NCBI RefSeq assembly: GCF_003182275.1
Contig: NZ_QGTR01000003.1
Coordinates: 1-64,000 of the forward strand
Reading direction: 5' to 3'
Length of the DNA: 64,000 bases
Origin: Hoeflea marina
GTDB taxonomy: Bacteria > Pseudomonadota > Alphaproteobacteria > Rhizobiales > Rhizobiaceae
Shown: positions 1 to 64,000 of the stretch, piece by piece
Layout: each line of letters starts with the position of its first letter
How positions within the stretch are numbered: the stretch's first letter is position 1
Notes under the pieces: model-generated
Database searches by the model: none
The model's input: only the letters and a program-made list of their open reading frames with translations
What the model was told of the DNA's origin: nothing
Translations under genes and position numbers: made by a program

Positions 1-428
1 CCGGCCGCGGCGGTCGAGGTGTTGTTGAGCCAGTTCTCGCCGGAGAACGACGCCGAGGTGGCGATGCTCTTGAGCTGGTTCTTGAGCTCGGTGAGCTCCT
101 TGTCGATCTTCGTCTTGTCGACGCCAGGCTCGCGGGCGGCCACCAGCTTCGACTTGATCTCGGAGACCACTTCAAGCGAGGCGTTCATGCCGGTATAGGC
201 GACGTCGACCTTGGCGGCGCCGAGTCCGAGGGCGTCCTGAACCGTGGAGAGTGCCTTGTTGTCGGAGCGCATGGTGGTGGCGATCGACCAGTAACCGGCG
301 TTGTCGGCAGCGCTTCCGACCTTCAGGCCGGTAGAGATGCGGCCCTGGGTGGTCTCCATATCATTGTTGATGGAGCGCAGAGTCTGCAGGGCGGACATCG
401 CCGAGCTGTTTGTCATGATGCTTGTCAT
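1..428 (-). CDS. Flagellin, N-terminal part (cut by window edge)
   Basis: This is the filament subunit, exported by the flagellar type III apparatus and polymerised outside the cell. About 142 N-terminal residues are visible, with the conserved flagellin D0/D1 helices including the motif SALQTLRSINNDM near residue 12 and an Asn-Trp at the visible end. Two in-frame ATGs lie at 428 and 416. The first is preceded by an AAGGGA ribosome-binding site on the minus strand, so I chose it. The rest of the gene lies beyond base 1. In Sinorhizobium the gene after fliP is flaA, and the same arrangement is seen here, but which flagellin paralogue this is cannot be decided. Confidence 0.95.
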   Translation of the reverse strand, partial: MTSIMTNSSAMSALQTLRSINNDMETTQGRISTGLKVGSAADNAGYWSIATTMRSDNKALSTVQDALGLGAAKVDVAYTGMNASLEVVSEIKSKLVAAREPGVDKTKIDKELTELKNQLKSIATSASFSGENWLNNTSTAAA

Positions 429-1115
429 TAAGGTAGTCCCTTGTGATTACGCAATACATTGGAGGGACATACCGGATTGTTGTTTCCGGTGATGACGGCC
501 CGGCTTCATGCCTGTTGGAACCCGATTGCTTCACGAAGGGGTTCCGTGCCCGTCATGTCGCAAGCAAAGTCCCATGCCGCGCTTTCAATATCGTTAAATT
601 TTTAGGATAATCCTCAGCAATGCCGACATGGTTAACGATGAATGAGTCATCGCGGCAAGCAACGAACAGCAAGACGCTGCAGCCGGCGCGGCACCCTGCA
701 AGGGATGGCGCCATGCGGCCGCCAAGACAGGCGGCAGTCCGAGCCACCGTCAGCACGGGCGCGGCGAGACGCGCCGACGCGCCGGGCACTGCGTCGGAGA
801 CCTGGTTCCAGAAGACGAGGGATGGAATGCAGGGAGCGCCGCCAGGGTCTGCGGCAGCCGCCGCCCGCGCGCCAAGCAAAGCGGAGACCCGGCAACCGGG
901 CACGTTGCCCGGACGCGGGAGCAGACGCACCGGGCGCTGTTGCCCGAGGACCTGCGGGCGCTGGGCCGGTCAAGTCATGTGGACACGCATGGCATCTCCC
1001 TGCCTCAAGGCGCAACCGGGGTCTTTGGCTTTCGCACACCCGCAGCGCCGGGCGAGGTTGCTGGCTTGTCGCATTGTCCCGCGACGAAGTGAACCTCACG
1101 GCCCCCGGAGATGCT
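429..1115. other. Long non-coding gap upstream of flagellin
   Basis: About 690 bases separate fliP from the flagellin start. Open frames here are high-GC shadow frames with no recognisable domain. The part near 570-660 is AT-richer than its surroundings and holds a perfect small palindrome, AGGAT-A-ATCCT, at 604-614. It is a plausible place for the flagellin promoter and leader, but I could not pick a convincing sigma-factor match. The fliP-proximal part contains the repeat element listed separately at 1064-1092. Confidence 0.5.
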
Positions 1116-1118
1116 CTA
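1064..1118 (-). repeat. Repeat element copy 1, overlapping the fliP stop
   Basis: On the minus strand this starts at the TAG stop of fliP and runs 55 bases. A 29-base core (1064-1092) matches 25 of 29 positions with 16305-16333. The first 12 bases, from the stop codon, match 10 of 12 with the bases at the visR stop. The core can fold, GTCGC pairing with GCGAC around an 8-base loop. It may be a dispersed intergenic repeat or a 3'-end processing or termination signal. Confidence 0.55.
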
Positions 1119-1853
1119 GTTGAAGGAGCGCACCAGGCTTCCGACCAGCAGATTCCAGCCATCGATGAGAACGAAGAAGAGAATCTTGAACGGCAGAGAG
1201 ATCGCCGTCGGCGGGAGCATCATCATGCCCATCGACATGGTGATGGTGGCGACCACAAGATCGATCACCAGAAACGGCAGAACGACGAGGAAGCCGATCT
1301 CGAAACCGCGCCGGATTTCCGAGATCATGAACGCGGGCACCAGAACCCGCATGTCGATCTTGCCGTCGGTCTCGGTCGTCTGGCCGCGTTCACCGGCAAT
1401 GTCGACGAACAGCGACAGGTCCTTGGGACGGGTGTTGACGAGCATGAAATTGCGGAATGGATCCGCCACCAGCACGATGGCCTGCTGTTCGGTGATCTGG
1501 TTTTCCAGAAGCGGGTTGATGCCGTCCTGCCAGGCCCGGTCGAACGTGGGCGCCATCACGTAGAAGGTCATGAACAGGGCCAGGCTGACAAGGATCATGT
1601 TGGCGGGCGTCGACTGCATGCCCATGCCGGAGCGCAGGATTGCGAACGCGATGATGAAACGGGGGAAACTGGTGACCATCACCATGATGCCGGGCGCCAC
1701 GGACAGCACCGTGATCAGACCGAACGTGCGGATGATCCAGCTGGCAACGGAACCGTCGACGGGCAACTGGAGCGCGCCGGGATCAAAGCCCTGTCCATAG
1801 GCAACAGTCGAAACCGCCAGCAGCGAGCCCAGAGCTATGAGAAAACGGGTCAT
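1116..1853 (-). CDS. fliP: Flagellar export gate protein FliP
   Basis: FliP is a core membrane component of the flagellar type III export gate, forming the pore complex with FliQ and FliR. The 245-residue product is of usual length. It has a cleavable signal peptide (cleavage probably after residue 20, AYG-QG) and several hydrophobic segments. The conserved FliP stretches are TSFPRFIIAFAILR and the C-terminal MSMGMMMLPP. The start codon overlaps the stop of fliL by 4 bases, indicating translational coupling at the end of the long leftward flagellar operon. Confidence 0.97.
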   Translation of the reverse strand: MTRFLIALGSLLAVSTVAYGQGFDPGALQLPVDGSVASWIIRTFGLITVLSVAPGIMVMVTSFPRFIIAFAILRSGMGMQSTPANMILVSLALFMTFYVMAPTFDRAWQDGINPLLENQITEQQAIVLVADPFRNFMLVNTRPKDLSLFVDIAGERGQTTETDGKIDMRVLVPAFMISEIRRGFEIGFLVVLPFLVIDLVVATITMSMGMMMLPPTAISLPFKILFFVLIDGWNLLVGSLVRSFN

Positions 1854-2368
1854 TCGATCACAAAGGTCCTGAAGAGCAGATCGGTCACGCGGCCTTCCGA
1901 GCGCAACACGACGCGCTCGCGCAGATCATCCCGCAAATACTGGAAGCCGCGCGGCCCCTCGATCTGCTGCAGCGAGACGGTGCGCAGATAAGACAGGATG
2001 TCCTGGTGGATCTTGTCGGCGATGGCCTCGTCAGGCGAATCCCTGAACAGCAGGGCCACTTCGATTCGGATCCAGTTCTCCGATGGGTATGACAGGTTTG
2101 TGGTGATGGGTTCAAGCTGAATGACGTTGGGCCGGCCGGCCTCCTCTTCGCCATGGGCGCCTTTCGCCGGCTCGGCGGCGGCGTGGCCGGCTGCGGCGGG
2201 CGCCGCCGCGGTGTCTTCGGGAACGACCGTCTGGGGAGCCAGGATTCCGCCCATCATCCATCCGCCCCCGCCCGCGATCAGAGTCAGCACAAGAACCACG
2301 GCAATGGTCGGGATCAGAGCCGACTTCTTCTTGCCGCCGCCTTCCTCATCCTGGCTGGTCTCCGCCAT
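1850..2368 (-). CDS. fliL: Flagellar basal body protein FliL
   Basis: FliL is a single-pass inner-membrane protein that surrounds the stators and supports torque generation. The 172-residue protein has a charged cytoplasmic N-terminus, one membrane segment at about residues 18-40 ending in a glycine run, an Ala/Glu-rich linker and the conserved periplasmic FliL domain. It ends in TDLLFRTFVIE, where the VTDLLF stretch is characteristic of the family. It lies 13 bases after flgH and overlaps fliP. Confidence 0.95.
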   Translation of the reverse strand: MAETSQDEEGGGKKKSALIPTIAVVLVLTLIAGGGGWMMGGILAPQTVVPEDTAAAPAAAGHAAAEPAKGAHGEEEAGRPNVIQLEPITTNLSYPSENWIRIEVALLFRDSPDEAIADKIHQDILSYLRTVSLQQIEGPRGFQYLRDDLRERVVLRSEGRVTDLLFRTFVIE

Positions 2369-2381
2369 CCGCCGCCCCCGA

Positions 2382-3089
2382 TCAGAGCGGAGAATAGATG
2401 TCGACCAATTGCTGGCCGACGGGAGGTTGCTGGACTTCGCTCAGGCGACCGCGGCCGCCATAGGACACGCGGGCTTCGGCGATCTTGTCGTAGGAAACGG
2501 TATTCTGGGCGTCGACATCGTAGGGGCGCACGATCCCGGCGATGTTGAGAATTCGCAGCTCGTAGTTGACGCGCACCTCCTGGGAACCGGAAATGACCAG
2601 GTTCCCGTTCTCCAGGATGCCGGTGACCACCGCGGCGATCCGGAGGTTGAGCTGTTCGGAACGCTTGGTCTTGCCCTGGCCCGCGGTGGAGGTGTTGGAG
2701 CCGAACGTCAGATCGCCGGCGCCGACGGCGCCGATGGCCGGAATGTTGACATCCGCATTGATGCCGCTGGTGTTGGTGCGGCTGCGGTCGGAAGCATTGT
2801 CGAAATTGGCCTTGTCGTTGATCCGGAGATCGACGGTGAGGATGTCACCGATGGCCGAGGCGCGGGAATCCTGGAACAGCTTGCTCTTGCGATCGTCCCA
2901 GAGCGAGAAGCTGCTGGCGTGCTGCGGCGCGCGCTTGGGATAGGTGGCCATCTGCGGAGTCTCGCCGTAGGACAGGCCGGAGCCGACCGGACTCATCGAC
3001 GGCGCACGGCCGACTTCGCGCAGGGTCTGCGATCCGCATCCGGAGAGCAGCGCTGACAGCAGCAGCGGAATGAGGGCGGCCTTTTTCAT
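2382..3089 (-). CDS. flgH: Flagellar L-ring lipoprotein FlgH
   Basis: FlgH forms the outer-membrane L ring around the distal rod. The 235-residue protein has a lipoprotein signal with lipobox LLSGC (Cys18). The C-terminal half carries typical FlgH sequence, including the stretch GNLVISGSQEVRVNYE and the terminal LVDIYSPL. The start overlaps the motE stop in an ATGA arrangement, so the two are co-translated. Confidence 0.97.
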   Translation of the reverse strand: MKKAALIPLLLSALLSGCGSQTLREVGRAPSMSPVGSGLSYGETPQMATYPKRAPQHASSFSLWDDRKSKLFQDSRASAIGDILTVDLRINDKANFDNASDRSRTNTSGINADVNIPAIGAVGAGDLTFGSNTSTAGQGKTKRSEQLNLRIAAVVTGILENGNLVISGSQEVRVNYELRILNIAGIVRPYDVDAQNTVSYDKIAEARVSYGGRGRLSEVQQPPVGQQLVDIYSPL

Positions 3090-3625
3090 GAGGGTTCCTT
3101 TGGCGGCTGGTGGGCCGCGGCACTGGCGATGATTCCGGTCAGGCTCGCCGCTGTCTTGGCGTCCATCTCGCTCAGTATCTGGCTCGAAAGCCGGGGGCTC
3201 AGATTCATGATGATCGCCGCAGCGATCTCCGGGCTGACGATTTCAAGCTGCTTGGCCGCCGCATCCGGCTTCATGTTCTTGTAGATGTCGGTCAACTTGC
3301 CTTCGGCGACGCGAAGGAAGTCATCGCGCTTGGCAAGCCAGGTCTGGTACTCGTCGCGGCGCTGCTCGAGCACTGCGATGCGCTCGTCGACGCCTGCCTG
3401 CAGGTCCTTGAGTTCCTTGGCCTGGATGAGATAGCGCTGGTCGCGGGCCGCATCGATGATGTTGCCGCAGAAGGCCCGCACCTCATCCGAGACGACGTCG
3501 CCCTGGGCCGGCTGGGCCTGCTCCTGCGCCATTGCCGCCGGCGCCAGCAGGGCGACGCCCAGGACAAGCGCCAACCCGCAACGGGACGGGAACCGGGAGA
3601 AAGGGGAAGCGTCGGGCGTGATCAT
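3086..3625 (-). CDS. motE: Flagellar/motility chaperone MotE
   Basis: In Sinorhizobium meliloti MotE is a periplasmic chaperone for the motor protein MotC, encoded between flgI and flgH exactly as here. The 179-residue product has a signal peptide (cleavage probably after AMA, about residue 33), a coiled-coil middle (about 75-110) and a C-terminal MgtE-N-like segment with EIAAAIIMNLSPRLSSQIL. It overlaps flgI upstream and flgH downstream by 4 bases each. The name rests on synteny and domain layout. Confidence 0.88.
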   Translation of the reverse strand: MITPDASPFSRFPSRCGLALVLGVALLAPAAMAQEQAQPAQGDVVSDEVRAFCGNIIDAARDQRYLIQAKELKDLQAGVDERIAVLEQRRDEYQTWLAKRDDFLRVAEGKLTDIYKNMKPDAAAKQLEIVSPEIAAAIIMNLSPRLSSQILSEMDAKTAASLTGIIASAAAHQPPKEPS

Positions 3626-4743
3626 TGCAATACCAGTTCTGCGTGAAGTGCGCCGGCGGACTTGATGCCCTGCAGGATGGCGATGATCCCGTCGGGCTTG
3701 ACGCCGATGGAGTTGAGCCCCGCCACCAGCGTGCGCAGGTTCGGGCCATCGATGATGGCGATCTGACCGCCGTCGACGCCGGCGGTGATGTCGGTCAGCG
3801 GATCGACATTGGTGACGCCGAGCGAAAACGGTTCGGGCTGCGACGTGGTCGGCGTCTCGGTGACCTGCACTGTCAGCGTGCCGTGGCTGATGGCGACCTT
3901 GGAGACCCGGACATCGTTGCCGATGACGATCGTTCCGGTGCGCTCATTGACGACCACCCGCGCGGGACTGTCGGTCTCCACGACCAGGCCTTCCAGTTCC
4001 GCCATCAGCCGCGCCAGATCGGCACTGGCCGGCTTGCGCACGGCGACGGTGGTGGAATCGCGGGCCTCGGCGATGGAGGCCCCGTAGCGATTGCCCGCAT
4101 AGGCGTTGATCACATCGGCTATGCCGACTGCGGTGGTGAAGTCCGGGTTGCGCAGCTGATAGACCAGCCCGTCGACATCCTTGAACTTGGCGGGAATCTC
4201 ACGTTCGATAATGGCGCCTCCAGGCAACCGCCCAGAGGTGGTGATGCCTTGCTGCAGCGTCGCCGCATCACCGGCGGCGAGAATTCCCGAGACCACGACA
4301 GCGCCCTGGGCGACCGCATAGACCTGGCCGTCGGCGCCCGACATCGAGGTCATGACAAGCGTGCCGCCGCGCAGCGACGTGGCGTCGCCGAGGGAGGCCA
4401 CGGATACGTCGATGCGCGAGCCCAGGCTGGCAAACGGCGGAAGATTGGCTGTCACGATCACCGCGGCGATGTTGTTGGCCCGCGTGGCGCCGCCCTCGGT
4501 GGAAATGCCCAGGTTCTGCAGCATGGCGCGCAGCGACTGTTCGGTGAAGGGGGAGTTGCGAAGGCTGTCGCCGGAACCCTGCAGGCCGACGACGAGACCG
4601 TAGCCGATGAGCTGGTTGTCCCTGGCCGACTGCAGCGATGTGATGTCCTTGATGCGCGAGGCAGCCGACACCGGGCCGGCGGACGCGACGACCAGCAGCA
4701 GTGCGGTGAGGCAGGTCAGGATACGGGTCGTGTAGCAGGTCAT
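3622..4743 (-). CDS. flgI: Flagellar P-ring protein FlgI
   Basis: FlgI builds the periplasmic P ring (rod bushing). The 373-residue protein has a signal peptide (cleavage near VSA-AS, residue 27). It also has the hallmark FlgI stretches RIKDITSLQSARDNQLIGYGL near the start (only part quoted) and GYGLVVGLQGSGD. The C-terminal region has the conserved LNSIGVKPDGIIAILQGIK. The stop overlaps the motE start and the ATG overlaps the flgA stop. Confidence 0.98.
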   Translation of the reverse strand: MTCYTTRILTCLTALLLVVASAGPVSAASRIKDITSLQSARDNQLIGYGLVVGLQGSGDSLRNSPFTEQSLRAMLQNLGISTEGGATRANNIAAVIVTANLPPFASLGSRIDVSVASLGDATSLRGGTLVMTSMSGADGQVYAVAQGAVVVSGILAAGDAATLQQGITTSGRLPGGAIIEREIPAKFKDVDGLVYQLRNPDFTTAVGIADVINAYAGNRYGASIAEARDSTTVAVRKPASADLARLMAELEGLVVETDSPARVVVNERTGTIVIGNDVRVSKVAISHGTLTVQVTETPTTSQPEPFSLGVTNVDPLTDITAGVDGGQIAIIDGPNLRTLVAGLNSIGVKPDGIIAILQGIKSAGALHAELVLQ

Positions 4744-5213
4744 TTGGTCAGCACTTGAATGCTGCCGTCGGCCCTGACCACACCGGAGACGATGATGCCG
4801 GAATCCATGTTGCGAACCTTGACCAACGCCCCTGCAGTGGCGTTCTCCAGCGACATTCCAGGCGCGGTGATGACCAGGCCGTTGCCCGCGAAGACCATGT
4901 CGACGGGCTTGCCGCGCTCCACCGTCCAGGCTTCGCGCAGCGCCGCCACGGGAATGGTCCGGCCGGGCAGCAAGGTCCGCGTGCTGACGAAGCCGGCGAC
5001 CTCGCCAACGTCCGAGGCATATCCGCCGGCAAGGTTCGGATTGGTCACCTCCACCACGTTCACCATGCTGCCTTCGATGGTCTCGCCGGGATAGATGGTG
5101 CGGGCGGGGACGACTGCGGTCTGGGCGAATGCCGCGGCAAACGGCAAGAGGCCCGCCACGACAACGAGCCCCGCGGAGGTGAACATCTGGTTGAGGGTGC
5201 GGCGAAACATCAT
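4740..5213 (-). CDS. flgA: P-ring assembly chaperone FlgA
   Basis: FlgA is the periplasmic chaperone needed for FlgI polymerisation. The 157-residue product has a signal peptide (about residues 1-30, ending AFA-QT) followed by an SAF-type domain with TRTLLPGRTIPVAALREAW and a C-terminal region of the FlgA family. Two ATG codons stand side by side at the start (5213 and 5210). It overlaps flgI by 4 bases and lies 17 bases after flgG. Confidence 0.95.
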   Translation of the reverse strand: MMFRRTLNQMFTSAGLVVVAGLLPFAAAFAQTAVVPARTIYPGETIEGSMVNVVEVTNPNLAGGYASDVGEVAGFVSTRTLLPGRTIPVAALREAWTVERGKPVDMVFAGNGLVITAPGMSLENATAGALVKVRNMDSGIIVSGVVRADGSIQVLTK

Positions 5214-5230
5214 GTCTGCCCGGCTCCGAA

Positions 5231-6019
5231 TTATCTAAGGTTCTTCGACACGACCGAGGCCATCTCGTCGGCTGCCTGGATGATCTTGGAGTTCATCTCA
5301 TAGGCCCGCTGGGCCGAGATCAGATCGGTGATTTCCTTGACGGGATCAACGTTGGAGGCCTCGAGATATCCCTGCTGGATATTGGCATAGCCGGGATCGT
5401 CGGGCACGCCGATGATGGCGGGACCCGAGGCGGGGGTTTCCCGGAAGAGATTGTCGCCCTGGGCTTCGAGGCCTGCCTCGTTGACAAAATTCGCCAGCGT
5501 CAGCTGGCCCAGATTTTGCAGAGCTGTGTCGTTGCCGATGCGGGCAAAGACCTGGCCGCTGCGGCCGATGACGATTTCCGAGGTATCCTGCGGAAAGGTG
5601 ATGGCCGGCACCACCTTGTAGCCGTCAATCGTCACCAGTTCGCCATTGGCATTGGTGTTGAAGGCTCCCGCCCGGGTGTACATCGCCTCCCCGCCCGCGC
5701 CCTCGATCTGGAACCAGCCGCGACCGACGAGGGCCAGATCCAGCTTGTTCGAGGTGCTCACCAGGCTGCCCTGGATGTGCAGGTTGCGAACCGCCGCGGT
5801 CTTCACGCCGAGGCCGATATGGGCGCCTTCCGGAATGATCGCGTCGTTGGCCGAGTTGGGCACGCCCTGGGTGCGTTCAACCTGGTAGAGCAGGTCGGCG
5901 AACTCCGCGCGGGCGCGCTTGAAACCGGTGGTGTTGATGTTCGCCACGTTGTTGGCGATGACTTCAAGATTGAGCTGCTGGGCGTTCATGCCCGTCGCGG
6001 CGATGGCCAAGGCCTTCAT
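5231..6019 (-). CDS. flgG: Flagellar distal rod protein FlgG
   Basis: FlgG forms the distal rod of the basal body. I start it at the ATG at 6019 because the family begins with [15 protein letters not shown]; the open frame upstream lacks conservation. The resulting 262-residue protein has the N-terminal rod/hook signature [18 protein letters not shown] and the C-terminal [19 protein letters not shown], both typical of FlgG. It lies 10 bases after fliE in the basal-body operon. Confidence 0.97.
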
Positions 6020-6029
6020 GGCATGATCC

Positions 6030-6347
6030 TTAGATTTGCATTTTGGTGATCTCGAGGTAGGCGGATACGACCTTGTCGCGGATGGCAATTGCAGTCTGCA
6101 GCGACTGCTCGGCCGACATCAGCGCGTCGACAACCTCGCGGGTGTCGGCCTCGCCGTGCACCGATCTCAGCGACTGGGTCTCGGCATTGCGCAGATTCCC
6201 GACCACGTCGGTACTCAGCGACTGCAGAACATCCGTGAAGGAAGGCCCGCTCACCGCACCCGGAGAGATCCCGACTCCGGGCATCGTGACCGATTCGGTC
6301 TGGGTGCCGGGAAACAGCTTGCCGACGCCGCCAATCATGTCGATCAT
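6030..6347 (-). CDS. fliE: Flagellar hook-basal body adaptor FliE
   Basis: FliE connects the MS ring and export gate to the proximal rod. The 105-residue protein is the usual size and ends with the conserved helix containing [23 protein letters not shown]. It overlaps flgC by 4 bases and precedes flgG, the standard order flgB-flgC-fliE-flgG of rhizobia. Confidence 0.95.
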
Positions 6348-6763
6348 TGCGACCTCAACAGGTCTATGGTCATGGAGACCAGTTCGCGGGTCTGCTTGAT
6401 CGTCTGCAGATTTGCCTCGTAGGAGCGATTGGCTTCCCGCATGTCGGCAAGCTCGATGAGCATGTTGACATTCGGCATTTTCACCATGCCCTTGGCGTCG
6501 GCCGCAGGATTGCTCGGATCATACTCGACATCGAACTCCGACGGATCCGTGGAAATGCGGGTGATGCCCACCTTGGATGCGCCGCTTGCGCGGTCGATCT
6601 CGGCTGAGAAGCCGATGGTCTTGCGGCGATAGGCATCCGCTCCCGGAGTGCTTCCCGTCGATTGCGCGTTGGCAAGGTTTTCCGAGACGATGCGAAGACG
6701 TGTCTCCTGGGCCTTCAGGCCGGAGGCGGCGATCTTGGAGGCGAGGGAAAGCGGATCGGCCAT
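6344..6763 (-). CDS. flgC: Flagellar proximal rod protein FlgC
   Basis: FlgC is a rod subunit. The 139-residue product has the N-terminal rod motif [16 protein letters not shown] and a C-terminal helix [19 protein letters not shown] typical of the family, with the FlgC signature [13 protein letters not shown] just before it. Its first base is the last base of the flgB stop codon region, so the genes are tightly coupled. Confidence 0.97.
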
Positions 6764-7143
6764 CAGCGCCTCACCGTCAGCAGCATCATCTTGTGAAAGG
6801 ACTTCACCAGTGACGTGTTGAGCTCATATTGGCGCTTGATCTCGCCGGTCTTGGCCATCTCGTCGGGCAGGCCGACCGAATTGCCGGACGGCGAGATCTC
6901 GATGCCCTCCATGGAGCGCTCCGGTCCGGCGGTGCTGCCGACCGAATCCTCGCTGAAATGACCGGGCTGGGTGGCAGCCATGCGGATATTGGTCTGCTTG
7001 AGAACCGCCTCGAACGGAGTGACATCGCGGGCGATGTAGCCCGGCGTGTTGGCGTTGGCGATGTTGCCGGCGACAACGGTCTGACGCACGGTCAGCCAGT
7101 GTGCCTGCTTGGATGTGAGTTCAAAAAGCTGGATCGGCTGCAT
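6763..7143 (-). CDS. flgB: Flagellar proximal rod protein FlgB
   Basis: FlgB is the most proximal rod subunit. I start it at the ATG at 7143 ([17 protein letters not shown]) because the longer frame has no family similarity upstream. The 126-residue protein contains [18 protein letters not shown], the FlgB/FlgC rod signature, and ends with the Met-Met containing helix MMLLTVRR. About 150 bases separate it from the next upstream gene, enough for a separate promoter. Confidence 0.96.
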
Positions 7144-7293
7144 CAGGGTCTCCGTCCTTTGCTGCCGTGAAACTAGGCTTGTAAACTTGTGCGTAACTTG
7201 CGGTCGCCGATCCGCGGCGGGCCGGCGTCCGGTGGCCCGGCGCACGGCGCAGCGGCCGGCCGACCGGCAGCCGGGACCGGGCCGGTGCCCCGG

Positions 7294-7851
7294 CTATTGA
7301 TCGACCACTTCCCCGTTCGAGTTGATGATCACCCAGCGTCCGTCCCGCATCTCAAGCGCCGACAGGCGGCTGTTGTCGGGAAGCACGGAGCCGACACGGA
7401 CGATGTAGATGCCGGACTGGTCCTCGATCATCGCCCTGCCATTGGCAACATGCAGCAGGCGGTAGCGCGGCCTGCCGGGAAAGGTCTGGCTGACGGTGTC
7501 AGGTTCTTCTGCACTGTCGCCGGACCGGTCGGGGGGCGGAGCAGTGGCGGTGGCCGTGGTTATGGGGTCAAACGGCGAAGGGCCGAGCGAGCCGTCCGCC
7601 TGGTCCGGAATGGCCAGGGGCGACACATTGACAACGCTGCGGCCTGCGGTCTCCGGCATGTCACGGGTGTCGCCCCAGTCCGCCGGCCGGATGCCGAAAC
7701 TGTCCTGATTGAGGAACACATACCAGGGGAAGAAGGCAGCGGTGGCCGCCAGCGCGAATCCGGCGATGGTGAGCAGTCGGTCTCCCCTGTTGCCGCGCCG
7801 GGCGGGATGCAGATCCTCTTCGAGATCATCGGGCTCGGTCGTCATGGTCAT
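7294..7851 (-). CDS. Conserved flagellar-locus membrane protein of unknown function
   Basis: The 185-residue protein has a charged cytoplasmic N-terminus, one membrane segment at about residues 27-46 (LLTIAGFALAATAAFFPWYV), a Pro/Ala/Thr-rich linker and a compact C-terminal domain. That domain includes GRAMIEDQSGIYIVRVGSVLPD, which looks like a small beta domain such as those of pilus or secretion PilP-like proteins. A gene of this kind occupies the same place, between fliI and flgB, in Sinorhizobium (the SMc03026 position). It overlaps fliI by 4 bases. An accessory role in basal-body assembly is inferred from position only. Confidence 0.8.
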   Translation of the reverse strand: MTMTTEPDDLEEDLHPARRGNRGDRLLTIAGFALAATAAFFPWYVFLNQDSFGIRPADWGDTRDMPETAGRSVVNVSPLAIPDQADGSLGPSPFDPITTATATAPPPDRSGDSAEEPDTVSQTFPGRPRYRLLHVANGRAMIEDQSGIYIVRVGSVLPDNSRLSALEMRDGRWVIINSNGEVVDQ

Positions 7852-9260
7852 CCCCTCTTCTGCGCTTGCGGGCTGGTGATTCCCGCCGCCGCCTTCATGG
7901 CCGTCGCCAGTTCGGCAAAGGCATCCTCGCTTGCCGCGCTGTCGGGCGACTGCCGCAAGACATCGTAGATCACCGGCGACTGCTTGATGGCCATGTCCAG
8001 TTCGGCGTCGGTGCCGGGCCGGTAGCCGCCGATCAGCCGCAGGTCGCGCGTCTCCTCATAGCGGTGCACGAGAGCCTTCAGGCGCATGACCAGCTTTTCC
8101 TCGTCGCCCTTCCAGGCCTTGCGCGCCAGGCGCGAGATCGAGGTCAGCGGATTGACCGGCGGATAGCGCCCCTCGTCCGCCAGCGAGCGATCCAGCACCA
8201 GGTGGCCATCGAGAATGCCGCGCGCGGCGTCGGCCACCGGGTCATTGTGGTTGTCGCCATCGACCAGGATCGAGACGATGGCGGTGATGGCACCCGCACC
8301 CACCGGACCGGGGCCGGCGCGCTCGAGCAGGCCTGGCAGCGCGGTGAACACCGAAGCCGGATAGCCCCGCGCCACGGGGGGCTCCCCCGACGCCATGCCG
8401 ATCTCGCGCAGGGCGTGGGCAAAGCGGGTCAGGCTGTCGACGATCAGCAGGACGTTTTCACCCTTGTCGCGAAAGTGCTCGGCGATCGTCATGGCCGTCA
8501 GCGGCGCCATCTTGCGCAGCATCGGGCTTTCGTCGCTGGTGGCGACCACAGCCACGGTCTTGGCCATGTTCGGACCCAGGGTGTCCTCGATGAACTCGCG
8601 CACCTCACGGCCGCGCTCGCCGACGAGCGCCACCACGGCGCGATCGAAATCGGCGGCCTTGGCAAACATCGACAAAAGGGTCGACTTGCCTACGCCGGAG
8701 CCGGCGAACACCCCCAGCCTCTGCCCTTGGCAGAGCGGCGTGAAGATGTCGACGACACGAATGCCGGTGCGGATCGGCCGCTGGACCCGGTCGCGCACCA
8801 TGGAGCCGGGCGGCGGCGAATTGACGGGCCGGACGACGGGCCCGGACGCAAGCGGCCCAAGGCCATCGACCGGCAGGCCGAGCGAGCTGATCGTGCGTCC
8901 GCACCAGCTGTCGTCGGGCGAAAGGCCAAATGTGCCGCGTCGCCACACCCGTTCGCCGATGGCCGCGGCTGCTCCTCCGTCGATGGGGCAAACGATGATT
9001 TCGTCCGGACCGAGGCGTACCACCTCGGCAAGGCGGGGCGTGCGCCCCTCCCTGAGCTCGACGAAATCGCCCAGGCGCACATGCCGCGACAGGCCGACGA
9101 CCGTGTAGCGCCCGGCTGCAACCTCGGTCACCGTACCAGAGACATCCAGTGCATGGTCGGGGCGGGTGAAGTGCCGGACCTGCCCGGCAAGCGCCGCGAA
9201 TGCGGGGCGGCCGCTCACGGGGCCATCCTCCCTGCCGGCCGCGGCGCGACGGGCTTGCAT
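7848..9260 (-). CDS. fliI: Flagellar export ATPase FliI
   Basis: FliI is the hexameric ATPase that energises and orders flagellar type III export. The 470-residue product is slightly longer than average. It shows the Walker A motif GVFAGSGVGKST, the family stretch VALVGERGREVREFIEDTLG, a Walker B region LLIVDSLTRFAHA and the ATP-synthase-beta type signature GYPASVFTALPGLLERAG. The ATG at 9260 begins about 65 bases downstream of flgF. The following unknown gene starts within its stop codon. Confidence 0.98.
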   Translation of the reverse strand: MQARRAAAGREDGPVSGRPAFAALAGQVRHFTRPDHALDVSGTVTEVAAGRYTVVGLSRHVRLGDFVELREGRTPRLAEVVRLGPDEIIVCPIDGGAAAAIGERVWRRGTFGLSPDDSWCGRTISSLGLPVDGLGPLASGPVVRPVNSPPPGSMVRDRVQRPIRTGIRVVDIFTPLCQGQRLGVFAGSGVGKSTLLSMFAKAADFDRAVVALVGERGREVREFIEDTLGPNMAKTVAVVATSDESPMLRKMAPLTAMTIAEHFRDKGENVLLIVDSLTRFAHALREIGMASGEPPVARGYPASVFTALPGLLERAGPGPVGAGAITAIVSILVDGDNHNDPVADAARGILDGHLVLDRSLADEGRYPPVNPLTSISRLARKAWKGDEEKLVMRLKALVHRYEETRDLRLIGGYRPGTDAELDMAIKQSPVIYDVLRQSPDSAASEDAFAELATAMKAAAGITSPQAQKRG

Positions 9261-9327
9261 GTCGTCATCTCAAAACCGGCGCGCGCCTGGGCGCGACCGG
9301 CACGAGGGCGATGCCAGGGATGAGGCA

Positions 9328-10053
9328 TCAGCGACCGCTGCCAAGGGTCTTGATCGCCTCCCGCAGGGTATCCTCGGTCGAGCGCATCGACGCCGAGGCA
9401 TTCTCGAACGCCCGGGACACCATGATGAGGCGGCTCATTTCGGCGACTGGATTGACGTTGGATTCCTCCAGGTATCCCTGCACCACGCCGACGCCGGCCC
9501 TGTCGACTGCGGGCTCGGCGGGAACCGTCGGAATGACACCGAGCGAGCCCTGGCGCGCGTATCCCTGGGTCAGATCCGCCGTGAAGAGACCGATGGCGCC
9601 GATGGGCGTTCCGTTCTGCGTCAGATTGCCGTCCTGGCCGGCGAAAGGAGCCCCGGCGGCCGGATCGAGCTGGATGGGAGCCCCGCCGGGATCGAGCACC
9701 GGATAGCCGTCGATGTTCACCAGTTCGCCGGTCTGGGTCATGGTGAAACGACCGTCTCGGGTCAGAACCGGACCGGTCGGGGATTCAATCTGGAACCAGG
9801 CATCACCGCGCACCGCGAAATCGAACTCGCTGCCGGTGTTGCGGAGGCCGCCGTTCTCGTTGGAGAGGAAGTCGGTGCCTTCATCGACAAACGAAACCCG
9901 GGTGTCGCCCGCATTGGCCAGCACTTCGTCGAACTTGATCTCGGTGGCGCGGAAGCCCGTGGTGTTGGCGTTGGCGACGTTGTCGGCGATCGTCGTCAGC
10001 CGGCGTTCCAGCGCCAGCTGCGAAGACAGGACGACATTGATGGCGCCCTGCAT
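9328..10053 (-). CDS. flgF: Flagellar basal-body rod protein FlgF
   Basis: FlgF is a proximal rod protein of the FlgE/F/G family. I start it at the ATG at 10053 (MQGAINVVLSSQLALE), which overlaps the stop of the preceding DUF1217 gene; the upstream frame is that gene's shadow. The 241-residue protein has the rod signature DNVANANTTGFRATEIKF and the C-terminal VAEMSRLIMVSRAFENA. The FlgF rather than FlgG assignment follows from the separate flgG in this window and from the rhizobial order flgF-fliI. Confidence 0.93.
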   Translation of the reverse strand: MQGAINVVLSSQLALERRLTTIADNVANANTTGFRATEIKFDEVLANAGDTRVSFVDEGTDFLSNENGGLRNTGSEFDFAVRGDAWFQIESPTGPVLTRDGRFTMTQTGELVNIDGYPVLDPGGAPIQLDPAAGAPFAGQDGNLTQNGTPIGAIGLFTADLTQGYARQGSLGVIPTVPAEPAVDRAGVGVVQGYLEESNVNPVAEMSRLIMVSRAFENASASMRSTEDTLREAIKTLGSGR

Positions 10054-10835
10054 CAGCGGCCCCCGAGCTTGAGGCTGTTGATGGACATCAGCAGATCGGC
10101 CGAGATTCCCTGATCGTAAGAGGAGGTGAACAGCTGGGTGACGTCGATCGTGCCCGCGGACGGATTTTCCAGTTCCCACAGCGCGGTGAAGCGCTCGATG
10201 AACTTGCTCAACTTCTCGGGATCGGTGAAATCGGCGAGATCGAGCTTCGAATTGATGAAGTCGGCCTGGCGGTCGATGTTGGAATTGGCGAATTCCGCGG
10301 GAAGGCCAAGAGCGGTGCGGACAACATCATACAGGGCGGTGTCGGCCAGAATGCCGTAGGCCGACGTGACGGAAGGGGCATTGCGTTCGAAGTAGAGGGC
10401 GAGGCGCACGCCGGTGTTGTCCTGACCGGCTTCCTCCTCCAGCGTCTGGCGCATGTACTTGTCGACCGTTCCCTGCTGCGCCTTGGTGAACACAGTGGCG
10501 GTGCCGCCATGGCGGGCGAAGTTGAAGGTCTCGACGAAAGCGGAGTAGCGGGTGTCGGTGAGTTGCTTGGCGAAGGCGCCGTCGTCGTCGATGCCCTCGG
10601 TCAGCGCCTTCCTGATGAAGGCCTTCGCGTAGGTCATGTCCTCGAGGCCGTGCGCCTTCATCGCATAGTTGAATATGCGCGTGTCGGCCATGAAGGCGTC
10701 GATGCTCTTGATGTTGCCGATATTGGCCAGATAATATTCCGTGTCGCGCTCGACCAGCGGCTCCTTGGCGACCAGTTCGATGGAACGCGTCATGTCCTTG
10801 GCGATCTGGCGATAGCTCGTGTAGGTTGTGGTCAA
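10053..10835 (-). CDS. DUF1217 family flagellar protein
   Basis: The 260-residue protein contains repeated blocks typical of DUF1217 proteins, which sit in alphaproteobacterial flagellar clusters: TSYRQIAKDMTRSIELVAKE, then AMKAHGLEDMTYAKAFIRKA. I place the start at a TTG at 10835 because a strong GAGGAAG ribosome site lies 8 bases upstream and the family sequence begins right there; the next ATG would delete conserved residues. It is the first gene of the leftward block, and divergent motA begins 213 bases away. Its function is unknown; Sinorhizobium has a gene of this kind at the same position beside motA. Confidence 0.85.
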   Translation of the reverse strand: MTTTYTSYRQIAKDMTRSIELVAKEPLVERDTEYYLANIGNIKSIDAFMADTRIFNYAMKAHGLEDMTYAKAFIRKALTEGIDDDGAFAKQLTDTRYSAFVETFNFARHGGTATVFTKAQQGTVDKYMRQTLEEEAGQDNTGVRLALYFERNAPSVTSAYGILADTALYDVVRTALGLPAEFANSNIDRQADFINSKLDLADFTDPEKLSKFIERFTALWELENPSAGTIDVTQLFTSSYDQGISADLLMSINSLKLGGR

Positions 10836-11048
10836 CGGTTCTTCCTCGCTGGCGCAGACAGCGCGGGTTTCCGCTTCGCTGCAAAGCCCATACGCCCATT
10901 CCCGGACATGCCTGTTCCGTTTAGGCGCATTCGCTTGCGCGAAGCTGGCGGGCGGGCGGGTTCCGTTAACTGACGGGAGTGATTCAGCTTCACACAAGGC
11001 TGAAGCCGTAGGCAAGAGAACGGGTCTTAAACAGGGCGAACTGTAATA
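10836..11048. promoter_or_regulatory. Divergent control region between DUF1217 gene and motA
   Basis: These 213 bases separate the leftward basal-body operon from the rightward motA-fliM-fliN-fliG-flhB operon, so promoters for both must lie here unless the leftward genes are read through from motA antisense, which is unlikely. I did not find a match good enough to name a sigma factor. A short AGGGCGAACTGTAATA stretch precedes the motA ATG and includes its ribosome-binding site. Confidence 0.45.
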
Positions 11049-11927
11049 ATGAACATTGTGCTTGGTTTCGTCGTGGTGATCGGCTGCATGCTTGGCGGCT
11101 TCATGGCCATGGGCGGTCACGTGGAAGCGCTGGTCCAGCCCTTCGAACTGCTGATCATCGGCGGCGCCGCGCTCGGCGTCTTCGTCATGTCCAACCCGGT
11201 CAAGACCATCAAGGACACCGGCAAGGCGGTGATGGAGGCGCTGAAATATTCGGTGCCGCACGAGCGCCAGTATCTCGATACGCTCGGCATCCTCTACACG
11301 CTGATGCGCGACCTGCGCACGAAGTCGCGCAACGAAATCGAAAGCCACATCGACAATCCCGAGGAGTCCGAACTCTTCCTGGCCGCGCCGACGGTGCTCA
11401 AGAACAAGGACCTGACATCGTTCATCTGCGACTATGTCCGCCTGATCATCATCGGCAATGCCCGGCCGCACGAGATCGAGGCACTGATGGACGAGGAAAT
11501 CCAGACCATCTCGCACGACAAGCTCAAGGCCTATCATGCGATGACGACGGTGTCCGACGCCTGCCCGGCCATCGGCATCATCGCCGCCGTTCTCGGCGTG
11601 GTGAAGGCCATGGGCGCCATCAACGAATCACCCGAGGTTCTGGGCGGCCTGATCGGCGCCGCCCTGGTCGGCACCATGCTCGGCATTTTCCTGTCCTATT
11701 GCCTGCTGGCGCCGATCGCCGGCAACATCAAGCTGGTGCGCACGAAGCAGAACCGCCTCTATGTCATCGTCAAGCAGACGCTGCTTGCCTACATGAACGG
11801 CTCGGTCCCGCAGGTCGCGCTCGAGCACGGCCGCAAGACCATCTCCTCCTACGAACGGCCGTCCATCGACGCCGTCGAGCAGGAAATGATGAATCCGGGC
11901 GGTGGCGCCGATGCCAAGGCGGCCTGA
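11049..11927 (+). CDS. motA: Flagellar motor stator protein MotA
   Basis: MotA forms the proton-channel stator with MotB. The 292-residue protein begins with a membrane segment ([18 protein letters not shown]). It has a large cytoplasmic loop, then the conserved [21 protein letters not shown] and [19 protein letters not shown], which form the third and fourth membrane segments. No motB is present in this window; rhizobia usually keep motB with motC and motD at another part of the locus. It leads the rightward operon, and the next gene begins 4 bases after its stop. Confidence 0.97.
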
Positions 11928-11931
11928 CGCA

Positions 11932-12888
11932 ATGGGCACCCTCGCAGACACCGCATCTCCCGCCGGGCTCTCGGCCTTCGACCCGGACCTGCTGAGCCGG
12001 ATGACCGGCGAGCTCGGCGATCGCATCGCCATCGAGAGCCGGGGACTGCAACTGCAGTCGGTGATCGCGCAGCAGTTCCAGGCCGGGTTTCTCAAATCGA
12101 CGGGCCTTGTCATCGACGTGCGGCCCGGCGATATCCTGCGCGGGCGGCGGCGCGCACTGATCGAGGATCTCAACCACGATATCGCCTGCTGCGACGCCAC
12201 AATCCGCGGATGGTCGACAGAAGTGAGCCATTTCTGCGGCACCAAGCTGGTGATCGCACTCGTGGAATGCCTGCTTGGCGGCAGCGACCCCGACGATCTC
12301 GATGTCACCGCGCGCCCGCTTTCCAACATCGAGCTGGACATGTCGATGGTGGTGTTCGAGCAGCTCAACGACAGTCTCAAGGCTGCCGTCTCGTCGGACT
12401 CCAGCATTCGCGCGAGCATCGCCAGGCCAGGCTCGAGCATCATCGACGCAGACGACGATCCGGTGCCGGACTTCCACGCCGTCGCCCTCTGCCTGAACGT
12501 CGAGTTCGGTTCGGTGACGACGGCCCTGACCATCGTGGTGTCGCAGGCCGTGCTGCTGAAGACGAAGGTCATCGCCGCACCCAAGGCGGCGAAGGGCGAC
12601 AAGGACGCCAAGAGCGACTGGGCAAGCAGGCTGAGCAAAAACGTGATCCGCTCGCAAGTCGACCTCGAGGCGCGGATCAATCTCGAGCCGATGCGGATCG
12701 GCGACATCAGCCGGCTGCAGCCGGGCGACCTGCTCGCTTTCGCCGATACCGGCGATATCGACGTGACGCTCGGGGCAAACGGCAAGGACCTGTTTTCATG
12801 CGCCATGGGGCGTTCCGGCCAGCGCTACATGCTGCGGGTGCAGAAGCCGGCGGGCCCCGACGAGGACTGGAAGAATGACTTTGCCTGA
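11932..12888 (+). CDS. fliM: Flagellar motor switch protein FliM
   Basis: FliM is the C-ring protein that binds CheY-P and sets rotation direction. I start it at ATG 11932 (MGTLADTASPAG), just after the motA stop; the frame upstream overlaps motA. The 318-residue protein has a middle CheC-like domain with LVIALVECLLGGSDPDDLD and a C-terminal SpoA-type domain with RINLEPMRIGDISRLQPGDLL. The usual N-terminal CheY-binding motif (EIDALL type) is not recognisable, as is common for divergent rhizobial FliM. Confidence 0.9.
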   Translation: MGTLADTASPAGLSAFDPDLLSRMTGELGDRIAIESRGLQLQSVIAQQFQAGFLKSTGLVIDVRPGDILRGRRRALIEDLNHDIACCDATIRGWSTEVSHFCGTKLVIALVECLLGGSDPDDLDVTARPLSNIELDMSMVVFEQLNDSLKAAVSSDSSIRASIARPGSSIIDADDDPVPDFHAVALCLNVEFGSVTTALTIVVSQAVLLKTKVIAAPKAAKGDKDAKSDWASRLSKNVIRSQVDLEARINLEPMRIGDISRLQPGDLLAFADTGDIDVTLGANGKDLFSCAMGRSGQRYMLRVQKPAGPDEDWKNDFA

Positions 12889-12947
12889 TACCGGAGCGAG
12901 ACCGACTGGCGCAGGCCCCGGGCAAGCTTGGCGCGGGATAAAGATCC

Positions 12948-13580
12948 ATGGCAACTGACAATGCACTCGAAAACAGCATCGATGTGACTGAAAGCGACGA
13001 GCTTGATCAGGCAATCGACGGTCTTCGCGGCGTCCTGAAAAAAGACGCCGGCGCCTTTGAGGCTTCCGGCGATGAAAGTGTGGATACGATGGGTGGCGCA
13101 CAAGCGTTCGGCTCCGACTTCGGCGCGGATTTTGCCGACGACACGGCGGGTGGCGGGCTCAATGATCCGTTCAACATCGGCGACAGCGGCACCGACGCGC
13201 TCGGCGGCGATTTCGGCATGGGAACCGACTTCGGCGCCAGCCCGTATGCCAGCCCGCAACCGGACCTCAGCGCGATGGCCAGCATGGAACCGGGAGCGCC
13301 GGTTGGCGCCACCGGCAATGTCCGCGTCGACATGGTCCTCGACATCCCGATCGATGTGCAGATCATTCTCGGCACCAGCCGCATGGCGGTGTCGTCGCTG
13401 ATGGAGCTTTCGGAAGGCTCGACCATCGCCCTGGACCGCAAGATCGGCGAGCCGGTCGAGATCGTGGTCAACGGCAAGCTTATCGGCCGGGGCGAGATCA
13501 CGGTGCTGGAAAGCGATGAGACCCGCTTCGGCGTGCGCATGATCGAAGTCGTCGGCGCCGCCGTCAAGAAGGCCAAGTGA
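12948..13580 (+). CDS. fliN: Flagellar motor switch protein FliN
   Basis: FliN is the lower C-ring component and docks the export ATPase complex. The 210-residue product is longer than enterobacterial FliN because of an acidic, Gly/Asp-rich N-terminal extension (about residues 1-120), a known rhizobial feature. The C-terminal SpoA domain has [38 protein letters not shown] and [17 protein letters not shown]. It lies 59 bases after fliM and ends just before fliG. Confidence 0.95.
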
Positions 13581-13581
13581 C

Positions 13582-14628
13582 ATGAGCCTATACGAAGAGC
13601 ACGGAGGAAGTCTCCCCGGCGGCCTGGAGCCGCTGAGCCCTTCGGACAAGGCCGCCGCGGTGCTGCTTGCCATGGGCAAGCCGGTGGCCGGCAAGCTCCT
13701 CAAGTTCTTCGAATACGAGGAACTCCAGGCCATCATCAAGAAGGCGCAGACCTTGCGGTCGATCCCCCCGCAGGAACTCGTCGCCCTCGTCAACGAGTTC
13801 GAGGACCTCTTCAGCGAAGGCGCCGGACTGATGGACAACGCCAAGGCGATGGAGGGCATTCTCGAGGAAGGCCTGACGCCGGACGAAGTCGACGGCCTGC
13901 TCGGGCGCCGGACCCAGTTCAAGGATTACGAGACGTCGATCTGGGAGCGATTGCAGGATGCCGATCCGGTGCGGATCAGCCGCTTCATCGAGAAGGAGCA
14001 TCCTCAGACCTCCGCCTACATCCTGTCGATGCTGCCGTCGGCCTTCGCCGGCAAGCTTCTCATGCAGCTTCCGGACGCCAACCGCGTCGACATCGTCCAC
14101 CGCGCGGTCAATCTGAAGAAGGTCAATCCGCGTGCCGCCGAGATCATCGAATCGCGTGTGCGCGACCTGGTCGCCGAAATGGACGCGGAGAAGACTAACA
14201 CCGGCACCGTGCGCGTGGCCGACATGATGAACGAGCTGAGCAAAACGGATGTCGAGACCCTGCTGGAGCAGCTGCAGGCTGTCAGCGTCGCCGATGTCGA
14301 GAAGGTCAGGCCGCGCATCTTCCTGTTCGACGACATCGTGCTGATGCCGCAGCGCAGCCGCGTCACCCTGTTCAATGACATCTCGGGCGACGTCATCACC
14401 CTCGCCCTGCGCGGCGCGGACAATGCACTGTGCGAGTCAGTGCTGTCGGCCATCGGAGCGCGCCAGCGCCGCATGATCGAGTCCGATCTTTCCTCCGGGG
14501 CCGCCGGGGTCAGCATCCGCGAGATCGCCGTGGCAAGGCGGACCATCTCGCAGGAGGCCATCCGTCTTGCCGGGCTTGAGCAAATCACCCTGCGCGAGGC
14601 CGGAGCACCGGCCGCGCAGGCCGCCTGA
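13582..14628 (+). CDS. fliG: Flagellar motor switch protein FliG
   Basis: FliG links the MS ring to FliM and takes the torque from MotA. The 348-residue protein has the N-terminal FliF-binding domain beginning LSPSDKAAAVLLAMGKPVAG, the middle EHPQTSAYILSMLPSAFAGKL stretch (EHPQ motif) and a C-terminal charged helix region. The start ATG at 13582 lies 2 bases after the fliN stop. Confidence 0.97.
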   Translation: MSLYEEHGGSLPGGLEPLSPSDKAAAVLLAMGKPVAGKLLKFFEYEELQAIIKKAQTLRSIPPQELVALVNEFEDLFSEGAGLMDNAKAMEGILEEGLTPDEVDGLLGRRTQFKDYETSIWERLQDADPVRISRFIEKEHPQTSAYILSMLPSAFAGKLLMQLPDANRVDIVHRAVNLKKVNPRAAEIIESRVRDLVAEMDAEKTNTGTVRVADMMNELSKTDVETLLEQLQAVSVADVEKVRPRIFLFDDIVLMPQRSRVTLFNDISGDVITLALRGADNALCESVLSAIGARQRRMIESDLSSGAAGVSIREIAVARRTISQEAIRLAGLEQITLREAGAPAAQAA

Positions 14629-14642
14629 CGCTCTGACAGCTC

Positions 14643-15734
14643 ATGGCGGACGATGCTGACAAGGACAGCAAGACCGAGGAGCCGACCGAGAAGAAGATCC
14701 GGGACGCGCTCGACAAGGGCAACATCCCGTTCTCCCGCGAAGTTCCTTCCTTCGCATCCGCGCTCGCAATCCTCGTCTATCTGGTCTTCTTTCTCCCCAA
14801 TTCGGCGGGACACTTCGCCGAGTCGCTGCGCGATGTCTTCGAGAAGGCGGACGGGTGGAAGCTGGAAAACGGCGGCGACGCCATGTTCCTGTTCCAGAAC
14901 CTGTTCTGGGCGGCTTCGGGGGTGCTGCTGCCGGCACTGGCGCTGCTGATGACATTCGGCCTGGCGGCATCCGTGCTGCAGAACATGCCAAGTCCTGTTC
15001 TCGACCGGATCCAACCTAAACTCGAGCGCATCTCGATCGGCAAGGGATTCGGGCGGATCTACAGTGCCAAGGGCATGGTGGAATTCGGCAAGTCGATGTT
15101 CAAGATCATCGTGGTCTCCATCGCCATCGTCGCCGTCATGAAGAACGAGTATCTGGCGTCGCTCGCTTCCATGTTCGCCGATCCGCAGACCATCGGCGTC
15201 GAACTGTCGCGGATGGCCGGCAAGATCGTCGTGGTCATCATCATCGCCACGGCGACACTGGCCATCGCCGACCTGTTGTGGACCCGCTACAGCTGGCACA
15301 ACGACCTGAAGATGAGCCGCCAGGACATCAAGGACGAACACAAACAGTCCGACGGCGACCCGATCATGAAGGCGCGGCAACGGTCGCTCGCCCGAGACCG
15401 GGCGCGGCGGCGGATGATCTCGGCGGTGCCGCGGGCGACGCTGGTGATCGCCAATCCGACGCATTTCGCCGTCGCGCTGCGCTACGTTCCGTCCGAGGGC
15501 GGCGCGCCGGTGGTGGTGGCCAAGGGCACGGATCTCATTGCCCTCAAGATCCGCGAGATCGCGGAGGCCAACGGCATTCCGGTTTTCGAGGACCCGCCGC
15601 TCGCGCGATCCATGTTTGCGCAAGTCTCGGTCGATAGCTTCATTCCGCAGGTGTTTTACAAGGCTGTCGCCGAACTGGTTCACCGAATCTATGCCAAGAA
15701 GGCCAAACCTAAGCGTGAGGGCAGTCCCCAATGA
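14643..15734 (+). CDS. flhB: Flagellar export gate protein FlhB
   Basis: FlhB is the specificity-switching component of the type III export gate. The 363-residue product has the N-terminal signature [19 protein letters not shown], four hydrophobic segments, and the autocleavage motif NPTH (in [14 protein letters not shown]). The C-terminal cytoplasmic domain includes [10 protein letters not shown]. It starts 14 bases after fliG. Confidence 0.98.
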
Positions 15735-16186
15735 AGCCATGTCCTTTTTCCGGTGACCGGGAGAAGATTGTCGCGGACGCAATGTGCCCGGTGGCAAGCG
15801 AACTGCGGCTGATCGAAGTCGCCGACCTGATCGCAATGCTGCGCTTCGAGCGGCACGCCGACCTTGATGATCTTGTGACCTCCGCTGCCGAGCTGTATTT
15901 CCTGCCCGGCACGGTCAAGCTCGGCATCGGAGGCGACTACAAGCTCGACTGGCGCGGCAATGCGCGGGTCGTGCTGGACCTCGAGATCAAGCCGATGGGC
16001 GTCACCGTCTATGCAAGGCTGACTCTCGAACATGACTGCGCAGGCGTGGAAATCGATCACATCGCCTTCGAGAGGCCGAGTGACGATCCGGTGCTGAACA
16101 CGGCATTCCTGGAGGAAACCCTGCATGCGGCGGCCTACAAGCCCATCCGCGCGGCGGTGGCGGCAAGGAGCGGGGCCGCCGCCTGA
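15731..16186 (+). CDS. Conserved unknown protein at end of flhB operon
   Basis: The 151-residue soluble protein has no domain that I recognise. It overlaps the flhB stop by 4 bases, so it is almost certainly co-translated with flhB. Sinorhizobium has an unknown gene (the SMc03017 position) between flhB and visR, which makes it a conserved resident rather than a chance frame. The middle is beta-rich ([20 protein letters not shown]), with no signal peptide or membrane segment. Confidence 0.8.
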
Positions 16187-16304
16187 GGCGCGGTTCGCCT
16201 TCGGGATTGCCCTGCGTTGTGGCCGCAGCAAAGGCGCCGAAGCGTCGACCGCAACGGACCTGCCGGGCGGCGGTCGAAGTGCGGTTCGCCCCTCCGGATC
16301 TCCA

Positions 16305-16359
16305 GCTTGCCGCATCGTCCCGCGACGGAGCGAGTTTCGACCGGTGTGGAAATCCTCTA
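16305..16359 (-). repeat. Repeat element copy 2, overlapping the visR stop
   Basis: On the minus strand this runs from the visR TAG stop for 55 bases. Its 29-base core (16305-16333) lies 24 bases past the stop, the same spacing as the copy behind fliP (1064-1118). The two cores match at 25 of 29 positions. The most conserved part is CGTCGCGGGAC-ATGCG. It may be a terminator or 3'-UTR element, or a dispersed repeat that has landed next to two stops. Confidence 0.55.
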
Positions 16360-17097
16360 TCCGATCAGGCCGATGCGGATCGCCTTGGCGATGGCCTGGA
16401 TCCGGTTGACGGCGTCGAGCTTGGTGGTTGCCGAGCCGAGATAGGCATTCACGGTGTGCACGGAGAGATTCAGCGCATCACCGATGGCCTCGCTCTTCAT
16501 GCCGTTGCCGACGAGCTGCAGACATTCGATCTCGCGGGCGTTGAGGCTTTCGGGCGCCGCGATCGAGCCGAATTCGAGCTTCAGTGCCTCGCGCATGATG
16601 GAAAACGACTTGCGATGCAGGTCGATGAGGATGTCGGCGCTGAGTTCGAGCCGCTCGGCAAAGAAGACCGTGTAGCCGTTGCCCATGGCTCCCAGCTGCA
16701 CGGGGAACGCAATGCCTGTCCGGCTGTCTGCCGGGTCGCTGGCCGACGTGTACCTGGTCGCGAACAAAGGCCTCGCTTCGCCGCCGGCCAGAATGACAGG
16801 ATGGGGCGAGACCCGCAGATGCGACAGCAGCTTCGGTCCCTCGCTGGCAATCAGGTCCGACACGAGCGACCCCTCGGTTCCCGGCGGACCCTCCATGACG
16901 ACCGACAACTGGCCCGGACTGATCAAGGTGGCCGCGCGGGCAGACAGGACGGCGAACGTGGTCGCCGCCATGGCCCTTTGCATCGCCACCAGGCGGGGAT
17001 AGAGATCGGCCGTGGAGCCGCTCATCCTGGGGGTTGGACCGCCGAACCGGTCGGTCTCTTTTTCATTCGCCGTGCCGGCTTGCCCACCCAGTTCCAT
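16357..17097 (-). CDS. visR: LuxR-family flagellar master regulator VisR
   Basis: VisR and VisN act together as the master activator of flagellar and chemotaxis genes in Sinorhizobium and Agrobacterium. I start the gene at ATG 17097 because a GGAGGGG ribosome site lies just upstream. The 246-residue protein has an N-terminal sensory region and a C-terminal LuxR/GerE helix-turn-helix with LNAREIECLQLVGNGMKSEAI and the recognition segment LSVHTVNAYLGSATTKLDA. It lacks the conserved acyl-homoserine-lactone pocket. visN ends 16 bases upstream. Confidence 0.9.
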   Translation of the reverse strand: MELGGQAGTANEKETDRFGGPTPRMSGSTADLYPRLVAMQRAMAATTFAVLSARAATLISPGQLSVVMEGPPGTEGSLVSDLIASEGPKLLSHLRVSPHPVILAGGEARPLFATRYTSASDPADSRTGIAFPVQLGAMGNGYTVFFAERLELSADILIDLHRKSFSIMREALKLEFGSIAAPESLNAREIECLQLVGNGMKSEAIGDALNLSVHTVNAYLGSATTKLDAVNRIQAIAKAIRIGLIG

Positions 17098-17113
17098 ATC
17101 TATCCCCTCCGAC

Positions 17114-17866
17114 TCAGATGATCCGGTTGCGAACAGCGAACGCAACCGCTTCAGACCGGGTCTTGGCGCCCGTCTTGTTCATGATGCTGGTGATGTAATT
17201 GTTAACCGTGTTGCGGGAGATGCCGATGATGACGGCGATCTCGTCGCTGGTCTTGCCCTCGCCGATCCAGGACAGGCATTCGATTTCGCGGTCGGTCAGA
17301 TCGGCAACCAGACCGGATCGCGCCGTGATGTCGGGAAAATAGGCCGTGTGGTAGGCGCAGGCGAGGGCCGCGTCCCGCAACCGATCGTGCGAGAGAAAGA
17401 CACCCTCTTCGAAAAGCAACAGCAGCACCATCCGTGCCTCCCCCGAATTGTAGGGAAGCAGGCAGATCCGACGCGACAGGCCGGCAGGAAACGGATGGGA
17501 GGGATCACCCTCTATGAAGGAAGGCTCGAAGGCCGCCAGACAGCGGCGGAACTCGCTGTTCCGGGCATGGGCGTTGACCAGGGAAGCGCCGAGGGTCTTG
17601 ACCAGGTCGAACGGCCAATCCGAAGTCACGACAAAATCGAAATTCCGGTCGGAATGGAGGTCGTAGCGGGCAATCATGTAATGGCGGGCCGAAACATAGG
17701 CGCAGATCAAATCCATGCCCGAAGCGATATGGCCACATTGTCGTCGCTGTTCGAGATCTTCCAGCAATACACCGCGTGTTGTCACAAACGCCCCCGTTCC
17801 ATCAGACCCGGCAGGAATTCCGTCAGTCACCCCCGCAAAATCGGGCGCACCGAAATTCCCATCCAC
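17114..17866 (-). CDS. visN: LuxR-family flagellar master regulator VisN
   Basis: This is the partner of VisR; the two form one transcription unit. The 250-residue frame starts at a GTG (17866); no better ATG exists before the conserved part, so the exact start is uncertain. The C-terminal helix-turn-helix is canonical, with LTDREIECLSWIGEGKTSDEI and the stretch ISRNTVNNYITSIMNKTGAK. The N-terminal domain is unlike that of AHL receptors. The identity rests on synteny (visN-visR downstream of fliF in rhizobia) plus length. It is separated from luxI by 311 bases. Confidence 0.88.
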   Translation of the reverse strand: MDGNFGAPDFAGVTDGIPAGSDGTGAFVTTRGVLLEDLEQRRQCGHIASGMDLICAYVSARHYMIARYDLHSDRNFDFVVTSDWPFDLVKTLGASLVNAHARNSEFRRCLAAFEPSFIEGDPSHPFPAGLSRRICLLPYNSGEARMVLLLLFEEGVFLSHDRLRDAALACAYHTAYFPDITARSGLVADLTDREIECLSWIGEGKTSDEIAVIIGISRNTVNNYITSIMNKTGAKTRSEAVAFAVRNRII

Positions 17867-18177
17867 GAAGGCGCACGATCTCTCGCATGTACAGGCATCG
17901 TCCCCGCATCACCTGCCGCGCGAACCTCCGTAAGGGCAATATGCCCGAATCAGTTATTCATGCTAGCATTATGAGTGCCGGACAGTGAGAAATCATTGCC
18001 CCAATCTTGGACTTTACATTCCGATTTTTTTATGAAGGTGTTTTTGACGACGCCCTGTGACCATCCGGCGCCAGCATCGGCATGCGAGCCCATCCCCAAA
18101 ATCGGACCAGGGGCAATAACGTTTCACCGGTTATTAAGAGATTGAACAATATCTAGGATCTGAATAGAGGGTCCGCA
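17867..18177. promoter_or_regulatory. Divergent control region between visN and luxI
   Basis: This 311-base AT-enriched gap drives visN-visR leftward and luxI rightward. It holds a perfect inverted repeat AATAAC-N9-GTTATT at 18115-18135, centred about 53 bases before the luxI ATG and therefore well placed for a regulator-binding site. Near luxI, a GAGG ribosome site lies 9 bases before the start. I saw no classical lux box. Confidence 0.5.
18115..18135. promoter_or_regulatory. Inverted repeat upstream of luxI
   Basis: AATAAC and GTTATT are perfect complements separated by 9 bases, making a 21-bp dyad whose centre lies 53 bases before the luxI ATG. Size and position suit a dimeric LuxR-type activator site, although the sequence is not a canonical lux or tra box. 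It could equally serve visN transcription in the other direction. Confidence 0.35.
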
Positions 18178-18780
18178 ATGATACTGATCATCACACCGGA
18201 AAACAAACACTCGCATTTGAATAAAATAGAGCAGTATTTTCGCATTCGGAAGCAGATATTCTCGGACAGGCTTAAATGGGATGTCGAGGTCGACGGCGAC
18301 CTTGAATACGACAAGTACGATTTCATGCCGAACCAGTACATTCTCTCGCTGGACGACACCGGCACCGTCCTCGGCGGGCTGCGGCAGATGCGCACCACAT
18401 ACCCGACACTGACTTTCGAGAAGTTCTCGGACATGATCGCCGACCCAGCATCGGTGTTCGGGCCGGACACCTGGGAGACGACTCGCTTTGCCATCCGGCC
18501 CGAGGACAAGGACATCCGCTTTGCCAGCGGCGTCAACCGCGTGGCCATCGAACTGTGTGCGGCATCGCTCAAGGCCGGCCTGGAGAGCGGAGTGCGGCGC
18601 CATATTGCCGTCTGCGAGGAGCGGGTTATCAGATTGACGAAGGCATTCGCCATTCCCTGCGAGACGCTTGGACGCAAGACCTCGCCAGAGGGTGGCGACA
18701 TTCTCTGCGTGGGCTGGCAGGTCAGTGAGGAGTCGTTGAGCCGGCTGGACTGGGCACACCGGCAGTACGCGGCCGGGTAG
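18178..18780 (+). CDS. LuxI-type acyl-homoserine-lactone synthase
   Basis: This enzyme makes an N-acyl-homoserine lactone signal from S-adenosylmethionine and an acyl carrier protein or acyl-CoA. The 200-residue protein is full length and keeps the catalytic set of the family: Arg24, Phe28 and Trp34 (RIRKQIF, then LKWDV), Asp45 and Asp48 (EYDKYD), Arg69 (GGLRQM), Glu100 and Arg103 (WETTRFAI). The start ATG has a GAGG site upstream. Its last 59 bases overlap the end of the convergent luxR-type gene. Which acyl chain is used cannot be read from sequence. Confidence 0.95.
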   Translation: MILIITPENKHSHLNKIEQYFRIRKQIFSDRLKWDVEVDGDLEYDKYDFMPNQYILSLDDTGTVLGGLRQMRTTYPTLTFEKFSDMIADPASVFGPDTWETTRFAIRPEDKDIRFASGVNRVAIELCAASLKAGLESGVRRHIAVCEERVIRLTKAFAIPCETLGRKTSPEGGDILCVGWQVSEESLSRLDWAHRQYAAG

Positions 18781-19546
18781 CGCCGACATCGACCTCGATC
18801 AAGCCGTAGGCGATCGATTTCGCCACTGCATGGATGACATTGTGGCAGCCGAGCTTGGCACAGGCTGACTTGGTGATGGCCGAGAAGACGACACCGGATA
18901 CACCCAGCCTTTCGGCCGCGTCCGCAAAGCCCGTGCCTTCGGCCAGCAGGTTGAGACTTGCCTGCTCGAGACTGCTCAAGGCCTCCTTGCCCGGCTCGGA
19001 GACCGAAAACCCGCGAACCCGCAGGACGGAGAGATGAATGTCCCTGGCCGCCGCGCGCAGATTTTCGCGTTCGCTTTCGAAATAGGCGATGAACTGCTCG
19101 TACTCCATGTCGAAGGAGAACATCACGGAGCCTGGATGGCTTGAAAACGGCATCACCGGGAATGAGACAAAGCTGCGCCCCAACCCATACCGCCTGGCGT
19201 CGTCGACCAATCCCCTGACGGCGGAATCGCAGATCGAAATCTCGTTGAGGATGATGGGCTTTGCATCACGCATGGGTTGAGCCATCACCGGATCTATGGC
19301 GAAATAGCTCCGCAGGGCATAATTGATCAGCCATTTCCCGGGATAGGTGACGGAGACGAAGGTCTCTTCCCGGCTGCTCCCGCGCGCGTTGAACACGTGT
19401 CCGATGTGCTTGCATCCGACGGCCTTGCGCGCGTCGGTCAGTATCGTGATCACGGCGCTTTTCTGTCGGTTGGCAAAAAGCGACAAAGGGCGCACGCCGG
19501 CAAGTACCAAGTCCAAATCTGCCTCCACTGCTGCCATGGGCCGCAT
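18722..19546 (-). CDS. LuxR-family AHL-type regulator, atypical DNA-binding domain
   Basis: This is the likely cognate receptor for the neighbouring synthase. I start it at ATG 19546, giving 274 residues; an upstream GTG at 19585 is possible. The N-terminal half has the autoinducer-binding signature: YPGKW, then Tyr nine residues before the DP pair in RSYFAIDPV. The tryptophan usually found near PFxW is replaced (PIILNE). The C-terminal helix-turn-helix keeps LNLLAEG and AKLG, but the scaffold EIA and the TVxxH recognition residues are replaced by GFADAAERLGVSGVVFSA. A 24-residue tail beyond the usual GLI end is encoded over the luxI 3' end. Confidence 0.85.
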   Translation of the reverse strand: MRPMAAVEADLDLVLAGVRPLSLFANRQKSAVITILTDARKAVGCKHIGHVFNARGSSREETFVSVTYPGKWLINYALRSYFAIDPVMAQPMRDAKPIILNEISICDSAVRGLVDDARRYGLGRSFVSFPVMPFSSHPGSVMFSFDMEYEQFIAYFESERENLRAAARDIHLSVLRVRGFSVSEPGKEALSSLEQASLNLLAEGTGFADAAERLGVSGVVFSAITKSACAKLGCHNVIHAVAKSIAYGLIEVDVGATRPRTAGVPSPAGSTTPH

Positions 19547-19572
19547 GATGGTCGCGGCGCCCCATGGCACCC

Positions 19573-19591
19573 GCAATGGACCCACTATTGC
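19573..19591. promoter_or_regulatory. Inverted repeat upstream of the luxR-type gene
   Basis: GCAAT and ATTGC arms, perfectly complementary, stand 9 bases apart (19 bp in all), ending 27 bases before the preferred ATG at 19546. The position would suit autoregulation or binding of another dimeric regulator. The GTG alternative start at 19585 would lie inside it. Confidence 0.3.
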
Positions 19592-19695
19592 AGTTCGGTT
19601 CTGCTAATGAAAGTCCGTTTCCGCAATTGCCGGACGCGCTTCCACCGAAGGCGGGTTGGGCGATCTGCAGTTGTCCCGCGTGGATTGCTGCAGTC

Positions 19696-21384
19696 TCAGG
19701 CGGCGTCCTGGGTGGCCCACTTGCGCAGGATCTTGGCGGCGCGTTCCTCGTTGATCTCGACCATGCGGGCGAGCCGGCGCTCTGGACCTTCCTTGACGCG
19801 GCGATTGAACGTTCCCGATTCCTCGAGCGAAAGATCGTCGCCGCCGTCATCGTCGCCGAAGCCGAAGTCAGCGCCGAATCCTTCCATCGGCATCGCACCT
19901 GCCGCGTTCATGGCCGAGGGGCTGAAGTCCGGCAATTCCAGGCCGATATCGTCGGCCTCCGCGGTGAGCGCCTTGGTACCTGCGGTGCCGGCCGGACGGA
20001 GCAGCGGGCGGAAGCCGAACATGATCAGCAGCACGGCCACGACAATGAAGGCGAGCGCATTGATGATGGTTCCGACCTGCGCCTGCAACGCATCCATGAA
20101 GCCGGGCGGCGACGTGTCGGCGGCCAGGATCTCGCTGTCGAGGAAGTCCATTGTGGTAATCGACGCCAGGTCGCCGCGATCGGCGTTGACGCCGGCGGCC
20201 GTGTTGACGACCTGCTGCAGCTCGGCCAGGAAGGCACTGGTCTGCTCGGCCGTCGGTGCATCGCCCAGCATGGCGGCCATGCGGGCCTTGTTGACGACCA
20301 CCGCGATGGACAGCTTCTCGACCTCGTAGCTGTTGCGCACGGTCGACGTGGTCTTGGAGTTGATTTCGAAATTGGTCTGCTCTTCCTTGCGCTCGACCAG
20401 TTCGCTCGACTTCGGGCCGGCCCCGCCGCCCGCAGGCGCCTGATCGGGAATGTTCTGCTCCACGGTGGCGGGCTTGTCGGTGCTCGACTGGCTCGAGGTC
20501 TGGTTGTCGCGCGTCACCCGGATCGAGCGCTCGACCTTGGATTCGGGATCAAAGACCGTTTCCTGAATCTGCTGGCTGTCGGTGTTGACCGTGGCGGCGA
20601 CGCTGGCGCGGAAGTTCTCGACGCCCAGGAACGGCGCCAGGGCCTTGTAGATGTTGGATTCGATTTCGCCCTGCACCATCTGGACGATGTTCATGGACCG
20701 GTTGAGCGTGGAATTGGCGGGATCGTCACCGGACGCAAGCAGCTTGCCGGTGGCATCGAGCACCGTGACGTCGTCCATACTCAGACCCGGTACGGACGCC
20801 GCCACCAGGTGTCGAATCGAATCAGCGCCGCGGTCTATCAGGCTGTTGGTGGTGCGGACCATCACCGATGCGGAAGGCTTCTGCTCGCCCTGGCGAAAGT
20901 TGCCCCGGTCAGCCATGACGATGTGAACCCTTGCCGCGGTGATGCCGTTGATCGACTGGATCGTGCGCGCGATCTCGCCCTCGAGAGCCCGCACGCGGGT
21001 GATTTCCTGCATGAAGCTGGTCAATCCCAGCGAACCGACCTGGTCGAACAATTCATAGCCGGCCGTGTTGGACGAGGGCAGACCACGCTCGGCAAGCAGC
21101 ATGCGGGCCCGGCTGGTCATGCCGGCGGGCACCATGACGCTGGTTCCGTCGGAGCCGGGGGAGAAATCGATGTTCGCCTCGGCCAGCACCTGCGATATCT
21201 GGCTGACGTCTTCGCCGCTCAGGCCGATATAGAGGGTTTCCTGGGTGGGCTTGTTGAGGAAGATGGCGGCCGCGATGATCAGGACGACAGAAAGCGCGCC
21301 GACGCCGGCCAGCGCCATCAGGCGGGTCTGTCCCAGACCGGCAAGGTTCTTCCCGATCAGGGACAGCTGGTTCAACAGATTCAT
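19696..21384 (-). CDS. fliF: Flagellar MS-ring protein FliF
   Basis: FliF forms the membrane-embedded MS ring on which the basal body assembles. I start it at ATG 21384 (MNLLNQLSLIGKNL), since the upstream 75 codons of open frame are not FliF-like. The 562-residue protein has an N-terminal membrane segment (about 22-42). It has the YscJ/FliF stretch with LAEANIDFSPGSDGTSVMVP and a second membrane segment near residue 435. The C-terminal FliG-binding tail carries RMVEINEERAAKILRKWA. It follows the chemotaxis operon by about 170 bases. Confidence 0.97.
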   Translation of the reverse strand: MNLLNQLSLIGKNLAGLGQTRLMALAGVGALSVVLIIAAAIFLNKPTQETLYIGLSGEDVSQISQVLAEANIDFSPGSDGTSVMVPAGMTSRARMLLAERGLPSSNTAGYELFDQVGSLGLTSFMQEITRVRALEGEIARTIQSINGITAARVHIVMADRGNFRQGEQKPSASVMVRTTNSLIDRGADSIRHLVAASVPGLSMDDVTVLDATGKLLASGDDPANSTLNRSMNIVQMVQGEIESNIYKALAPFLGVENFRASVAATVNTDSQQIQETVFDPESKVERSIRVTRDNQTSSQSSTDKPATVEQNIPDQAPAGGGAGPKSSELVERKEEQTNFEINSKTTSTVRNSYEVEKLSIAVVVNKARMAAMLGDAPTAEQTSAFLAELQQVVNTAAGVNADRGDLASITTMDFLDSEILAADTSPPGFMDALQAQVGTIINALAFIVVAVLLIMFGFRPLLRPAGTAGTKALTAEADDIGLELPDFSPSAMNAAGAMPMEGFGADFGFGDDDGGDDLSLEESGTFNRRVKEGPERRLARMVEINEERAAKILRKWATQDAA

Positions 21385-21550
21385 TCTGTGTCCGCGCTCT
21401 TGGTTGCATTCCAGCCAGGGTGACCGGTTGGCCGAACCTAGGTGGCGAAACTTGCGCGAAGGTGGCCAGGGCAGCACGAATCGCCGGGGCGCCACGGCAC
21501 TGCGGAGTCGACCCGATGCCAGCCTGATCCGGATGCCGCCGAGCGGAGGC

Positions 21551-21943
21551 TCAGAAGAAGTCGAAGTCTCCCGATGCCTTCTGGTAGATTTCGGCTGATG
21601 GCTCGGCATGGACGTCGCTGCGCAGGCGGCGCTTCATGTCCTCGAGCGTGATCAGGTTGAGCGCCGTCGAGATGTCGACAAGATGGGCCACGTCCAGATG
21701 GCCGCCGATGCCGTCGATGAACTCGGCCAGGCCGCGGGCCTTCTGCACGGCAAGGTCAATGCCCTGCATGACGCGCATGTGCTCGGGCGATTCGAGGAAC
21801 TCCGTGGACCGGCCGTTGCTCAGCAGCGGCTCGAGGCGCTCGATGAGGATGGCAACGTCCATCAGTTCGGTGCTGACCCGTCCCAGAACTTCGTGCAGGG
21901 GTTCATCGTTGATACCGCCGGGCGGGACTGTCTTCAAACTCAT
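21551..21943 (-). CDS. cheT: Chemotaxis protein CheT (rhizobial orf9 type)
   Basis: The 130-residue protein sits between cheD and fliF, the position of the last chemotaxis gene (cheT, formerly orf9) in Sinorhizobium. It is predicted to be mostly helical, with no membrane segment. The middle has EHMRVMQGIDLAVQKARGLAEF and the protein ends in SGDFDFF, an acidic-aromatic tail resembling that of CheD next door. A role in the phosphorelay, similar in concept to CheZ, has been proposed for the family; I infer the name from position and size. Confidence 0.8.
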   Translation of the reverse strand: MSLKTVPPGGINDEPLHEVLGRVSTELMDVAILIERLEPLLSNGRSTEFLESPEHMRVMQGIDLAVQKARGLAEFIDGIGGHLDVAHLVDISTALNLITLEDMKRRLRSDVHAEPSAEIYQKASGDFDFF

Positions 21944-21957
21944 CGCGACGGTACTCC

Positions 21958-22512
21958 TCAGAAAAATTCGATGGACGTGTCAACCGGCTTCGGCGCGACA
22001 AATCTCGGCGGCGCCTGTTCGATGGCGACGGTCTTCTTGGTTTCGGCACCGGTCAGCGGATACTGCCGCGCACGGCCGCTCACCGGCCAGTATTCAAGTT
22101 TGCGGCCCACATCCCCGCCGGTGTTCGTGCCCACCACGCGAATCCGCTCGTCGTTGAGAAACTTCTCGGCAAACAGCGCGTTCTGCTGGCCGACATTGGA
22201 AAACGACGCCATCGTGCGGGCGCCGCCGATGATCTTGGCTTCCAGGCGTTCGCGGCGGGCCCCCATCTTGAGCAGGCCGTTGATCAGCAGCTCCATCAGG
22301 TGGACGCCGTAGCGGGTCGCCTCCCCGCCGGAACCGGAGCCGTCCCCGGGCAGGAGAAAGTGGTTCATGCCGCCCACGCCGGCCACCGGGTCGCGCATGC
22401 ATGCGGACACACACGACCCCAGGATGGTGCTGAGTACGACTTCGGGCTCGTTGGAGACCTTGTACTCGCCCTGGATGACGTGGATTCGCTTGGGTTGGAG
22501 TTCAACCGTCAC
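21958..22512 (-). CDS. cheD: Chemoreceptor glutamine deamidase CheD
   Basis: CheD deamidates glutamines on chemoreceptors and tunes their signalling. The 184-residue protein starts at a GTG whose last two bases overlap the cheY2 stop (GTGA). It contains the family stretch [21 protein letters not shown], with catalytic Cys in SCVSAC, then MNHFLLPG (catalytic His) and AKIIGGA with Thr following. The C-terminus is an unusual SIEFF tail. cheT follows after 14 bases. Confidence 0.95.
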
Positions 22513-22898
22513 TTCAGCGCTCCGAACACAGCCTCGATCGCCGCTTTCATCTTTTCGATCGTGAACGGCTTGGCCAGCACGTTGTTCGCGCCGAGCGCCG
22601 CGGCCTTCTGCACCAGCGCGCGATCACCCTGGGCGGTGAGCATGATGAAGGCAGCCCGCTTCGTGGCAGGGTTGCTGCGGACCGCCTGCAGCAGGCCGAG
22701 ACCATCCATCTTCGGCATGTTGAAATCCGAAATGACCAGATGGTGCGGGCTCTGGTTCATGATCTGCATTCCCTGCTCGCCATCCGCCGCGACGGTGATC
22801 TGCGAGAAGCCCAGTTGCTGCAGCGCATCTCCCAGAAGCAACCGGCTGGTGACCTGATCGTCAACGATCAGGACCTTGATTTTTTGTGCGATGGACAT
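22509..22898 (-). CDS. cheY2: Chemotaxis response regulator CheY2
   Basis: This is a single receiver domain of 129 residues. Acidic pocket residues are present (VDDQ near residue 13), the phosphoacceptor Asp lies in [13 protein letters not shown], the Thr in MLTAQGDRA and the Lys in VLAKPFT. In Sinorhizobium, the CheY2 at this position is the main motor-control regulator and CheY1 acts as a phosphate sink. It overlaps cheB upstream and cheD downstream. Confidence 0.93.
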
Positions 22899-23953
22899 CA
22901 GGCGACCCTATCTCTACGGGAGGTTGTTGATTTGAGAATTTCTTCCCCGATGGAATTGAGCGGCAATTGCAGGCCGACGGCTCCCACTTCGTGGGCAACG
23001 CGCGGCATGCCATAGACCACGCAGGTTTTTTCGTTCTGGCCGATGGTGGTGGCGCCCGCCTGCCGCATCCGCAGCAGACCCGCGGCACCATCGCGGCCCA
23101 TGCCGGTCAGGATCACGCCGACAGCCTTGTTTCCAGCCAGTTCGGCGATCGAATTGAAGAGTACGTCGACCGACGGGCGGTGGCCGTTGACCGGCTCGCT
23201 TTCGACCAGCCGGCAGCGCGGCGCCATCGGATTGACCACCTCCAAGTGCCGGTCGCCGCCCGGCGCCAGATAGACGCGACCGATTTCCAGGCGATCGCCG
23301 TCGGCGGCTTCCGTCACCTTCGGCGCACACAGGCGGTTGAGGCGCTCGGCGAAGCTCCCGGTGAAGGCCGCGGGCATGTGCTGGGTGATCACCGTCGGCG
23401 GGCAGTTGGCGGGAAACTTCGTCAACACCGCAATCAGAGCCTCGACACCTCCGGTTGAGGCCCCGATGCCGATTACCTTGCGCGACGGCGCATAATCGCT
23501 CGGAACGGTGTAATTCTGGACGGGCGGCGCGGACGGATTGACGGCCGCGGCGGGGAGATGCCGCTGCGAACGTGCGGCCGCCTTGACGATCTCGATAAGT
23601 TCCCCGAAAGGCCGGGCGTCACCGGGCAGCGGCTTGCCGACGCAGTCGAAGGCACCGATCTCCAGAGCGGCCAGGGTGGCGTCGGCGCCACGATGGGTGA
23701 GCGTCGACACCATGATGACCGGCATGGGCCTAAGCCGCATGATCTTGTCGAGGAACTCGATCCCGTTCATGTTCGGCATTTCGACATCGAGCGTGACCAC
23801 ATCCGGGTTCAGCGCCTTGATGGCCGCGCGGGCTTCCATGGCATCGCCGGCTTCGCCCACAACGACAATGGCGGGATCGCTGTTCAGGACAGCCTTGATC
23901 AGTCCGCGCATGGTGGCGGAATCGTCAACAACGAGTACACGTGCCTGTGTCAT
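22898..23953 (-). CDS. cheB: Receptor methylesterase CheB
   Basis: CheB removes receptor methyl groups and deamidates receptors when phosphorylated by CheA. The 351-residue protein has a receiver domain (phosphoacceptor in [10 protein letters not shown]) followed by the methylesterase domain. Its catalytic Ser is in GIGASTGG, the His in TQHMP and the Asp in [10 protein letters not shown]. It overlaps cheR and cheY2 by a few bases each, within the che operon. Confidence 0.97.
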
Positions 23954-24840
23954 GGCTTTGTTCTGCCTCCCTTGTGGCGAAACGTCGTGATGCCGATGTT
24001 GTCGAAGTGATCCTTGGCTTCCCCCGAGAGACGCTCGGAGTGGCCGATATAGAGATGCCCCCCCACCGGCAGCAGTTCTGAATAGCGCTTCCAGATCTTG
24101 GTCTGGGTCGGCTCGTCAAAGTAGATGACCACGTTGCGGCAGAATATCACGTCGAAGCCGCCGCTGAACGGCCAGGCGGCCATCAGGTTGAGCTCGCGGT
24201 AGGTGATCAGGGCCTTGACCCGGTTGTCGATCTGCCACCGATTGTTGTCGGTCGCCGTAAACCACTGCTTGCGCAGGTGGTCGTCAACGGTTTCCAGTGC
24301 CCGATCATCATAGCTTCCGGCCTTTGCCTGGGCAATGATCTTGGGGTCGATATCGGTGGCCAGGATGCGAAAGTCATAGTCGACCGCGTTCGGAAGGGCC
24401 TTGAGCACCGTCAGCGCGATCGAATAGGGCTCCTGCCCGTCCGAGCATCCCGCCGACCAGATGCGCGCCCGGCCGCCCGCCTTGACGCGGGCGATCAAGC
24501 CCGGAAGCACCTCGTCGCGCAAGTGATCGAAATGGTGGTTCTCGCGAAAGAACCGCGTGAAGTTGGTGGTCAGGTGCGAGAGCATCTCGCGCCGCTCGGC
24601 AGCACCCTGGGGCGTCTCGAGCAATGCACAGTAGTCGCCGAAACTGCGCAGGCCGATCTGCCGCAACCGCTTGGACAGCCGCGAATAGACCTGCGAAGCC
24701 TTGGTCTCGTTGAGCGAGATGCCCGCGTCGGAATAGATCATGGCCGCGATGTTGGCCAGATCCTTGCGGGTCAGCGGATATTCGCCCGACACAAGGCATT
24801 CGTCGGGACGGCCCGAACTCATAATGGTCGCGGCGTTCAT
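23950..24840 (-). CDS. cheR: Receptor methyltransferase CheR
   Basis: CheR methylates chemoreceptor glutamates using S-adenosylmethionine. The 296-residue protein has the N-terminal helical domain and the SAM-binding region [19 protein letters not shown], the CheR signature. Further conserved stretches are [21 protein letters not shown] and LYIGHSERL. The ATG at 24840 overlaps the stop of the small ORF upstream, with a GAGG ribosome site 7 bases before the start. Confidence 0.97.
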
Positions 24841-25022
24841 GCGCCCTCGCTTTCGGTCGGATTGTGGCGGACATCGGGTCCCTCCGGGCCGCCGGAGCCG
24901 GGCTGGAGGCGGGAGGCGACAACGAAAGACGTCGTTTCACGACCGCCGCGTCCACCCGCACGGGTGGCGATGCGCTGTGGCATGGCCGAGCCAGTCATCT
25001 GAAGCGCCATAGCCACCATCAT
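24837..25022 (-). CDS. Possible small che-operon protein (61 residues)
   Basis: This short frame exactly fills the space between cheA and cheR. Its ATG overlaps the cheA stop and its stop overlaps the cheR ATG, both in the ATGA fashion used throughout this operon. The product (MMVAMALQMTGSAMPQ then an Arg/Gly/Pro-rich remainder) resembles no chemotaxis protein I know, and no CheW motif is present. In Sinorhizobium cheW stands at this position, whereas the Agrobacterium operon has none. It may be a real small gene or a chance frame in a cheW-deleted gap. Confidence 0.4.
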   Translation of the reverse strand: MMVAMALQMTGSAMPQRIATRAGGRGGRETTSFVVASRLQPGSGGPEGPDVRHNPTESEGA

Positions 25023-27295
25023 CCGACCGCCGCCATTGCGATTTCAGGCGCCAGCGAATGGCCCCGCGAGGCCGTCACGACCGCGTCGACATCGAGGATC
25101 AGCGCAACCCTGCCATCGCCGAGGATGGTCGCCGCGGCAATGCCCGGGACGTGGGTGTAGTTGGCCTCGAGGCTCTTGATGACCACCTGGCGCTGTCCCT
25201 GGATGGCATCGACCATCAGGGCGCGCTGACCGCCGCCTTCGCTTTCGACCAGCAGCGCAACGCCTGCCACCGGATCTGCCGGGCTGCCGCGGAAGTTGAG
25301 GATCTGGCCGACATCAACAAGCGGGCAGAAGGTGTCGCGGATGGCGATGAGACGCTGGGTCGGGCCGAAGGAGTGAATGTGGCTCTTCTCCGGCTGCAGG
25401 GTTTCCACGATGGCGGTGAGCGGCACCACCAGGGTCTGGTTGGCGACCGTGACCACCATGCCGTCGAGAACGGCGAGCGTCAGCGGCAGGCTCATGGTGA
25501 AGACAGAGCCCTGCCCCGGCTTGGAGACGATGGAGATCCGGCCGCCAAGCGACTGGATCGAACGCTTGACCACATCCATGCCGACGCCGCGACCGGAGAT
25601 GTCGGAGACCTTGTCAGCGGTAGAGAAGCCGGGATGGAAGATCAGGTTGTCGATCTCCTCGTCGCTCGGATTGGCGTCGGCCGCGATCAGACCGTTCTCG
25701 ATGGCCTTCTGGCGCACGCGGTCCCGGTTGATGCCGGCACCGTCGTCGGCGATCTCGATGACGATGCGGCCGGACCGATGCTTGGCCGTCAGACGGAGAA
25801 CGCCTTCCGGGTTCTTGCCGGCGGCGATCCGCTTCTCCGGCGTTTCCAGCCCGTGATCGACCGCATTGCGGATCATGTGGGTGAGAGGTTCGGCGATCTT
25901 GTCGATGACGGTCTTGTCGACTTCCGTGTTCTCACCCTCGGTCACGAGGCGCACTTCCTTGTGCGTCATGTCGGCGATTTCACGGACAATTCGGGACATG
26001 CGCTGGAAGACCGGCTTGACCGGCTGGGCGCGAATGGCCATCACGCTGTCCTGGATCTCCCGGGTCAGTTGCTGCAGTTCGTCAAGGCCGAGATTGATCG
26101 CGGCGCCGCGGCCGGTCTCGTTCTCGACAACGCTCTGGGCCAGCATAGCCTGGTTGATCACCAGTTCGCCGACCAGGTTGATCAGACGATCGACGCGATC
26201 GAGATCGACGCGGATCGTCTGCGGGGCTGCGGGAACGGCGGCGACCGTGGCTGCCTGCTTCTCGGCCTCAACCGCGATGGCCTTGGCCGCACGCGGCAGT
26301 TCGGGAGATGTCGGGACGGCTTCCTGAGCCGGGGCGGCAATGGGAATGACATTGCTGACTTCAGCCACTGCCGCCTGGGCCGGTATGGTCTCCGCTTCGT
26401 CGTCCGCGTCGAGAAGGCTCAGATCGAAGGGAATCGGCGCCATCGGCAGATCGGAGGCTTCGCCGGTCTTGGCAAAGACCTTGTCCGTCACCCCGGCGGT
26501 GACCGAGATCTGGCAGTCCCACTCGGCAAACTCGAAGACGGACTTGATGGCCGCTTCGTCCTGATCGGTCTCTATGGCGATGAGCCAGGCGAAGAAGGCG
26601 CCTTCGGGATCGATGGCGTCGATGGATGGCAGGTCATCGCTCTCGCAATGAACGCGCATGTCGCCGAGCTTGGAAAGGTCGCGCAACAGCAGCACCGCCT
26701 CGTTGCCCTTGGCATAGAGATCGGAGCGCGGCTTGAAGCGGACGGTGAATTCGGAGCGCCCTGACTGCTCGGTCGCTGTATCGCCGGTCTCATCATCGCC
26801 GAAGTCGTCAAAGGAGAAGGGAACCGGCTCGAACGCTGACGGATCGGACACTTCCGGCTCGGCCGTCTTTGTCACCGGGGCAGCTTCCGGAGCCGCCGCA
26901 GCGGGGATCGGCTTGCCCTGAGCATAGGCATGCAGCTCAGCCACCAGGCCCGAAGAGCGGGAGGCGTCAACCTTGCCGCCATCACGGGCGGCAGCGGTGA
27001 GATCGGCCAGCACGTCGGCCGATTTCAGCATCACCTTGAGCAGATCCTGAGACGCTTCGAGCTTGTTGGAGCGAACACCATCAAGGGTGGTCTCGAACAC
27101 ATGTGCGAAAGAGACCAGATCATCAAGACCGAAGGCGCCCGCGCCACCCTTTATGGAGTGCACGGCGCGAAACACGGCGTTGACCGTCTCGGGATCGGTG
27201 TCTCCATCATTGAGTGCGAGCAGCCCTGTTTCCAGCTCGGCGAGTTGTTCCTCGCACTCCTGGAAAAAGATCTCCTTGATTTCGTTCATATCCAT
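25019..27295 (-). CDS. cheA: Chemotaxis histidine kinase CheA
   Basis: CheA autophosphorylates on receptor signalling and passes phosphate to CheY and CheB. The 758-residue protein has an N-terminal Hpt domain with His46 in AVHSIKGGAGAFG and a linker/P2 region rich in acidic and Ala/Pro residues. The dimerisation domain begins near VDRVDRLINLVGELVINQ. The ATPase domain has the N box HMIRNAVDHGLE and G boxes EIADDGAGIN and ISGRGVGMDVV. It ends with a CheW-like regulatory domain. The start ATG at 27295 lies 13 bases after cheY1. Confidence 0.98.
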   Translation of the reverse strand: MDMNEIKEIFFQECEEQLAELETGLLALNDGDTDPETVNAVFRAVHSIKGGAGAFGLDDLVSFAHVFETTLDGVRSNKLEASQDLLKVMLKSADVLADLTAAARDGGKVDASRSSGLVAELHAYAQGKPIPAAAAPEAAPVTKTAEPEVSDPSAFEPVPFSFDDFGDDETGDTATEQSGRSEFTVRFKPRSDLYAKGNEAVLLLRDLSKLGDMRVHCESDDLPSIDAIDPEGAFFAWLIAIETDQDEAAIKSVFEFAEWDCQISVTAGVTDKVFAKTGEASDLPMAPIPFDLSLLDADDEAETIPAQAAVAEVSNVIPIAAPAQEAVPTSPELPRAAKAIAVEAEKQAATVAAVPAAPQTIRVDLDRVDRLINLVGELVINQAMLAQSVVENETGRGAAINLGLDELQQLTREIQDSVMAIRAQPVKPVFQRMSRIVREIADMTHKEVRLVTEGENTEVDKTVIDKIAEPLTHMIRNAVDHGLETPEKRIAAGKNPEGVLRLTAKHRSGRIVIEIADDGAGINRDRVRQKAIENGLIAADANPSDEEIDNLIFHPGFSTADKVSDISGRGVGMDVVKRSIQSLGGRISIVSKPGQGSVFTMSLPLTLAVLDGMVVTVANQTLVVPLTAIVETLQPEKSHIHSFGPTQRLIAIRDTFCPLVDVGQILNFRGSPADPVAGVALLVESEGGGQRALMVDAIQGQRQVVIKSLEANYTHVPGIAAATILGDGRVALILDVDAVVTASRGHSLAPEIAMAAVG

Positions 27296-27308
27296 TGGGC
27301 AGATCCTA

Positions 27309-27677
27309 TCAGGCGGTTACGCGCTCGATCGCGGCAATAAGCTTAGTCGGGTCGAAGGGCTTGACGATCCAGCCGGTCGCACCGGCCTCGCGCGCGCGGT
27401 TCTTCTTTTCCGGATCGCTTTCGGTCGTCAGCACCAGAATGGGGATTGCGCGATACTTGTCGTTGAGACGGACGCCTTCGATGAAGCCGTAGCCGTCAAG
27501 ACGCGGCATGTTGATGTCGGTGACGATCACGTCGGGATTCGTTTCCTCAAGCACTTCGAGGCCTTCCATCCCATCTTCAGCCTGGACCGTCTCGTAGCCG
27601 GCATTGTTGAGCGTCACCAACAGCATGTTGCGGATGGTCCGCGAGTCGTCGACGGTCAGAACCTTTGTCTTTTTCAC
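27309..27677 (-). CDS. cheY1: Chemotaxis response regulator CheY1
   Basis: This is a single receiver domain of 122 residues. Its acidic pocket is in LTVDDSRT, the phosphoacceptor Asp in VIVTDINMPRLDG, the Thr in VLTTESD and the Lys in WIVKPFDP. In rhizobia the first CheY of the operon acts mainly as a phosphate sink. It overlaps cheS by 4 bases and precedes cheA. Confidence 0.92.
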   Translation of the reverse strand: MKKTKVLTVDDSRTIRNMLLVTLNNAGYETVQAEDGMEGLEVLEETNPDVIVTDINMPRLDGYGFIEGVRLNDKYRAIPILVLTTESDPEKKNRAREAGATGWIVKPFDPTKLIAAIERVTA

Positions 27678-27973
27678 TTCACGATCTCCTTAGGAAGCAG
27701 CGATTCGTCAGAAATTCCCAGCAATTGCAGTGTGTTTTCGAATGCATCTGATGTCTGGCCGACCGCGAAAGCCAGGCTGTCGGCCTGCCAGCTGCGGGCA
27801 GCCGACAGGAGGATCTGGATACATTGCGCCCCGACCCGAACGACATCGGATGCGTCGACTGCAATGTCCTTGCCCCGAAGTGCCAGAACCTGCTCGTGCA
27901 GCCGGCTGGCGGCATTGAGGTCGAGCACCGGAGGCAATTTCAGGATTTGAGGTGCGGCGCTTCGCGTCGACAT
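27674..27973 (-). CDS. cheS: STAS-domain chemotaxis protein CheS
   Basis: In Sinorhizobium, CheS binds CheA and speeds dephosphorylation of the CheY1 sink. The 99-residue product has a STAS fold pattern, with ILKLPPVLDLNAASRLHEQV and AVDASDVVRVGAQCIQILLS, where a Ser or Thr often stands at the helix start. It is encoded between the receptor and cheY1, exactly as cheS in Sinorhizobium, and overlaps cheY1. Confidence 0.85.
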   Translation of the reverse strand: MSTRSAAPQILKLPPVLDLNAASRLHEQVLALRGKDIAVDASDVVRVGAQCIQILLSAARSWQADSLAFAVGQTSDAFENTLQLLGISDESLLPKEIVK

Positions 27974-28033
27974 GTCAGTTTCCTTTTCCGTGTTTCATGC
28001 CACGGTGGTTCCGCGGGAGGTTGGTGGCGCAGG

Positions 28034-29683
28034 TCATCGGGCAATTCCCGCCCGGCGATGGTCGGTGCTGCTCCGCTCAAGCGGCGCTCCGGTCGGCACG
28101 GTCGCGGATGCGCGGCGCGACGACGAGATTTGGACGGTTTCGAATCCGGCGTGCCGGCCTTCCCGGTAGCGGCGGATGCGCTCGCCGAGTTCAACGATGA
28201 GGCCCTGCAGGTCGCCGCCGGTCTCCGAGACCGTCGACACCCGGAGGCCATCGCGCGAGAGCGCTTCCGACGCCTGGCCGAGATCGGCGTTTAGACGATC
28301 CATCTCCAATGCCTGGGCGCCCGCATCCGCGCTGACGCCACCGACGGCTTCACTGATGCGTGCAACCTGTTCGGTCAGTTCGCTGATGGCACTGCGGGTA
28401 TCGCTGACGAGGCTGACGCCGCGCCCGACCTCAGCCCTGGTCCCCGAGACGAGATCCTTGATTTCATTGGCGGCTCCGGCCGAACGCTGGGCGAGGGCGC
28501 GGACTTCCGCCGCCACCACGGCAAAGCCACGGCCGGCGTCGCCGGCGCGCGCCGCCTCGATGCCGGCATTGAGGGCCAACAGGTTGGTCTGGAACGCGAT
28601 TTCGTCAATGGCGCCGATGATCTTGCCGATCTGTCCGGCGGAGCGCTCCGCTCCTGCCATGGCGTCAATGGCGCTGGCCACGATCCGGTCGCTCTTCTCG
28701 GCGCTCTGGCGCGCGACGGCGATCACGCCCTCCGCCTTGCGGGTTTCCTCGGCGGTGACCCGGATGCGCCCGGAAATCCCGGCCAGTGCGCTGCGGCTTT
28801 CGGAAACCCTGGCTCCGGCCTCGCTCACCTGCCGGGCCAGCACCCCCGTTTCACCGGTCAGGCGGCCATTGACGGTCTCGACGCGATCAAGGTCCGTGGC
28901 CGTATCCGCCAGCATGTCCGAGAGCATGGCGATGGCGTCGTTCAACCGGCCGGCCATGGCTGCGTGAACGCCGGCTGCGTCGGGATCGACGCGTGCATCC
29001 AGATCACCCGATGCAAGTGATTCGATGGCGCGACCGAGGCTCGCATCGATACGGTCATGGTCGGCCTGCATGGCCAGCTGATGATTCACGGTCAGCGTCC
29101 GGGCCTCGTCGCGAAGCCGCTGTGACACCTGGGTGTCGATGTCAAGCAGCGTTGCCTTGACCACATCAACGATCCTGTCGGCCAGCCCGGCCCGTCCGGC
29201 CTTCCGGCCGAGGATCGAGAACAGACCGCTGCGCTCCTCGGACACAAGCCGGCGGATGACGCGCTCGAGCACCAGGGCGTGGCCGCTGATCGACCAGCCG
29301 GCCTCCAGTCCGATGCGCTGGCGGACCTCGGCCAGGATCACGGAGCGCTCGGCATAGAGTGTGTCGAAGCGGCCATCCGACAGAATGGACCAGTGAGCGG
29401 ATTCCAGCTCCTGGAGCCGATCAATCTGTCGGCCGGAGGAAAAAAGGCCTGCAATTTCAGGCGTGTTCTGCAGACGCTCAAAGAAGCCTGTCAGCGCGGC
29501 GCGCGCTTCCTCTTCGATCATCGGCCGCATCTGACGCAGCCTGTCACCATTGGCCGGTCCAAGTCCAAGCACACCCAGGCGCGCCTGCAGCCCTTCGGCT
29601 GCCGCCTGATCCCTCGTCCGTGTGTGGACCTGCGTCACGCAATTATCCCTGTTTGCCGACCGGATGTCGGACTCCGCCTCCAT
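28034..29683 (-). CDS. Soluble globin-coupled chemoreceptor (IcpE/HemAT type)
   Basis: This is a methyl-accepting protein without membrane segments, encoded first in the operon like IcpE of Sinorhizobium. With the ATG at 29683 it has 549 residues (earlier in-frame starts exist). Residues about 40-195 are a protoglobin sensor with the proximal His97 in ESAHWSIL and the conserved GRFDTLYA, consistent with heme and oxygen or redox sensing. A linker and a signalling domain follow, with the hairpin tip [20 protein letters not shown] (20 residues) and [19 protein letters not shown]. No C-terminal CheR-binding pentapeptide is present. Confidence 0.92.
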
Positions 29684-30048
29684 CGCCGGAAGCGTGGTGA
29701 TTCTCGAGCCTGATGCGGAGCCGTCACGGGCGTTGACCCAGGCCATCCGCCTGGAATCCGTTGCCGTGCGCGTCGGCCTGCACCGGCCAACAGACTGCTG
29801 AATATCGGGATACACCCTGCGCTGTGGAGCGGCGTCATGCCTTTGTCGAGCGGTGGCCGAACACCGTTGCTCACAATCCTAGCTGCAGCTGATTTTTATG
29901 GTTAATACCTTGCATGAAAGTTAACGCCGACCCTCAATGTTTGCCTTTGAGGTTTACCTGTCGCTAAAACTGCAACTCCAGTTTCAGGCAAGCTGCATAT
30001 GCCAGATGTGTCATCATCGATGGCAATGAAGCCACCAGGAAATGTGCA
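29684..30048. promoter_or_regulatory. Upstream region of the che operon and divergent small gene
   Basis: About 365 bases without a longer gene; 29870-30048 is clearly AT-richer than the flanks. It must carry the promoter of the che operon (leftward). It contains a perfect inverted repeat AAACTG-N6-CAGTTT at 29967-29984. That position is about 285 bases before the receptor ATG and about 65 bases before the small ORF on the plus strand. No sigma-factor match was convincing. Confidence 0.4.
29967..29984. promoter_or_regulatory. Inverted repeat upstream of the small membrane ORF
   Basis: AAACTG-CAACTC-CAGTTT is an 18-bp perfect dyad in the AT-rich region between the che operon and the 36-codon ORF. 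It may be an operator or a hairpin in the leader of either transcript. Confidence 0.3.
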
Positions 30049-30159
30049 ATGATTGTACTTGGTATCGGCGCGACAGTTATAGCGTCACTGACTCTCGCAG
30101 CGTTCTCCGTAATTCTGCATTCCGACAACTGCCGCCACCCCAAAGACTGCGTCTTCTGA
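30049..30159 (+). CDS. Putative 36-residue single-pass membrane peptide
   Basis: The frame starts at ATG 30049 with an AGGAAA ribosome site about 9 bases upstream and ends in TGA at 30159. The product is one hydrophobic helix (VLGIGATVIASLTLAAFSVI) followed by a short polar tail, HSDNCRHPKDCVF, with two cysteines. No function is known. The clean membrane-segment pattern and the ribosome site make it more likely real than chance, but the case is weak without comparative data. Confidence 0.45.
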   Translation: MIVLGIGATVIASLTLAAFSVILHSDNCRHPKDCVF

Positions 30160-30478
30160 CGGCTGGACAACGGCCTTGCCTGTCGCTGAAGCCGGCAAGG
30201 CGCTCACAAATCGCAACCGCCGGAAGGCGGGAGATCCAAACACAGTCCGGTCGGTGGTCCTCGTCTATCCAAGCCGAGCGCCGGGATGCCCGCTGGCCGG
30301 CGCGGGCCGGACAGTGGCTTCACGTCGTCACAGGACCATCATCAGACCCGTGATCCGAAGCGCTCCCGCGCCGGCATCTCAGCCGTGAGGCGGATCCGGC
30401 CGCAGGCCGGCCCTTAAGGGCGGTGCGGCAGGCGCAGATCCGGCGGCCGCCATCCGCGTTGCACGCATCGCGGGCCGG
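30160..30478. other. Non-coding gap between small ORF and DUF421 gene
   Basis: High-GC stretch of about 320 bases. Open frames here show no recognisable domain. It lies between the ends of two convergent genes and probably holds their terminators, though I see no clear hairpin plus T-run. Confidence 0.4.
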
Positions 30479-31186
30479 TTATCCATGGTCTTCGGGCAGC
30501 ACTGCCTGCGTCCAGTCATCGGCGCCGCAATACCGGCAGCTCATCTCGGCGCCCGTGCGCAAGCCGCCGCAGGACATGCAGCACAGCCGTCCGCCGAGCG
30601 CGCCCTCCGCATCGGGCCTGGCGAGCACCGGCGCGCTGAGTCCATGGGGCGGCACGATCGGCAGGCCCGGCATCGGCTTGGGCGCGGGAAAAAGACTCAG
30701 CTGCCCGTTTGGCTCCAGATAGGCTTCCCTGACCTCGCCCAGATTGGCAATGCCCTTGAGCCGCAGCAGCGAGAACAGTTCGGACTTGCCGATACCGCGC
30801 TCGGTGAAGGTGCCGATCCGCAGGCGGCCATCATGGACGACCCATATCGGCACCCCGTCGATGACTCTCTGAGCCGTGTCGGACTTCAGCATGAGCAGGT
30901 CGAGAGCCTTGTTGATGAAGACAATGATGGTGATGACCAGCATGGCGTGCAGCAACGGCACATCGGGGTAGAACAGCGAATCGCCCACGGCCGAGCCGAG
31001 CGCGACCACGAGCAGAAACTCGACCAGCGACAGCTGGGCGATGCTGCGTCCGCCGATCCAGCGGATCAGAGCATAGGTGTAGATATAGATGAAGATGGTG
31101 CGGAAGACGATTTCGGCCATGAACCACAGGTCCTGATCGCCCACCAGCATCCTGACCCAGTCAAAAGGTATGACCGCTTCATCCAT
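30479..31186 (-). CDS. DUF421 (YetF-type) membrane protein with zinc-ribbon tail
   Basis: The 235-residue protein has three hydrophobic segments in the first 100 residues, then the DUF421 cytoplasmic domain with IWVVHDGRLRIGTFTERGIGKSELF. The C-terminal tail carries CCMSCGG and CRYCGADDW, a four-cysteine metal-binding knuckle not present in all family members. I start it at ATG 31186 because an EcfG-type promoter (31220-31244) leaves a short leader before it. YetF-family proteins are membrane-bound and often stress-induced; the molecular role is unknown. Confidence 0.85.
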   Translation of the reverse strand: MDEAVIPFDWVRMLVGDQDLWFMAEIVFRTIFIYIYTYALIRWIGGRSIAQLSLVEFLLVVALGSAVGDSLFYPDVPLLHAMLVITIIVFINKALDLLMLKSDTAQRVIDGVPIWVVHDGRLRIGTFTERGIGKSELFSLLRLKGIANLGEVREAYLEPNGQLSLFPAPKPMPGLPIVPPHGLSAPVLARPDAEGALGGRLCCMSCGGLRTGAEMSCRYCGADDWTQAVLPEDHG

Positions 31187-31219
31187 TCCCAGCACCCCCA
31201 TCCGTTGATCGTCACGGAC

Positions 31220-31244
31220 AACGCGATGGAGCGGCGGCGGTTCC
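31220..31244 (-). promoter_or_regulatory. EcfG-type (general stress) promoter
   Basis: On the minus strand GGAAC is followed by 16 bases and CGTT, matching the alphaproteobacterial general-stress sigma factor consensus (GGAAC, 16-17 bases, CGTT). The -10 ends 33 bases before the preferred DUF421 start codon. The match is exact at both boxes, but a 9-base exact pattern can occur by chance in a 64-kb window. Confidence 0.55.
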
Positions 31245-31378
31245 TCCGCGCTGCGGCGGGAGCGCCCGCAGGACGTGCAAGCATCGGCGGCGCGCGCGCG
31301 CCGACACGGATGTGAAGATGTCCTTGCAATCATGGATGTCGTGAAGCGAATCCGCTGCACACCTTCGGGCGACATGCG

Positions 31379-31759
31379 TCAGCCGGCGGACGGATCCGCG
31401 GCGGCGATAAGTTTTCGGACTGCGGCGAGCATTTCTTCGGGCACCGCAGGTTTCGACAACAGGGGCCGATCGCGGAATCCCTCCGGAAGATCCTCGGCAA
31501 GATAGCCGCTGAGGAACACATAGGGCACGCCCAGTTCCTCCAGCCGGTCGACGACAGGATAGCTGTCCTCGCGCGACAGGCTGATGTCGAGGATCGCGGC
31601 ATTGATCGGCTCGCTGTTGATCAGGTCCAGTGATGTCTCCACGGTCGACGCCGGCCCGACCACCTCATAGCCGGCATCGCGCAGGACACTGGCGTGGTCC
31701 TCGGCGACGATCCACTCATCCTCCACAATCAGCACCCGCATTCCCGACTCGACAGTCAT
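31379..31759 (-). CDS. Single-domain response regulator
   Basis: The 126-residue protein is one receiver domain: acidic pair in VLIVEDEWI, phosphoacceptor Asp in AAILDISLS, Ser in FLSGYL and Lys in LLSKPAV. Its start overlaps the stop of the CheB-CheR-PAS-HWE kinase by 4 bases, so it is the likely phosphoacceptor partner of that kinase. There is no output domain; the function may be as a phosphate carrier or sink. Confidence 0.9.
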   Translation of the reverse strand: MTVESGMRVLIVEDEWIVAEDHASVLRDAGYEVVGPASTVETSLDLINSEPINAAILDISLSREDSYPVVDRLEELGVPYVFLSGYLAEDLPEGFRDRPLLSKPAVPEEMLAAVRKLIAAADPSAG

Positions 31760-34700
31760 TGTTTGTCCTCGCGACCCACCGGCATCATGATTCGAACCTC
31801 CAGGCCTTCAGCAGCGAAATTCGTCTCCACCTTGCCGCCATGGCGATACCCGATCTCGCCCTTGAGCAATGTCAGGCCGAATCCGATATCCGACGGTTCC
31901 AAGGTCAGGGGACCGCCCCGCTCCACCCAATCAAACACCAGCATTCCGTCCTGCCTCGACCAGTTGATTTCCACCTTCCCTGCGGGCACCGACAGAGCAC
32001 CATATTTGACCGCGTTGGTGGAAAGTTCGTGAACCACCATGGCCAGCGAAAGGCCGCGATCAGGACGCAGCCTGAACTGAGGACCGGACAAGATCACCCT
32101 GTCAAGACCGAAGGGTTCCATTTCCTGGCTGACCAGTTCATCGATCAACGCCTCTTTCCAGTTTTCCCGGGACAAAAGCCCGTAGGCGCGGGCCATGGCG
32201 TGCAAGCGTCCAAGAAATGCGCTGTTGAAAGCCTCGGGCGTCGGCGCGGACTTCAGCGTGTGATTGGCGATGCTGATCACCACCGCCAGCATGTTCTTGA
32301 CGCGGTGATTGAGTTCGGCGATCAGCGTGCGCTGATGCGACTCCGCCTCGGCCAGGCTGGTGACATCCACCAGGGTGACCACGACGCCATAGATCCGGTC
32401 TCCGGTGTCCCGGTAGGGAATGAGCCGGACCAGATAATGCACGCGGTCGATGTCGCGCGCCAGCTGATGCTCAATCATCTCCCCGGTCTTGAACACCCTG
32501 GCAATGTGCTGCTTGAGTTCGGGATAGTCCAGGCGGCTGGCAAGCTCTGTCAGCGGACGGCCGATGTCGGCGGGTCTCAGATTGAAGAACGACGAGGCCG
32601 CGGGGGTAAAATTGCGGATCACCAGATTGCGGTCAAGGAAGATGGTGGCGATCTGGGTGCTCTCAAACAGGTTCTTCAGGTCGCTGTTGGCGCGATCGAG
32701 TTCCTCGACCTTTTCCGTCAGCTCGGCATTTATGGTGTTGAGCTCCTCATTGAGAGACTGCATTTCCTCCTTGGACGCCTCAAGCTCCTCGTTGGTGGAC
32801 TGGGACTCCTCGTTGACGGACACCAGTTCCTCGTTGGAGGATTTCAACTCCTCCATGGCCGTCTCGTATTCCTCGATCGTCGACTGCAGCTTCTCATGGG
32901 TCTCGCGCAGCTCGCGCTCCAGGTCGGCTGTGCCGTCGAGGTTCCGGCTGCGGCCGTCGATCTCATTGCGGTCGAGGGACGGGCCCACCGGTTCGAACAG
33001 GACGATGAAGAACTGCTCCTCTCCGCCCCTGTGGACCAGGGGTTCGAGGATCAGATGAATGACCTGTACCCGGTCGCCATCTTCCGCCACCGCGACGTTT
33101 TCGCGCCTGATCGGCTTGCGCGTCTGGATCACCTCGCGCAACGCCGAGCGGAGCTCGATGCGCAGCCCGCTGCGGGCCATGGTGAGCAATTGCCGGTTGG
33201 GCGCGCCCTGCGGCGGCTCCAGATATTTTCCCGTGCCGGCCGAATAATAGACGACATCGCCGTCGCGATTGACGACCACATGAGCCGGGGCAAATCGCTC
33301 CAGAACCTGCGATTCCACCGATTGGCGCAGCGGAAAGGCCATGGTCTCGACGGACCGGATTCCTGCCGTGACATGGCTGGAGGGATTGGGAACGCCGGCT
33401 CCCGGAAAACTCGGCAGGCGCGGAAACATGCGGTTGTGCTCGCGGGCCTGGTAGATCCGGTGCTTCTTGTCGATTGTCGCAAACAGCTCGGTGTGGCGTC
33501 CCACGCTTTCAGAGGTGCCCAGGAAGAGGAACCCGCCGGGCTTGAGCGCGTAGTGAAACGTGGGAATGACGCGGTTCTGCACCTCGGGCCCGAAATAGAT
33601 CAGCAGATTGCGACAGGACACGAGATCCATGCGCGAGAACGGCGGCTCGCGGATGACGCTGTGGGGCGAGAATATGCACAGTTCGCGCACGTCCTTTCGC
33701 AGCAGATAGCTGGCGCCTTCATGGATGAAAAACCGCTTGCGCCGCTCGTCCGAAAGTCCCTCCATGGCGCCTTCGGGAAAGCGCGCCGCGCGGGCAACCC
33801 CCAGGGCCGCCTCGTCGATGTCGGTGGCGAAGATATGCACCTGCGGAATGTCCGACAGAGTGTCCATGTGTTCAAGCACAAGCATTCCGATGGAGAACAC
33901 TTCCTCGCCCGTGGCGCATCCCGGCACCCAGATTCTGACCGAATCGCCCACACCGCGGTTCTCGAAGATCTTCGGGATCACCTGCTCCTCGAGCGCCTTG
34001 AACGCCTCGGCGTCGCGGAAGAAATTCGTGACATTGATGAGCAGGTCACGAAACAGGTTGGCGATCTCGCCGGGATCCTTCTTGAGCAACTGGATATAAT
34101 CGTCGATGGATTCGATCTGCGTGACCTGCATCCTGCGCCGGATCCGCCGGACAAAGGTCCTGGTCTTGTAGCCGGAAAAATCGTGCCCGGAATGGCTTCG
34201 CAGCAGGACATAGATCACGTCCCGCGCTTCCTGAAGCATGTTCTCACCTTCCTCGGCGCCCGCCTCGTCGAGGATCCTCAGCGTCTCCAAGCTTCGCAAA
34301 AAGCCTAGCAGCTTGGCCCCCATTTCCTCGGCCGTGGCGGCAATGTCGATCAGCCCGCTCGAAATCGCGCTCTGCGGCATGTCAGGATTGCGCGGCCCGG
34401 AACCGTCGGTGATCTGGGCCATGGTCAGGCCGCCACGCTCCTTGATCACCTTGACGCCGAGCGTTCCGTCGCTGTCACCGCCGGAGAGAATGACCCCCGC
34501 CGCATACTCGCCGAACGACTCGCCAAGCGAGGCCAGAAAAATGTCGATCGGCTTGCGTTCCCTTGCTCCCGCCACCGGGTGGCGAAGCTTGAGCCTGTCT
34601 CCGGCAATGGTGAGGATGGCGTTTTCCGGCATGACATAGACATGCCGGCTCTCGATCTGCATGCCGTCCTCGGCCACGAGGACCGGCATCTCGGTGTAGC

Positions 34701-34872
34701 GCGCGATCACCTCGTGCAGCAGGCTTTCGCGCTCGGGACTGAGGTGTGTGACAATAACGAAAGCCATTCCGCAATCGGAGGGCAGGTGTTCAAAAAGCCC
34801 CGCCATGGCGGGAATGCCGCCCGCGGATGCGCCGATGCCGACGACAGGGAATTTCGAATCTTTCCAAGCCAT
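31756..34872 (-). CDS. CheB-CheR-PAS-HWE histidine kinase hybrid
   Basis: The protein has 1038 residues from ATG 34872 (an in-frame ATG at 34905 is possible). The order of domains is as follows. CheB-type methylesterase (about 8-190): Ser in GIGASAGG, His in VTHLSPERES, Asp in LSGGDSDGTLG. CheR-type methyltransferase (about 200-460), with VPGCATGEEVFSIGML. A long heptad region (about 640-710) rich in NEEL repeats. A PAS domain (about 720-830). A C-terminal HWE kinase with phospho-His in AELNHRVKNMLAVVI and N box HELSTNAVKYGAL. Such proteins are cytoplasmic and probably link receptor-modification chemistry to a stress response. Confidence 0.92.
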   Translation of the reverse strand: MAWKDSKFPVVGIGASAGGIPAMAGLFEHLPSDCGMAFVIVTHLSPERESLLHEVIARYTEMPVLVAEDGMQIESRHVYVMPENAILTIAGDRLKLRHPVAGARERKPIDIFLASLGESFGEYAAGVILSGGDSDGTLGVKVIKERGGLTMAQITDGSGPRNPDMPQSAISSGLIDIAATAEEMGAKLLGFLRSLETLRILDEAGAEEGENMLQEARDVIYVLLRSHSGHDFSGYKTRTFVRRIRRRMQVTQIESIDDYIQLLKKDPGEIANLFRDLLINVTNFFRDAEAFKALEEQVIPKIFENRGVGDSVRIWVPGCATGEEVFSIGMLVLEHMDTLSDIPQVHIFATDIDEAALGVARAARFPEGAMEGLSDERRKRFFIHEGASYLLRKDVRELCIFSPHSVIREPPFSRMDLVSCRNLLIYFGPEVQNRVIPTFHYALKPGGFLFLGTSESVGRHTELFATIDKKHRIYQAREHNRMFPRLPSFPGAGVPNPSSHVTAGIRSVETMAFPLRQSVESQVLERFAPAHVVVNRDGDVVYYSAGTGKYLEPPQGAPNRQLLTMARSGLRIELRSALREVIQTRKPIRRENVAVAEDGDRVQVIHLILEPLVHRGGEEQFFIVLFEPVGPSLDRNEIDGRSRNLDGTADLERELRETHEKLQSTIEEYETAMEELKSSNEELVSVNEESQSTNEELEASKEEMQSLNEELNTINAELTEKVEELDRANSDLKNLFESTQIATIFLDRNLVIRNFTPAASSFFNLRPADIGRPLTELASRLDYPELKQHIARVFKTGEMIEHQLARDIDRVHYLVRLIPYRDTGDRIYGVVVTLVDVTSLAEAESHQRTLIAELNHRVKNMLAVVISIANHTLKSAPTPEAFNSAFLGRLHAMARAYGLLSRENWKEALIDELVSQEMEPFGLDRVILSGPQFRLRPDRGLSLAMVVHELSTNAVKYGALSVPAGKVEINWSRQDGMLVFDWVERGGPLTLEPSDIGFGLTLLKGEIGYRHGGKVETNFAAEGLEVRIMMPVGREDKQ

Positions 34873-35105
34873 TGAAAATCCAGTCGTGTGATGTGGACGA
34901 AGCATAGGCCATGCTTGGGCCCATTGAAATCAGATTGTTTGGATGGCATCAGATGGAAACGGTGATGGACGCTAACTCTCCGGTGAGCGAAGCATCAGGC
35001 CGAGGGTGACAGGGACCGGCACAAGAGGCATAATGAACCAACTGCCAATACCGCGCTCTTTTCTGTCATCCAAATATCGTACAGCTTGAGCATGAACAAA
35101 GGGGC
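34873..35105. promoter_or_regulatory. Divergent region between the HWE kinase and a response regulator
   Basis: These 233 bases lie between two divergent signalling genes and should hold both promoters. I looked for GGAAC-N16/17-CGTT and did not find it here. The rightward gene has an AGGGG ribosome site immediately before its ATG. Confidence 0.4.
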
Positions 35106-35744
35106 ATGTCGGTGACGGACTTTGAAGAGTCAAACAGTTCGGTCGAAGCAGTGCGCGGACGCCGCATTCTCATCGTCGAGGACGAGTTCCTGCTGGCCAG
35201 CGATCTGGCACGGTACTTTTCCTCGCTCGGCGCCGAGATTCTCGGGCCGGTTCCTTCGCGCGACCAGGCCTGGCAATACCTGCCGATGGCCGAGGTGGCG
35301 CTGCTCGACCTCAACCTCAACGGCCAGATGGTCTTTCCCGTCGCCGATCAACTGGCCAGCCTGCGCATTCCCTTCGTGTTCTACAGCGGCTACGACATCG
35401 CCATTCCGGAACGATTCAACTCCGCCTGGATGCTGAAGAAGCCGGTGACCTCGCAGCAACTGGCCACCATCATCGGTTCCGAGCTTTCCGGGCGGCGAGG
35501 CGCCGCCGGCAAAGCGCCGCGAGAAGCGGAGGCCGACAACATCTTCGACATCCTGGCTAAGCTGCGGGAAAATGCCCATTTCATGCTCAGCGACGGCGCG
35601 GCAGGAGACCAGCTGGTCGAAAACGCTCTCAGAATGGCAATTCTGGAAGCGCCATCGCGACCCCAGGACATGCCGCTGCTGCTGTGGCTGACCGAGATTC
35701 TCGAACGAGCCCACAATCAGAACGGGCATCATCGCATCCACTGA
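35106..35744 (+). CDS. Response regulator with unknown C-terminal extension
   Basis: The 212-residue protein has a receiver domain at about 18-130: acidic pair in LIVEDEFLLA, phosphoacceptor Asp in ALLDLNLNG, Ser in FYSGYD, Lys in MLKKPVT. A C-terminal tail of about 75 residues of unknown function follows, probably helical. It is divergent from the CheB-CheR-HWE kinase gene, which suggests it may be a second partner of that kinase. Confidence 0.85.
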   Translation: MSVTDFEESNSSVEAVRGRRILIVEDEFLLASDLARYFSSLGAEILGPVPSRDQAWQYLPMAEVALLDLNLNGQMVFPVADQLASLRIPFVFYSGYDIAIPERFNSAWMLKKPVTSQQLATIIGSELSGRRGAAGKAPREAEADNIFDILAKLRENAHFMLSDGAAGDQLVENALRMAILEAPSRPQDMPLLLWLTEILERAHNQNGHHRIH

Positions 35745-35766
35745 CAGGCCGTCGTCGTCCGACGGG

Positions 35767-35786
35767 CCGGCGGAGCAGACCGCCGG
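35767..35786. terminator. Hairpin between convergent genes
   Basis: CCGGCGG and CCGCCGG are perfect complements around a 6-base loop, in the gap between the response regulator and the convergent RND pump gene. There is no T-run, so it is at best a weak intrinsic terminator. Confidence 0.3.
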
Positions 35787-35968
35787 ACCGCAAGTCGATG
35801 AGACGGGCCGCCGCCGGATGCTGTTTCGCCAGGCCGTTTCGCGCCGCCCGCGCCCCGCTTACACTGCGCTCCCGATGGCACCTGCGCGCATCAGCCGGGG
35901 CGACGCCGGGCAATCTGAGCCGGCATACTACTGACCCCATCCCGCCCGACTTCCACTCGCGACTGCCG

Positions 35969-38900
35969 CTATTCGGCGGCAATCCTGAGCGGTGCCTCGC
36001 CGCGATCCGCCGGAGCGTCAACGCCGTGGTTGACCAGCGGACGGTTGCCGGCGACGCGCCTGAGCAGCACATAGAAGACGGGAGTCATGAATATGCCGAA
36101 GAAGGTGACGCCGATCATCCCCGAGAAGACGGCCAGCCCCATGGCCGCCCGCATCTCCGCGCCGGCGCCTGTGGACAGGACCAGCGGCACCACGCCCATG
36201 ATGAACGCCATCGAGGTCATGAGGATGGGGCGGAGCCGGAGCCGGCTTGCCTCAAGCGCCGCCTGTACCGGGGTCCGGCCCTCGAACTCCAGTTCGCGGG
36301 CGAATTCCACGATCAGGATCGCATTCTTGGCCGAAAGCCCGACAAGCACCATCAGCCCGATCTGGGTGAAGATGTTGTTGTCGCCGCCGGTGTACCAGAC
36401 GCCCGCCAGCGCCGCGAGCACGCCCATCGGCACGATCATGATGATGGCGATCGGCAGGGTCAGGCTCTCGTACTGGGCGGCGAGCACCAGATAGACAAGA
36501 AGCAGGGCCAGCGGAAAGACGATCAGGCTGGAATTGCCGGCCAGGATCTGCTGATAGGTGAGGTCGGTCCATTCGAAGGTGATGCCGGTCGGCAGCGTTT
36601 CGGCGGCAATGCGCTCGACGGCGGCCTGCGCCTGGCCCGAGGAAAAGCCCGGCGCCGGGCCGCCATTGATGTCGGCGGCCAGGAAGCCGTTGTAGCGGGT
36701 GGTGCGCTCCGGTCCGGTGGTGTTCTCGACCCTGAGCAGAGCCTGCAGCGGGATCATCTGCCCCGACTGCGACCTTACATGGAGCCGACCAATGTCCTCC
36801 GGCAGGGCGCGATAGGCGGCATCCGCCTGGACGCGGACACTGTAGGTTCGACCGAAGGCATTGAAGTCGTTGACATAGAGCGACCCCAGATAGATCTGCA
36901 GGGTCTCGAAGACGTCCGTCACCGACACGCCGAGCTGCTGGGCCTTGGATCGGTCGAGATCGGCATAGAGCTGCGGCACATTGATCTGGAAGCTCGAGAA
37001 AATGCCTGCCAGTTCCGGGGTCTGGTAGGCCTTGCCGAGAAAGGCCTTGGTCGCCTCGTCCAGCGCCTGATAGCCCAGGCCGGCGCGGTCCTCGATCTGC
37101 AGCTTGAAGCCGCCGGTGGAGCCCAGGCCGTTGACCGGCGGTGGCGGGAACATGGCGATGAAGGCATCCTGAATGCCGGCGAACTTCTGATTGAGCTGCA
37201 TGGCGATGGCGCCACCGGACAGCTCCGGCGACCGGCGCTCGGCGAAATCGTCGAGGACCGCAAAGACGATGCCCGAGTTGGAGCCGATGGTGAAGCCGTT
37301 GATCGACAGTCCGGGAAAGGCGATGGCGTGGGCCACGCCCGGCTGCTCCAGCGCGATGTCGCTCATCCGCTTGATCACCGCCTCCGTGCGATCGAGCGTC
37401 GCACCATCCGGCAACTGGGCAAAACCGATGAGGTACTGCTTGTCCTGCGCGGGCACGAAGCCTCCGGGAACGGCGTTGAACACCTGATAGGTGGCGCCGA
37501 TCAGGGCGATGTAGACGAGCATCACCAGCGACTTGCGCGACAGAAGCCCGCCGATGCCGCGGCCATAGCCGTTGGACGCTGCTCCAAAGGCGCGGTTGAA
37601 GCCGCGGAAGAACCATCCGAACATCCGGTCCATGACCCGCGTGAGCCAATCCTTGGGCGCATGATGGTCCCTGAGCAGGAGGGCCGCGAGGGCCGGCGAC
37701 AGGGTCAGCGAATTGACGGCCGAAATCACCGTGGAGATCGCGATCGTCAGCGCGAACTGCCGGTAGAACTGGCCTGAAAGCCCGCTGATGAACGCCAGCG
37801 GCACGAAAACCGCCACCAGCACCAGCGCGATGGCGATGATCGGGCCGGACACTTCGCGCATGGCGAGATAAGTGGCCTCGCGCGGCGTGAGACCGTTGCC
37901 GATGTTGCGTTCGACATTCTCGACGACGACGATCGCGTCATCGACGACGATGCCGATGGCAAGCACCAGTCCGAACAGCGTGAGCGCATTGATGGAGAAG
38001 CCGAAGGCGTACATCACGCCGAACGTGCCGATGATCGAAACGGGGACGGCGATCAACGGAATGATCGAGGCGCGCCAGGTCTGCAGGAAGAGGACGACGA
38101 CGAGGACCACCAGCGCCACTGCCTCCAGCAGCGTCTCGACGACCTTCTCGATGGAGGCGCGCACGAATTCGGTGGTGTCGTAGACGATCTCGTATTTCAC
38201 CCCGTCAGGCATCCGCAACTGCAGCTCGTCCATGGTGGCGCGGACATTGTCGGCGATCTCGATGGCATTGGAGCCGGGCGCCTGCAGAACGGCGATGGCG
38301 ACGGCCGGCTGGCCGTCAAGCAGCGAGCGCAACGTGTAGTCGGCGGCACCCAGCTCGATGCGGGCGACGTTCTTGAGCCGGGTTATGCCGCCGTCGACGC
38401 CGGACTTGACGATGATCTCGCCGAACTCCTCCGGCGTGCGAAGCCGGCCCTGGGCGTTGACGTTGAGCTGCAGCTCCACGCCGCCGGGGCTCGGCGAGGC
38501 GCCGATGATGCCGGCCGCGGCCTGGACGTTCTGCTGGCGGATGGCATCGGTGATGTCGCTGGCGGCAAGCGAATGCTCGGCCGCCTTCTGCGGGTCGATC
38601 CAGACCCGCATGGCGTAGTCGCCGGCACCGAAGACCTGAACCTGGCCGGCGCCCTCGATCCGTGCAAGGCGGTCCTTGACGTTGAGGGTCGCATAGTTGC
38701 GAAGATAGGTAACGTCGTAACGGTCGGTGGTCGAGACCAGATTCACCACCATGATGAAGTCCGGCGAACTCTTGACCGTGGTCACGCCGATGGCGCGCAC
38801 TTCGGCCGGCAGCCGCGGCTCGGCCTGGGCGACGCGGTTCTGGACCAGTTGCTGGGCCTTGTCGGGATCGGTGCCGAGCTTGAAGGTGACCGTCAGAGTC

Positions 38901-39169
38901 AGCACCCCGTCGGAGGTCGCCTGGCTGCTCATGTAGAGCATGTCCTCGACGCCATTGATCTGCTCCTCGAGCGGTGTCGCCACCGTCTCTGAGATGACCA
39001 TCGGATTGGCCCCGGGATAGACCGCGCGCACCACGATGGACGGGGGCACGACCTCGGGATATTCGGAGATCGGCAGCGAGCGCATGCCGATCAGGCCGGC
39101 GACGACGATGAGGACGGACAGCACCGCCGCGAACACCGGGCGATCGATAAAGAAGCGGGAAATGCTCAT
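35969..39169 (-). CDS. RND efflux pump inner-membrane transporter (HAE1 type)
   Basis: This is a proton-driven drug exporter of the AcrB/MexF kind, trimeric in the inner membrane, using the adaptor encoded upstream and an outer-membrane channel encoded elsewhere. I start it at ATG 39169 (MSISRFFIDRPVFA), the canonical beginning; it has 1066 residues. The proton-relay Asp pair is visible in GIVVDDAIVVVENVERN, and the two halves each have six membrane segments. The GSLYVNDFNAFGRTYSVRVQ stretch is MexF-like. No outer-membrane gene is adjacent. Confidence 0.95.
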   Translation of the reverse strand: MSISRFFIDRPVFAAVLSVLIVVAGLIGMRSLPISEYPEVVPPSIVVRAVYPGANPMVISETVATPLEEQINGVEDMLYMSSQATSDGVLTLTVTFKLGTDPDKAQQLVQNRVAQAEPRLPAEVRAIGVTTVKSSPDFIMVVNLVSTTDRYDVTYLRNYATLNVKDRLARIEGAGQVQVFGAGDYAMRVWIDPQKAAEHSLAASDITDAIRQQNVQAAAGIIGASPSPGGVELQLNVNAQGRLRTPEEFGEIIVKSGVDGGITRLKNVARIELGAADYTLRSLLDGQPAVAIAVLQAPGSNAIEIADNVRATMDELQLRMPDGVKYEIVYDTTEFVRASIEKVVETLLEAVALVVLVVVLFLQTWRASIIPLIAVPVSIIGTFGVMYAFGFSINALTLFGLVLAIGIVVDDAIVVVENVERNIGNGLTPREATYLAMREVSGPIIAIALVLVAVFVPLAFISGLSGQFYRQFALTIAISTVISAVNSLTLSPALAALLLRDHHAPKDWLTRVMDRMFGWFFRGFNRAFGAASNGYGRGIGGLLSRKSLVMLVYIALIGATYQVFNAVPGGFVPAQDKQYLIGFAQLPDGATLDRTEAVIKRMSDIALEQPGVAHAIAFPGLSINGFTIGSNSGIVFAVLDDFAERRSPELSGGAIAMQLNQKFAGIQDAFIAMFPPPPVNGLGSTGGFKLQIEDRAGLGYQALDEATKAFLGKAYQTPELAGIFSSFQINVPQLYADLDRSKAQQLGVSVTDVFETLQIYLGSLYVNDFNAFGRTYSVRVQADAAYRALPEDIGRLHVRSQSGQMIPLQALLRVENTTGPERTTRYNGFLAADINGGPAPGFSSGQAQAAVERIAAETLPTGITFEWTDLTYQQILAGNSSLIVFPLALLLVYLVLAAQYESLTLPIAIIMIVPMGVLAALAGVWYTGGDNNIFTQIGLMVLVGLSAKNAILIVEFARELEFEGRTPVQAALEASRLRLRPILMTSMAFIMGVVPLVLSTGAGAEMRAAMGLAVFSGMIGVTFFGIFMTPVFYVLLRRVAGNRPLVNHGVDAPADRGEAPLRIAAE

Positions 39170-39367
39170 TTCCAGGACCCTTTCCAGGGTAAGAACACGA
39201 CAGGTCGAGCGGCGCCGGCGAACGGTGCGCCGGCGGATCGGATGGCATCGAGGGACCGGCGGGGTCGCCGGCGCTGCCAAAGCACATCTCGATGTGCCCT
39301 GGCTCTTTTGTATTCATGCACGGCGCGATCCCGAAACCGCTGCGCACTTTCGGGCGCCATGCATCCG

Positions 39368-40561
39368 CTATTTCACGGCGGCGGCGGCGATCTCCGCGGT
39401 CTGCGGATCGACCAGCACGCCCGGCCGGATGCGCTGCAGGCCGTTGACGACGATGCGGTCGCCGTCGGCGAGGCCACTCTCGACGATCCGCTGTCCCTCG
39501 GCAGTGCCGCCGAGCTCGACCGGGCGATAGCCGACCTTGTTGTCGGCATCGACGACGAAGACGAACTTCTTGTCCTGGTCCGTTCCGATCGCCTTTTCGC
39601 TGATCAGGATCTGGCTTTCGGGATGCGGCTGGCCCATGCGGATACGCACGAACTGGCCAGGGATCAGGCGCCCGTCGGGGTTGTCGAGGATGGCGCGCAC
39701 CGCGACGGTGCCGCTGGTGGAATCGACCTCGTTGCCGATGAGCTGCAGCCGGCCCCGGATCGGCGTGCCGTCGTCGGCCAGGGTTCCGATCTCGACCGGG
39801 ATCCGGTCGATGGGCGGCATGACGCCGTCGGTCGCCGGCAGGGCGGCCAGGGAGCGGGCCACGATCTCCTCGCTGACATTGAAGCTGGCGTAGATCGGGT
39901 CGGTGGAAATAAGGATCGTCAGCGCGGGCGAGGCCGCGCCGGCGGCGACGAGGTTGCCCGGGGTGATCTCGACCTTCCCGGCCCGTCCGGCGACCGGCGC
40001 GCGCACCCTGGTGTAGTCGAGCTCGAGCTGGGCGGAGCGAAGCGCCGCCTGCGCCGTCTTCACGGCGGCTGCGGCTTCGGCGACGGCATTCTGGCGCTGA
40101 TCGAGATCGCTCTCGGAAATCGTCCGGTTTTTAGCCAGCTGCCTGCCGCGATCGAATTCCGACCTCGCCAGTGCCGCCTTGGCCTCGGCGGAAGCCACCT
40201 GGCCTTCGGCCTGGGCGACCGTCGCCTCATAGATCGCGGGATCGAGCGTGAACAGCAGGTCGCCCGCCTTGACCAGCGCGCCCTCGCGGAAGCCGACCGA
40301 CTGGATGACGCCGCCGACCCGGGGGCGGATCTCCACCCGGCCGACGGCCTCGAGCCGTCCTGAAAACTCCTGCCAGATGGTGACGTCGCGGCTTTCCACC
40401 GCGGCGACGGTGACCGGCGTGGCCGGCGGGGCAGCGGCCGTTTCCGTGCCGCTGGCCGCCAGCGTCTGCGGCAGTTCCACAAGCAGGGTCGCCGCCGCAA
40501 TGGACGCGGCAACGCCCAGGCCGGCGCCCGCGAGGGCCCAGCTCTTCAATGTCTGTGTCAT
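39368..40561 (-). CDS. RND efflux periplasmic adaptor (membrane fusion protein)
   Basis: The adaptor bridges the RND transporter to an outer-membrane channel. The 397-residue protein has an N-terminal membrane anchor (about 10-35), biotinyl-lipoyl halves around a coiled-coil hairpin (about 60-220, with VGRVEIRPRVGGVIQSVGFR and YTRVRAPVAGRAGKVEI) and a beta-barrel with FVRIRMGQP. About 200 bases separate it from the transporter gene, slightly more than usual, but the order adaptor-transporter is standard. Confidence 0.95.
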   Translation of the reverse strand: MTQTLKSWALAGAGLGVAASIAAATLLVELPQTLAASGTETAAAPPATPVTVAAVESRDVTIWQEFSGRLEAVGRVEIRPRVGGVIQSVGFREGALVKAGDLLFTLDPAIYEATVAQAEGQVASAEAKAALARSEFDRGRQLAKNRTISESDLDQRQNAVAEAAAAVKTAQAALRSAQLELDYTRVRAPVAGRAGKVEITPGNLVAAGAASPALTILISTDPIYASFNVSEEIVARSLAALPATDGVMPPIDRIPVEIGTLADDGTPIRGRLQLIGNEVDSTSGTVAVRAILDNPDGRLIPGQFVRIRMGQPHPESQILISEKAIGTDQDKKFVFVVDADNKVGYRPVELGGTAEGQRIVESGLADGDRIVVNGLQRIRPGVLVDPQTAEIAAAAVK

Positions 40562-40598
40562 GGTTCAACTCCTTGCGGCCTTGGGATGCCGCGCAAGA

Positions 40599-41426
40599 TC
40601 AATCTGATTTCAATTTCGTTCCGGCCATTCCAATGTGGTCAATGAAACTCGCAAACTGCCGGCCCGCACCCTCGTGCCAGCTCGGCGCTTCCCCGGTCTT
40701 TCCCCCGTAGATGGAGGGCCAGCCTGTCCCCGCGGGAAAGACATGCCGGCATACGTCCACGCCGGCGGCCTTCAACCGCTCGGCATAGGCAATGGTCTCG
40801 TCGAGCAGCGGATCGTCCTGCGACGACAGGAGCAAGGCCGGCGCTATTCCCGACAGCCGGGAACACAGCGACGGCGCCGCATAGGGGTGGCAAACGCCGC
40901 CGCTGAGATAATGGCTCCAGCCATCCGCCCAGCAATCGCGCATTCCGACGGCTTCGGCCTTCCGGAACGACGGCGTTCCCATGAAAGGGTCGAGCAGCGG
41001 CGAGACCAGCACCTGCCCGTCCAGTTCGTCAGCGAACTGGTCGCGCGCCTTGAGACTGACCGCCGCGGCGATGTTGCCGCCGGCCTCCCCGCCACCGACC
41101 AGCAGCAGGGACTTTCGGTCACCGAAGCCCGCCCGCTTCCTGGCCATCCAGGAGAAGACCGAGAACCCCACCTCCAGCGGTCGGGGGAACGCCGAGCCGA
41201 GCGCGGCACAGTCCGGCACGACCACGATCGCCCCTGTCCCGGCCAGGCATTCGGCCATTGCACACTCGCCGGGAGCCGCATCACCAAAGCCGCTCTCGCG
41301 GAAATAGATCAGCACCGGCGGCCCCCTGCCGCAATCGGCGCCCTGGTAGACGCGCAGGGCGACACGCCCGACCGCCGCGTCGTCCAGCACCATATCCTTG
41401 ATATCGACCGACATCGACCGATCCAC
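40599..41426 (-). CDS. Alpha/beta-hydrolase-fold protein with lost catalytic residues
   Basis: The 275-residue product aligns in layout with hormone-sensitive-lipase-type esterases (alpha/beta-hydrolase 3). However, the oxyanion HGGG region is YFRESGFG, the nucleophile motif GDSAGG reads GGGEAGG (Glu114 in place of Ser), and the catalytic His region is degenerate (VFPAGTGWPSI). The Asp region LLLSSQDDPLLDE is kept. It is therefore probably not an esterase, but a binding protein or regulator. It lies 37 bases upstream of the efflux adaptor and may be co-transcribed with it. Confidence 0.75.
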   Translation of the reverse strand: MDRSMSVDIKDMVLDDAAVGRVALRVYQGADCGRGPPVLIYFRESGFGDAAPGECAMAECLAGTGAIVVVPDCAALGSAFPRPLEVGFSVFSWMARKRAGFGDRKSLLLVGGGEAGGNIAAAVSLKARDQFADELDGQVLVSPLLDPFMGTPSFRKAEAVGMRDCWADGWSHYLSGGVCHPYAAPSLCSRLSGIAPALLLSSQDDPLLDETIAYAERLKAAGVDVCRHVFPAGTGWPSIYGGKTGEAPSWHEGAGRQFASFIDHIGMAGTKLKSD

Positions 41427-41623
41427 TCCTGGGTCAGGGCCACCCGCTCATGCCGGCAGGCCGCGATGCAATTCATTCCGCCGGGAAACCGGCGGAGACG
41501 CGTCCGGAGGATCCGTTCGCTCTGGAAACAATCTAGTTTATTCGCTGCGATGGACAAGCGGGATATTTTGAGCGCACTATTCGAAAATCCGAACAATATT
41601 GCAGTGCATGCAGGAGACAGGCC
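41427..41623. promoter_or_regulatory. Divergent control region between hydrolase-efflux genes and LysR gene
   Basis: These 197 bases lie between the divergent LysR gene and the leftward hydrolase/efflux operon, the classical arrangement for LysR control. The stretch 41527-41605 is AT-rich. I did not find an unambiguous T-N11-A dyad. Confidence 0.45.
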
Positions 41624-42544
41624 ATGGATCAGTTGTCAGCGATGCGCGCCTTCGTCCGCGTGGTCGAGATGAGCAATTTCACCCGCGCGGCCGAGGCGCT
41701 CAGCATGCCCAAGGCCACGGTGACCAATCTCATCCAGGGGCTTGAGGCGCATCTTAAGACCAAGCTGCTCAACCGCACCACCCGCCGCGTGATGGTCACC
41801 ACCGATGGAGCGCTCTACTACGAGCGCGCCACGCGGATCATCTCCGAACTCGACGAGCTCGATGGCAGTCTGTCGAGTTCGCACGCCCTGCCGAGCGGCA
41901 GGCTCCGGGTGGAAATGGCCGGCGCGTTCGCAGACTGGCTGGTGATCCCGGCGCTGGGCGACTTCCATGCGCGCTATCCGGAGATCCGGATCGATCTGGG
42001 CGTCGGCGACCGCACGGTCGACTATCTGGCGGAAAATGTCGACTGCGCCCTGCGCGGCGGCGTTCCCGCCGACCAGACGCTGATTGCGCGCCGGATCACC
42101 GAGGTCGCCGTCGTCACCTGCGCGGCACCCGGCTATCTCGAACGATACGGGATGCCGCTCCACCCCTCCGACCTCGAGCGCGACCATCACTGCGTGAGCT
42201 ATTTCGCCGCCCAGAAGAACCGCACGATGACGCTCGATTTTACCCGCGAGGGCGAAGAGATCGAAATCGACGCGCGCTATGTGGTGTCCGTCAACGACGC
42301 GCGCAGCTATCTGACGGCCGCGCTCAGCGGGCTCGGGGTGGCGCCGCTGCCCTGGTTCATGGCCGCCGACCTGGTCGCGAGCGGGGACCTGGTGCGCGTT
42401 CTGAGCGACTGGACCACCGCGCCGATCCCGCTCTATGTCGTCTATCCGCCGAACCGGCACCTGAGCAACAAGGTCAGGGTGTTCGTCGACTGGATGGTCA
42501 AGCTGCTCGACACCGGCAGACTCAACGCAGAACCCGCCGGCTGA
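41624..42544 (+). CDS. LysR-type transcriptional regulator
   Basis: The 306-residue protein has the N-terminal winged helix-turn-helix with FVRVVEMSNFTRAAEALSMP and the stretch TNLIQGLEAHLKTKLLNRTT, then a substrate-binding-like effector domain. It is divergent from the hydrolase-RND operon and therefore the likely regulator of those efflux genes, in the way MexT-type LysR proteins control pump operons. The inducer is unknown. Confidence 0.92.
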   Translation: MDQLSAMRAFVRVVEMSNFTRAAEALSMPKATVTNLIQGLEAHLKTKLLNRTTRRVMVTTDGALYYERATRIISELDELDGSLSSSHALPSGRLRVEMAGAFADWLVIPALGDFHARYPEIRIDLGVGDRTVDYLAENVDCALRGGVPADQTLIARRITEVAVVTCAAPGYLERYGMPLHPSDLERDHHCVSYFAAQKNRTMTLDFTREGEEIEIDARYVVSVNDARSYLTAALSGLGVAPLPWFMAADLVASGDLVRVLSDWTTAPIPLYVVYPPNRHLSNKVRVFVDWMVKLLDTGRLNAEPAG

Positions 42545-42921
42545 GGCGCAGATCCGGCCCGCCCCGCGGCGCCAGGCCTCGCGCAGCCGCACCGCGGGTG
42601 GCGACTGAGGAGGCATCTCGGTGACGAAGGGCGAGCCCTCTTCGCGCCCGGGACGGTTTGCCCGCATGGCAGGACGGCAGCGCTCTGGTCGGCTTGGCCG
42701 CCGTGACCTTGCTTGCGCGGCCGGTCTGGCCGCGTCCGGGCAGACAATGACCGGCGGGATCCGGCCACAGCCCGAACTGCCGATGCAACGATTCCGTCCG
42801 CCGGCCGTTGATGGACTATCGCGCATCGACGAGCCCAGAGGGGCGAAAGACCGTTGATTCCGACAGCCGAGGTAGCCGCGAGCCCGCGGTGGTCCGGCAA
42901 GATCATCCAAAGGAACATTTC
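42545..42921. other. Non-coding gap upstream of host-attachment gene
   Basis: 377 bases of high-GC sequence. Small open frames exist but none shows conserved features or a fitting ribosome site. The promoter of the next gene presumably lies in the last 100 bases. Confidence 0.4.
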
Positions 42922-43329
42922 ATGTCCGACAGCACCTGTCCCGCAAACGCCCTTGTCGTCGTCACCTCCGGCGCCGAAGCGAAATTCTTCCGCAATGACG
43001 GCACGGCAACGGAAATCAAACTGTCGGATGCGGGTGGACTGACGCCGAAGGATCTGGCCGACGACGGCCCGTCCGGCAGCCAGCCCTCCGAAGCCTCGGC
43101 ACGCGACACCGATGAAGCGACCTTCGCCAAGCAGTTGGCGCACCATCTCTATGCGCAGGCGCACAAGGGCAAGTTCGAGCATCTGGTGCTGGTCGCCGAT
43201 CCGGCGACGCTGGGCGAAATCCGCCCGCTGCTTCACCTGGAGGTGACGAACAGGATCACGATGGAGCTCAACAAGACGCTGACCAACTCGCCGACGCACG
43301 ACATCGAACGCAGCCTCTCGGCGGCCTGA
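42922..43329 (+). CDS. Host-attachment family protein
   Basis: The 135-residue protein belongs to the host attachment protein family of Rhizobiales, named after an Agrobacterium protein involved in attachment; the fold resembles eRF1-type domains. Diagnostic stretches are ALVVVTSGAEAKFFRN, then FEHLVLVADPATLGEIRPLL. ATG 42922 is preceded by an AAGGA ribosome site. It is a single gene followed by a strong hairpin. Confidence 0.85.
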   Translation: MSDSTCPANALVVVTSGAEAKFFRNDGTATEIKLSDAGGLTPKDLADDGPSGSQPSEASARDTDEATFAKQLAHHLYAQAHKGKFEHLVLVADPATLGEIRPLLHLEVTNRITMELNKTLTNSPTHDIERSLSAA

Positions 43330-43334
43330 GACTG

Positions 43335-43363
43335 CTGCCGGGGGTCTAATGGGCCTCCGGCAG
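43335..43363 (+). terminator. Hairpin terminator after the host-attachment gene
   Basis: A 10-bp stem (CTGCCGGGGG with CCTCCGGCAG, one G-T pair) around a 9-base loop starts 6 bases after the stop codon. No U-run follows, so termination may need Rho, but position and stability argue for a real 3' end. Confidence 0.5.
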
Positions 43364-43507
43364 GCCAGCCGTGCGCGAACGGCGGCCGCCGAGACCGTGA
43401 GGCTCGGGGGGAGCTATTGAGGGATCCAATTCTGTTGAAAAGTGGTGCTGCTGAACTCTGTCAGACCCACCCACGAAAGCCCCGAAAACAAGGAGAGAGC
43501 CGGCTCG

Positions 43508-43612
43508 AATCACAGCCCGGCATGCAAGGCCAAGGTGACACTTGCCGCCATCAGAGGTGAGCAGACTTTGATGAACCCGTCCCAGCAGTTCGACGTGCTG
43601 TCAAGATCTTGA
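43508..43612 (+). pseudogene. IS3-family transposase OrfA remnant
   Basis: The frame reads CKAKVTLAAIRGEQTLMNPS and QQFDVLSRS before a stop. This matches the family pattern in which [29 protein letters not shown] precedes the helix-turn-helix; only the beginning of OrfA is left. It has no start codon of its own and no OrfB nearby. It marks the left edge of the accessory segment. Confidence 0.7.
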
Positions 43613-43614
43613 AG

Positions 43615-43944
43615 TCAGGGCTCGCAGATCACTCTTGATTGATACATCGTGTCGCCGATCAACTCAAAACAGTCTCCGGTGCCTGGGTAATCCTGACACA
43701 CCACATACTCACCGGTGGCCGAAAATTTCGCCCCGGGCTCACACAAACCCGTCATATTGCGATTGGTCACGATGATATCGAAATTGCAGCCATCTGGCCG
43801 AATTCCGACGCCGTCTTGTGCGGCAATTGTCGAGCCAACTATTCCAGACACTGAAGCATTCGGATTGTCTTGTCTCGGCGGGCACTCGGCATTTGCAGCC
43901 GAGATCCCTGCGACTGCGGCCAAGGCAAATGCAAGCTTCAGCAT
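43615..43944 (-). CDS. Small secreted cysteine-containing protein
   Basis: The 109-residue protein has a signal peptide (about 1-20, cleavage after NA) and six cysteines in the mature part, suggesting disulfides in the periplasm or outside. It contains the short stretch DGCNFDIIVTNRNMTGLC. I do not recognise the family. It lies directly behind the IS3 remnant and upstream gene 43982 is read in the same direction, with 37 bases between, so the two could form an operon. Confidence 0.6.
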   Translation of the reverse strand: MLKLAFALAAVAGISAANAECPPRQDNPNASVSGIVGSTIAAQDGVGIRPDGCNFDIIVTNRNMTGLCEPGAKFSATGEYVVCQDYPGTGDCFELIGDTMYQSRVICEP

Positions 43945-43981
43945 CCACTAAATCCCTTAGTTAGGCCCGCCGGCCGGGTGC

Positions 43982-44977
43982 TCAGCTCAATCCACATTGC
44001 GCCATCACCTTCTTGATTGCGGCCTGAGATCCGCGACCCGAAAACCGCCTTCTCAATTGGAGGGCGTTCTCCGGATTGTCCGTGACCCCCACGTCGATCC
44101 TGGATGCTGTTGACCACAAGCGGGCAAACTCCAGCGCGGTTGTCTTTCCCACACCCACGGAAAAGGCGTCGGAAAGCTTCCCGGCGGAGATCAGCGAGAA
44201 CACGGCTTTCTTCCCGTTGTCGATGTAGAGGTGCAGCGACTTGTAATTCTCCATGGAGGCTGGATAGCTGCCATCCCGGATTTCAAAGCTCGCGACCTGG
44301 CTTGTGCCGTTACACATGAACTGAAGCGTTGCACCATCAATCTCGCTGCTCTTGGCCTCCGAGAACTCTCCTGTCGCCCCCAGCGTGTAAGTCCAGTCAC
44401 CAACGTGATGAACGCCGTTCTCCTCCGACTGCGCTGGGGCTACTGCGGGTTCATCGGAGACCTTGACCAGAGATGTACAAACCTGAAGCACGGGTGGCTC
44501 GTCCGTACCCGGCTTCGTTCCGCTGAAAACCTGAAGATATTTGAGTGTCACGCCGGTGGCGGACCCGAAATTGAAGATGTACAAAAGCCGGTGCTGAAAA
44601 TCACTTCGCGCGGTACCGTTGCGCTTCAAAGTCACACCTTTGGCCCCAACATCTGCTTCGACGGTATAGCCAGGCTTGGCACTGAGAACAAAATCAGAAA
44701 ACCCGAAACCACGGTCAGTCGGCTTGCCATTGTAGGTGAATATTCGTGCGGATCGTGCACCGATGTCGCCGGACCAGTCGATTGAAACATGGCAATCAAG
44801 CAAATCGCCTTTCCACAGTCCCTCAGGCATCATATTTGCTTCGTAAATGGCCTCGATGAGTGCTTGCCCTTCGAGGATGGAGACATCCGGCAATTTGGAG
44901 GTGGCGCTTTGTGCTTCGGCTGACGGAACAATGGAGAGAGCAAGCGCGATCGCGCAAACCAATCGCTTCAAACTCAT
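43982..44977 (-). CDS. Secreted protein of unknown function
   Basis: With ATG 44977 (MSLKRLVCAIALAL) preceded by a GGAGAT site the product has 331 residues and a signal peptide ending near SAEA. Earlier in-frame ATGs would add a non-signal extension. The mature protein has two possible domains of similar size, the second with DGATLQFMCNGTSQVASFEI. No membrane anchor is seen. The family is unknown to me; it lies just outside the integrated element. Confidence 0.6.
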   Translation of the reverse strand: MSLKRLVCAIALALSIVPSAEAQSATSKLPDVSILEGQALIEAIYEANMMPEGLWKGDLLDCHVSIDWSGDIGARSARIFTYNGKPTDRGFGFSDFVLSAKPGYTVEADVGAKGVTLKRNGTARSDFQHRLLYIFNFGSATGVTLKYLQVFSGTKPGTDEPPVLQVCTSLVKVSDEPAVAPAQSEENGVHHVGDWTYTLGATGEFSEAKSSEIDGATLQFMCNGTSQVASFEIRDGSYPASMENYKSLHLYIDNGKKAVFSLISAGKLSDAFSVGVGKTTALEFARLWSTASRIDVGVTDNPENALQLRRRFSGRGSQAAIKKVMAQCGLS

Positions 44978-45198
44978 TTTGATCTCCTGCCATGCCATGT
45001 CATGCCAAGCAGTATGATGCCTCCGCCGATCAGTCATTTCAATGAGATATTTGCGACGAACACTCGTCGCTCATGGGCAAGATGACCGACTCGATTAATC
45101 CGGGAGGACGTTGAAGGCTGAGTCAATGCGTACCACCTTCGTGCACGACAAAGGCAACCCAATCCGTGATTTCTCAGAGAATTTTGAATTCCCATAAG

Positions 45199-45227
45199 GG
45201 AAAATGGTGCTGTGAGAGAGGATTGAA
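45199..45227. repeat. Distal attachment repeat of integrated element (29 bp)
   Basis: Bases 45199-45227 are identical to 55588-55616, which cover the T-arm 3' half, acceptor stem and CCA of tRNA-Thr plus a few bases beyond. The similarity stops abruptly on both sides. A copy of the tRNA 3' end at the far side of an integrase-carrying segment is the expected product of site-specific integration. Confidence 0.9.
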
Positions 45228-45661
45228 TTTTGTCTCTCGTGCCCTAAGCCATTGGATTTTCTAGCTTCTCTGGAGGGCACTTGTAGCTGCTTTTTGTAGC
45301 GATCGCAACAGGGCCACCCAACGGAGACCTCTTTTTGATTGCCTTCTCCTTTTTGGACGACGAGTTCGACGTCGAGCCTTCGCACGTTCCGTTAGGCGAA
45401 GCGCAGAGCAAGTCGCACAAATAAGCTATGGCTGGTACAGCCGAAATCAATGAGTGGACCATAGAGGAACTTGTTGGGCATTCGACCGAAGGTGCATTTG
45501 CACCATTGATCCTTTCGCAAGCTCACTATCCGGGGCCGGTGCCCTTTGTGGCGAAGCAGTCTCTCATCGAGGCAGTGCGACTTCTAGGCGTGCTAACTGC
45601 ATGACCGACTGATCAATACCTCTCTACGCATCAGATGGGCCTGTGCTGACCACACTCAAAA
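45228..45661. other. Element left end, no firm gene
   Basis: About 430 bases. Two overlapping small frames compete: a 72-codon minus-strand frame (45244-45462) with a hydrophobic start and Lys-rich remainder, and a 58-codon plus-strand frame (45428-45604) beginning MAGTAEINEWTIEELVGH. Neither has a recognisable domain. Confidence 0.4.
45244..45462 (-). CDS. Possible small exported protein (72 residues)
   Basis: The frame begins with a hydrophobic stretch (LISAVPAIAYLCDLLCA) that could be a signal or anchor, followed by a Ser/Lys-rich tail. It contains four cysteines. It overlaps a plus-strand frame at 45428-45604, so at most one is likely to be real. Confidence 0.3.
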   Translation of the reverse strand: MVHSLISAVPAIAYLCDLLCASPNGTCEGSTSNSSSKKEKAIKKRSPLGGPVAIATKSSYKCPPEKLENPMA

Positions 45662-46378
45662 CTAAAGGGCGCAGATGAGCGGAGCAATAAACTCATAACC
45701 CGTCTTAAGAATTTCAAGCCTGCATTCGTAACGCGATGTTAGATATGCATTTTCATATATATTTACTGGAACTAATTTAATTCCGAGGAATCCTTCAGCC
45801 ATGAATGCTCTCTGAACACGAACTGGTCCACGCAGCTGATGGCAATACCCTTCGCACGAATCTGCAGAAATAAAATCGCTAGAGCCGTTTGGAACTAGCA
45901 GTATCACTTCCGCGTCTTCAAATCCATCTTCTTCATCACTCAGCGGCTCCACAACATCTACTTCAAGAAACGAAGAATAATCAATGGTTCCCCACAAAGA
46001 TGCACCAGATTCGTCATGAATGGCGTTTTTTACACCAATAGTACATTTCCCTGATTTTAAATGGTCATCGCTTTCATCAATAAAATCTCCATCAAGGCTT
46101 AAAGATAGATATATCACACTGCCCAAGTTGTCATACAGGTTCTGCACTCCCTTTGGTGTGGGGATAATTTCATTTACATCCGAGGGGTTAGCGTATCGAT
46201 CTGAGGGGATAGCCATCTGAAATTTACAACGGTCGTCATCAATGACCGCTGCCATTCGAATCTCAACATGCGCTAGCGGCTTCACCGCAAAAAACGAAAA
46301 CAACGCGACCAGCGCCCCTAAAATTGTGAAAATTGGCACGGCATTCGCTGCCACGCGGGTAATCACTTTTCCAAACAT
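45662..46378 (-). CDS. Membrane-anchored protein of unknown function
   Basis: The 238-residue protein has one membrane segment near the N-terminus (about 15-35: VPIFTILGALVALFSFFAV) and a large acidic soluble domain, probably periplasmic. Base composition is distinctly AT-richer than the flanking chromosome, as expected for acquired DNA. No domain is recognised. It is the leftmost clear gene of the element. Confidence 0.6.
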   Translation of the reverse strand: MFGKVITRVAANAVPIFTILGALVALFSFFAVKPLAHVEIRMAAVIDDDRCKFQMAIPSDRYANPSDVNEIIPTPKGVQNLYDNLGSVIYLSLSLDGDFIDESDDHLKSGKCTIGVKNAIHDESGASLWGTIDYSSFLEVDVVEPLSDEEDGFEDAEVILLVPNGSSDFISADSCEGYCHQLRGPVRVQRAFMAEGFLGIKLVPVNIYENAYLTSRYECRLEILKTGYEFIAPLICAL

Positions 46379-46553
46379 CTAAATCTGCTTTCAATAATAG
46401 CTGGAACGGTCGATTACTTTATACATACATGGCGATTTTTTGGACTTCAATTGCATCCAAGCGAAACGAAACCAACCCAAATTGGATCGTATTCCAGCGG
46501 CGAGCTGGAGTGAGGTACGTTAATTCTTCGGACTCTTATTGACACAACTCGGT

Positions 46554-47834
46554 CTAAAGTTCCGGGGGGGTAGCCGTAGGAGGGTATCCCCACCCTTTTC
46601 TCACGACCTCAAGCTGCCTCCCCGTCACCTGTATTGAAGACGCCCGCATTGCAGCCCTCGCGATTGCCTCATCTGGCTCCGCCACCATGATTCCGTCATG
46701 CATCGGCAACGCTGGAACCCCCTTTTGCATCAGGCCACGCAGCACCGACAACAGGATTCGGCTCTCAGTGAACATCAAGTCAGATCCGGTGTCTTTGCCG
46801 AACAAGGGAACTAACGCCGGATGCTTCTCCCCGATTGCCGCCTTGAAGCGACTGGCAGGCCATCCTTCGGGCAGCGCTTCCTTCACCTCGCTCGGCAGCT
46901 TCTTCATGTCGGAGCTGACGGAAAGCAGGGCAGAGAAGCCCGCCTTAACGCCAGCCCTATGGTTCTCCAGCCCGGGGACTGCATAGAGATCGCCGTCTGG
47001 CGGCTCAACGCCAACCTTCGCGTAGGCTAGCCGGGGGAACATTGAGGCAAAGTCCAGGTCGGCTATCGGCTCCCCGTTGATGCGAAGACCGTCCCGCCTT
47101 TCCCTTTTCAGGTTCTGCCAACAGCCCCCGTAGAGGCGACCATGAAGCTTGAACTCATGGGGAGCGCTAGGGGAGCGCAATAGGAACCGGCGGGTTAGCC
47201 GAATGGTGCCTTGGGGCTCGCCATCAAGGGTAATGTCTTGGGTGTTGAGGAAGTCGTTGATCTCCTCCACCTCTTTCCTCAGCTTTAGGGTTTCCTGCGT
47301 GTCGGCATAGTTGATGTGCTCTTGCGGCAGCTTTTGGCCAAACTCATTGCGGCCCATCCTAGCGCTCAGCCACAAGACTTCTTCCCCTGTGGCCCTTCCC
47401 AAGTCCTTCGGCTTGATGGGAGCCTCATGCAACGCCTTGAGGAGCCAGCCATCAGCCTCCAATCCCATGCGGCGATCCTTGAATGCGGGGCTTACGAAAG
47501 CCAAACCGTTCTCGGCCATGATGGTGACAATAGGCCGGAGCTGATTGAAGCCTTTGAGCTCATACCGCGAGGCGGCTTTCGGGTGGCCCGCCGGGATGGC
47601 TAACCGCTCGCCTTTGTGGCTGCCAATATGGTAGCGCACAAGATTGGCGATGATGGCCGACACAACAGCCCGCACTCTGTCCACTTGATCGGCCTTCGGT
47701 TGCCGTTGGCGCTTTGCGGTGCCTTTGAGCGGGGCTTGAAGGACCATCCCAGTGATTTGCTCAACGATGGCACTGAGGTCGGCGCTTTCTGCCTTCAGCC
47801 AAGGGTCGAACATTAAGTCGAGGGGCTGCTTCAT
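46554..47834 (-). CDS. Family-A DNA-polymerase-like protein
   Basis: The 426-residue protein has, in the right order and spacing, the three palm/finger motifs of family-A polymerases. Motif A: Asp261 to Arg268 in DFASMFPR, equal in length to DYSQIELR, followed by GDLY. Motif B-like: Arg293 to Lys297 (HRAGVKAGF). Motif C: His379-Asp380 in MHDGIMV, against VHDE. There is no 3'-5' exonuclease domain, and the N-terminal 200 residues are of unknown function. I infer a replication or priming role for the element; activity is not proven, and Gly replaces Glu in HDE. Confidence 0.6.
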   Translation of the reverse strand: MKQPLDLMFDPWLKAESADLSAIVEQITGMVLQAPLKGTAKRQRQPKADQVDRVRAVVSAIIANLVRYHIGSHKGERLAIPAGHPKAASRYELKGFNQLRPIVTIMAENGLAFVSPAFKDRRMGLEADGWLLKALHEAPIKPKDLGRATGEEVLWLSARMGRNEFGQKLPQEHINYADTQETLKLRKEVEEINDFLNTQDITLDGEPQGTIRLTRRFLLRSPSAPHEFKLHGRLYGGCWQNLKRERRDGLRINGEPIADLDFASMFPRLAYAKVGVEPPDGDLYAVPGLENHRAGVKAGFSALLSVSSDMKKLPSEVKEALPEGWPASRFKAAIGEKHPALVPLFGKDTGSDLMFTESRILLSVLRGLMQKGVPALPMHDGIMVAEPDEAIARAAMRASSIQVTGRQLEVVRKGWGYPPTATPPEL

Positions 47835-47904
47835 CGCATCATCGCCCCCTGCTTAATGGCGTGGCTTTAAGACTTGCGAAGGCGATGAGGATCAGTCGAG
47901 CAAA

Positions 47905-47962
47905 GAGGCAGAGAGGCAGCCACAAAGGCAAACCCAGAGAAGGCCACCTCAAGGCAGACCCA
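47905..47962. repeat. Iteron-like direct repeats upstream of polymerase-like gene
   Basis: Two GAGGCAG units (47905 and 47913) are followed by two near-identical 12-mers, AAGGCAAACCCA (47925) and AAGGCAGACCCA (47951). All face the same way, just upstream of the start of the polymerase-like gene. Such clusters often form replication origins or autoregulatory sites. Confidence 0.45.
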
Positions 47963-48055
47963 CAAGGGTAATGTAGGAACCTAAGCACGTCCGTTCCGCA
48001 ACATGTGCGTCCCTTCCCCCTCGTTCTAAATCACTCGTCAAAGAGCCTGCGATTT

Positions 48056-48778
48056 CTATTGGAAGGCCCGTGTGCCTCGCGCTGTCCACGCTTGCTGCCA
48101 TCCCGGCAGATGGGAGCAATGGGGTCCAAAACGAGCAGTCTTCGCTTCGATGATCCTTGGGACCGCCTCACTGGTCACCGCCTCGCAGGCCTTCTTGAGC
48201 GCCTGGCCGACCTTTCTCAGCACAAGACCGGTTGACTTCGGGTAGACGTGAAGGCTCGTCTGGTACGGCGTTCCGTTGGCCCTAAACGTATCCCAGCGCC
48301 TATGGGTGCCGCTCGCCAACCGATGCGCTGCCTTTGCGGCTTGTACCATGCGGAACTCTTCGTCCCGATGCGATCCCCAGTCATCCTCGATAAGCGCTGA
48401 CACCCCCAGATAGATTGCAAGCAGGCGTTCGCCATTGACTTCCGCTTCACGCAAGCGAGCGAAGGCGACCCTTGAGCGATAGGCTGCGGATTGCCTCCCA
48501 AGATTCATTGCGGGGTCGACCTGCCCTGCAAAGGCCAGCATATAGTTCAAGTCCCTGATGGCCGACCGGATCGCCGGTGAACCTCGCTGTAACCGCAGGA
48601 AATCCGAGGCTGCCGTCACGTAGGGCTTGAGGTCTGCCGCTCTATACGTAGGGTGCCAGTGGGAACCGTGACGGGATTTGAACTGGACATGGTACTTGCA
48701 GTGGAAATCAGCGAGGCCTTTACCGGTCGAGCGCATCGTAGGGCGACCGCAGCCGGGAATTGAACACCTCACCTCCAT
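48056..48778 (-). CDS. Zinc-finger protein of unknown function
   Basis: The 240-residue protein starts with a likely metal-binding knuckle: Cys5, Cys10, Cys27 and His30 (CSIPGC then CKYH), followed by a basic helical part. Such proteins are common unknowns in integrated elements. It overlaps the upstream 192-residue gene by 10 bases, suggesting they work together. I have no better functional assignment; a DNA-binding or nuclease role is possible. Confidence 0.55.
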   Translation of the reverse strand: MEVRCSIPGCGRPTMRSTGKGLADFHCKYHVQFKSRHGSHWHPTYRAADLKPYVTAASDFLRLQRGSPAIRSAIRDLNYMLAFAGQVDPAMNLGRQSAAYRSRVAFARLREAEVNGERLLAIYLGVSALIEDDWGSHRDEEFRMVQAAKAAHRLASGTHRRWDTFRANGTPYQTSLHVYPKSTGLVLRKVGQALKKACEAVTSEAVPRIIEAKTARFGPHCSHLPGWQQAWTARGTRAFQ

Positions 48779-49347
48779 GCTTGCTTCTTCGCGAGCCCTT
48801 GCGTTTGGGAATCAGGCCATATTCCGTCCTGTGTATACGCTTTGAGCTCACATGCCTTTTGCCCAATTTGTTCGCCGCATCTGTCAATATCGCGGAACCA
48901 GCCTGAAAAATCGCGGCCTTTTCCTAATTCAAGGACAACCTGCTTTGACTTCAGCATTTCTCGAATATCAAGCCAGTGGGAGAATTCCGTAACCCTTTCA
49001 CCGTGCTGGTTACAACCTCCTCGTAATTCCCACGCGGGAAGATATTTCTCAATGTGGTGTTGGGCTGATCTATTGCGAAGAAATATTCGAAGCTGAGTAT
49101 TTGCCAATCCGGTAATTTCGTTGCCTGCCCGCACAGCATGAATTATAGCGTATGCGAGAATAGCGCTCGGGTCTTTCAGGCCAGCAAATCCGGAAAACTC
49201 AAATAGACCCTCCCGCAGATTAAGGTATCCAAAATAGCCGCACGCAGCCCTCCCGCCGTTCCGTTCGGAATGTTCCCCGAAATGGCGGTAATTAAGGAAA
49301 GCAAAGCGGTGTTCGTCGGTTTCGAATTTGGTGAAATCCACTGTCAC
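48769..49347 (-). CDS. Element-encoded protein of unknown function
   Basis: The 192-residue protein has no domain that I recognise. It contains YRHFGEHSERNGGRAACGYF and the aromatic-rich stretch GLFEFSGFAGLKD. It begins the leftward unit with the zinc-finger gene and is preceded by a TATCTCC-type ribosome site. There are no membrane segments or signal peptide. Confidence 0.55.
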   Translation of the reverse strand: MTVDFTKFETDEHRFAFLNYRHFGEHSERNGGRAACGYFGYLNLREGLFEFSGFAGLKDPSAILAYAIIHAVRAGNEITGLANTQLRIFLRNRSAQHHIEKYLPAWELRGGCNQHGERVTEFSHWLDIREMLKSKQVVLELGKGRDFSGWFRDIDRCGEQIGQKACELKAYTQDGIWPDSQTQGLAKKQAWR

Positions 49348-49638
49348 GGTTATCTCCTTTGAAGTTATAGTTTAAAGTCGGTCGTGGCCGTTGCCATTTA
49401 AAGGGGATCGGGATGTATTTTGCCCACCCCCCATGTTTTCGGGGTGGCTTCGTAGGACGTTAAGGACCAGACCGACTACAAATCTGTGATCTGTGGAAGT
49501 CACCAAGATGGCCTACTAGCCAAGCTGGGCTGTAGCGCACATTGGTGGGTGGAGACCTTAGCAGCTTGGCACCACCCTACCCAACATGAATTGTCCGACC
49601 GTGGTGCTGCAGGCGGTTGCCGCAAGGGAGTTGTTAGT
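49348..49638. promoter_or_regulatory. Divergent region upstream of the FRG unit
   Basis: About 290 bases. It holds a strong short dyad, CCACCCC with GGGGTGG (about 49420-49447), that may terminate or attenuate a transcript. Promoters for both divergent units are expected here. No gene is evident. Confidence 0.4.
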
Positions 49639-49858
49639 ATGTTTGACCATGATGCGCAGGAGCGTCCTTCTCCAGCCCGAAATGATGAGGAGAAGCAGCG
49701 CCTTTTGGCCGTGCTCTACAAGATTATTGGGACGGACCAGCCGATCCACGACCTATTCGAGCTCACCGATGGGGGGGGCCGCTGTAGCCGTCGTTTCTGA
49801 CCTTCCTGCTTGCTTGCAGATCGCCCAAGTTTACGACGTGGAGAGCAACGATGCCTAG
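49639..49858 (+). pseudogene. Small gene interrupted at a G8 tract, upstream of FRG gene
   Basis: ATG 49639 has an AGGGAG site 8 bases upstream and reads MFDHDAQERPSPARNDEEK onwards to LFELTDG. At a run of eight G (49771-49778) the frame is lost and stops at 49800. One G less (or two more) would continue in the other frame as GGAAVAVVSDLPACLQIAQV and stop at 49858, overlapping the FRG start by the ATG-TAG arrangement. I read this as a 72-residue gene that is off by one base: phase variation, decay or a sequencing error are the options. Its role may be to control the FRG protein. Confidence 0.5.
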
Positions 49859-50720
49859 AAGCGCACGTAAACGGAAATTAGAAATAGATAACGTTACATC
49901 CTTCTTGAATGCAGTGTTCAGTGGGGAACGGGCCTCCTACGTAAGATGTTACCGTGGACAGTCTAATTTTGGATGGGAGCTAAAGCCGTCGGTAATGCGA
50001 CTGAATGGGCACGAGGCGGAAAACCGAATATTCAGCGAACTGATGGTCGAAGCCCCATCCGAATTTCGCAACGACCATCTCATGTTTGATAAGCTGGTCC
50101 GGGCGCAACATTATGGTCTGCCGACGCGCCTGCTTGATGTGACCCTCAACCCTCTGGTCGGCCTCTATTTTGCCTGCAATGAGGAAGAACATCATGATGA
50201 AGATGGCGTTGTCCAAACCTTCGATTTCGATGAAAATAGGGTAAAATTCCCCGACAGTGATACCGTCAGCTTGATATGCAATTTAGCGCGACTATCTGAC
50301 GAAGAAAAATCTATAATAGCACAAGAGTTTAAGAGTGTCGAAAGCTGGGATTATGATCAAAAAAATCGTTTCCGCCATCTCCGACCTGTAAAGCGACTTT
50401 CACAGTTTGTTCGCGTAGAGAAACCTTACTTTCTGGACGCTGTGAATCCACGAGATCTGTTCAGATACTTTTTCGTTCATCCGGCAAAAAACAATCGTCG
50501 CGTTATTGCCCAGTCAGGTGCATTTATCGCAGCGGGCCTTCTACAATATCTGTCTCTTGCAAGGGGCAGCATTGGCTTTACTAAAACTGAAAGCGTTATT
50601 CCGGGCACCGCCAAAGCGCAAATTCTCGCGGAACTTGATGTCCTAAATATCAACTCCAGGACGATGTTTCCGGAGATTGAATTCGCAGCCAAGTACATAA
50701 AAAAGAAATGGACTGGGTGA
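49851..50720 (+). CDS. FRG-domain protein (putative defence effector)
   Basis: The 289-residue protein carries an FRG domain (from about residue 30 to 110), with the signature YRGQSNFGWELKPSVMR and the stretch VRAQHYGLPTRLLDVTLNP. FRG proteins are common in phage-defence islands and in toxin-like operons; the biochemical activity is not well established. It starts inside the frame of the preceding interrupted small gene. Base composition is AT-rich. Confidence 0.85.
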   Translation: MPRSARKRKLEIDNVTSFLNAVFSGERASYVRCYRGQSNFGWELKPSVMRLNGHEAENRIFSELMVEAPSEFRNDHLMFDKLVRAQHYGLPTRLLDVTLNPLVGLYFACNEEEHHDEDGVVQTFDFDENRVKFPDSDTVSLICNLARLSDEEKSIIAQEFKSVESWDYDQKNRFRHLRPVKRLSQFVRVEKPYFLDAVNPRDLFRYFFVHPAKNNRRVIAQSGAFIAAGLLQYLSLARGSIGFTKTESVIPGTAKAQILAELDVLNINSRTMFPEIEFAAKYIKKKWTG

Positions 50721-50899
50721 TTTTCCATCGGTTGCAGTAAATGTGTCGCGACCCATCACTTTCTTGGTAATGCAGGCTGCAACCGGAAAGTTGCGACCCT
50801 TCCAATCCCGTTATCGGCTTGTCCACAAAGCGGTCATCCGTACTTCATCAATCAGTTCGGTCCCGACCCTAGGTTCATCAATTTTTCGTCTGCTTACTA

Positions 50900-51463
50900 T
50901 TAGTTTTCCGCCAAGATGCGGAACACGCTCGCCCGGCTGATCCCCAGCGCTTCCTTGATGTCATTCGCCGACTTGCCTTCAGCGCGAAGACGCAGCACAT
51001 CGGCAGCCTTGCGGCGGGCGGTGGGCTGCCGTCCCTGATATTTCCCTTCGGCCTTCGCCTTGGTGATACCTTCACGCTGCCGCTCAAGCATCAATCCCCG
51101 TTCGAACTCAGCTATGGACCCCAAGAGGTTGAGCATCAGCTTCCCTGTCGGGGTGGCGGTGTCGAGGTTCATGGCAAGGATGCGAAGCTCAACGCCCTTC
51201 TTCCGCAGCGTCTCTGTGATTGCCACAAGGTCCGCAACCGATCGCGCCAAACGGTCCAGCTTGGTGACAACCAATATGTCGCCTTGCCGTACCCACTGAA
51301 GGGCGGCCTCTAGTTGCGGGCGGTTGGTTGAAACAGAAGAAAGCTCCTCTTGGAAAACCTTGGCGCATCCCGCCCCTTTGAGGTCGCGGAGCTGGGCTTC
51401 AAGCCCTGCCTTTTGGTCAGCCGTTGAGGTTCGGGCGTAGCCGATAAGGATGGGATTAGACAT
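50900..51463 (-). CDS. Serine recombinase of the resolvase/invertase family
   Basis: The 187-residue protein (ATG 51463) has the catalytic domain with nucleophile Ser in GYARTSTADQ, the conserved Arg-Leu-Asp-Arg-Leu-Ala-Arg of TKLDRLARS, and a linker/E helix with FERGLMLERQREGI. The C-terminal helix-turn-helix is GKSANDIKEALGISRASVF. It is of the usual resolvase size. It could resolve or invert DNA, and the upstream repeats (51487-51594) are the likely binding sites. Confidence 0.9.
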   Translation of the reverse strand: MSNPILIGYARTSTADQKAGLEAQLRDLKGAGCAKVFQEELSSVSTNRPQLEAALQWVRQGDILVVTKLDRLARSVADLVAITETLRKKGVELRILAMNLDTATPTGKLMLNLLGSIAEFERGLMLERQREGITKAKAEGKYQGRQPTARRKAADVLRLRAEGKSANDIKEALGISRASVFRILAEN

Positions 51464-51486
51464 TTTCGGGGTCTCCATTGGTAAGC

Positions 51487-51594
51487 ATGTGAGACTATTA
51501 TGTGAGACACTTGGCGGAAATGTCAAGAGACTACTCTAATGAGACTTTTTTGGATCGGCTTTGAGAGACTCACTAGGGCTTGCCCATGTGAGAC
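51487..51594. promoter_or_regulatory. Repeat-rich region upstream of the serine recombinase (res-like)
   Basis: The pattern TGAGAC recurs four times, near 51490, 51503, 51540 and 51589, with a related GAGAGAC near 51563. The first two copies (ATGTGAGAC) are 13 bases apart. Multiple similar sites in the gap beside a resolvase gene fit a res or operator site; no perfect dyad spans the whole region. Confidence 0.4.
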
Positions 51595-51648
51595 CTTGAA
51601 ACCAGTTGCCACATAGGCAAGAAGAGTCTTTTTTGAGGAACACTCAGT

Positions 51649-52194
51649 ATGGATTGGCTTACAAAAATTGATTGGCTTCTCCTCCTACAGGTTGTCCTCG
51701 GCGCGGGCGTGGGTTCCGGAATCTTCTCATGGTGGAAGGATAAACAAACGCGTGGCAGAGAGGCAACCTATTTGGCTTTGCGAATAGCGGTGGCCCTAGA
51801 GAGCTTTGAGGCAGCCTGTTTCGAACGTTTTTCAGATATCGGCTTGTTTGACTCATCAGGCGGCAACCTTGGGGGAACATGGACAAAAGTGCCAGAGCTT
51901 GAACGTTACCCTGAAGATCCAGATGGGTGGCGGTCACTCGATTTCAAACTCGCCGACCGGGCGCTTAGCTTTCCCGGAATGATCTCAAACTCACAAGGCA
52001 TGATAAACTTCACGTTGGACGTTGCTTCGCCCATAGAGGCTAGCGAAAATTGTGAGACGGAATGCGCCGAACTCGGAATGAATGCCAAAGGCCTAGCGAC
52101 GGAGATCCGCAAACGCTATCGACTAGATATTCCCGACTCTGCTGCTGCTGTCCATTTTCAAAGCCATCTGGCCAAGATCAAAAAGCGCGACTGA
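51649..52194 (+). CDS. Membrane-anchored protein of unknown function
   Basis: The 181-residue protein has an N-terminal membrane segment (about 8-28: DWLLLLQVVLGAGVGSGIFS) and a soluble C-terminal part, probably cytoplasmic because of the positively charged following residues. It is of a type commonly found next to defence genes, but I have no domain assignment. Divergent from the serine recombinase. Confidence 0.55.
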   Translation: MDWLTKIDWLLLLQVVLGAGVGSGIFSWWKDKQTRGREATYLALRIAVALESFEAACFERFSDIGLFDSSGGNLGGTWTKVPELERYPEDPDGWRSLDFKLADRALSFPGMISNSQGMINFTLDVASPIEASENCETECAELGMNAKGLATEIRKRYRLDIPDSAAAVHFQSHLAKIKKRD

Positions 52195-52304
52195 TCTCTG
52201 GAGGGCCATGGGGGGAAGGCAGGAAGTTGGCATGTAGAGGTGCCCTCTCGCATGAGGGACCCCATTTTTATTCGGGAATACGCGAACAAACGACCAAAAA
52301 CAGG

Positions 52305-52578
52305 ATGAGCCAAATGGAAAAAATCCTATATTGTTATCAATTCAACACACGACTCGGCATAGATCAGTCTATTGCCCGAAGCACATGGCCGCTACAAAAT
52401 CATGTTTGGCGAGGATAACTTGGGTTCCTACCCTTCGCCAGAAGCTGCCGCTAGCGACGTTAGCGGTGGGCACACCGATTTGCCTTCAAATGGGGCCGAC
52501 CTCAGCGAACTAGATATACCTGACGACCTGGGAGAATGGAAAAAGCAGCTCTACGCGAACTTAGACTGGGAAGGCTAA
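52305..52578 (+). pseudogene. Frameshifted small gene
   Basis: ATG 52305 reads MSQMEKILYCYQFNTRLG, and after a one-base shift near 52365 the other frame continues as LPEAHGRYKIMFGEDNLGS followed by YPSPEAAASDVSGGHT and ends at 52578. The two parts look like one small domain protein of roughly 90 residues. I know similar unannotated proteins in Rhizobiales, but cannot name the family. It may be broken or a sequencing error. Confidence 0.5.
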
Positions 52579-52643
52579 GCCGCTTTAATCGCGCTGACGG
52601 GGAAATATTCGAATAATTCCAACGCTCAAGCATCGGAATCAAC

Positions 52644-53723
52644 GTGCAACAAAAGCGCTATCAAGTATTTATTAGCTCAACATTCTCCGACCTTGGTGAG
52701 GAACGCCGCGCCGTACAGGATGTGGTAATAAGCAATGGCGACTTCCCAGTTCAGATGGAATCATTTCCGGCAGCGGACGAAGATCAATTCGATTTCATAA
52801 AGTCGCTCATTGATCAGTGCGATTATTACGTGCTCATCATTGCGGGCCGCTACGGCACCGTCGCAAAGGACGGCCTTAGCTATACCCATAAAGAGTTTCG
52901 ATATGCAGCATCAAAAGGTGTGCCGGTTCTCGTGATCCTTCATGGAGACAGTGGAACCATTGCGGTGGAGAAATCTGAAAAAACAGATGCCGGAAAGAAG
53001 CTGCTCGCCGATTTCATAGATGAAGTTCAAATCGGAAGGCTGCGCAAGACCTGGACAACACTTGACGGACTCAAATTGGCTGTCCGCGAGGCGCTGGACC
53101 ACGCTAAAGCAACGAAGCCCAGAGTTGGCTGGATACGTGGCGACTCAGTCACAAGCTTAGAGACGTTAGAGGAATTGAACGTGGTCCGGAAGGAAAACGA
53201 AAAGTTTCGCGACATCCTAGGGAGTTTGGAAATCGAAGTGCCGCTGCCAAGCATCCCTAAGCACGACGATCCTTTGGAAATAGACCTCCTTCCGCTGTCG
53301 GTTGGGCGGGGGAATAGCAAAACGACGGGCAGTGCGGCAAGAATCCGGTCAACTTGGATTTCCGTATTTCCTCTATTCTATAGCGGTTTGGACTGGAATT
53401 CAGACACATATGAAGGAGGGTATATGATTGACTCTGATGCAACATGCATAGCCATTGGGTCGGCGTTAGCTGGAGAAGTCGCTTCATTTGACACATCTCG
53501 GCTTTTTGAGATCAGCAGGGGAAGTTTGGAGCGACTGAAGAGTTATTATACCGAAGTCGGCTTAATGGCGGACGATGCCGATAGCCCCTTTACAGAGCAT
53601 GCTCAAAAAGTGGCCAGAAGGTTTCTCATAAGTGGGGATTACTCAACGGATTTTGTTGTGATTGATGGCGCAGTTCAATTGCTATCATCCTCCCGCGAGT
53701 TGGACGACGACATTCCATTCTGA
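52644..53723 (+). CDS. DUF4062-domain protein (putative defence sensor/effector)
   Basis: The 359-residue protein starts at GTG 52644. Residues about 5-95 form a DUF4062 domain with YQVFISSTFSDLGEERRAVQ (20 residues), then FIKSLIDQCDYYVLIIAGRY; this domain is related to TIR folds and is frequent at the N-terminus of STAND/NLR-like defence proteins. The remaining part is of unknown fold, with no NTPase motif, so it is a short stand-alone version. Codon use is AT-rich like that of the other cargo. Confidence 0.85.
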   Translation: MQQKRYQVFISSTFSDLGEERRAVQDVVISNGDFPVQMESFPAADEDQFDFIKSLIDQCDYYVLIIAGRYGTVAKDGLSYTHKEFRYAASKGVPVLVILHGDSGTIAVEKSEKTDAGKKLLADFIDEVQIGRLRKTWTTLDGLKLAVREALDHAKATKPRVGWIRGDSVTSLETLEELNVVRKENEKFRDILGSLEIEVPLPSIPKHDDPLEIDLLPLSVGRGNSKTTGSAARIRSTWISVFPLFYSGLDWNSDTYEGGYMIDSDATCIAIGSALAGEVASFDTSRLFEISRGSLERLKSYYTEVGLMADDADSPFTEHAQKVARRFLISGDYSTDFVVIDGAVQLLSSSRELDDDIPF

Positions 53724-53741
53724 ACGCCGCAGCCAGAGCCC

Positions 53742-55517
53742 CTAAGGCCGCCAACCCGTATCCTCCACCTCAAAGCACTGCTGTTTGTTGATCTCCGCAT
53801 CAAGCACTACCGGAGGCCAATCCCCGTATCCCTCCCGTGCGTCCGTCCCCGAGCGGCTGCCAAGCATGAAGTCCCGCGCTTCCTTGTCCATTCCGCAGAG
53901 CCTGCTCCTTGTCGTGAACAGATGCCGCCACGCATGGTTAGGTCTTCCAAGGGGAGCCATGATGCCCAACTCTTTGGTGATCCAGTTGACCACCCTGTCT
54001 CCGGTTGCCGAGGCGCGAGACCTTCCGGGAATTGTCGCTAAGTCCGTCCCTTCAGGATACGGCTCGTAGAACAACGGCCCCTCACCAACCCCTTGCACCA
54101 TCCGCAAAAAGCCAAGGTCTATAAGGTGCCGGTGGATGCCGACCACCCACGCCTTACCGCTCTTGGTGCCGCCGTCTTCAGGCGTGATGAAAAGGTGCGG
54201 GATACCATCCTCCTGCCGCAGACGCTTACCCTGAAGCTGCGTTATCTCGGTGACCCTGAGGCCCGTATAGGCGAGCAGCCACGGCACCCAGAACGATGCC
54301 CGCTTGTGGGGCACAGATAGCGCCTTTGAGGAGCCGTTGAATGTGGCGCTGAGTATCTGAACCGCTTGCTCCTCAGAGTAGCCTTTGGAGCCAGTCGGGA
54401 CGGCAGGGGCGCGATTGTCCACTATGCCGGAAGCCGCATTGAACGGGAGGTCGAACTCCTTCACGCCATGAGACAGGACCGCACGAACCGATGATAGATA
54501 CCTGTCCGTGATGGTTTTGGGTGAGAGTTTGGTCTGCATGAGGCGATCGCGCCACCGCCGCACATCCGCCTTGGTGACCCGCCTAGCGTCGTCATGCCCA
54601 AGGAACGTAGCAAACTTGCGGAGATAGGACCGGTTGTCCGTTACGGTCTTTGGGCGAATGCTCGTGGTCTTGGCCTTGTGGTGCAGCAGGAATTCAAAGG
54701 TGAGACGCTCTCCGGCGAAACCGGAGGAGTCGCGAGGGATTGCAGCCTCAAAGTTCGGCGCAGATTCAAGCGCCTGCACCGGGCTATAATCGCCGGACCG
54801 CCGGGCCTCCAAGCCGCGATGCGCCTCTCCCATTAGGAGCGCCATCTGAAGATCTAGGAGTCGCTTGCTCTCCGTATCAACATGAAGACCGTGGGACTTG
54901 AGCGCCGCGTCCGTATCTGCACCGTTCATTGTCGCGAGGGCAGCAGCAAAATCAGGCCCTACGGCTATCTTCAAGGCCGGGTAATTGGAGAGCAGGGAGA
55001 AAGCGAGTGTGGACCTCCGCTCCCCATCTGCCGACAAATACTCCTTCATATCCACTGCCAGTTGCTCCAGTCGAGCGGGCTTCATGCGCTGTGCCATTGC
55101 CGTCCAAGCAGCGCCTCCACCTTCGGAAAGCTCCGGTATGGGAGGCTCAGGCGGTGCTTCAAATGGATCTTGCTGGTGCCGCTGAAGAAATAGTCTGGCT
55201 GCCTCAGCAGCGAGGGCGACTTGTTGCTTGTGCGTTAGAGCCTGCGGCCCATCCCTGAGCAGTATCCGCCAACGGTCCCATTCCGCCTCCACGGTCATTG
55301 AAACCTCGCTGTAGCGGCGCTCCGCAGGCTTCCTGTCTCGCGTCCCTAACGACCGCTGGACTTCCCGCGTCACCTTTACGCCAAGCTCAGAGAGTCGCTG
55401 TCGATCCGCATAAATATCGGGCGGGGTTGCCTTCCGATAATAGAGGATGCCGGTTGCCGGATGTGGCCATGGACCCGTCATTACCCACCTTCGTCGTGCT
55501 CTGAGTCGTGACGTCAT
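53742..55517 (-). CDS. Tyrosine integrase of the tRNA-Thr element
   Basis: The 591-residue site-specific recombinase integrates and excises the element. Catalytic residues visible are Arg421 (AYTGLRVTEI), Lys452 (GTKSGKAW), His528 and Arg531 (NHAWRHLFTTRS) and Tyr564 (AREGYGDWP). It has a long N-terminal arm-binding and core-binding part, with NRSYLRKFATFLGHDD at the start of the core-binding domain. ATG 55517 has a GGAGCAG site. It lies right beside tRNA-Thr, reading away from it, the standard position. Confidence 0.93.
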   Translation of the reverse strand: MTSRLRARRRWVMTGPWPHPATGILYYRKATPPDIYADRQRLSELGVKVTREVQRSLGTRDRKPAERRYSEVSMTVEAEWDRWRILLRDGPQALTHKQQVALAAEAARLFLQRHQQDPFEAPPEPPIPELSEGGGAAWTAMAQRMKPARLEQLAVDMKEYLSADGERRSTLAFSLLSNYPALKIAVGPDFAAALATMNGADTDAALKSHGLHVDTESKRLLDLQMALLMGEAHRGLEARRSGDYSPVQALESAPNFEAAIPRDSSGFAGERLTFEFLLHHKAKTTSIRPKTVTDNRSYLRKFATFLGHDDARRVTKADVRRWRDRLMQTKLSPKTITDRYLSSVRAVLSHGVKEFDLPFNAASGIVDNRAPAVPTGSKGYSEEQAVQILSATFNGSSKALSVPHKRASFWVPWLLAYTGLRVTEITQLQGKRLRQEDGIPHLFITPEDGGTKSGKAWVVGIHRHLIDLGFLRMVQGVGEGPLFYEPYPEGTDLATIPGRSRASATGDRVVNWITKELGIMAPLGRPNHAWRHLFTTRSRLCGMDKEARDFMLGSRSGTDAREGYGDWPPVVLDAEINKQQCFEVEDTGWRP

Positions 55518-55587
55518 TTGTAGCTGCTCCGTTGAGGGAAGCCACAGAAATCACTAAGCTATTGGGGTTACAGGTGCTTTTCCTTGC

Positions 55588-55616
55588 GGAAAATGGTGCT
55601 GTGAGAGAGGATTGAA
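55588..55616. repeat. Proximal attachment repeat, within tRNA-Thr 3' end (29 bp)
   Basis: Identical to 45199-45227. It spans part of the T arm, the 3' acceptor strand, the encoded CCA and 6 bases downstream of the tRNA, so the element restores an intact tRNA on integration. Confidence 0.9.
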
Positions 55617-55668
55617 CTCTCGACCTCCTCATTACCAATGAGGTGCTCTACCACTGAGCTACCACAGC
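55594..55668 (-). tRNA. tRNA-Thr (anticodon GGT)
   Basis: Read on the minus strand it folds as a normal cloverleaf. The acceptor stem is GCTGTGG with TCACAGC (one G-T pair), the D arm has GCTC and AGAGC, the anticodon stem CCTCA with TGAGG encloses a loop TTGGTAA (anticodon GGT), and the T arm is GAGAG-TTCAATC-CTCTC. The CCA end is encoded. It is the integration site for the element to its left. Confidence 0.95.
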
Positions 55669-55934
55669 AAACGTGCTTTCGGAGCAACGGGCCGGTGCGC
55701 CGGTTGCGCCTCCGTCGGGTTCAGGTCGTCCGCGCTTCGGCGGCGTCGTGAACATCTGAAAGCGGGTCGCTATTGCCACAGCTTTCCCAGCAGCGCAAGC
55801 ACAAACGGGACGATCGGCGCAGAAGGCCTGAATAAGGCGCGATGGCGGCCGCGGGATCGGCGGTCGGGCCCGTTCCCGCACCTGCCCGCGCCGCGCCGGC
55901 TTTGCGGCGGCGCGGTTTTGCGCTATGGCAGGCC
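55669..55934. other. Non-coding gap upstream of small conserved protein
   Basis: 266 bases of chromosomal sequence with no gene seen. Near its end a GC-rich stem (CCGCGCC 55891-55897, GGCGCGG 55909-55915) is followed by TTTT, resembling an intrinsic terminator or attenuator read on the plus strand 16 bases before the next ATG. Confidence 0.35.
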
Positions 55935-56153
55935 ATGACCAGCGAGACCAGAAACCAGTCGCTCAAGCGCCAGGCCGAGGCACGGGCCGAGCGGCTTGCC
56001 GAGCAGCTGCGCACCAACCTGCAGCGCCGCAAGCAGCAGAGCCGCGCCCGCCGCGCCGGCGAAGCCAGCGAGGCAACCGGCCTCCCGGCCTCCGGGGAGC
56101 CCGCATCCGCCGAGCCGGCGGGCGCGGCAAGCGCCGGGGACGGGGCCGATTGA
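55935..56153 (+). CDS. Small conserved Rhizobiales protein upstream of murA
   Basis: The 72-residue highly charged protein begins MTSETRNQSLKRQAEARAER and includes LRTNLQRRKQQSRARRAGE, then an Ala/Gly/Pro/Ser-rich tail. Small basic proteins of this kind occur next to murA in many Rhizobiales. ATG 55935 is the best start. The function is unknown. Confidence 0.65.
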   Translation: MTSETRNQSLKRQAEARAERLAEQLRTNLQRRKQQSRARRAGEASEATGLPASGEPASAEPAGAASAGDGAD

Positions 56154-56260
56154 GCGCCTGGCACGCTCAATGTTGCCGCCGGCCAGGTGATGGTCTAAAC
56201 AGCGCCACATATTGACCCACCATGGCGCGGCAAGACCGGCGCAACCCCCACGAGGACAGC

Positions 56261-57550
56261 ATGGACCGAATCAGGATCATCGGCGGAAACCGCCTCAATG
56301 GCGTCATTCCGATTTCCGGAGCCAAGAACGCCGCGCTGCCGCTGATGATCGCATCGCTGCTGACCGACCAGACGCTGACGCTCGAGAACCTGCCGCATCT
56401 GGCCGATGTCGAGCAGCTGCAGCGGATTCTCGGCAATCACGGCGTCGACATCGCCGTGGCCGGCCGCCGCGAACGCCCCGGCGAAGCCTATGCCCGCACG
56501 GTGCATTTCAGCGCCCGCAGCATCGTCGACACCACCGCGCCCTACGAGCTGGTCTCGAAGATGCGGGCAAGCTTCTGGGTCATCGGCCCGTTGCTGGCGC
56601 GCATGGGCGAGGCCAAGGTGTCGCTGCCGGGCGGCTGCGCCATCGGCACCCGGCCGGTGGATCTTTTCATCGAGGGGCTGGAAAAGCTCGGCGCCGAGAT
56701 CACCATCGAGGCCGGCTATGCCCATGCGCGGGCGCCCAAGGGCCTGATCGGCGCGCACTACACCTTCCCCAAGGTCTCCGTCGGCGCCACCCATGTGCTG
56801 ATGATGGCGGCGACGCTGGCCAAGGGCGAGACGATCATCTCCAACGCGGCGCGCGAACCCGAGGTGGTCGACCTCGCCAAGTGCCTCAACGCCATGGGCG
56901 CCAAGGTCTCCGGCGCCGGCACATCGACGATCACAATCGAGGGCGTGGCGAAGCTCAGCGGCGCCCACCACCGGGTGCTGCCCGACCGGATCGAAACCGG
57001 CACCTACGCCATCGCGGTCGCCATGGCCGGCGGCGACGTGGTGCTGGAGGACACCTCGGCGGAGCTGCTCGAAAGCGCTCTGTCGGCGCTCAGGGCCACC
57101 GGAACCGAGGTGACCTCGGTCGGCAACGGCATCCGCGTGCGCCGCAACGGCGGCGACATCCTGCCCGTCGACGCGGTCACCGATCCGTTTCCGGGTTTTC
57201 CGACCGACCTGCAGGCGCAGTTCATGGCGCTGATGACCCGCGCCAACGGCGTCTCGCACATCACCGAGACGATCTTCGAGAACCGCTTCATGCATGTGCA
57301 GGAACTGGCCCGCCTCGGCGCCCGGATCTCGCTGTCGGGCCAGACGGCGACGGTCACCGGGGTCAACGCGCTCAAGGGCGCGCCGGTGATGGCGACCGAC
57401 CTGCGCGCCTCCGTGTCGCTGGTGATCGCCGGCCTGGTGGCCGAGGGCGAGACCGTCGTCAACCGGGTCTACCATCTCGACCGCGGCTTTGAACGGCTGG
57501 AGGAAAAGCTCACCCGCTGCGGCGCCAATGTCGAGCGGATCAGCGACTGA
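56261..57550 (+). CDS. murA: UDP-N-acetylglucosamine 1-carboxyvinyltransferase MurA
   Basis: MurA transfers enolpyruvate from PEP to UDP-GlcNAc, the first step of peptidoglycan precursor synthesis in the cytoplasm. I start it at ATG 56261 with a GAGGA site, giving 429 residues ([14 protein letters not shown]). The catalytic, fosfomycin-sensitive Cys is Cys126 in [11 protein letters not shown]. The conserved [10 protein letters not shown] and the C-terminal FERLEEKL are present. Confidence 0.97.
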
Positions 57551-57677
57551 AGGCGCGCGCGGACCGGAAACAAACACGGCCGGATCATTGCGCTTTGGCC
57601 GGGGCGTCACTACCTTGCACTGCAGCAACGGCACCCGGACGACAGGTCCGGCGCAGCAACTCTGACGTGGAGTCTTC

Positions 57678-58121
57678 ATGGAACGCTTGAAACTGGTCGC
57701 ACTGGACGAAGCCGATCTGGAGGTCATTGCCGCCTGCCTGCAGGATGCCGTGTTCAAGACCGGCGACATGGCCTTTTCCAAGTCGGCGCACGGATTCGCG
57801 ATCGAGGCCAACCGGTTCGTCTGGGAAGGCGGCAAGGAGGCCGACGGCAAGACATGGGAGCGCCGGCGGGCGCTCTTGTCGCTGCGCCGGGTCCAGGCCG
57901 TGCGCTCGCGCGGCATCGATCTCGCCAACAAGGACACCGTGCATTCGCTGCTGACGATCCAGTTCGTCGCCGACGACGAGGCGCCGCGCGGCGCCATCGA
58001 ACTGGTGCTGGCCGGCGGCGCATCGGTGGTGCTGGAGGTCGAGTGCATCGAGGTGCAACTGGCCGATGTGGGCGGCGCCTGGGGCACGGAATTCCGGCCA
58101 CGGCATCCGCTGAGCGACTGA
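57678..58121 (+). CDS. DUF2948 family protein
   Basis: The 147-residue protein belongs to DUF2948, conserved between murA and hisD in Rhizobiales. It contains LKLVALDEADLEVIAACLQD and VFKTGDMAFSKSAHGFAIEA. No catalytic motif is apparent. The function is unknown; the association with murA/hisD is positional only. Confidence 0.85.
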   Translation: MERLKLVALDEADLEVIAACLQDAVFKTGDMAFSKSAHGFAIEANRFVWEGGKEADGKTWERRRALLSLRRVQAVRSRGIDLANKDTVHSLLTIQFVADDEAPRGAIELVLAGGASVVLEVECIEVQLADVGGAWGTEFRPRHPLSD

Positions 58122-58165
58122 CAGCAGGGGCTTCGGCCCGAAACCAGCAACGGGGGGGCGCGGAC

Positions 58166-59467
58166 TTGGTTCTGAGGCTTGATCATCGACAGCCGGACTT
58201 CGAAGCCCGCTTCGCAGAATTCCTGAGCACGAAGCGGGAGGTCTCCGCCGATGTCGAGGCGGATGTCCGCGGCATCATCGGAGAGGTGCGGGCCGGCGGC
58301 GACGACGCGCTGCACGCGCTCACCCTGCGCTTCGACGGCGTCGACACCCGGTCGCTCGGCCTTGCCATCAGCGCCGCCGAGATCGAGGCCGCCTGGTCGG
58401 CCACCGACCCGAAGGTGCGCGAGGCGCTGCAGTTCGCCCATGACCGCATCGCCAGCCATCACGCGCGGCAGATGCCGAAGGACGACCACTATGTCGATGC
58501 GCTCGGCGTCGGGCTCGGCTCGCGCTGGACGGCGATCGAGGCGGTCGGGCTCTACGTGCCAGGGGGAACGGCGAGCTATCCGAGTTCGGTGCTGATGAAC
58601 GCGGTGCCCGCCAGGGTGGCGGGCGTGGAGCGCATCGTCATGGTGGTGCCCTCGCGCAACGGCGAGCTCAACCCCGTGGTGCTGGCGGCCGCCCGCATCG
58701 CCGGCGTCGACGAAATCTACCGCATCGGCGGGGCGCAGGCCATTGCCGCCCTCGCCTACGGAACCCGGAGCATCAGGCCGGTGGCCAAGATCGTCGGCCC
58801 CGGCAACGCCTGGGTGGCGGCGGCCAAGCGTCATGTCTTCGGAACGGTCGGCATCGACATGATCGCCGGGCCGTCGGAGGTGCTGGTGATGGCCGACGCC
58901 GACAACGATCCCGACTGGATCGCCGCCGACCTCATGGCCCAGGCCGAACACGACGCCGGGGCGCAGTCGATCCTGATGGCAACGGATGCAGGCTTCGCCG
59001 ACGCGGTGGTTGCCGCCGTCGAACGCCAGCTCGCCACCCTGAGCCGCTCGGAGACGGCGCGGATGAGCTGGCGCGACTTCGGCGCCGTCATCCTGCTGCC
59101 CGACTGGGACGCCGCGGTGCCGCTCGCCGACCGCATCGCCGCCGAGCATCTGGAAATCGCCACCGCCGACGCCGAGGCGCTGGCGGGCCGGATCCGCAAT
59201 GCCGGCGCCATCTTTCTCGGCCGCCACACGCCGGAGGTCATCGGCGACTATGTCGGCGGGTCCAACCACGTGCTGCCCACGGCCCGCTCGGCGCGGTTCT
59301 CCTCGGGCCTGTCGGTGCTCGACTTCGTCAAGCGCACCTCGATCCTCAGGCTCGGGCCCGAACAGTTGCAGGCGCTCGGTCCGGCTGCCATAACACTGGC
59401 GCGCGCCGAGGGGCTGGACGCTCACGCCCGATCGGTGGGAATTCGCCTGAACCGTCAGGAGGACTGA
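58166..59467 (+). CDS. hisD: Histidinol dehydrogenase HisD
   Basis: HisD catalyses the last two oxidation steps of histidine synthesis, using NAD and zinc. The family sequence starts at a TTG (58166) with a G-rich ribosome site; I choose it because no ATG fits and it gives 433 residues, the usual length. Conserved stretches include [20 protein letters not shown] (20), [15 protein letters not shown], and zinc ligands in EHDAGAQ. The frame upstream of 58166 overlaps the DUF2948 gene and is not HisD-like. Confidence 0.96.
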
Positions 59468-59943
59468 TGACGGCCGCAGCCACGCAACGACTCTGCGACG
59501 TGGTCCTCGATGACACCATCGGGCGGGCCACGCCCGATGTCGAGCATGAGCGCGCGGTGGCCATCTTCGACCTGATCGAGGAAAACAGCTTCGAGCCCGT
59601 CGGCCACGACAGCGGCCCCTACCGGCTCAACCTGTCGCTGATCGACGCCAAGCTGGTGTTTGCGATCTCCGCCCGGGACGGCGAGACCATCGCCACCCAC
59701 ATCCTCTCGCTGACGCCGTTCCGGCGGCTGGTGAAGGACTACTACATGATCTGCGAGAGCTACTACGCCGCCATCCGCTCCTCGACGCCGAGCCAGATCG
59801 AGGCCATCGACATGGGCCGGCGCGGCATCCACAACGAAGGCTCGCAGACCCTGATGGACCGGCTCGACGGCAAGATCCGGATGGACTTCGACACCGCCCG
59901 CCGGCTGTTCACGCTCGTCTGCGTGCTGCACTGGCGCGGCTAG
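59467..59943 (+). CDS. UPF0262 family protein
   Basis: The 158-residue protein is of the UPF0262 family, conserved after hisD in Rhizobiales. Its ATG overlaps the hisD stop (TGATG), so it is co-translated. It contains [18 protein letters not shown] and [13 protein letters not shown]. The role is unknown. Confidence 0.9.
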
Positions 59944-59954
59944 GCGCGGGCCGC

Positions 59955-60401
59955 ATGGAAACGGATCCGGATCCGGCCGCCAAATCCCCGCCCAAGGCGG
60001 TGCTCTTCGTCTGCGGCATGAACGCCATCCGCTCGCCGATGGCCGAGGCGATCGCGCGATCGCTGCTGCCGCACGGCACCTACATCGCTTCCGCCGGCGT
60101 CCGCCCGGGCGAGCGCGACCCGTTTGTCGACACGGTGCTCGACGAGGTCGGGCTCAGTCTGGGCAAGCGCCAGCCGCAGACGCTCGATGAACTGGAGGAC
60201 GATTTCTTCGACTGCGTGATCACGCTCGCCCCGGAAGCGCATCACCGAGCGCTGGAGATGACCCGCAGCACCGCCGTGGAGGTGATCTACTGGCCCACCC
60301 CGGACCCGACGGTCGCCACCGGCACACGGGAGCGGATCCTCGACGCCTACCGCGAGGTGCGCGACCTGTTGACCATGCGCATCCGCAAGGGGATCCGGTG
60401 A
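59955..60401 (+). CDS. Low-molecular-weight protein phosphatase
   Basis: The 148-residue protein has the CX5R active-site loop Cys20 to Arg26 in VCGMNAIRSPMAEA and a C-terminal catalytic Asp in WPTPDPTVATG, the DP pair of the family. It is likely a tyrosine phosphatase or an arsenate-reductase-like enzyme; the neighbours give no substrate. It lies 11 bases after the UPF0262 gene. Confidence 0.9.
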   Translation: METDPDPAAKSPPKAVLFVCGMNAIRSPMAEAIARSLLPHGTYIASAGVRPGERDPFVDTVLDEVGLSLGKRQPQTLDELEDDFFDCVITLAPEAHHRALEMTRSTAVEVIYWPTPDPTVATGTRERILDAYREVRDLLTMRIRKGIR

Positions 60402-60619
60402 GACCGCATCGCCGCCCCCTTGCCATATACAGGCCGATCGCTACATCGTAGAGAGAACGCCGACCAGCGAGCCTCCGGCAGCGCAGGAGACGGGCGAGGA
60501 AAGCCCTATCCGCACTGCCGAATCTATTTGGTTCACAAATGCCGCTACATTGTGTAGTTTCCGGCAAAATTCGGCGCGAGCTCCATGCCGCCGACCATCA
60601 AGAGGAAGACCTAACTTAT
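60402..60619. promoter_or_regulatory. Leader region of infA
   Basis: 218 bases; the sequence TTCACAAATGCCGCTACATTGTG lies near 60533-60556 and could hold the infA promoter (approximate TTGNNN/TANNNT spacing only). The AGAGGAAG ribosome site precedes the infA ATG by about 10 bases. Confidence 0.35.
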
Positions 60620-60838
60620 ATGGCGAAAGAAGAAGTACTCGAATTTCCGGGTGTCGTGACCGAACTGCTGCCCAACGCAACGTTCCGGGTCAAGCTCGAA
60701 AACGAACACGAAATCATTGCCCACACGGCCGGCCGGATGCGCAAGAACCGCATCCGCGTGCTTGCCGGCGACAAGGTCCAGGTGGAAATGACCCCCTACG
60801 ACCTGACCAAGGGTCGCATCACCTACCGCTTCAAGTAG
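60620..60838 (+). CDS. infA: Translation initiation factor IF-1
   Basis: IF-1 binds the ribosomal A site during initiation. The 72-residue protein starts at ATG 60620 ([20 protein letters not shown], 20 residues) and shows the full S1-like fold with [17 protein letters not shown]. The longer frame upstream lacks family similarity. Confidence 0.98.
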
Positions 60839-60860
60839 GCGGCAAGGCCAGACCCGACCC

Positions 60861-61487
60861 ATGGCACAACCGCAACACCTGATCCTGGCCTCCGGTTCGC
60901 CGCGCAGGCTCGAACTGCTCCGTCAGGCGGGCATCGAGCCTGAACGGCTGATGCCGATGGATCTCGACGAGACGCCCAGACGCAGCGAGCATCCACGCTC
61001 GCTGGCGCGGCGGCTCTCGGGCGAGAAGGCAGAAGCGGCCAGGGCGGCCATCCGCGGCGACCCGGTCTGGGGCGGCCACAGCCACATCCTGGCCGCCGAC
61101 ACCGTGGTGGCGGTCGGCCGCCGCATCGTGCCCAAGGCGGAGCTGGTCGACGAGGCCTCCAACGCGCTCTACCTGCTCTCGGGCCGCAGCCACCGGGTCT
61201 TCACCGGCCTGTGCCTGATCACCCCGAACGGCACCGTGCGCCAGAAGGTGGTCGAGACCCGGGTCCGCTTCAAGCGGCTCTCCAAGGACGAGATCGAAAG
61301 CTACCTCGCGTCGGGACAGTGGCGCGGCAAGGCCGGCGGCTACGCCATCCAGGGCCTCGCCGGCAGCTTCGTGGTCAAGCTGGTCGGCTCCTACACCAAT
61401 GTGGTCGGGCTGCCGCTCTACGAGACCGTGGGGCTGCTCACCGGAGAGGGCTACGACGTCCATTTCAAATGGCTGGAAGGCAACTGA
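60861..61487 (+). CDS. maf: Maf-family nucleotide pyrophosphatase
   Basis: Maf proteins hydrolyse non-canonical or excess nucleoside triphosphates and influence cell division. The 208-residue protein has the typical N-terminal [19 protein letters not shown], the [16 protein letters not shown] stretch and [20 protein letters not shown]. It lies 22 bases after infA, the usual order. Confidence 0.96.
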
Positions 61488-61488
61488 G

Positions 61489-61698
61489 ATGGCGGGCGAC
61501 GACAAGAGCACGGTGACGCCGCTGCGCAAGACCCAGCCCTGCCCGGAATGCGGCCGCCCGTCGACGCGCGACAGCTACCCGTTCTGCTCGGAGCGCTGCC
61601 GCAATGTCGACCTCAACCGCTGGCTTTCGGGCACCTATGCCATTCCGGTCACCGAGACCGGCGACAACCAGGATTCCGACGACGACGACCGCGGCTGA
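61489..61698 (+). CDS. yacG: DNA gyrase inhibitor YacG
   Basis: YacG is a small zinc protein that inhibits DNA gyrase. The 69-residue product (ATG 61489, one base after the maf stop) has the four-cysteine ligand set CPECGRP and FCSERCRNVDLNRWLSG. It ends in an acidic tail. Confidence 0.94.
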   Translation: MAGDDKSTVTPLRKTQPCPECGRPSTRDSYPFCSERCRNVDLNRWLSGTYAIPVTETGDNQDSDDDDRG

Positions 61699-61876
61699 CG
61701 CCAGCCGGCGGCAGGACCGGGGGCTTCGCGCCGCCCCTGATCCGTCCCGACTTTTTTGCCCCGAAAACCGTCAATGGGTGCTGGACAGCGCGGCGCAAGA
61801 TGGTATAACGCGCTCGCTTTCGTCGTTGGGGCCAGCCCGAGCGACAAGCCTGCAGGATCGGATCCGGCAGTTGGAT

Positions 61877-61952
61877 GCCCAGATAGCTCAGTTGGTAGAG
61901 CAGCGGATTGAAAATCCGCGTGTCCGTGGTTCAAATCCGCGTCTGGGCACCA
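61877..61952 (+). tRNA. tRNA-Phe (anticodon GAA)
   Basis: Cloverleaf with acceptor stem GCCCAGA and TCTGGGC, anticodon loop TTGAAAA (anticodon GAA), T arm with TTCAAAT, and encoded CCA. A run of seven T follows at once and should end transcription. In Rhizobiales a tRNA-Phe commonly stands after yacG. Confidence 0.97.
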
Positions 61953-61959
61953 TTTTTTT
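61953..61959 (+). terminator. T-run after tRNA-Phe
   Basis: Seven T directly after the CCA end, with the acceptor/T-arm stem as the upstream structure, a common end for single tRNA transcripts. Confidence 0.4.
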
Positions 61960-62133
61960 CTCAATCACCATCGATTTTTCATCGCATGCAGGCCCGGGCG
62001 CGCAGCTGACTTCGGGCTTTTCGGCATCGGCGTCTCCCCCGCCCTTCGAGGGCCGCTGCCGCGGCCGTCCCCGGGATAGGGGTGAAAGGGCTGGTCGCGT
62101 GGCCGCTTCAGGATGCAGAGCCGGCGGGCCCCG

Positions 62134-63126
62134 TCAGATCCGGTTGCGGCGCGTGAGACCGGCCTCCCAGGCGAGCGCGCTTTCGACGATTCCGTCGAGG
62201 TCGTCGTGCTCGGGCACCCAGCCGAGAATCTCCCGGGCGCGGGTCGCGTCGGCCACCACGCTGACGGCATCGCCCGGTCGGCGGCCGGCCATGCGGATGT
62301 CGAAATCCGCGCCGTGGGCGCGGCGGACGGCGTCGAGCACGTCGAGCACCGAATAGCCGCGGCCATAGCCGCAATTGGCCACCAGGCTATCGCCGCCGCC
62401 GCGCAGATGGGCGAGCGCCCTGAGATGGGCGGCCACCAGGTCGGTGACGTGGATATAGTCGCGGACACAGGTGCCGTCGCGCGTCGGGTAATCGGTGCCG
62501 AAGACATCGATGTGGCCGCGCTTGCCGAGCGCCGCCTCGGTGGCGGCCTTGATCAGATGAGTGGCGCCCCTGGTCGACTGGCCGGTGCGGCCGCGCGGAT
62601 CGGCGCCGGCGACGTTGAAGTAACGCAGCGCGGCATAGCGGAGGTCGTGGGCGGCGGCGGCGTCGCGCAGCATCAGCTCGGTCATCAGCTTGGAGACGCC
62701 ATAGGGCGATTCCGGCGCGAGCGCAGCGGTCTCGCTTACCGGCGCGTCGGTGGCAGGCGTGCCGTAGACGGCGGCGGTCGAGGAGAACACCAGATGCGGG
62801 ACGCCGGTCTCCACCGCGGTGCGGATCAGCCCGAGCGAGTTGACGGTGTTGTTGTGATAGTAGCCGAGCGGATCGGAGACGGATTCGGGCACCACCACGG
62901 AGCCGGCGAAATGGATGATGGCGTCGACGCCGTGATCGCGGATCACCGCGCCCAGCGCCGCCGTGTCGGCGATGTCGGCGCGGATGAACCTCGCCTCCGG
63001 CGCCACCGCCCATTCGAAGCCTGTCGACAGCCTGTCGACCACCACCACGTCCTCGCCGGCATCGACGAGCGCCCAGACCATGTGGGAGCCGATATAGCCG
63101 GCGCCGCCGGTCACCAATACGCTCAT
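62134..63126 (-). CDS. galE: UDP-glucose 4-epimerase (GalE/ExoB)
   Basis: The enzyme interconverts UDP-glucose and UDP-galactose, needed in rhizobia for exopolysaccharide and LPS. The 330-residue protein has the NAD-binding GGAGYIGSH, the catalytic YGVSK Tyr-Lys motif, and the stretch CVRDYIHVTDLVAAH. In rhizobia the name exoB is used for this gene. ATG 63126 is the start. Confidence 0.95.
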   Translation of the reverse strand: MSVLVTGGAGYIGSHMVWALVDAGEDVVVVDRLSTGFEWAVAPEARFIRADIADTAALGAVIRDHGVDAIIHFAGSVVVPESVSDPLGYYHNNTVNSLGLIRTAVETGVPHLVFSSTAAVYGTPATDAPVSETAALAPESPYGVSKLMTELMLRDAAAAHDLRYAALRYFNVAGADPRGRTGQSTRGATHLIKAATEAALGKRGHIDVFGTDYPTRDGTCVRDYIHVTDLVAAHLRALAHLRGGGDSLVANCGYGRGYSVLDVLDAVRRAHGADFDIRMAGRRPGDAVSVVADATRAREILGWVPEHDDLDGIVESALAWEAGLTRRNRI

Positions 63127-63192
63127 TGCCCGATCCTCCGTCCGATCACGACCGGATCATGGCCGAAAAAGCTTCCCAATCCCTCAACGGCG

Positions 63193-64000
63193 CTACAGCG
63201 CGGAAATATGCCGGGCGAGCCGTGCTGCGGCCTCCTCCACCTGGTCGAGCCGCCTGAGGAAGCAGGCGCGCAGGAACAGTTCGCCGCCCTTGCCGAAGGC
63301 GGTGCCGGGCGCCAGGCCGACATCGGCGCCGTCAACGATGGCCTTGGCCGCCGCCATCGAATCGGTGATGCCGTCAACGCGGAAGAAGGCATAGAAGGCG
63401 CCGTCGGGCTTGGACATCACCACCCGGTTGGTGGCCGCCAGCGCGTCGCAGAACAGGTCGCGCGCCGCCGTCGCCTGGCGCACCTGCGCCTCGACGAACG
63501 CCTCGCCCTGCTCGAGGGCCGCAACCGCGCCCTTCTGCATGAACTGGGCCACGCCGGAGGTCTGGTACTGCACCGAGTTCTCGAGCACCTGGGCGAGTTG
63601 CGGCGGGGCGACGATCCAGCCGACGCGCCAGCCGGTCATGGCCCAGTTCTTGGAGAACGAATTGACGTAGAGGATGAGGTCGTCATCTTCGGACACGTCC
63701 AGGAAGGACGGCGCCCGGCCCCCCTTGTAGTAGAACCGCGAATAGATCTCGTCGGCGATGATCCACAGCCCGTGGCGGCGGGCGAGATCGAGAATGGCGG
63801 CAAGATCCTCGCGCGTCGCCGTCCAGCCGGTCGGGTTGGAGGGCGAATTGAGGAAGATGGCGCGGGTGCGCGGCGTGATGGCGGCCGCGATGCGATCGGG
63901 ATCGATGGTCCAGCGGCCGGCGCCATGGTCCAGCGGCACCGAAACCGGCACCCCGCCCGACATCGCCAGGGCGGCGGCCAGGTTGGGCCAGGCGGGCGTG
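63193..64000 (-). CDS. Aminotransferase class I/II (partial, cut by window edge)
   Basis: This is a PLP-dependent aminotransferase of the aspartate family. About 269 C-terminal residues are visible: NSPSNPTGWTATRED, the DEIYSRFYY stretch with the cofactor Asp, and the PLP-lysine motif NSFSKNWAMTGWRVGWI. The start lies beyond base 64000. Substrate cannot be fixed from this part. Confidence 0.93.
   Translation of the reverse strand, partial: TPAWPNLAAALAMSGGVPVSVPLDHGAGRWTIDPDRIAAAITPRTRAIFLNSPSNPTGWTATREDLAAILDLARRHGLWIIADEIYSRFYYKGGRAPSFLDVSEDDDLILYVNSFSKNWAMTGWRVGWIVAPPQLAQVLENSVQYQTSGVAQFMQKGAVAALEQGEAFVEAQVRQATAARDLFCDALAATNRVVMSKPDGAFYAFFRVDGITDSMAAAKAIVDGADVGLAPGTAFGKGGELFLRACFLRRLDQVEEAAARLARHISAL

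What the first reader, a model, noticed from the sequence alone, without database searches (positions are those of the whole stretch)
18178..19546. AHL synthase and LuxR-type regulator inserted between visN and fliF
In Sinorhizobium and Agrobacterium, fliF is followed by visN-visR with nothing between. Here a complete LuxI-type synthase and a LuxR-type gene lie in that gap, next to the flagellar master regulators. The pair could link quorum sensing directly to motility. The two genes are convergent and their 3' ends overlap by 59 bp (18722-18780), so transcription of one gives antisense RNA to the other's end.
Basis: partly seen in the sequence, partly recalled or inferred. Interest (0 to 1): 0.8.

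Follow-up and report, generated by a model that had tools for sequence, protein, structure and literature searches.

The report
Quorum-sensing pair inside flagellar locus
A signal-making gene and its partner receptor sit beside the master switches of swimming in a bacterium of the Rhizobium family; they look like an old, mostly lost module related to an orphan regulator of Brucella, and the receptor here seems to have lost its usual way of gripping DNA.

Summary
In detail: an intact LuxI gene (18178-18780 +) and a LuxR-type gene (18722-19546 -) lie between visN and fliF, convergent, with a 59-bp 3' overlap. It is neither unique nor, most likely, a fresh insertion. The same pair, place and orientation occur in four further genomes of four other genera of the family (two named: Rhizobium alarense, Ferirhizobium litorale), with overlaps of 56-62 bp in the same phase. 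It is absent from all 16 congeners with a visN. The LuxI and flank trees agree, which favours old inheritance with many losses. The LuxR groups, fully supported, with LuxRs that sit at flhB in genomes without a clear VisN. Their slot and residue changes resemble those published for Brucella's VjbR, whose signal synthase is unknown. Six such genomes keep a LuxI of the same clade. A direct lux-box switch on visNR is therefore doubtful; other LuxRs reading the AHL, or protein contact, seem likelier. A new variant of a known kind.

The parts
18178..18780 (+). LuxI-type AHL synthase, the only Autoind_synth protein found in this genome
   Evidence: PF00765 89.7 bits; one PF00765 place in own genome; R24, F28, W34, E43, D45, D48, R69, E100, R103 invariant with three relatives
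18722..19546 (-). LuxR-type protein: intact autoinducer-binding domain, diverged HTH
   Evidence: PF03472 61.3 bits, no GerE hit at E<=1; HTH less conserved than ligand domain
18722..18780 (.). 59-bp convergent 3' overlap of luxI and luxR
   Evidence: ORF ends; 59, 56, 59 and 62 bp in the four other carriers, all 2 mod 3
17867..18177 (.). 311-bp intergenic region between the divergent starts of visN and luxI; 50.8% GC; no convincing lux box
   Evidence: promoter scan of 16300-21700 no better than shuffles
17114..17866 (-). VisN, flagellar master regulator
   Evidence: NF047402 over its cut-off
16357..17097 (-). VisR
   Evidence: NF047403 best hit, 199.5 bits, below its cut-off of 300
19696..21384 (-). 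FliF, MS-ring protein
   Evidence: TIGR00206 over its cut-off
15731..16186 (+). conserved hypothetical protein between flhB and visR; landmark of the slot
   Evidence: no Pfam hit at E<=1e-5; relative next to flhB in 19 of 20 VjbR-type loci read
13582..15734 (+). FliG (13582-14628) and FlhB (14643-15734), syntenic landmarks
   Evidence: Pfam; collinear in G066

Best explanation
This is an old quorum-sensing module of the flagellar locus: a working-looking LuxI plus a LuxR of the same lineage as LuxRs that resemble the VjbR group of Brucella/Ochrobactrum. Supported here: the pair sat at fliF|visN early in the family's history (or spread with its flanks), was lost from most VisN-bearing lineages, and is kept in five sampled genera with a conserved tail-to-tail overlap. 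Genomes without a clear VisN but with the related LuxR have it in the old slot after flhB, and one genus of these also keeps the luxI elsewhere. In the VisN-bearing carriers the LuxR keeps its ligand domain but its HTH is diverged and no longer basic. Inferred: LuxI makes an AHL; the paired LuxR binds it but no longer acts as a normal lux-box regulator. It would modulate other LuxR-fold proteins (VisN/VisR, or the genome's five other LuxRs with canonical-looking HTH) by protein contact or by taking up signal, so that cell density adjusts motility.
For: Same pair, orientation and overlap in 5 genera. LuxI clade with a clean score gap: 11 of 394 genomes at 336.9-390 bits, next 153. All 11 of these have the clade LuxR at 310-474 bits, next 95. 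LuxI tree win|(G176|(G168|(G073,G028))) agrees with the flank tree. Ligand-domain tree: 5 carriers + 17 VjbR-type against 24 other LuxRs, 100/100. L at W85 in all 22, F at G113 in 5 of 5 and 12 of 17; W and G in 24 of 24 others. G066 is collinear with the window as if visR-visN-luxI were absent. flhB-hp-luxR in 19 of 20 VjbR-type loci read. VisN (E<=1e-30) and VjbR-type LuxR not found together: 0 of 29 genomes. Published tags vjbR BAB2_0118, flhB BAB2_0120, fliN BAB2_0122. HTH less conserved than ligand domain in 10 of 10 carrier pairs, 0 of 136 VjbR-type pairs and 3 of 276 other pairs; HTH net charge -4 to 0 against +1 to +7. Five other LuxRs of this genome look canonical in the HTH.
Against: No AHL, transcript or motility data. 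Only five carriers; congruence of five tips is suggestive and transfer with flanks is not excluded. The LuxR tree puts this genome's LuxR outside a group of the four other carriers plus VjbR-type (98/91), while the LuxI tree groups the five carriers against g50 (99/97): where the VjbR-type joins is unresolved. GerE is still over the cut-off in G176 (26.6 bits, cut-off 23.5), the AF2 model still folds the four HTH helices, and HTH dN/dS in the closest pair is 0.34, not 1: the HTH may bind a different site. No Brucella melitensis or abortus sequence was compared, so the VjbR tie rests on published locus tags, neighbourhood and residues.
Confidence: 0.6

Rival explanations
1. Ordinary LuxI/LuxR quorum sensing that happens to lie here: the LuxR binds DNA at its own altered site in the 311-bp region and controls visN and/or luxI directly.
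For: Divergent luxI and visN share one upstream region. HTH helices are predicted at pLDDT 75-93 by blocks of ten. HTH dN/dS 0.34 in one pair. In S. meliloti the AHL receptor ExpR represses the visNR promoter directly (PMC5977203, passages).
Against: GerE absent or below cut-off in the window, G028, G073 and G168. Non-basic HTH; HTH less conserved than ligand domain in 10 of 10 pairs, against 0 of 136 and 3 of 276 control pairs. None of the listed palindromes recurs across the five luxI-visN regions.
Confidence: 0.25
2. The LuxI works but its AHL is read by other LuxR proteins of the genome; the paired LuxR is a decaying relic kept partly because its 3' end overlaps luxI.
For: One LuxI but six autoinducer-binding LuxRs over cut-off, five of them with canonical-looking HTH. 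In S. meliloti SinR is not AHL-responsive and ExpR reads the signal.
Against: Ligand domain keeps W57, Y61, D70, P71 in all five carriers; the ORF is open in five of five genera; ligand-domain dN/dS 0.14 in the closest pair.
Confidence: 0.3
3. Recent horizontal gain of the pair in this species.
For: None of 17 congeners has a close copy, best 32% identity. Parsimony on the flank tree gives five changes. Lower GC at the 5' end of luxI.
Against: Same site and orientation in five genera. LuxI divergence similar to that of the flanks, with congruent trees. All 722 plasmid records with a LuxI match are below 60% identity, best-ranked 31.8%. Own lineage branches outside the 16 congeners, so one loss suffices there.
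Confidence: 0.12
4. Antisense control: the overlapping 3' ends regulate each other by convergent transcription.
For: Overlap 56-62 bp in five genera, same phase.
Against: Common descent and luxI coding constraint alone can hold the overlap; the role of the published 23-bp sprI/sprR overlap is called unclear (PMC6930789, passages). Nothing here measures RNA.
Confidence: 0.12

Closest known systems
VjbR of Brucella (BMEII1116 / BAB2_0118) and the VjbR group of LuxR solos
   Same: Groups in the ligand domain with the VjbR-type proteins read here; same slot after flhB-hp once visR-visN-luxI are set aside; W85 and G113 replaced; flagellar link.
   Different: Here the LuxR has a LuxI partner and coexists with VisN/VisR; its HTH is diverged; no tetR neighbour. 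Brucella lacks LuxI homologues according to PMC12713405 (passages). No Brucella melitensis/abortus protein was compared directly.
SinI/SinR-ExpR control of visNR in Sinorhizobium meliloti
   Same: AHL signalling feeds into visNR (PMC5977203, passages).
   Different: There the AHL receptor ExpR is a separate solo that binds the visNR promoter; sinI/sinR are not at the flagellar locus (recalled).
Convergent, overlapping luxI/luxR pairs of enterobacteria (SprI/SprR and relatives)
   Same: Convergent genes with overlapping 3' ends (PMC6930789, passages).
   Different: 23-bp overlap there, 56-62 bp here; relationship not tested.
TrlR-like LuxR proteins without a working DNA-binding domain (recalled, no call)
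   Same: LuxR ligand/dimer domain without normal DNA binding would act by heterodimer or titration.
   Different: TrlR is recalled as truncated; here the HTH is full length but diverged, and a synthase is adjacent.

Membership tests
LuxI-type AHL synthases | Autoind_synth domain over cut-off | tested here: met
   89.7 bits, cut-off 24
LuxI-type AHL synthases | conserved R/F/W/D/D/R/E/R set of the active site (set recalled) | tested here: met
   R24, F28, W34, D45, D48, R69, E100, R103 present and invariant in A1; aligned with LasI
LuxI-type AHL synthases | makes an AHL | not testable with these tools
   needs bioassay or mass spectrometry
AHL-responsive LuxR regulators | autoinducer-binding domain with W57, Y61, D70, P71 | tested here: met
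   61.3 bits; all four residues in all five carriers
AHL-responsive LuxR regulators | W85 and G113 | tested here: not met
   L and F in all five carriers; W and G in all 24 other LuxRs compared
AHL-responsive LuxR regulators | GerE-type HTH over cut-off | tested here: not met
   no hit at E<=1 in the window; over cut-off in 1 of 5 carriers, G176
VjbR group | one group with VjbR-type LuxRs against other LuxRs | tested here: met
   100/100 on ligand-domain columns, 22 rows against 24; no labelled VjbR sequence was available, and the rows were chosen by their match to the window LuxR or to the G066 LuxR
VjbR group | W85I/V and G113F (PMC4338825, passages) | tested here: inconclusive
   F at G113 met; W85 replaced by L, not I/V, in this alignment
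VjbR group | neighbourhood flhB-hp-vjbR-tetR | tested here: not met
   flhB-hp present, but visR-visN-luxI lie between and fliF, not tetR, is beside the luxR; VjbR-type loci read have flhB-hp-luxR in 19 of 20 and tetR in 13 of 20
VjbR group | AHL releases the protein from DNA | not testable with these tools
   needs biochemistry
VisNR flagellar master regulators | VisN/VisR equivalog models and visN-visR order | tested here: met
   VisN over cut-off; VisR best hit but under its cut-off; order kept

The most novel reading that the evidence does not exclude
The locus keeps an ancestral arrangement in which an AHL synthase, its VjbR-lineage receptor and VisNR form one motility switch. In this lineage the receptor has given up DNA binding and passes the AHL signal to VisN/VisR by LuxR-LuxR contact, while in lineages that lost VisNR the same receptor kept its HTH and took over the flagellar regulator's slot, usually losing its synthase. 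This would give VjbR's missing synthase an identity by descent.
Probability: 0.2. Interest if true: 0.85.

Novelty: new variant of a known kind. Interest (0 to 1): 0.62.

Why it matters
VjbR is studied as a quorum-sensing regulator whose synthase is unknown (PMC12713405, passages). A related LuxR with an adjacent, intact-looking LuxI in environmental relatives makes the origin of that orphan, and the type of signal it evolved with, testable outside a pathogen. A LuxR that keeps its signal pocket but has a diverged DNA-binding domain next to two other LuxR-fold master regulators is also a clear system in which to test protein-contact quorum sensing.

Tried and rejected
Recent insertion on a plasmid or mobile element: rejected as the main view. 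No remnant of the pair in 27 empty gaps (tblastn, nothing better than E 0.2), so loss left no trace that I could see. Lux box upstream of luxI: one 7-of-8 imperfect palindrome ending at -23, not shared by the other carriers, not claimed. Promoter and terminator scan of 16300-21700: promoters no better than shuffles (1 found, mean 1.0), terminators 6 against a mean of 3.6. First control set for HTH conservation was faulty (13 ORFs, some on the wrong strand) and was replaced. One search counted only control pairs within set ranges of ligand-domain identity (77 of 136 VjbR-type pairs; 272 of 351 others, three of whose 27 proteins, L055, L056 and L062, repeat VjbR-type genomes): 0 of 349. One search counted all pairs with those three dropped: 0 of 136 and 3 of 276; the report uses. 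Control pairs are not independent of each other. YN00 dN/dS failed, only NG86 gave values. The PDB search with the model: the 50 rows shown are LuxR-type proteins; their query-normalised TM-scores are low (0.34-0.46), as a two-domain arrangement and low-confidence stretches (1-23, 70-93, 254-274) would give. First genome-contig scan with the single protein found nothing; the alignment found six loci. VisN was scored at E<=1e-30; more distant VisN-like matches (E 1e-29 to 1e-18) exist in further genomes and were not counted as VisN, so the VisN/VjbR-type exclusion holds at that threshold only. Paper searches for the pair at visN and for Ochrobactrum luxI/vjbR gave no paper that describes this arrangement in the listings and passages I saw; the library holds only open-licence papers. 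PMC8105983 (passages) reports one luxI and three luxR in Ochrobactrum pseudogrignonense, whereas PMC4338825 (passages) lists Ochrobactrum among those with solos only; I did not resolve which luxI is meant.

Full report
What is there. A 200-aa LuxI (18178-18780 +) and a 274-aa LuxR-type protein (18722-19546 -) are convergent, overlap by 59 bp and lie between visN (17114-17866 -) and fliF (19696-21384 -); visR, a hypothetical gene, flhB and fliG follow on the other side. LuxI is the only Autoind_synth protein found in this genome, which has six LuxRs with an autoinducer-binding domain over cut-off, this one included.

How common it is. In the 18 genomes of the genus, this one included, the best LuxI match elsewhere is 32% identical. 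Of the 141 of 151 relatives with some VisN match, the 30 best VisN loci were read: 27 have fliF next to visN without the pair, including all 16 congeners with a visN; the 17th congener held, G008 (77% complete), has no clear visN. The pair is present in this genome, G028 and G073. A profile of four LuxIs over 394 genomes of the family gives 11 genomes at 336.9-390 bits and then a drop to 153 bits; all 11 also have a matching LuxR at 310-474 bits, next best 95. The other six are the six held genomes of one genus, g50, one of which matches a record titled Brucella endophytica (contig length 146252). VisN at E<=1e-30 is found in 127 of the 394 genomes, all five carriers among them, so the pair at visN is in 5 of 127.

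Overlap. luxI and luxR overlap by 59, 59, 56, 59 and 62 bp in the five carriers, always 2 mod 3. The tails of LuxR end in PH in four of the five and PN in the fifth, but these codons lie opposite LuxI codons, so luxI may hold them.

Age. The flank tree (VisN, FliF, VisR; 32 rows, quick method) puts this genome outside its 16 congeners and the four other carriers in a second group; presence of the pair needs five changes by parsimony. The LuxI tree orders the carriers as this genome, then G176, then G168, then G073+G028, which agrees with the flanks. The LuxR ligand-domain tree is consistent with that order as far as resolved, but it places the VjbR-type group inside, with the four other carriers and apart from this genome's LuxR (98/91), whereas the LuxI tree keeps the five carriers together against g50 (99/97). 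I do not resolve that. I read the whole as old inheritance with many losses; transfer together with the flanks is not excluded. All 722 plasmid records with a LuxI match are below 60% identity; the best-ranked of the 20 listed is 31.8%.

Link to VjbR. In G066 the block motA-fliM-fliN-fliG-flhB-hypothetical is collinear with the window and is followed at once by the LuxR, as if visR-visN-luxI were missing; its luxI lies about 41 kb away on the contig. A search with that LuxR finds 29 of 394 genomes in five genera (g50 6, g17 7, g63 7, g134 2, g152 7) at E below 1e-56; the five carriers of the window type and three others match far more weakly or not at E<=1e-25. None of the 29 is among the 127 VisN genomes, and of the 29 only the six of g50 have a LuxI at E<=1e-25 with the profile. 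The LuxR sits after flhB and the hypothetical gene in 19 of 20 loci read, with a TetR gene beside it in 13 of 20 (g134 and g152 loci were not read). The literature gives hp-vjbR-tetR as the VjbR neighbourhood, with W85I/V and G113F (PMC4338825, passages; the strand mark of tetR in that table does not match what I see in g50 and g17), vjbR = BAB2_0118 (PMC12713405, table passage) and flhB = BAB2_0120, fliN = BAB2_0122 (PMC8781033, table passage). On ligand-domain columns, five carriers and 17 VjbR-type LuxRs form one side of a branch against 24 other LuxRs with support 100/100. All 22 have L at W85; G113 is F in all five carriers and in 12 of 17 VjbR-type; the 24 others have W and G. No sequence labelled VjbR was available, so this is a strong lead and not a direct comparison with Brucella. 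Brucella's AHL synthase is unknown and LuxI homologues are said to be lacking there (PMC12713405, passages).

The LuxR's DNA-binding domain. GerE: no hit in the window at E<=1, 17.2, 14.4 and 16.8 bits in G028, G073 and G168 and 26.6 in G176, cut-off 23.5; 55.0, 55.2 and 51.5 in three VjbR-type proteins. HTH identity is below ligand-domain identity in 10 of 10 carrier pairs (means 35.4 and 49.6%), in 0 of 136 VjbR-type pairs and in 3 of 276 other LuxR pairs. HTH net charge is -4 to 0 in carriers, +1 to +3 in 17 VjbR-type and +1 to +7 in 27 others, of which three repeat VjbR-type genomes. The five other LuxRs of this genome look canonical in the HTH (by eye). A model from three sequences still shows the four HTH helices, pLDDT 75-93 by blocks of ten (mean of the whole 69.9), and finds LuxR proteins in the PDB. 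In the closest pair (G073, G028) dN/dS is 0.10 for LuxI, 0.14 for the ligand domain and 0.34 for the HTH (NG86): relaxed, not neutral.

Mechanism. Shown: intact-looking synthase, ligand domain, flagellar context, diverged HTH. Inferred: AHL is made; it adjusts motility. S. meliloti offers a precedent for AHL control of visNR through a separate LuxR, ExpR, and VisN/VisR are proposed to be a heterodimer with unknown ligands (PMC5977203, passages). I hold the routes 'other LuxRs read the signal' and 'LuxR acts by protein contact' together as more likely than direct lux-box control by the paired LuxR.

Verdict. Real, uncommon, conserved in five genera, with an unexpected tie to the VjbR lineage and an unexpected change in the receptor. 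New variant of a known kind.

Noticed in passing
15731-16186 +: Conserved 151-aa protein without a Pfam hit at E<=1e-5 between flhB and visR; relatives (38-52% identical) stand next to flhB in 19 of 20 VjbR-type loci, so it looks like an undescribed flagellar-locus protein.
   Followed up: partly
21554-21943 -: 130-aa protein without a Pfam hit at E<=1e-5 between fliF and cheD.
   Followed up: no
own genome G000: C5:200231, C6:197471, C6:59856, C1:188153, C2:327596 (L183-L185, L187, L188): Five further autoinducer-binding LuxRs with canonical-looking HTH and no other LuxI found in the genome.
   Followed up: partly
L163-L182: VisN (E<=1e-30) and the VjbR-type LuxR were not found together in the family sample (0 of 29 genomes), as if one replaced the other in the same slot.
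   Followed up: yes
17867-18297: Local GC dip: 50.8% between visN and luxI and 43.3% in the first 120 bp of luxI, against 62.3% for the window.
   Followed up: no
L111, L112, L113: LuxI relatives 29-31% identical in two Kordiimonas records and an alphaproteobacterial bin.
   Followed up: no
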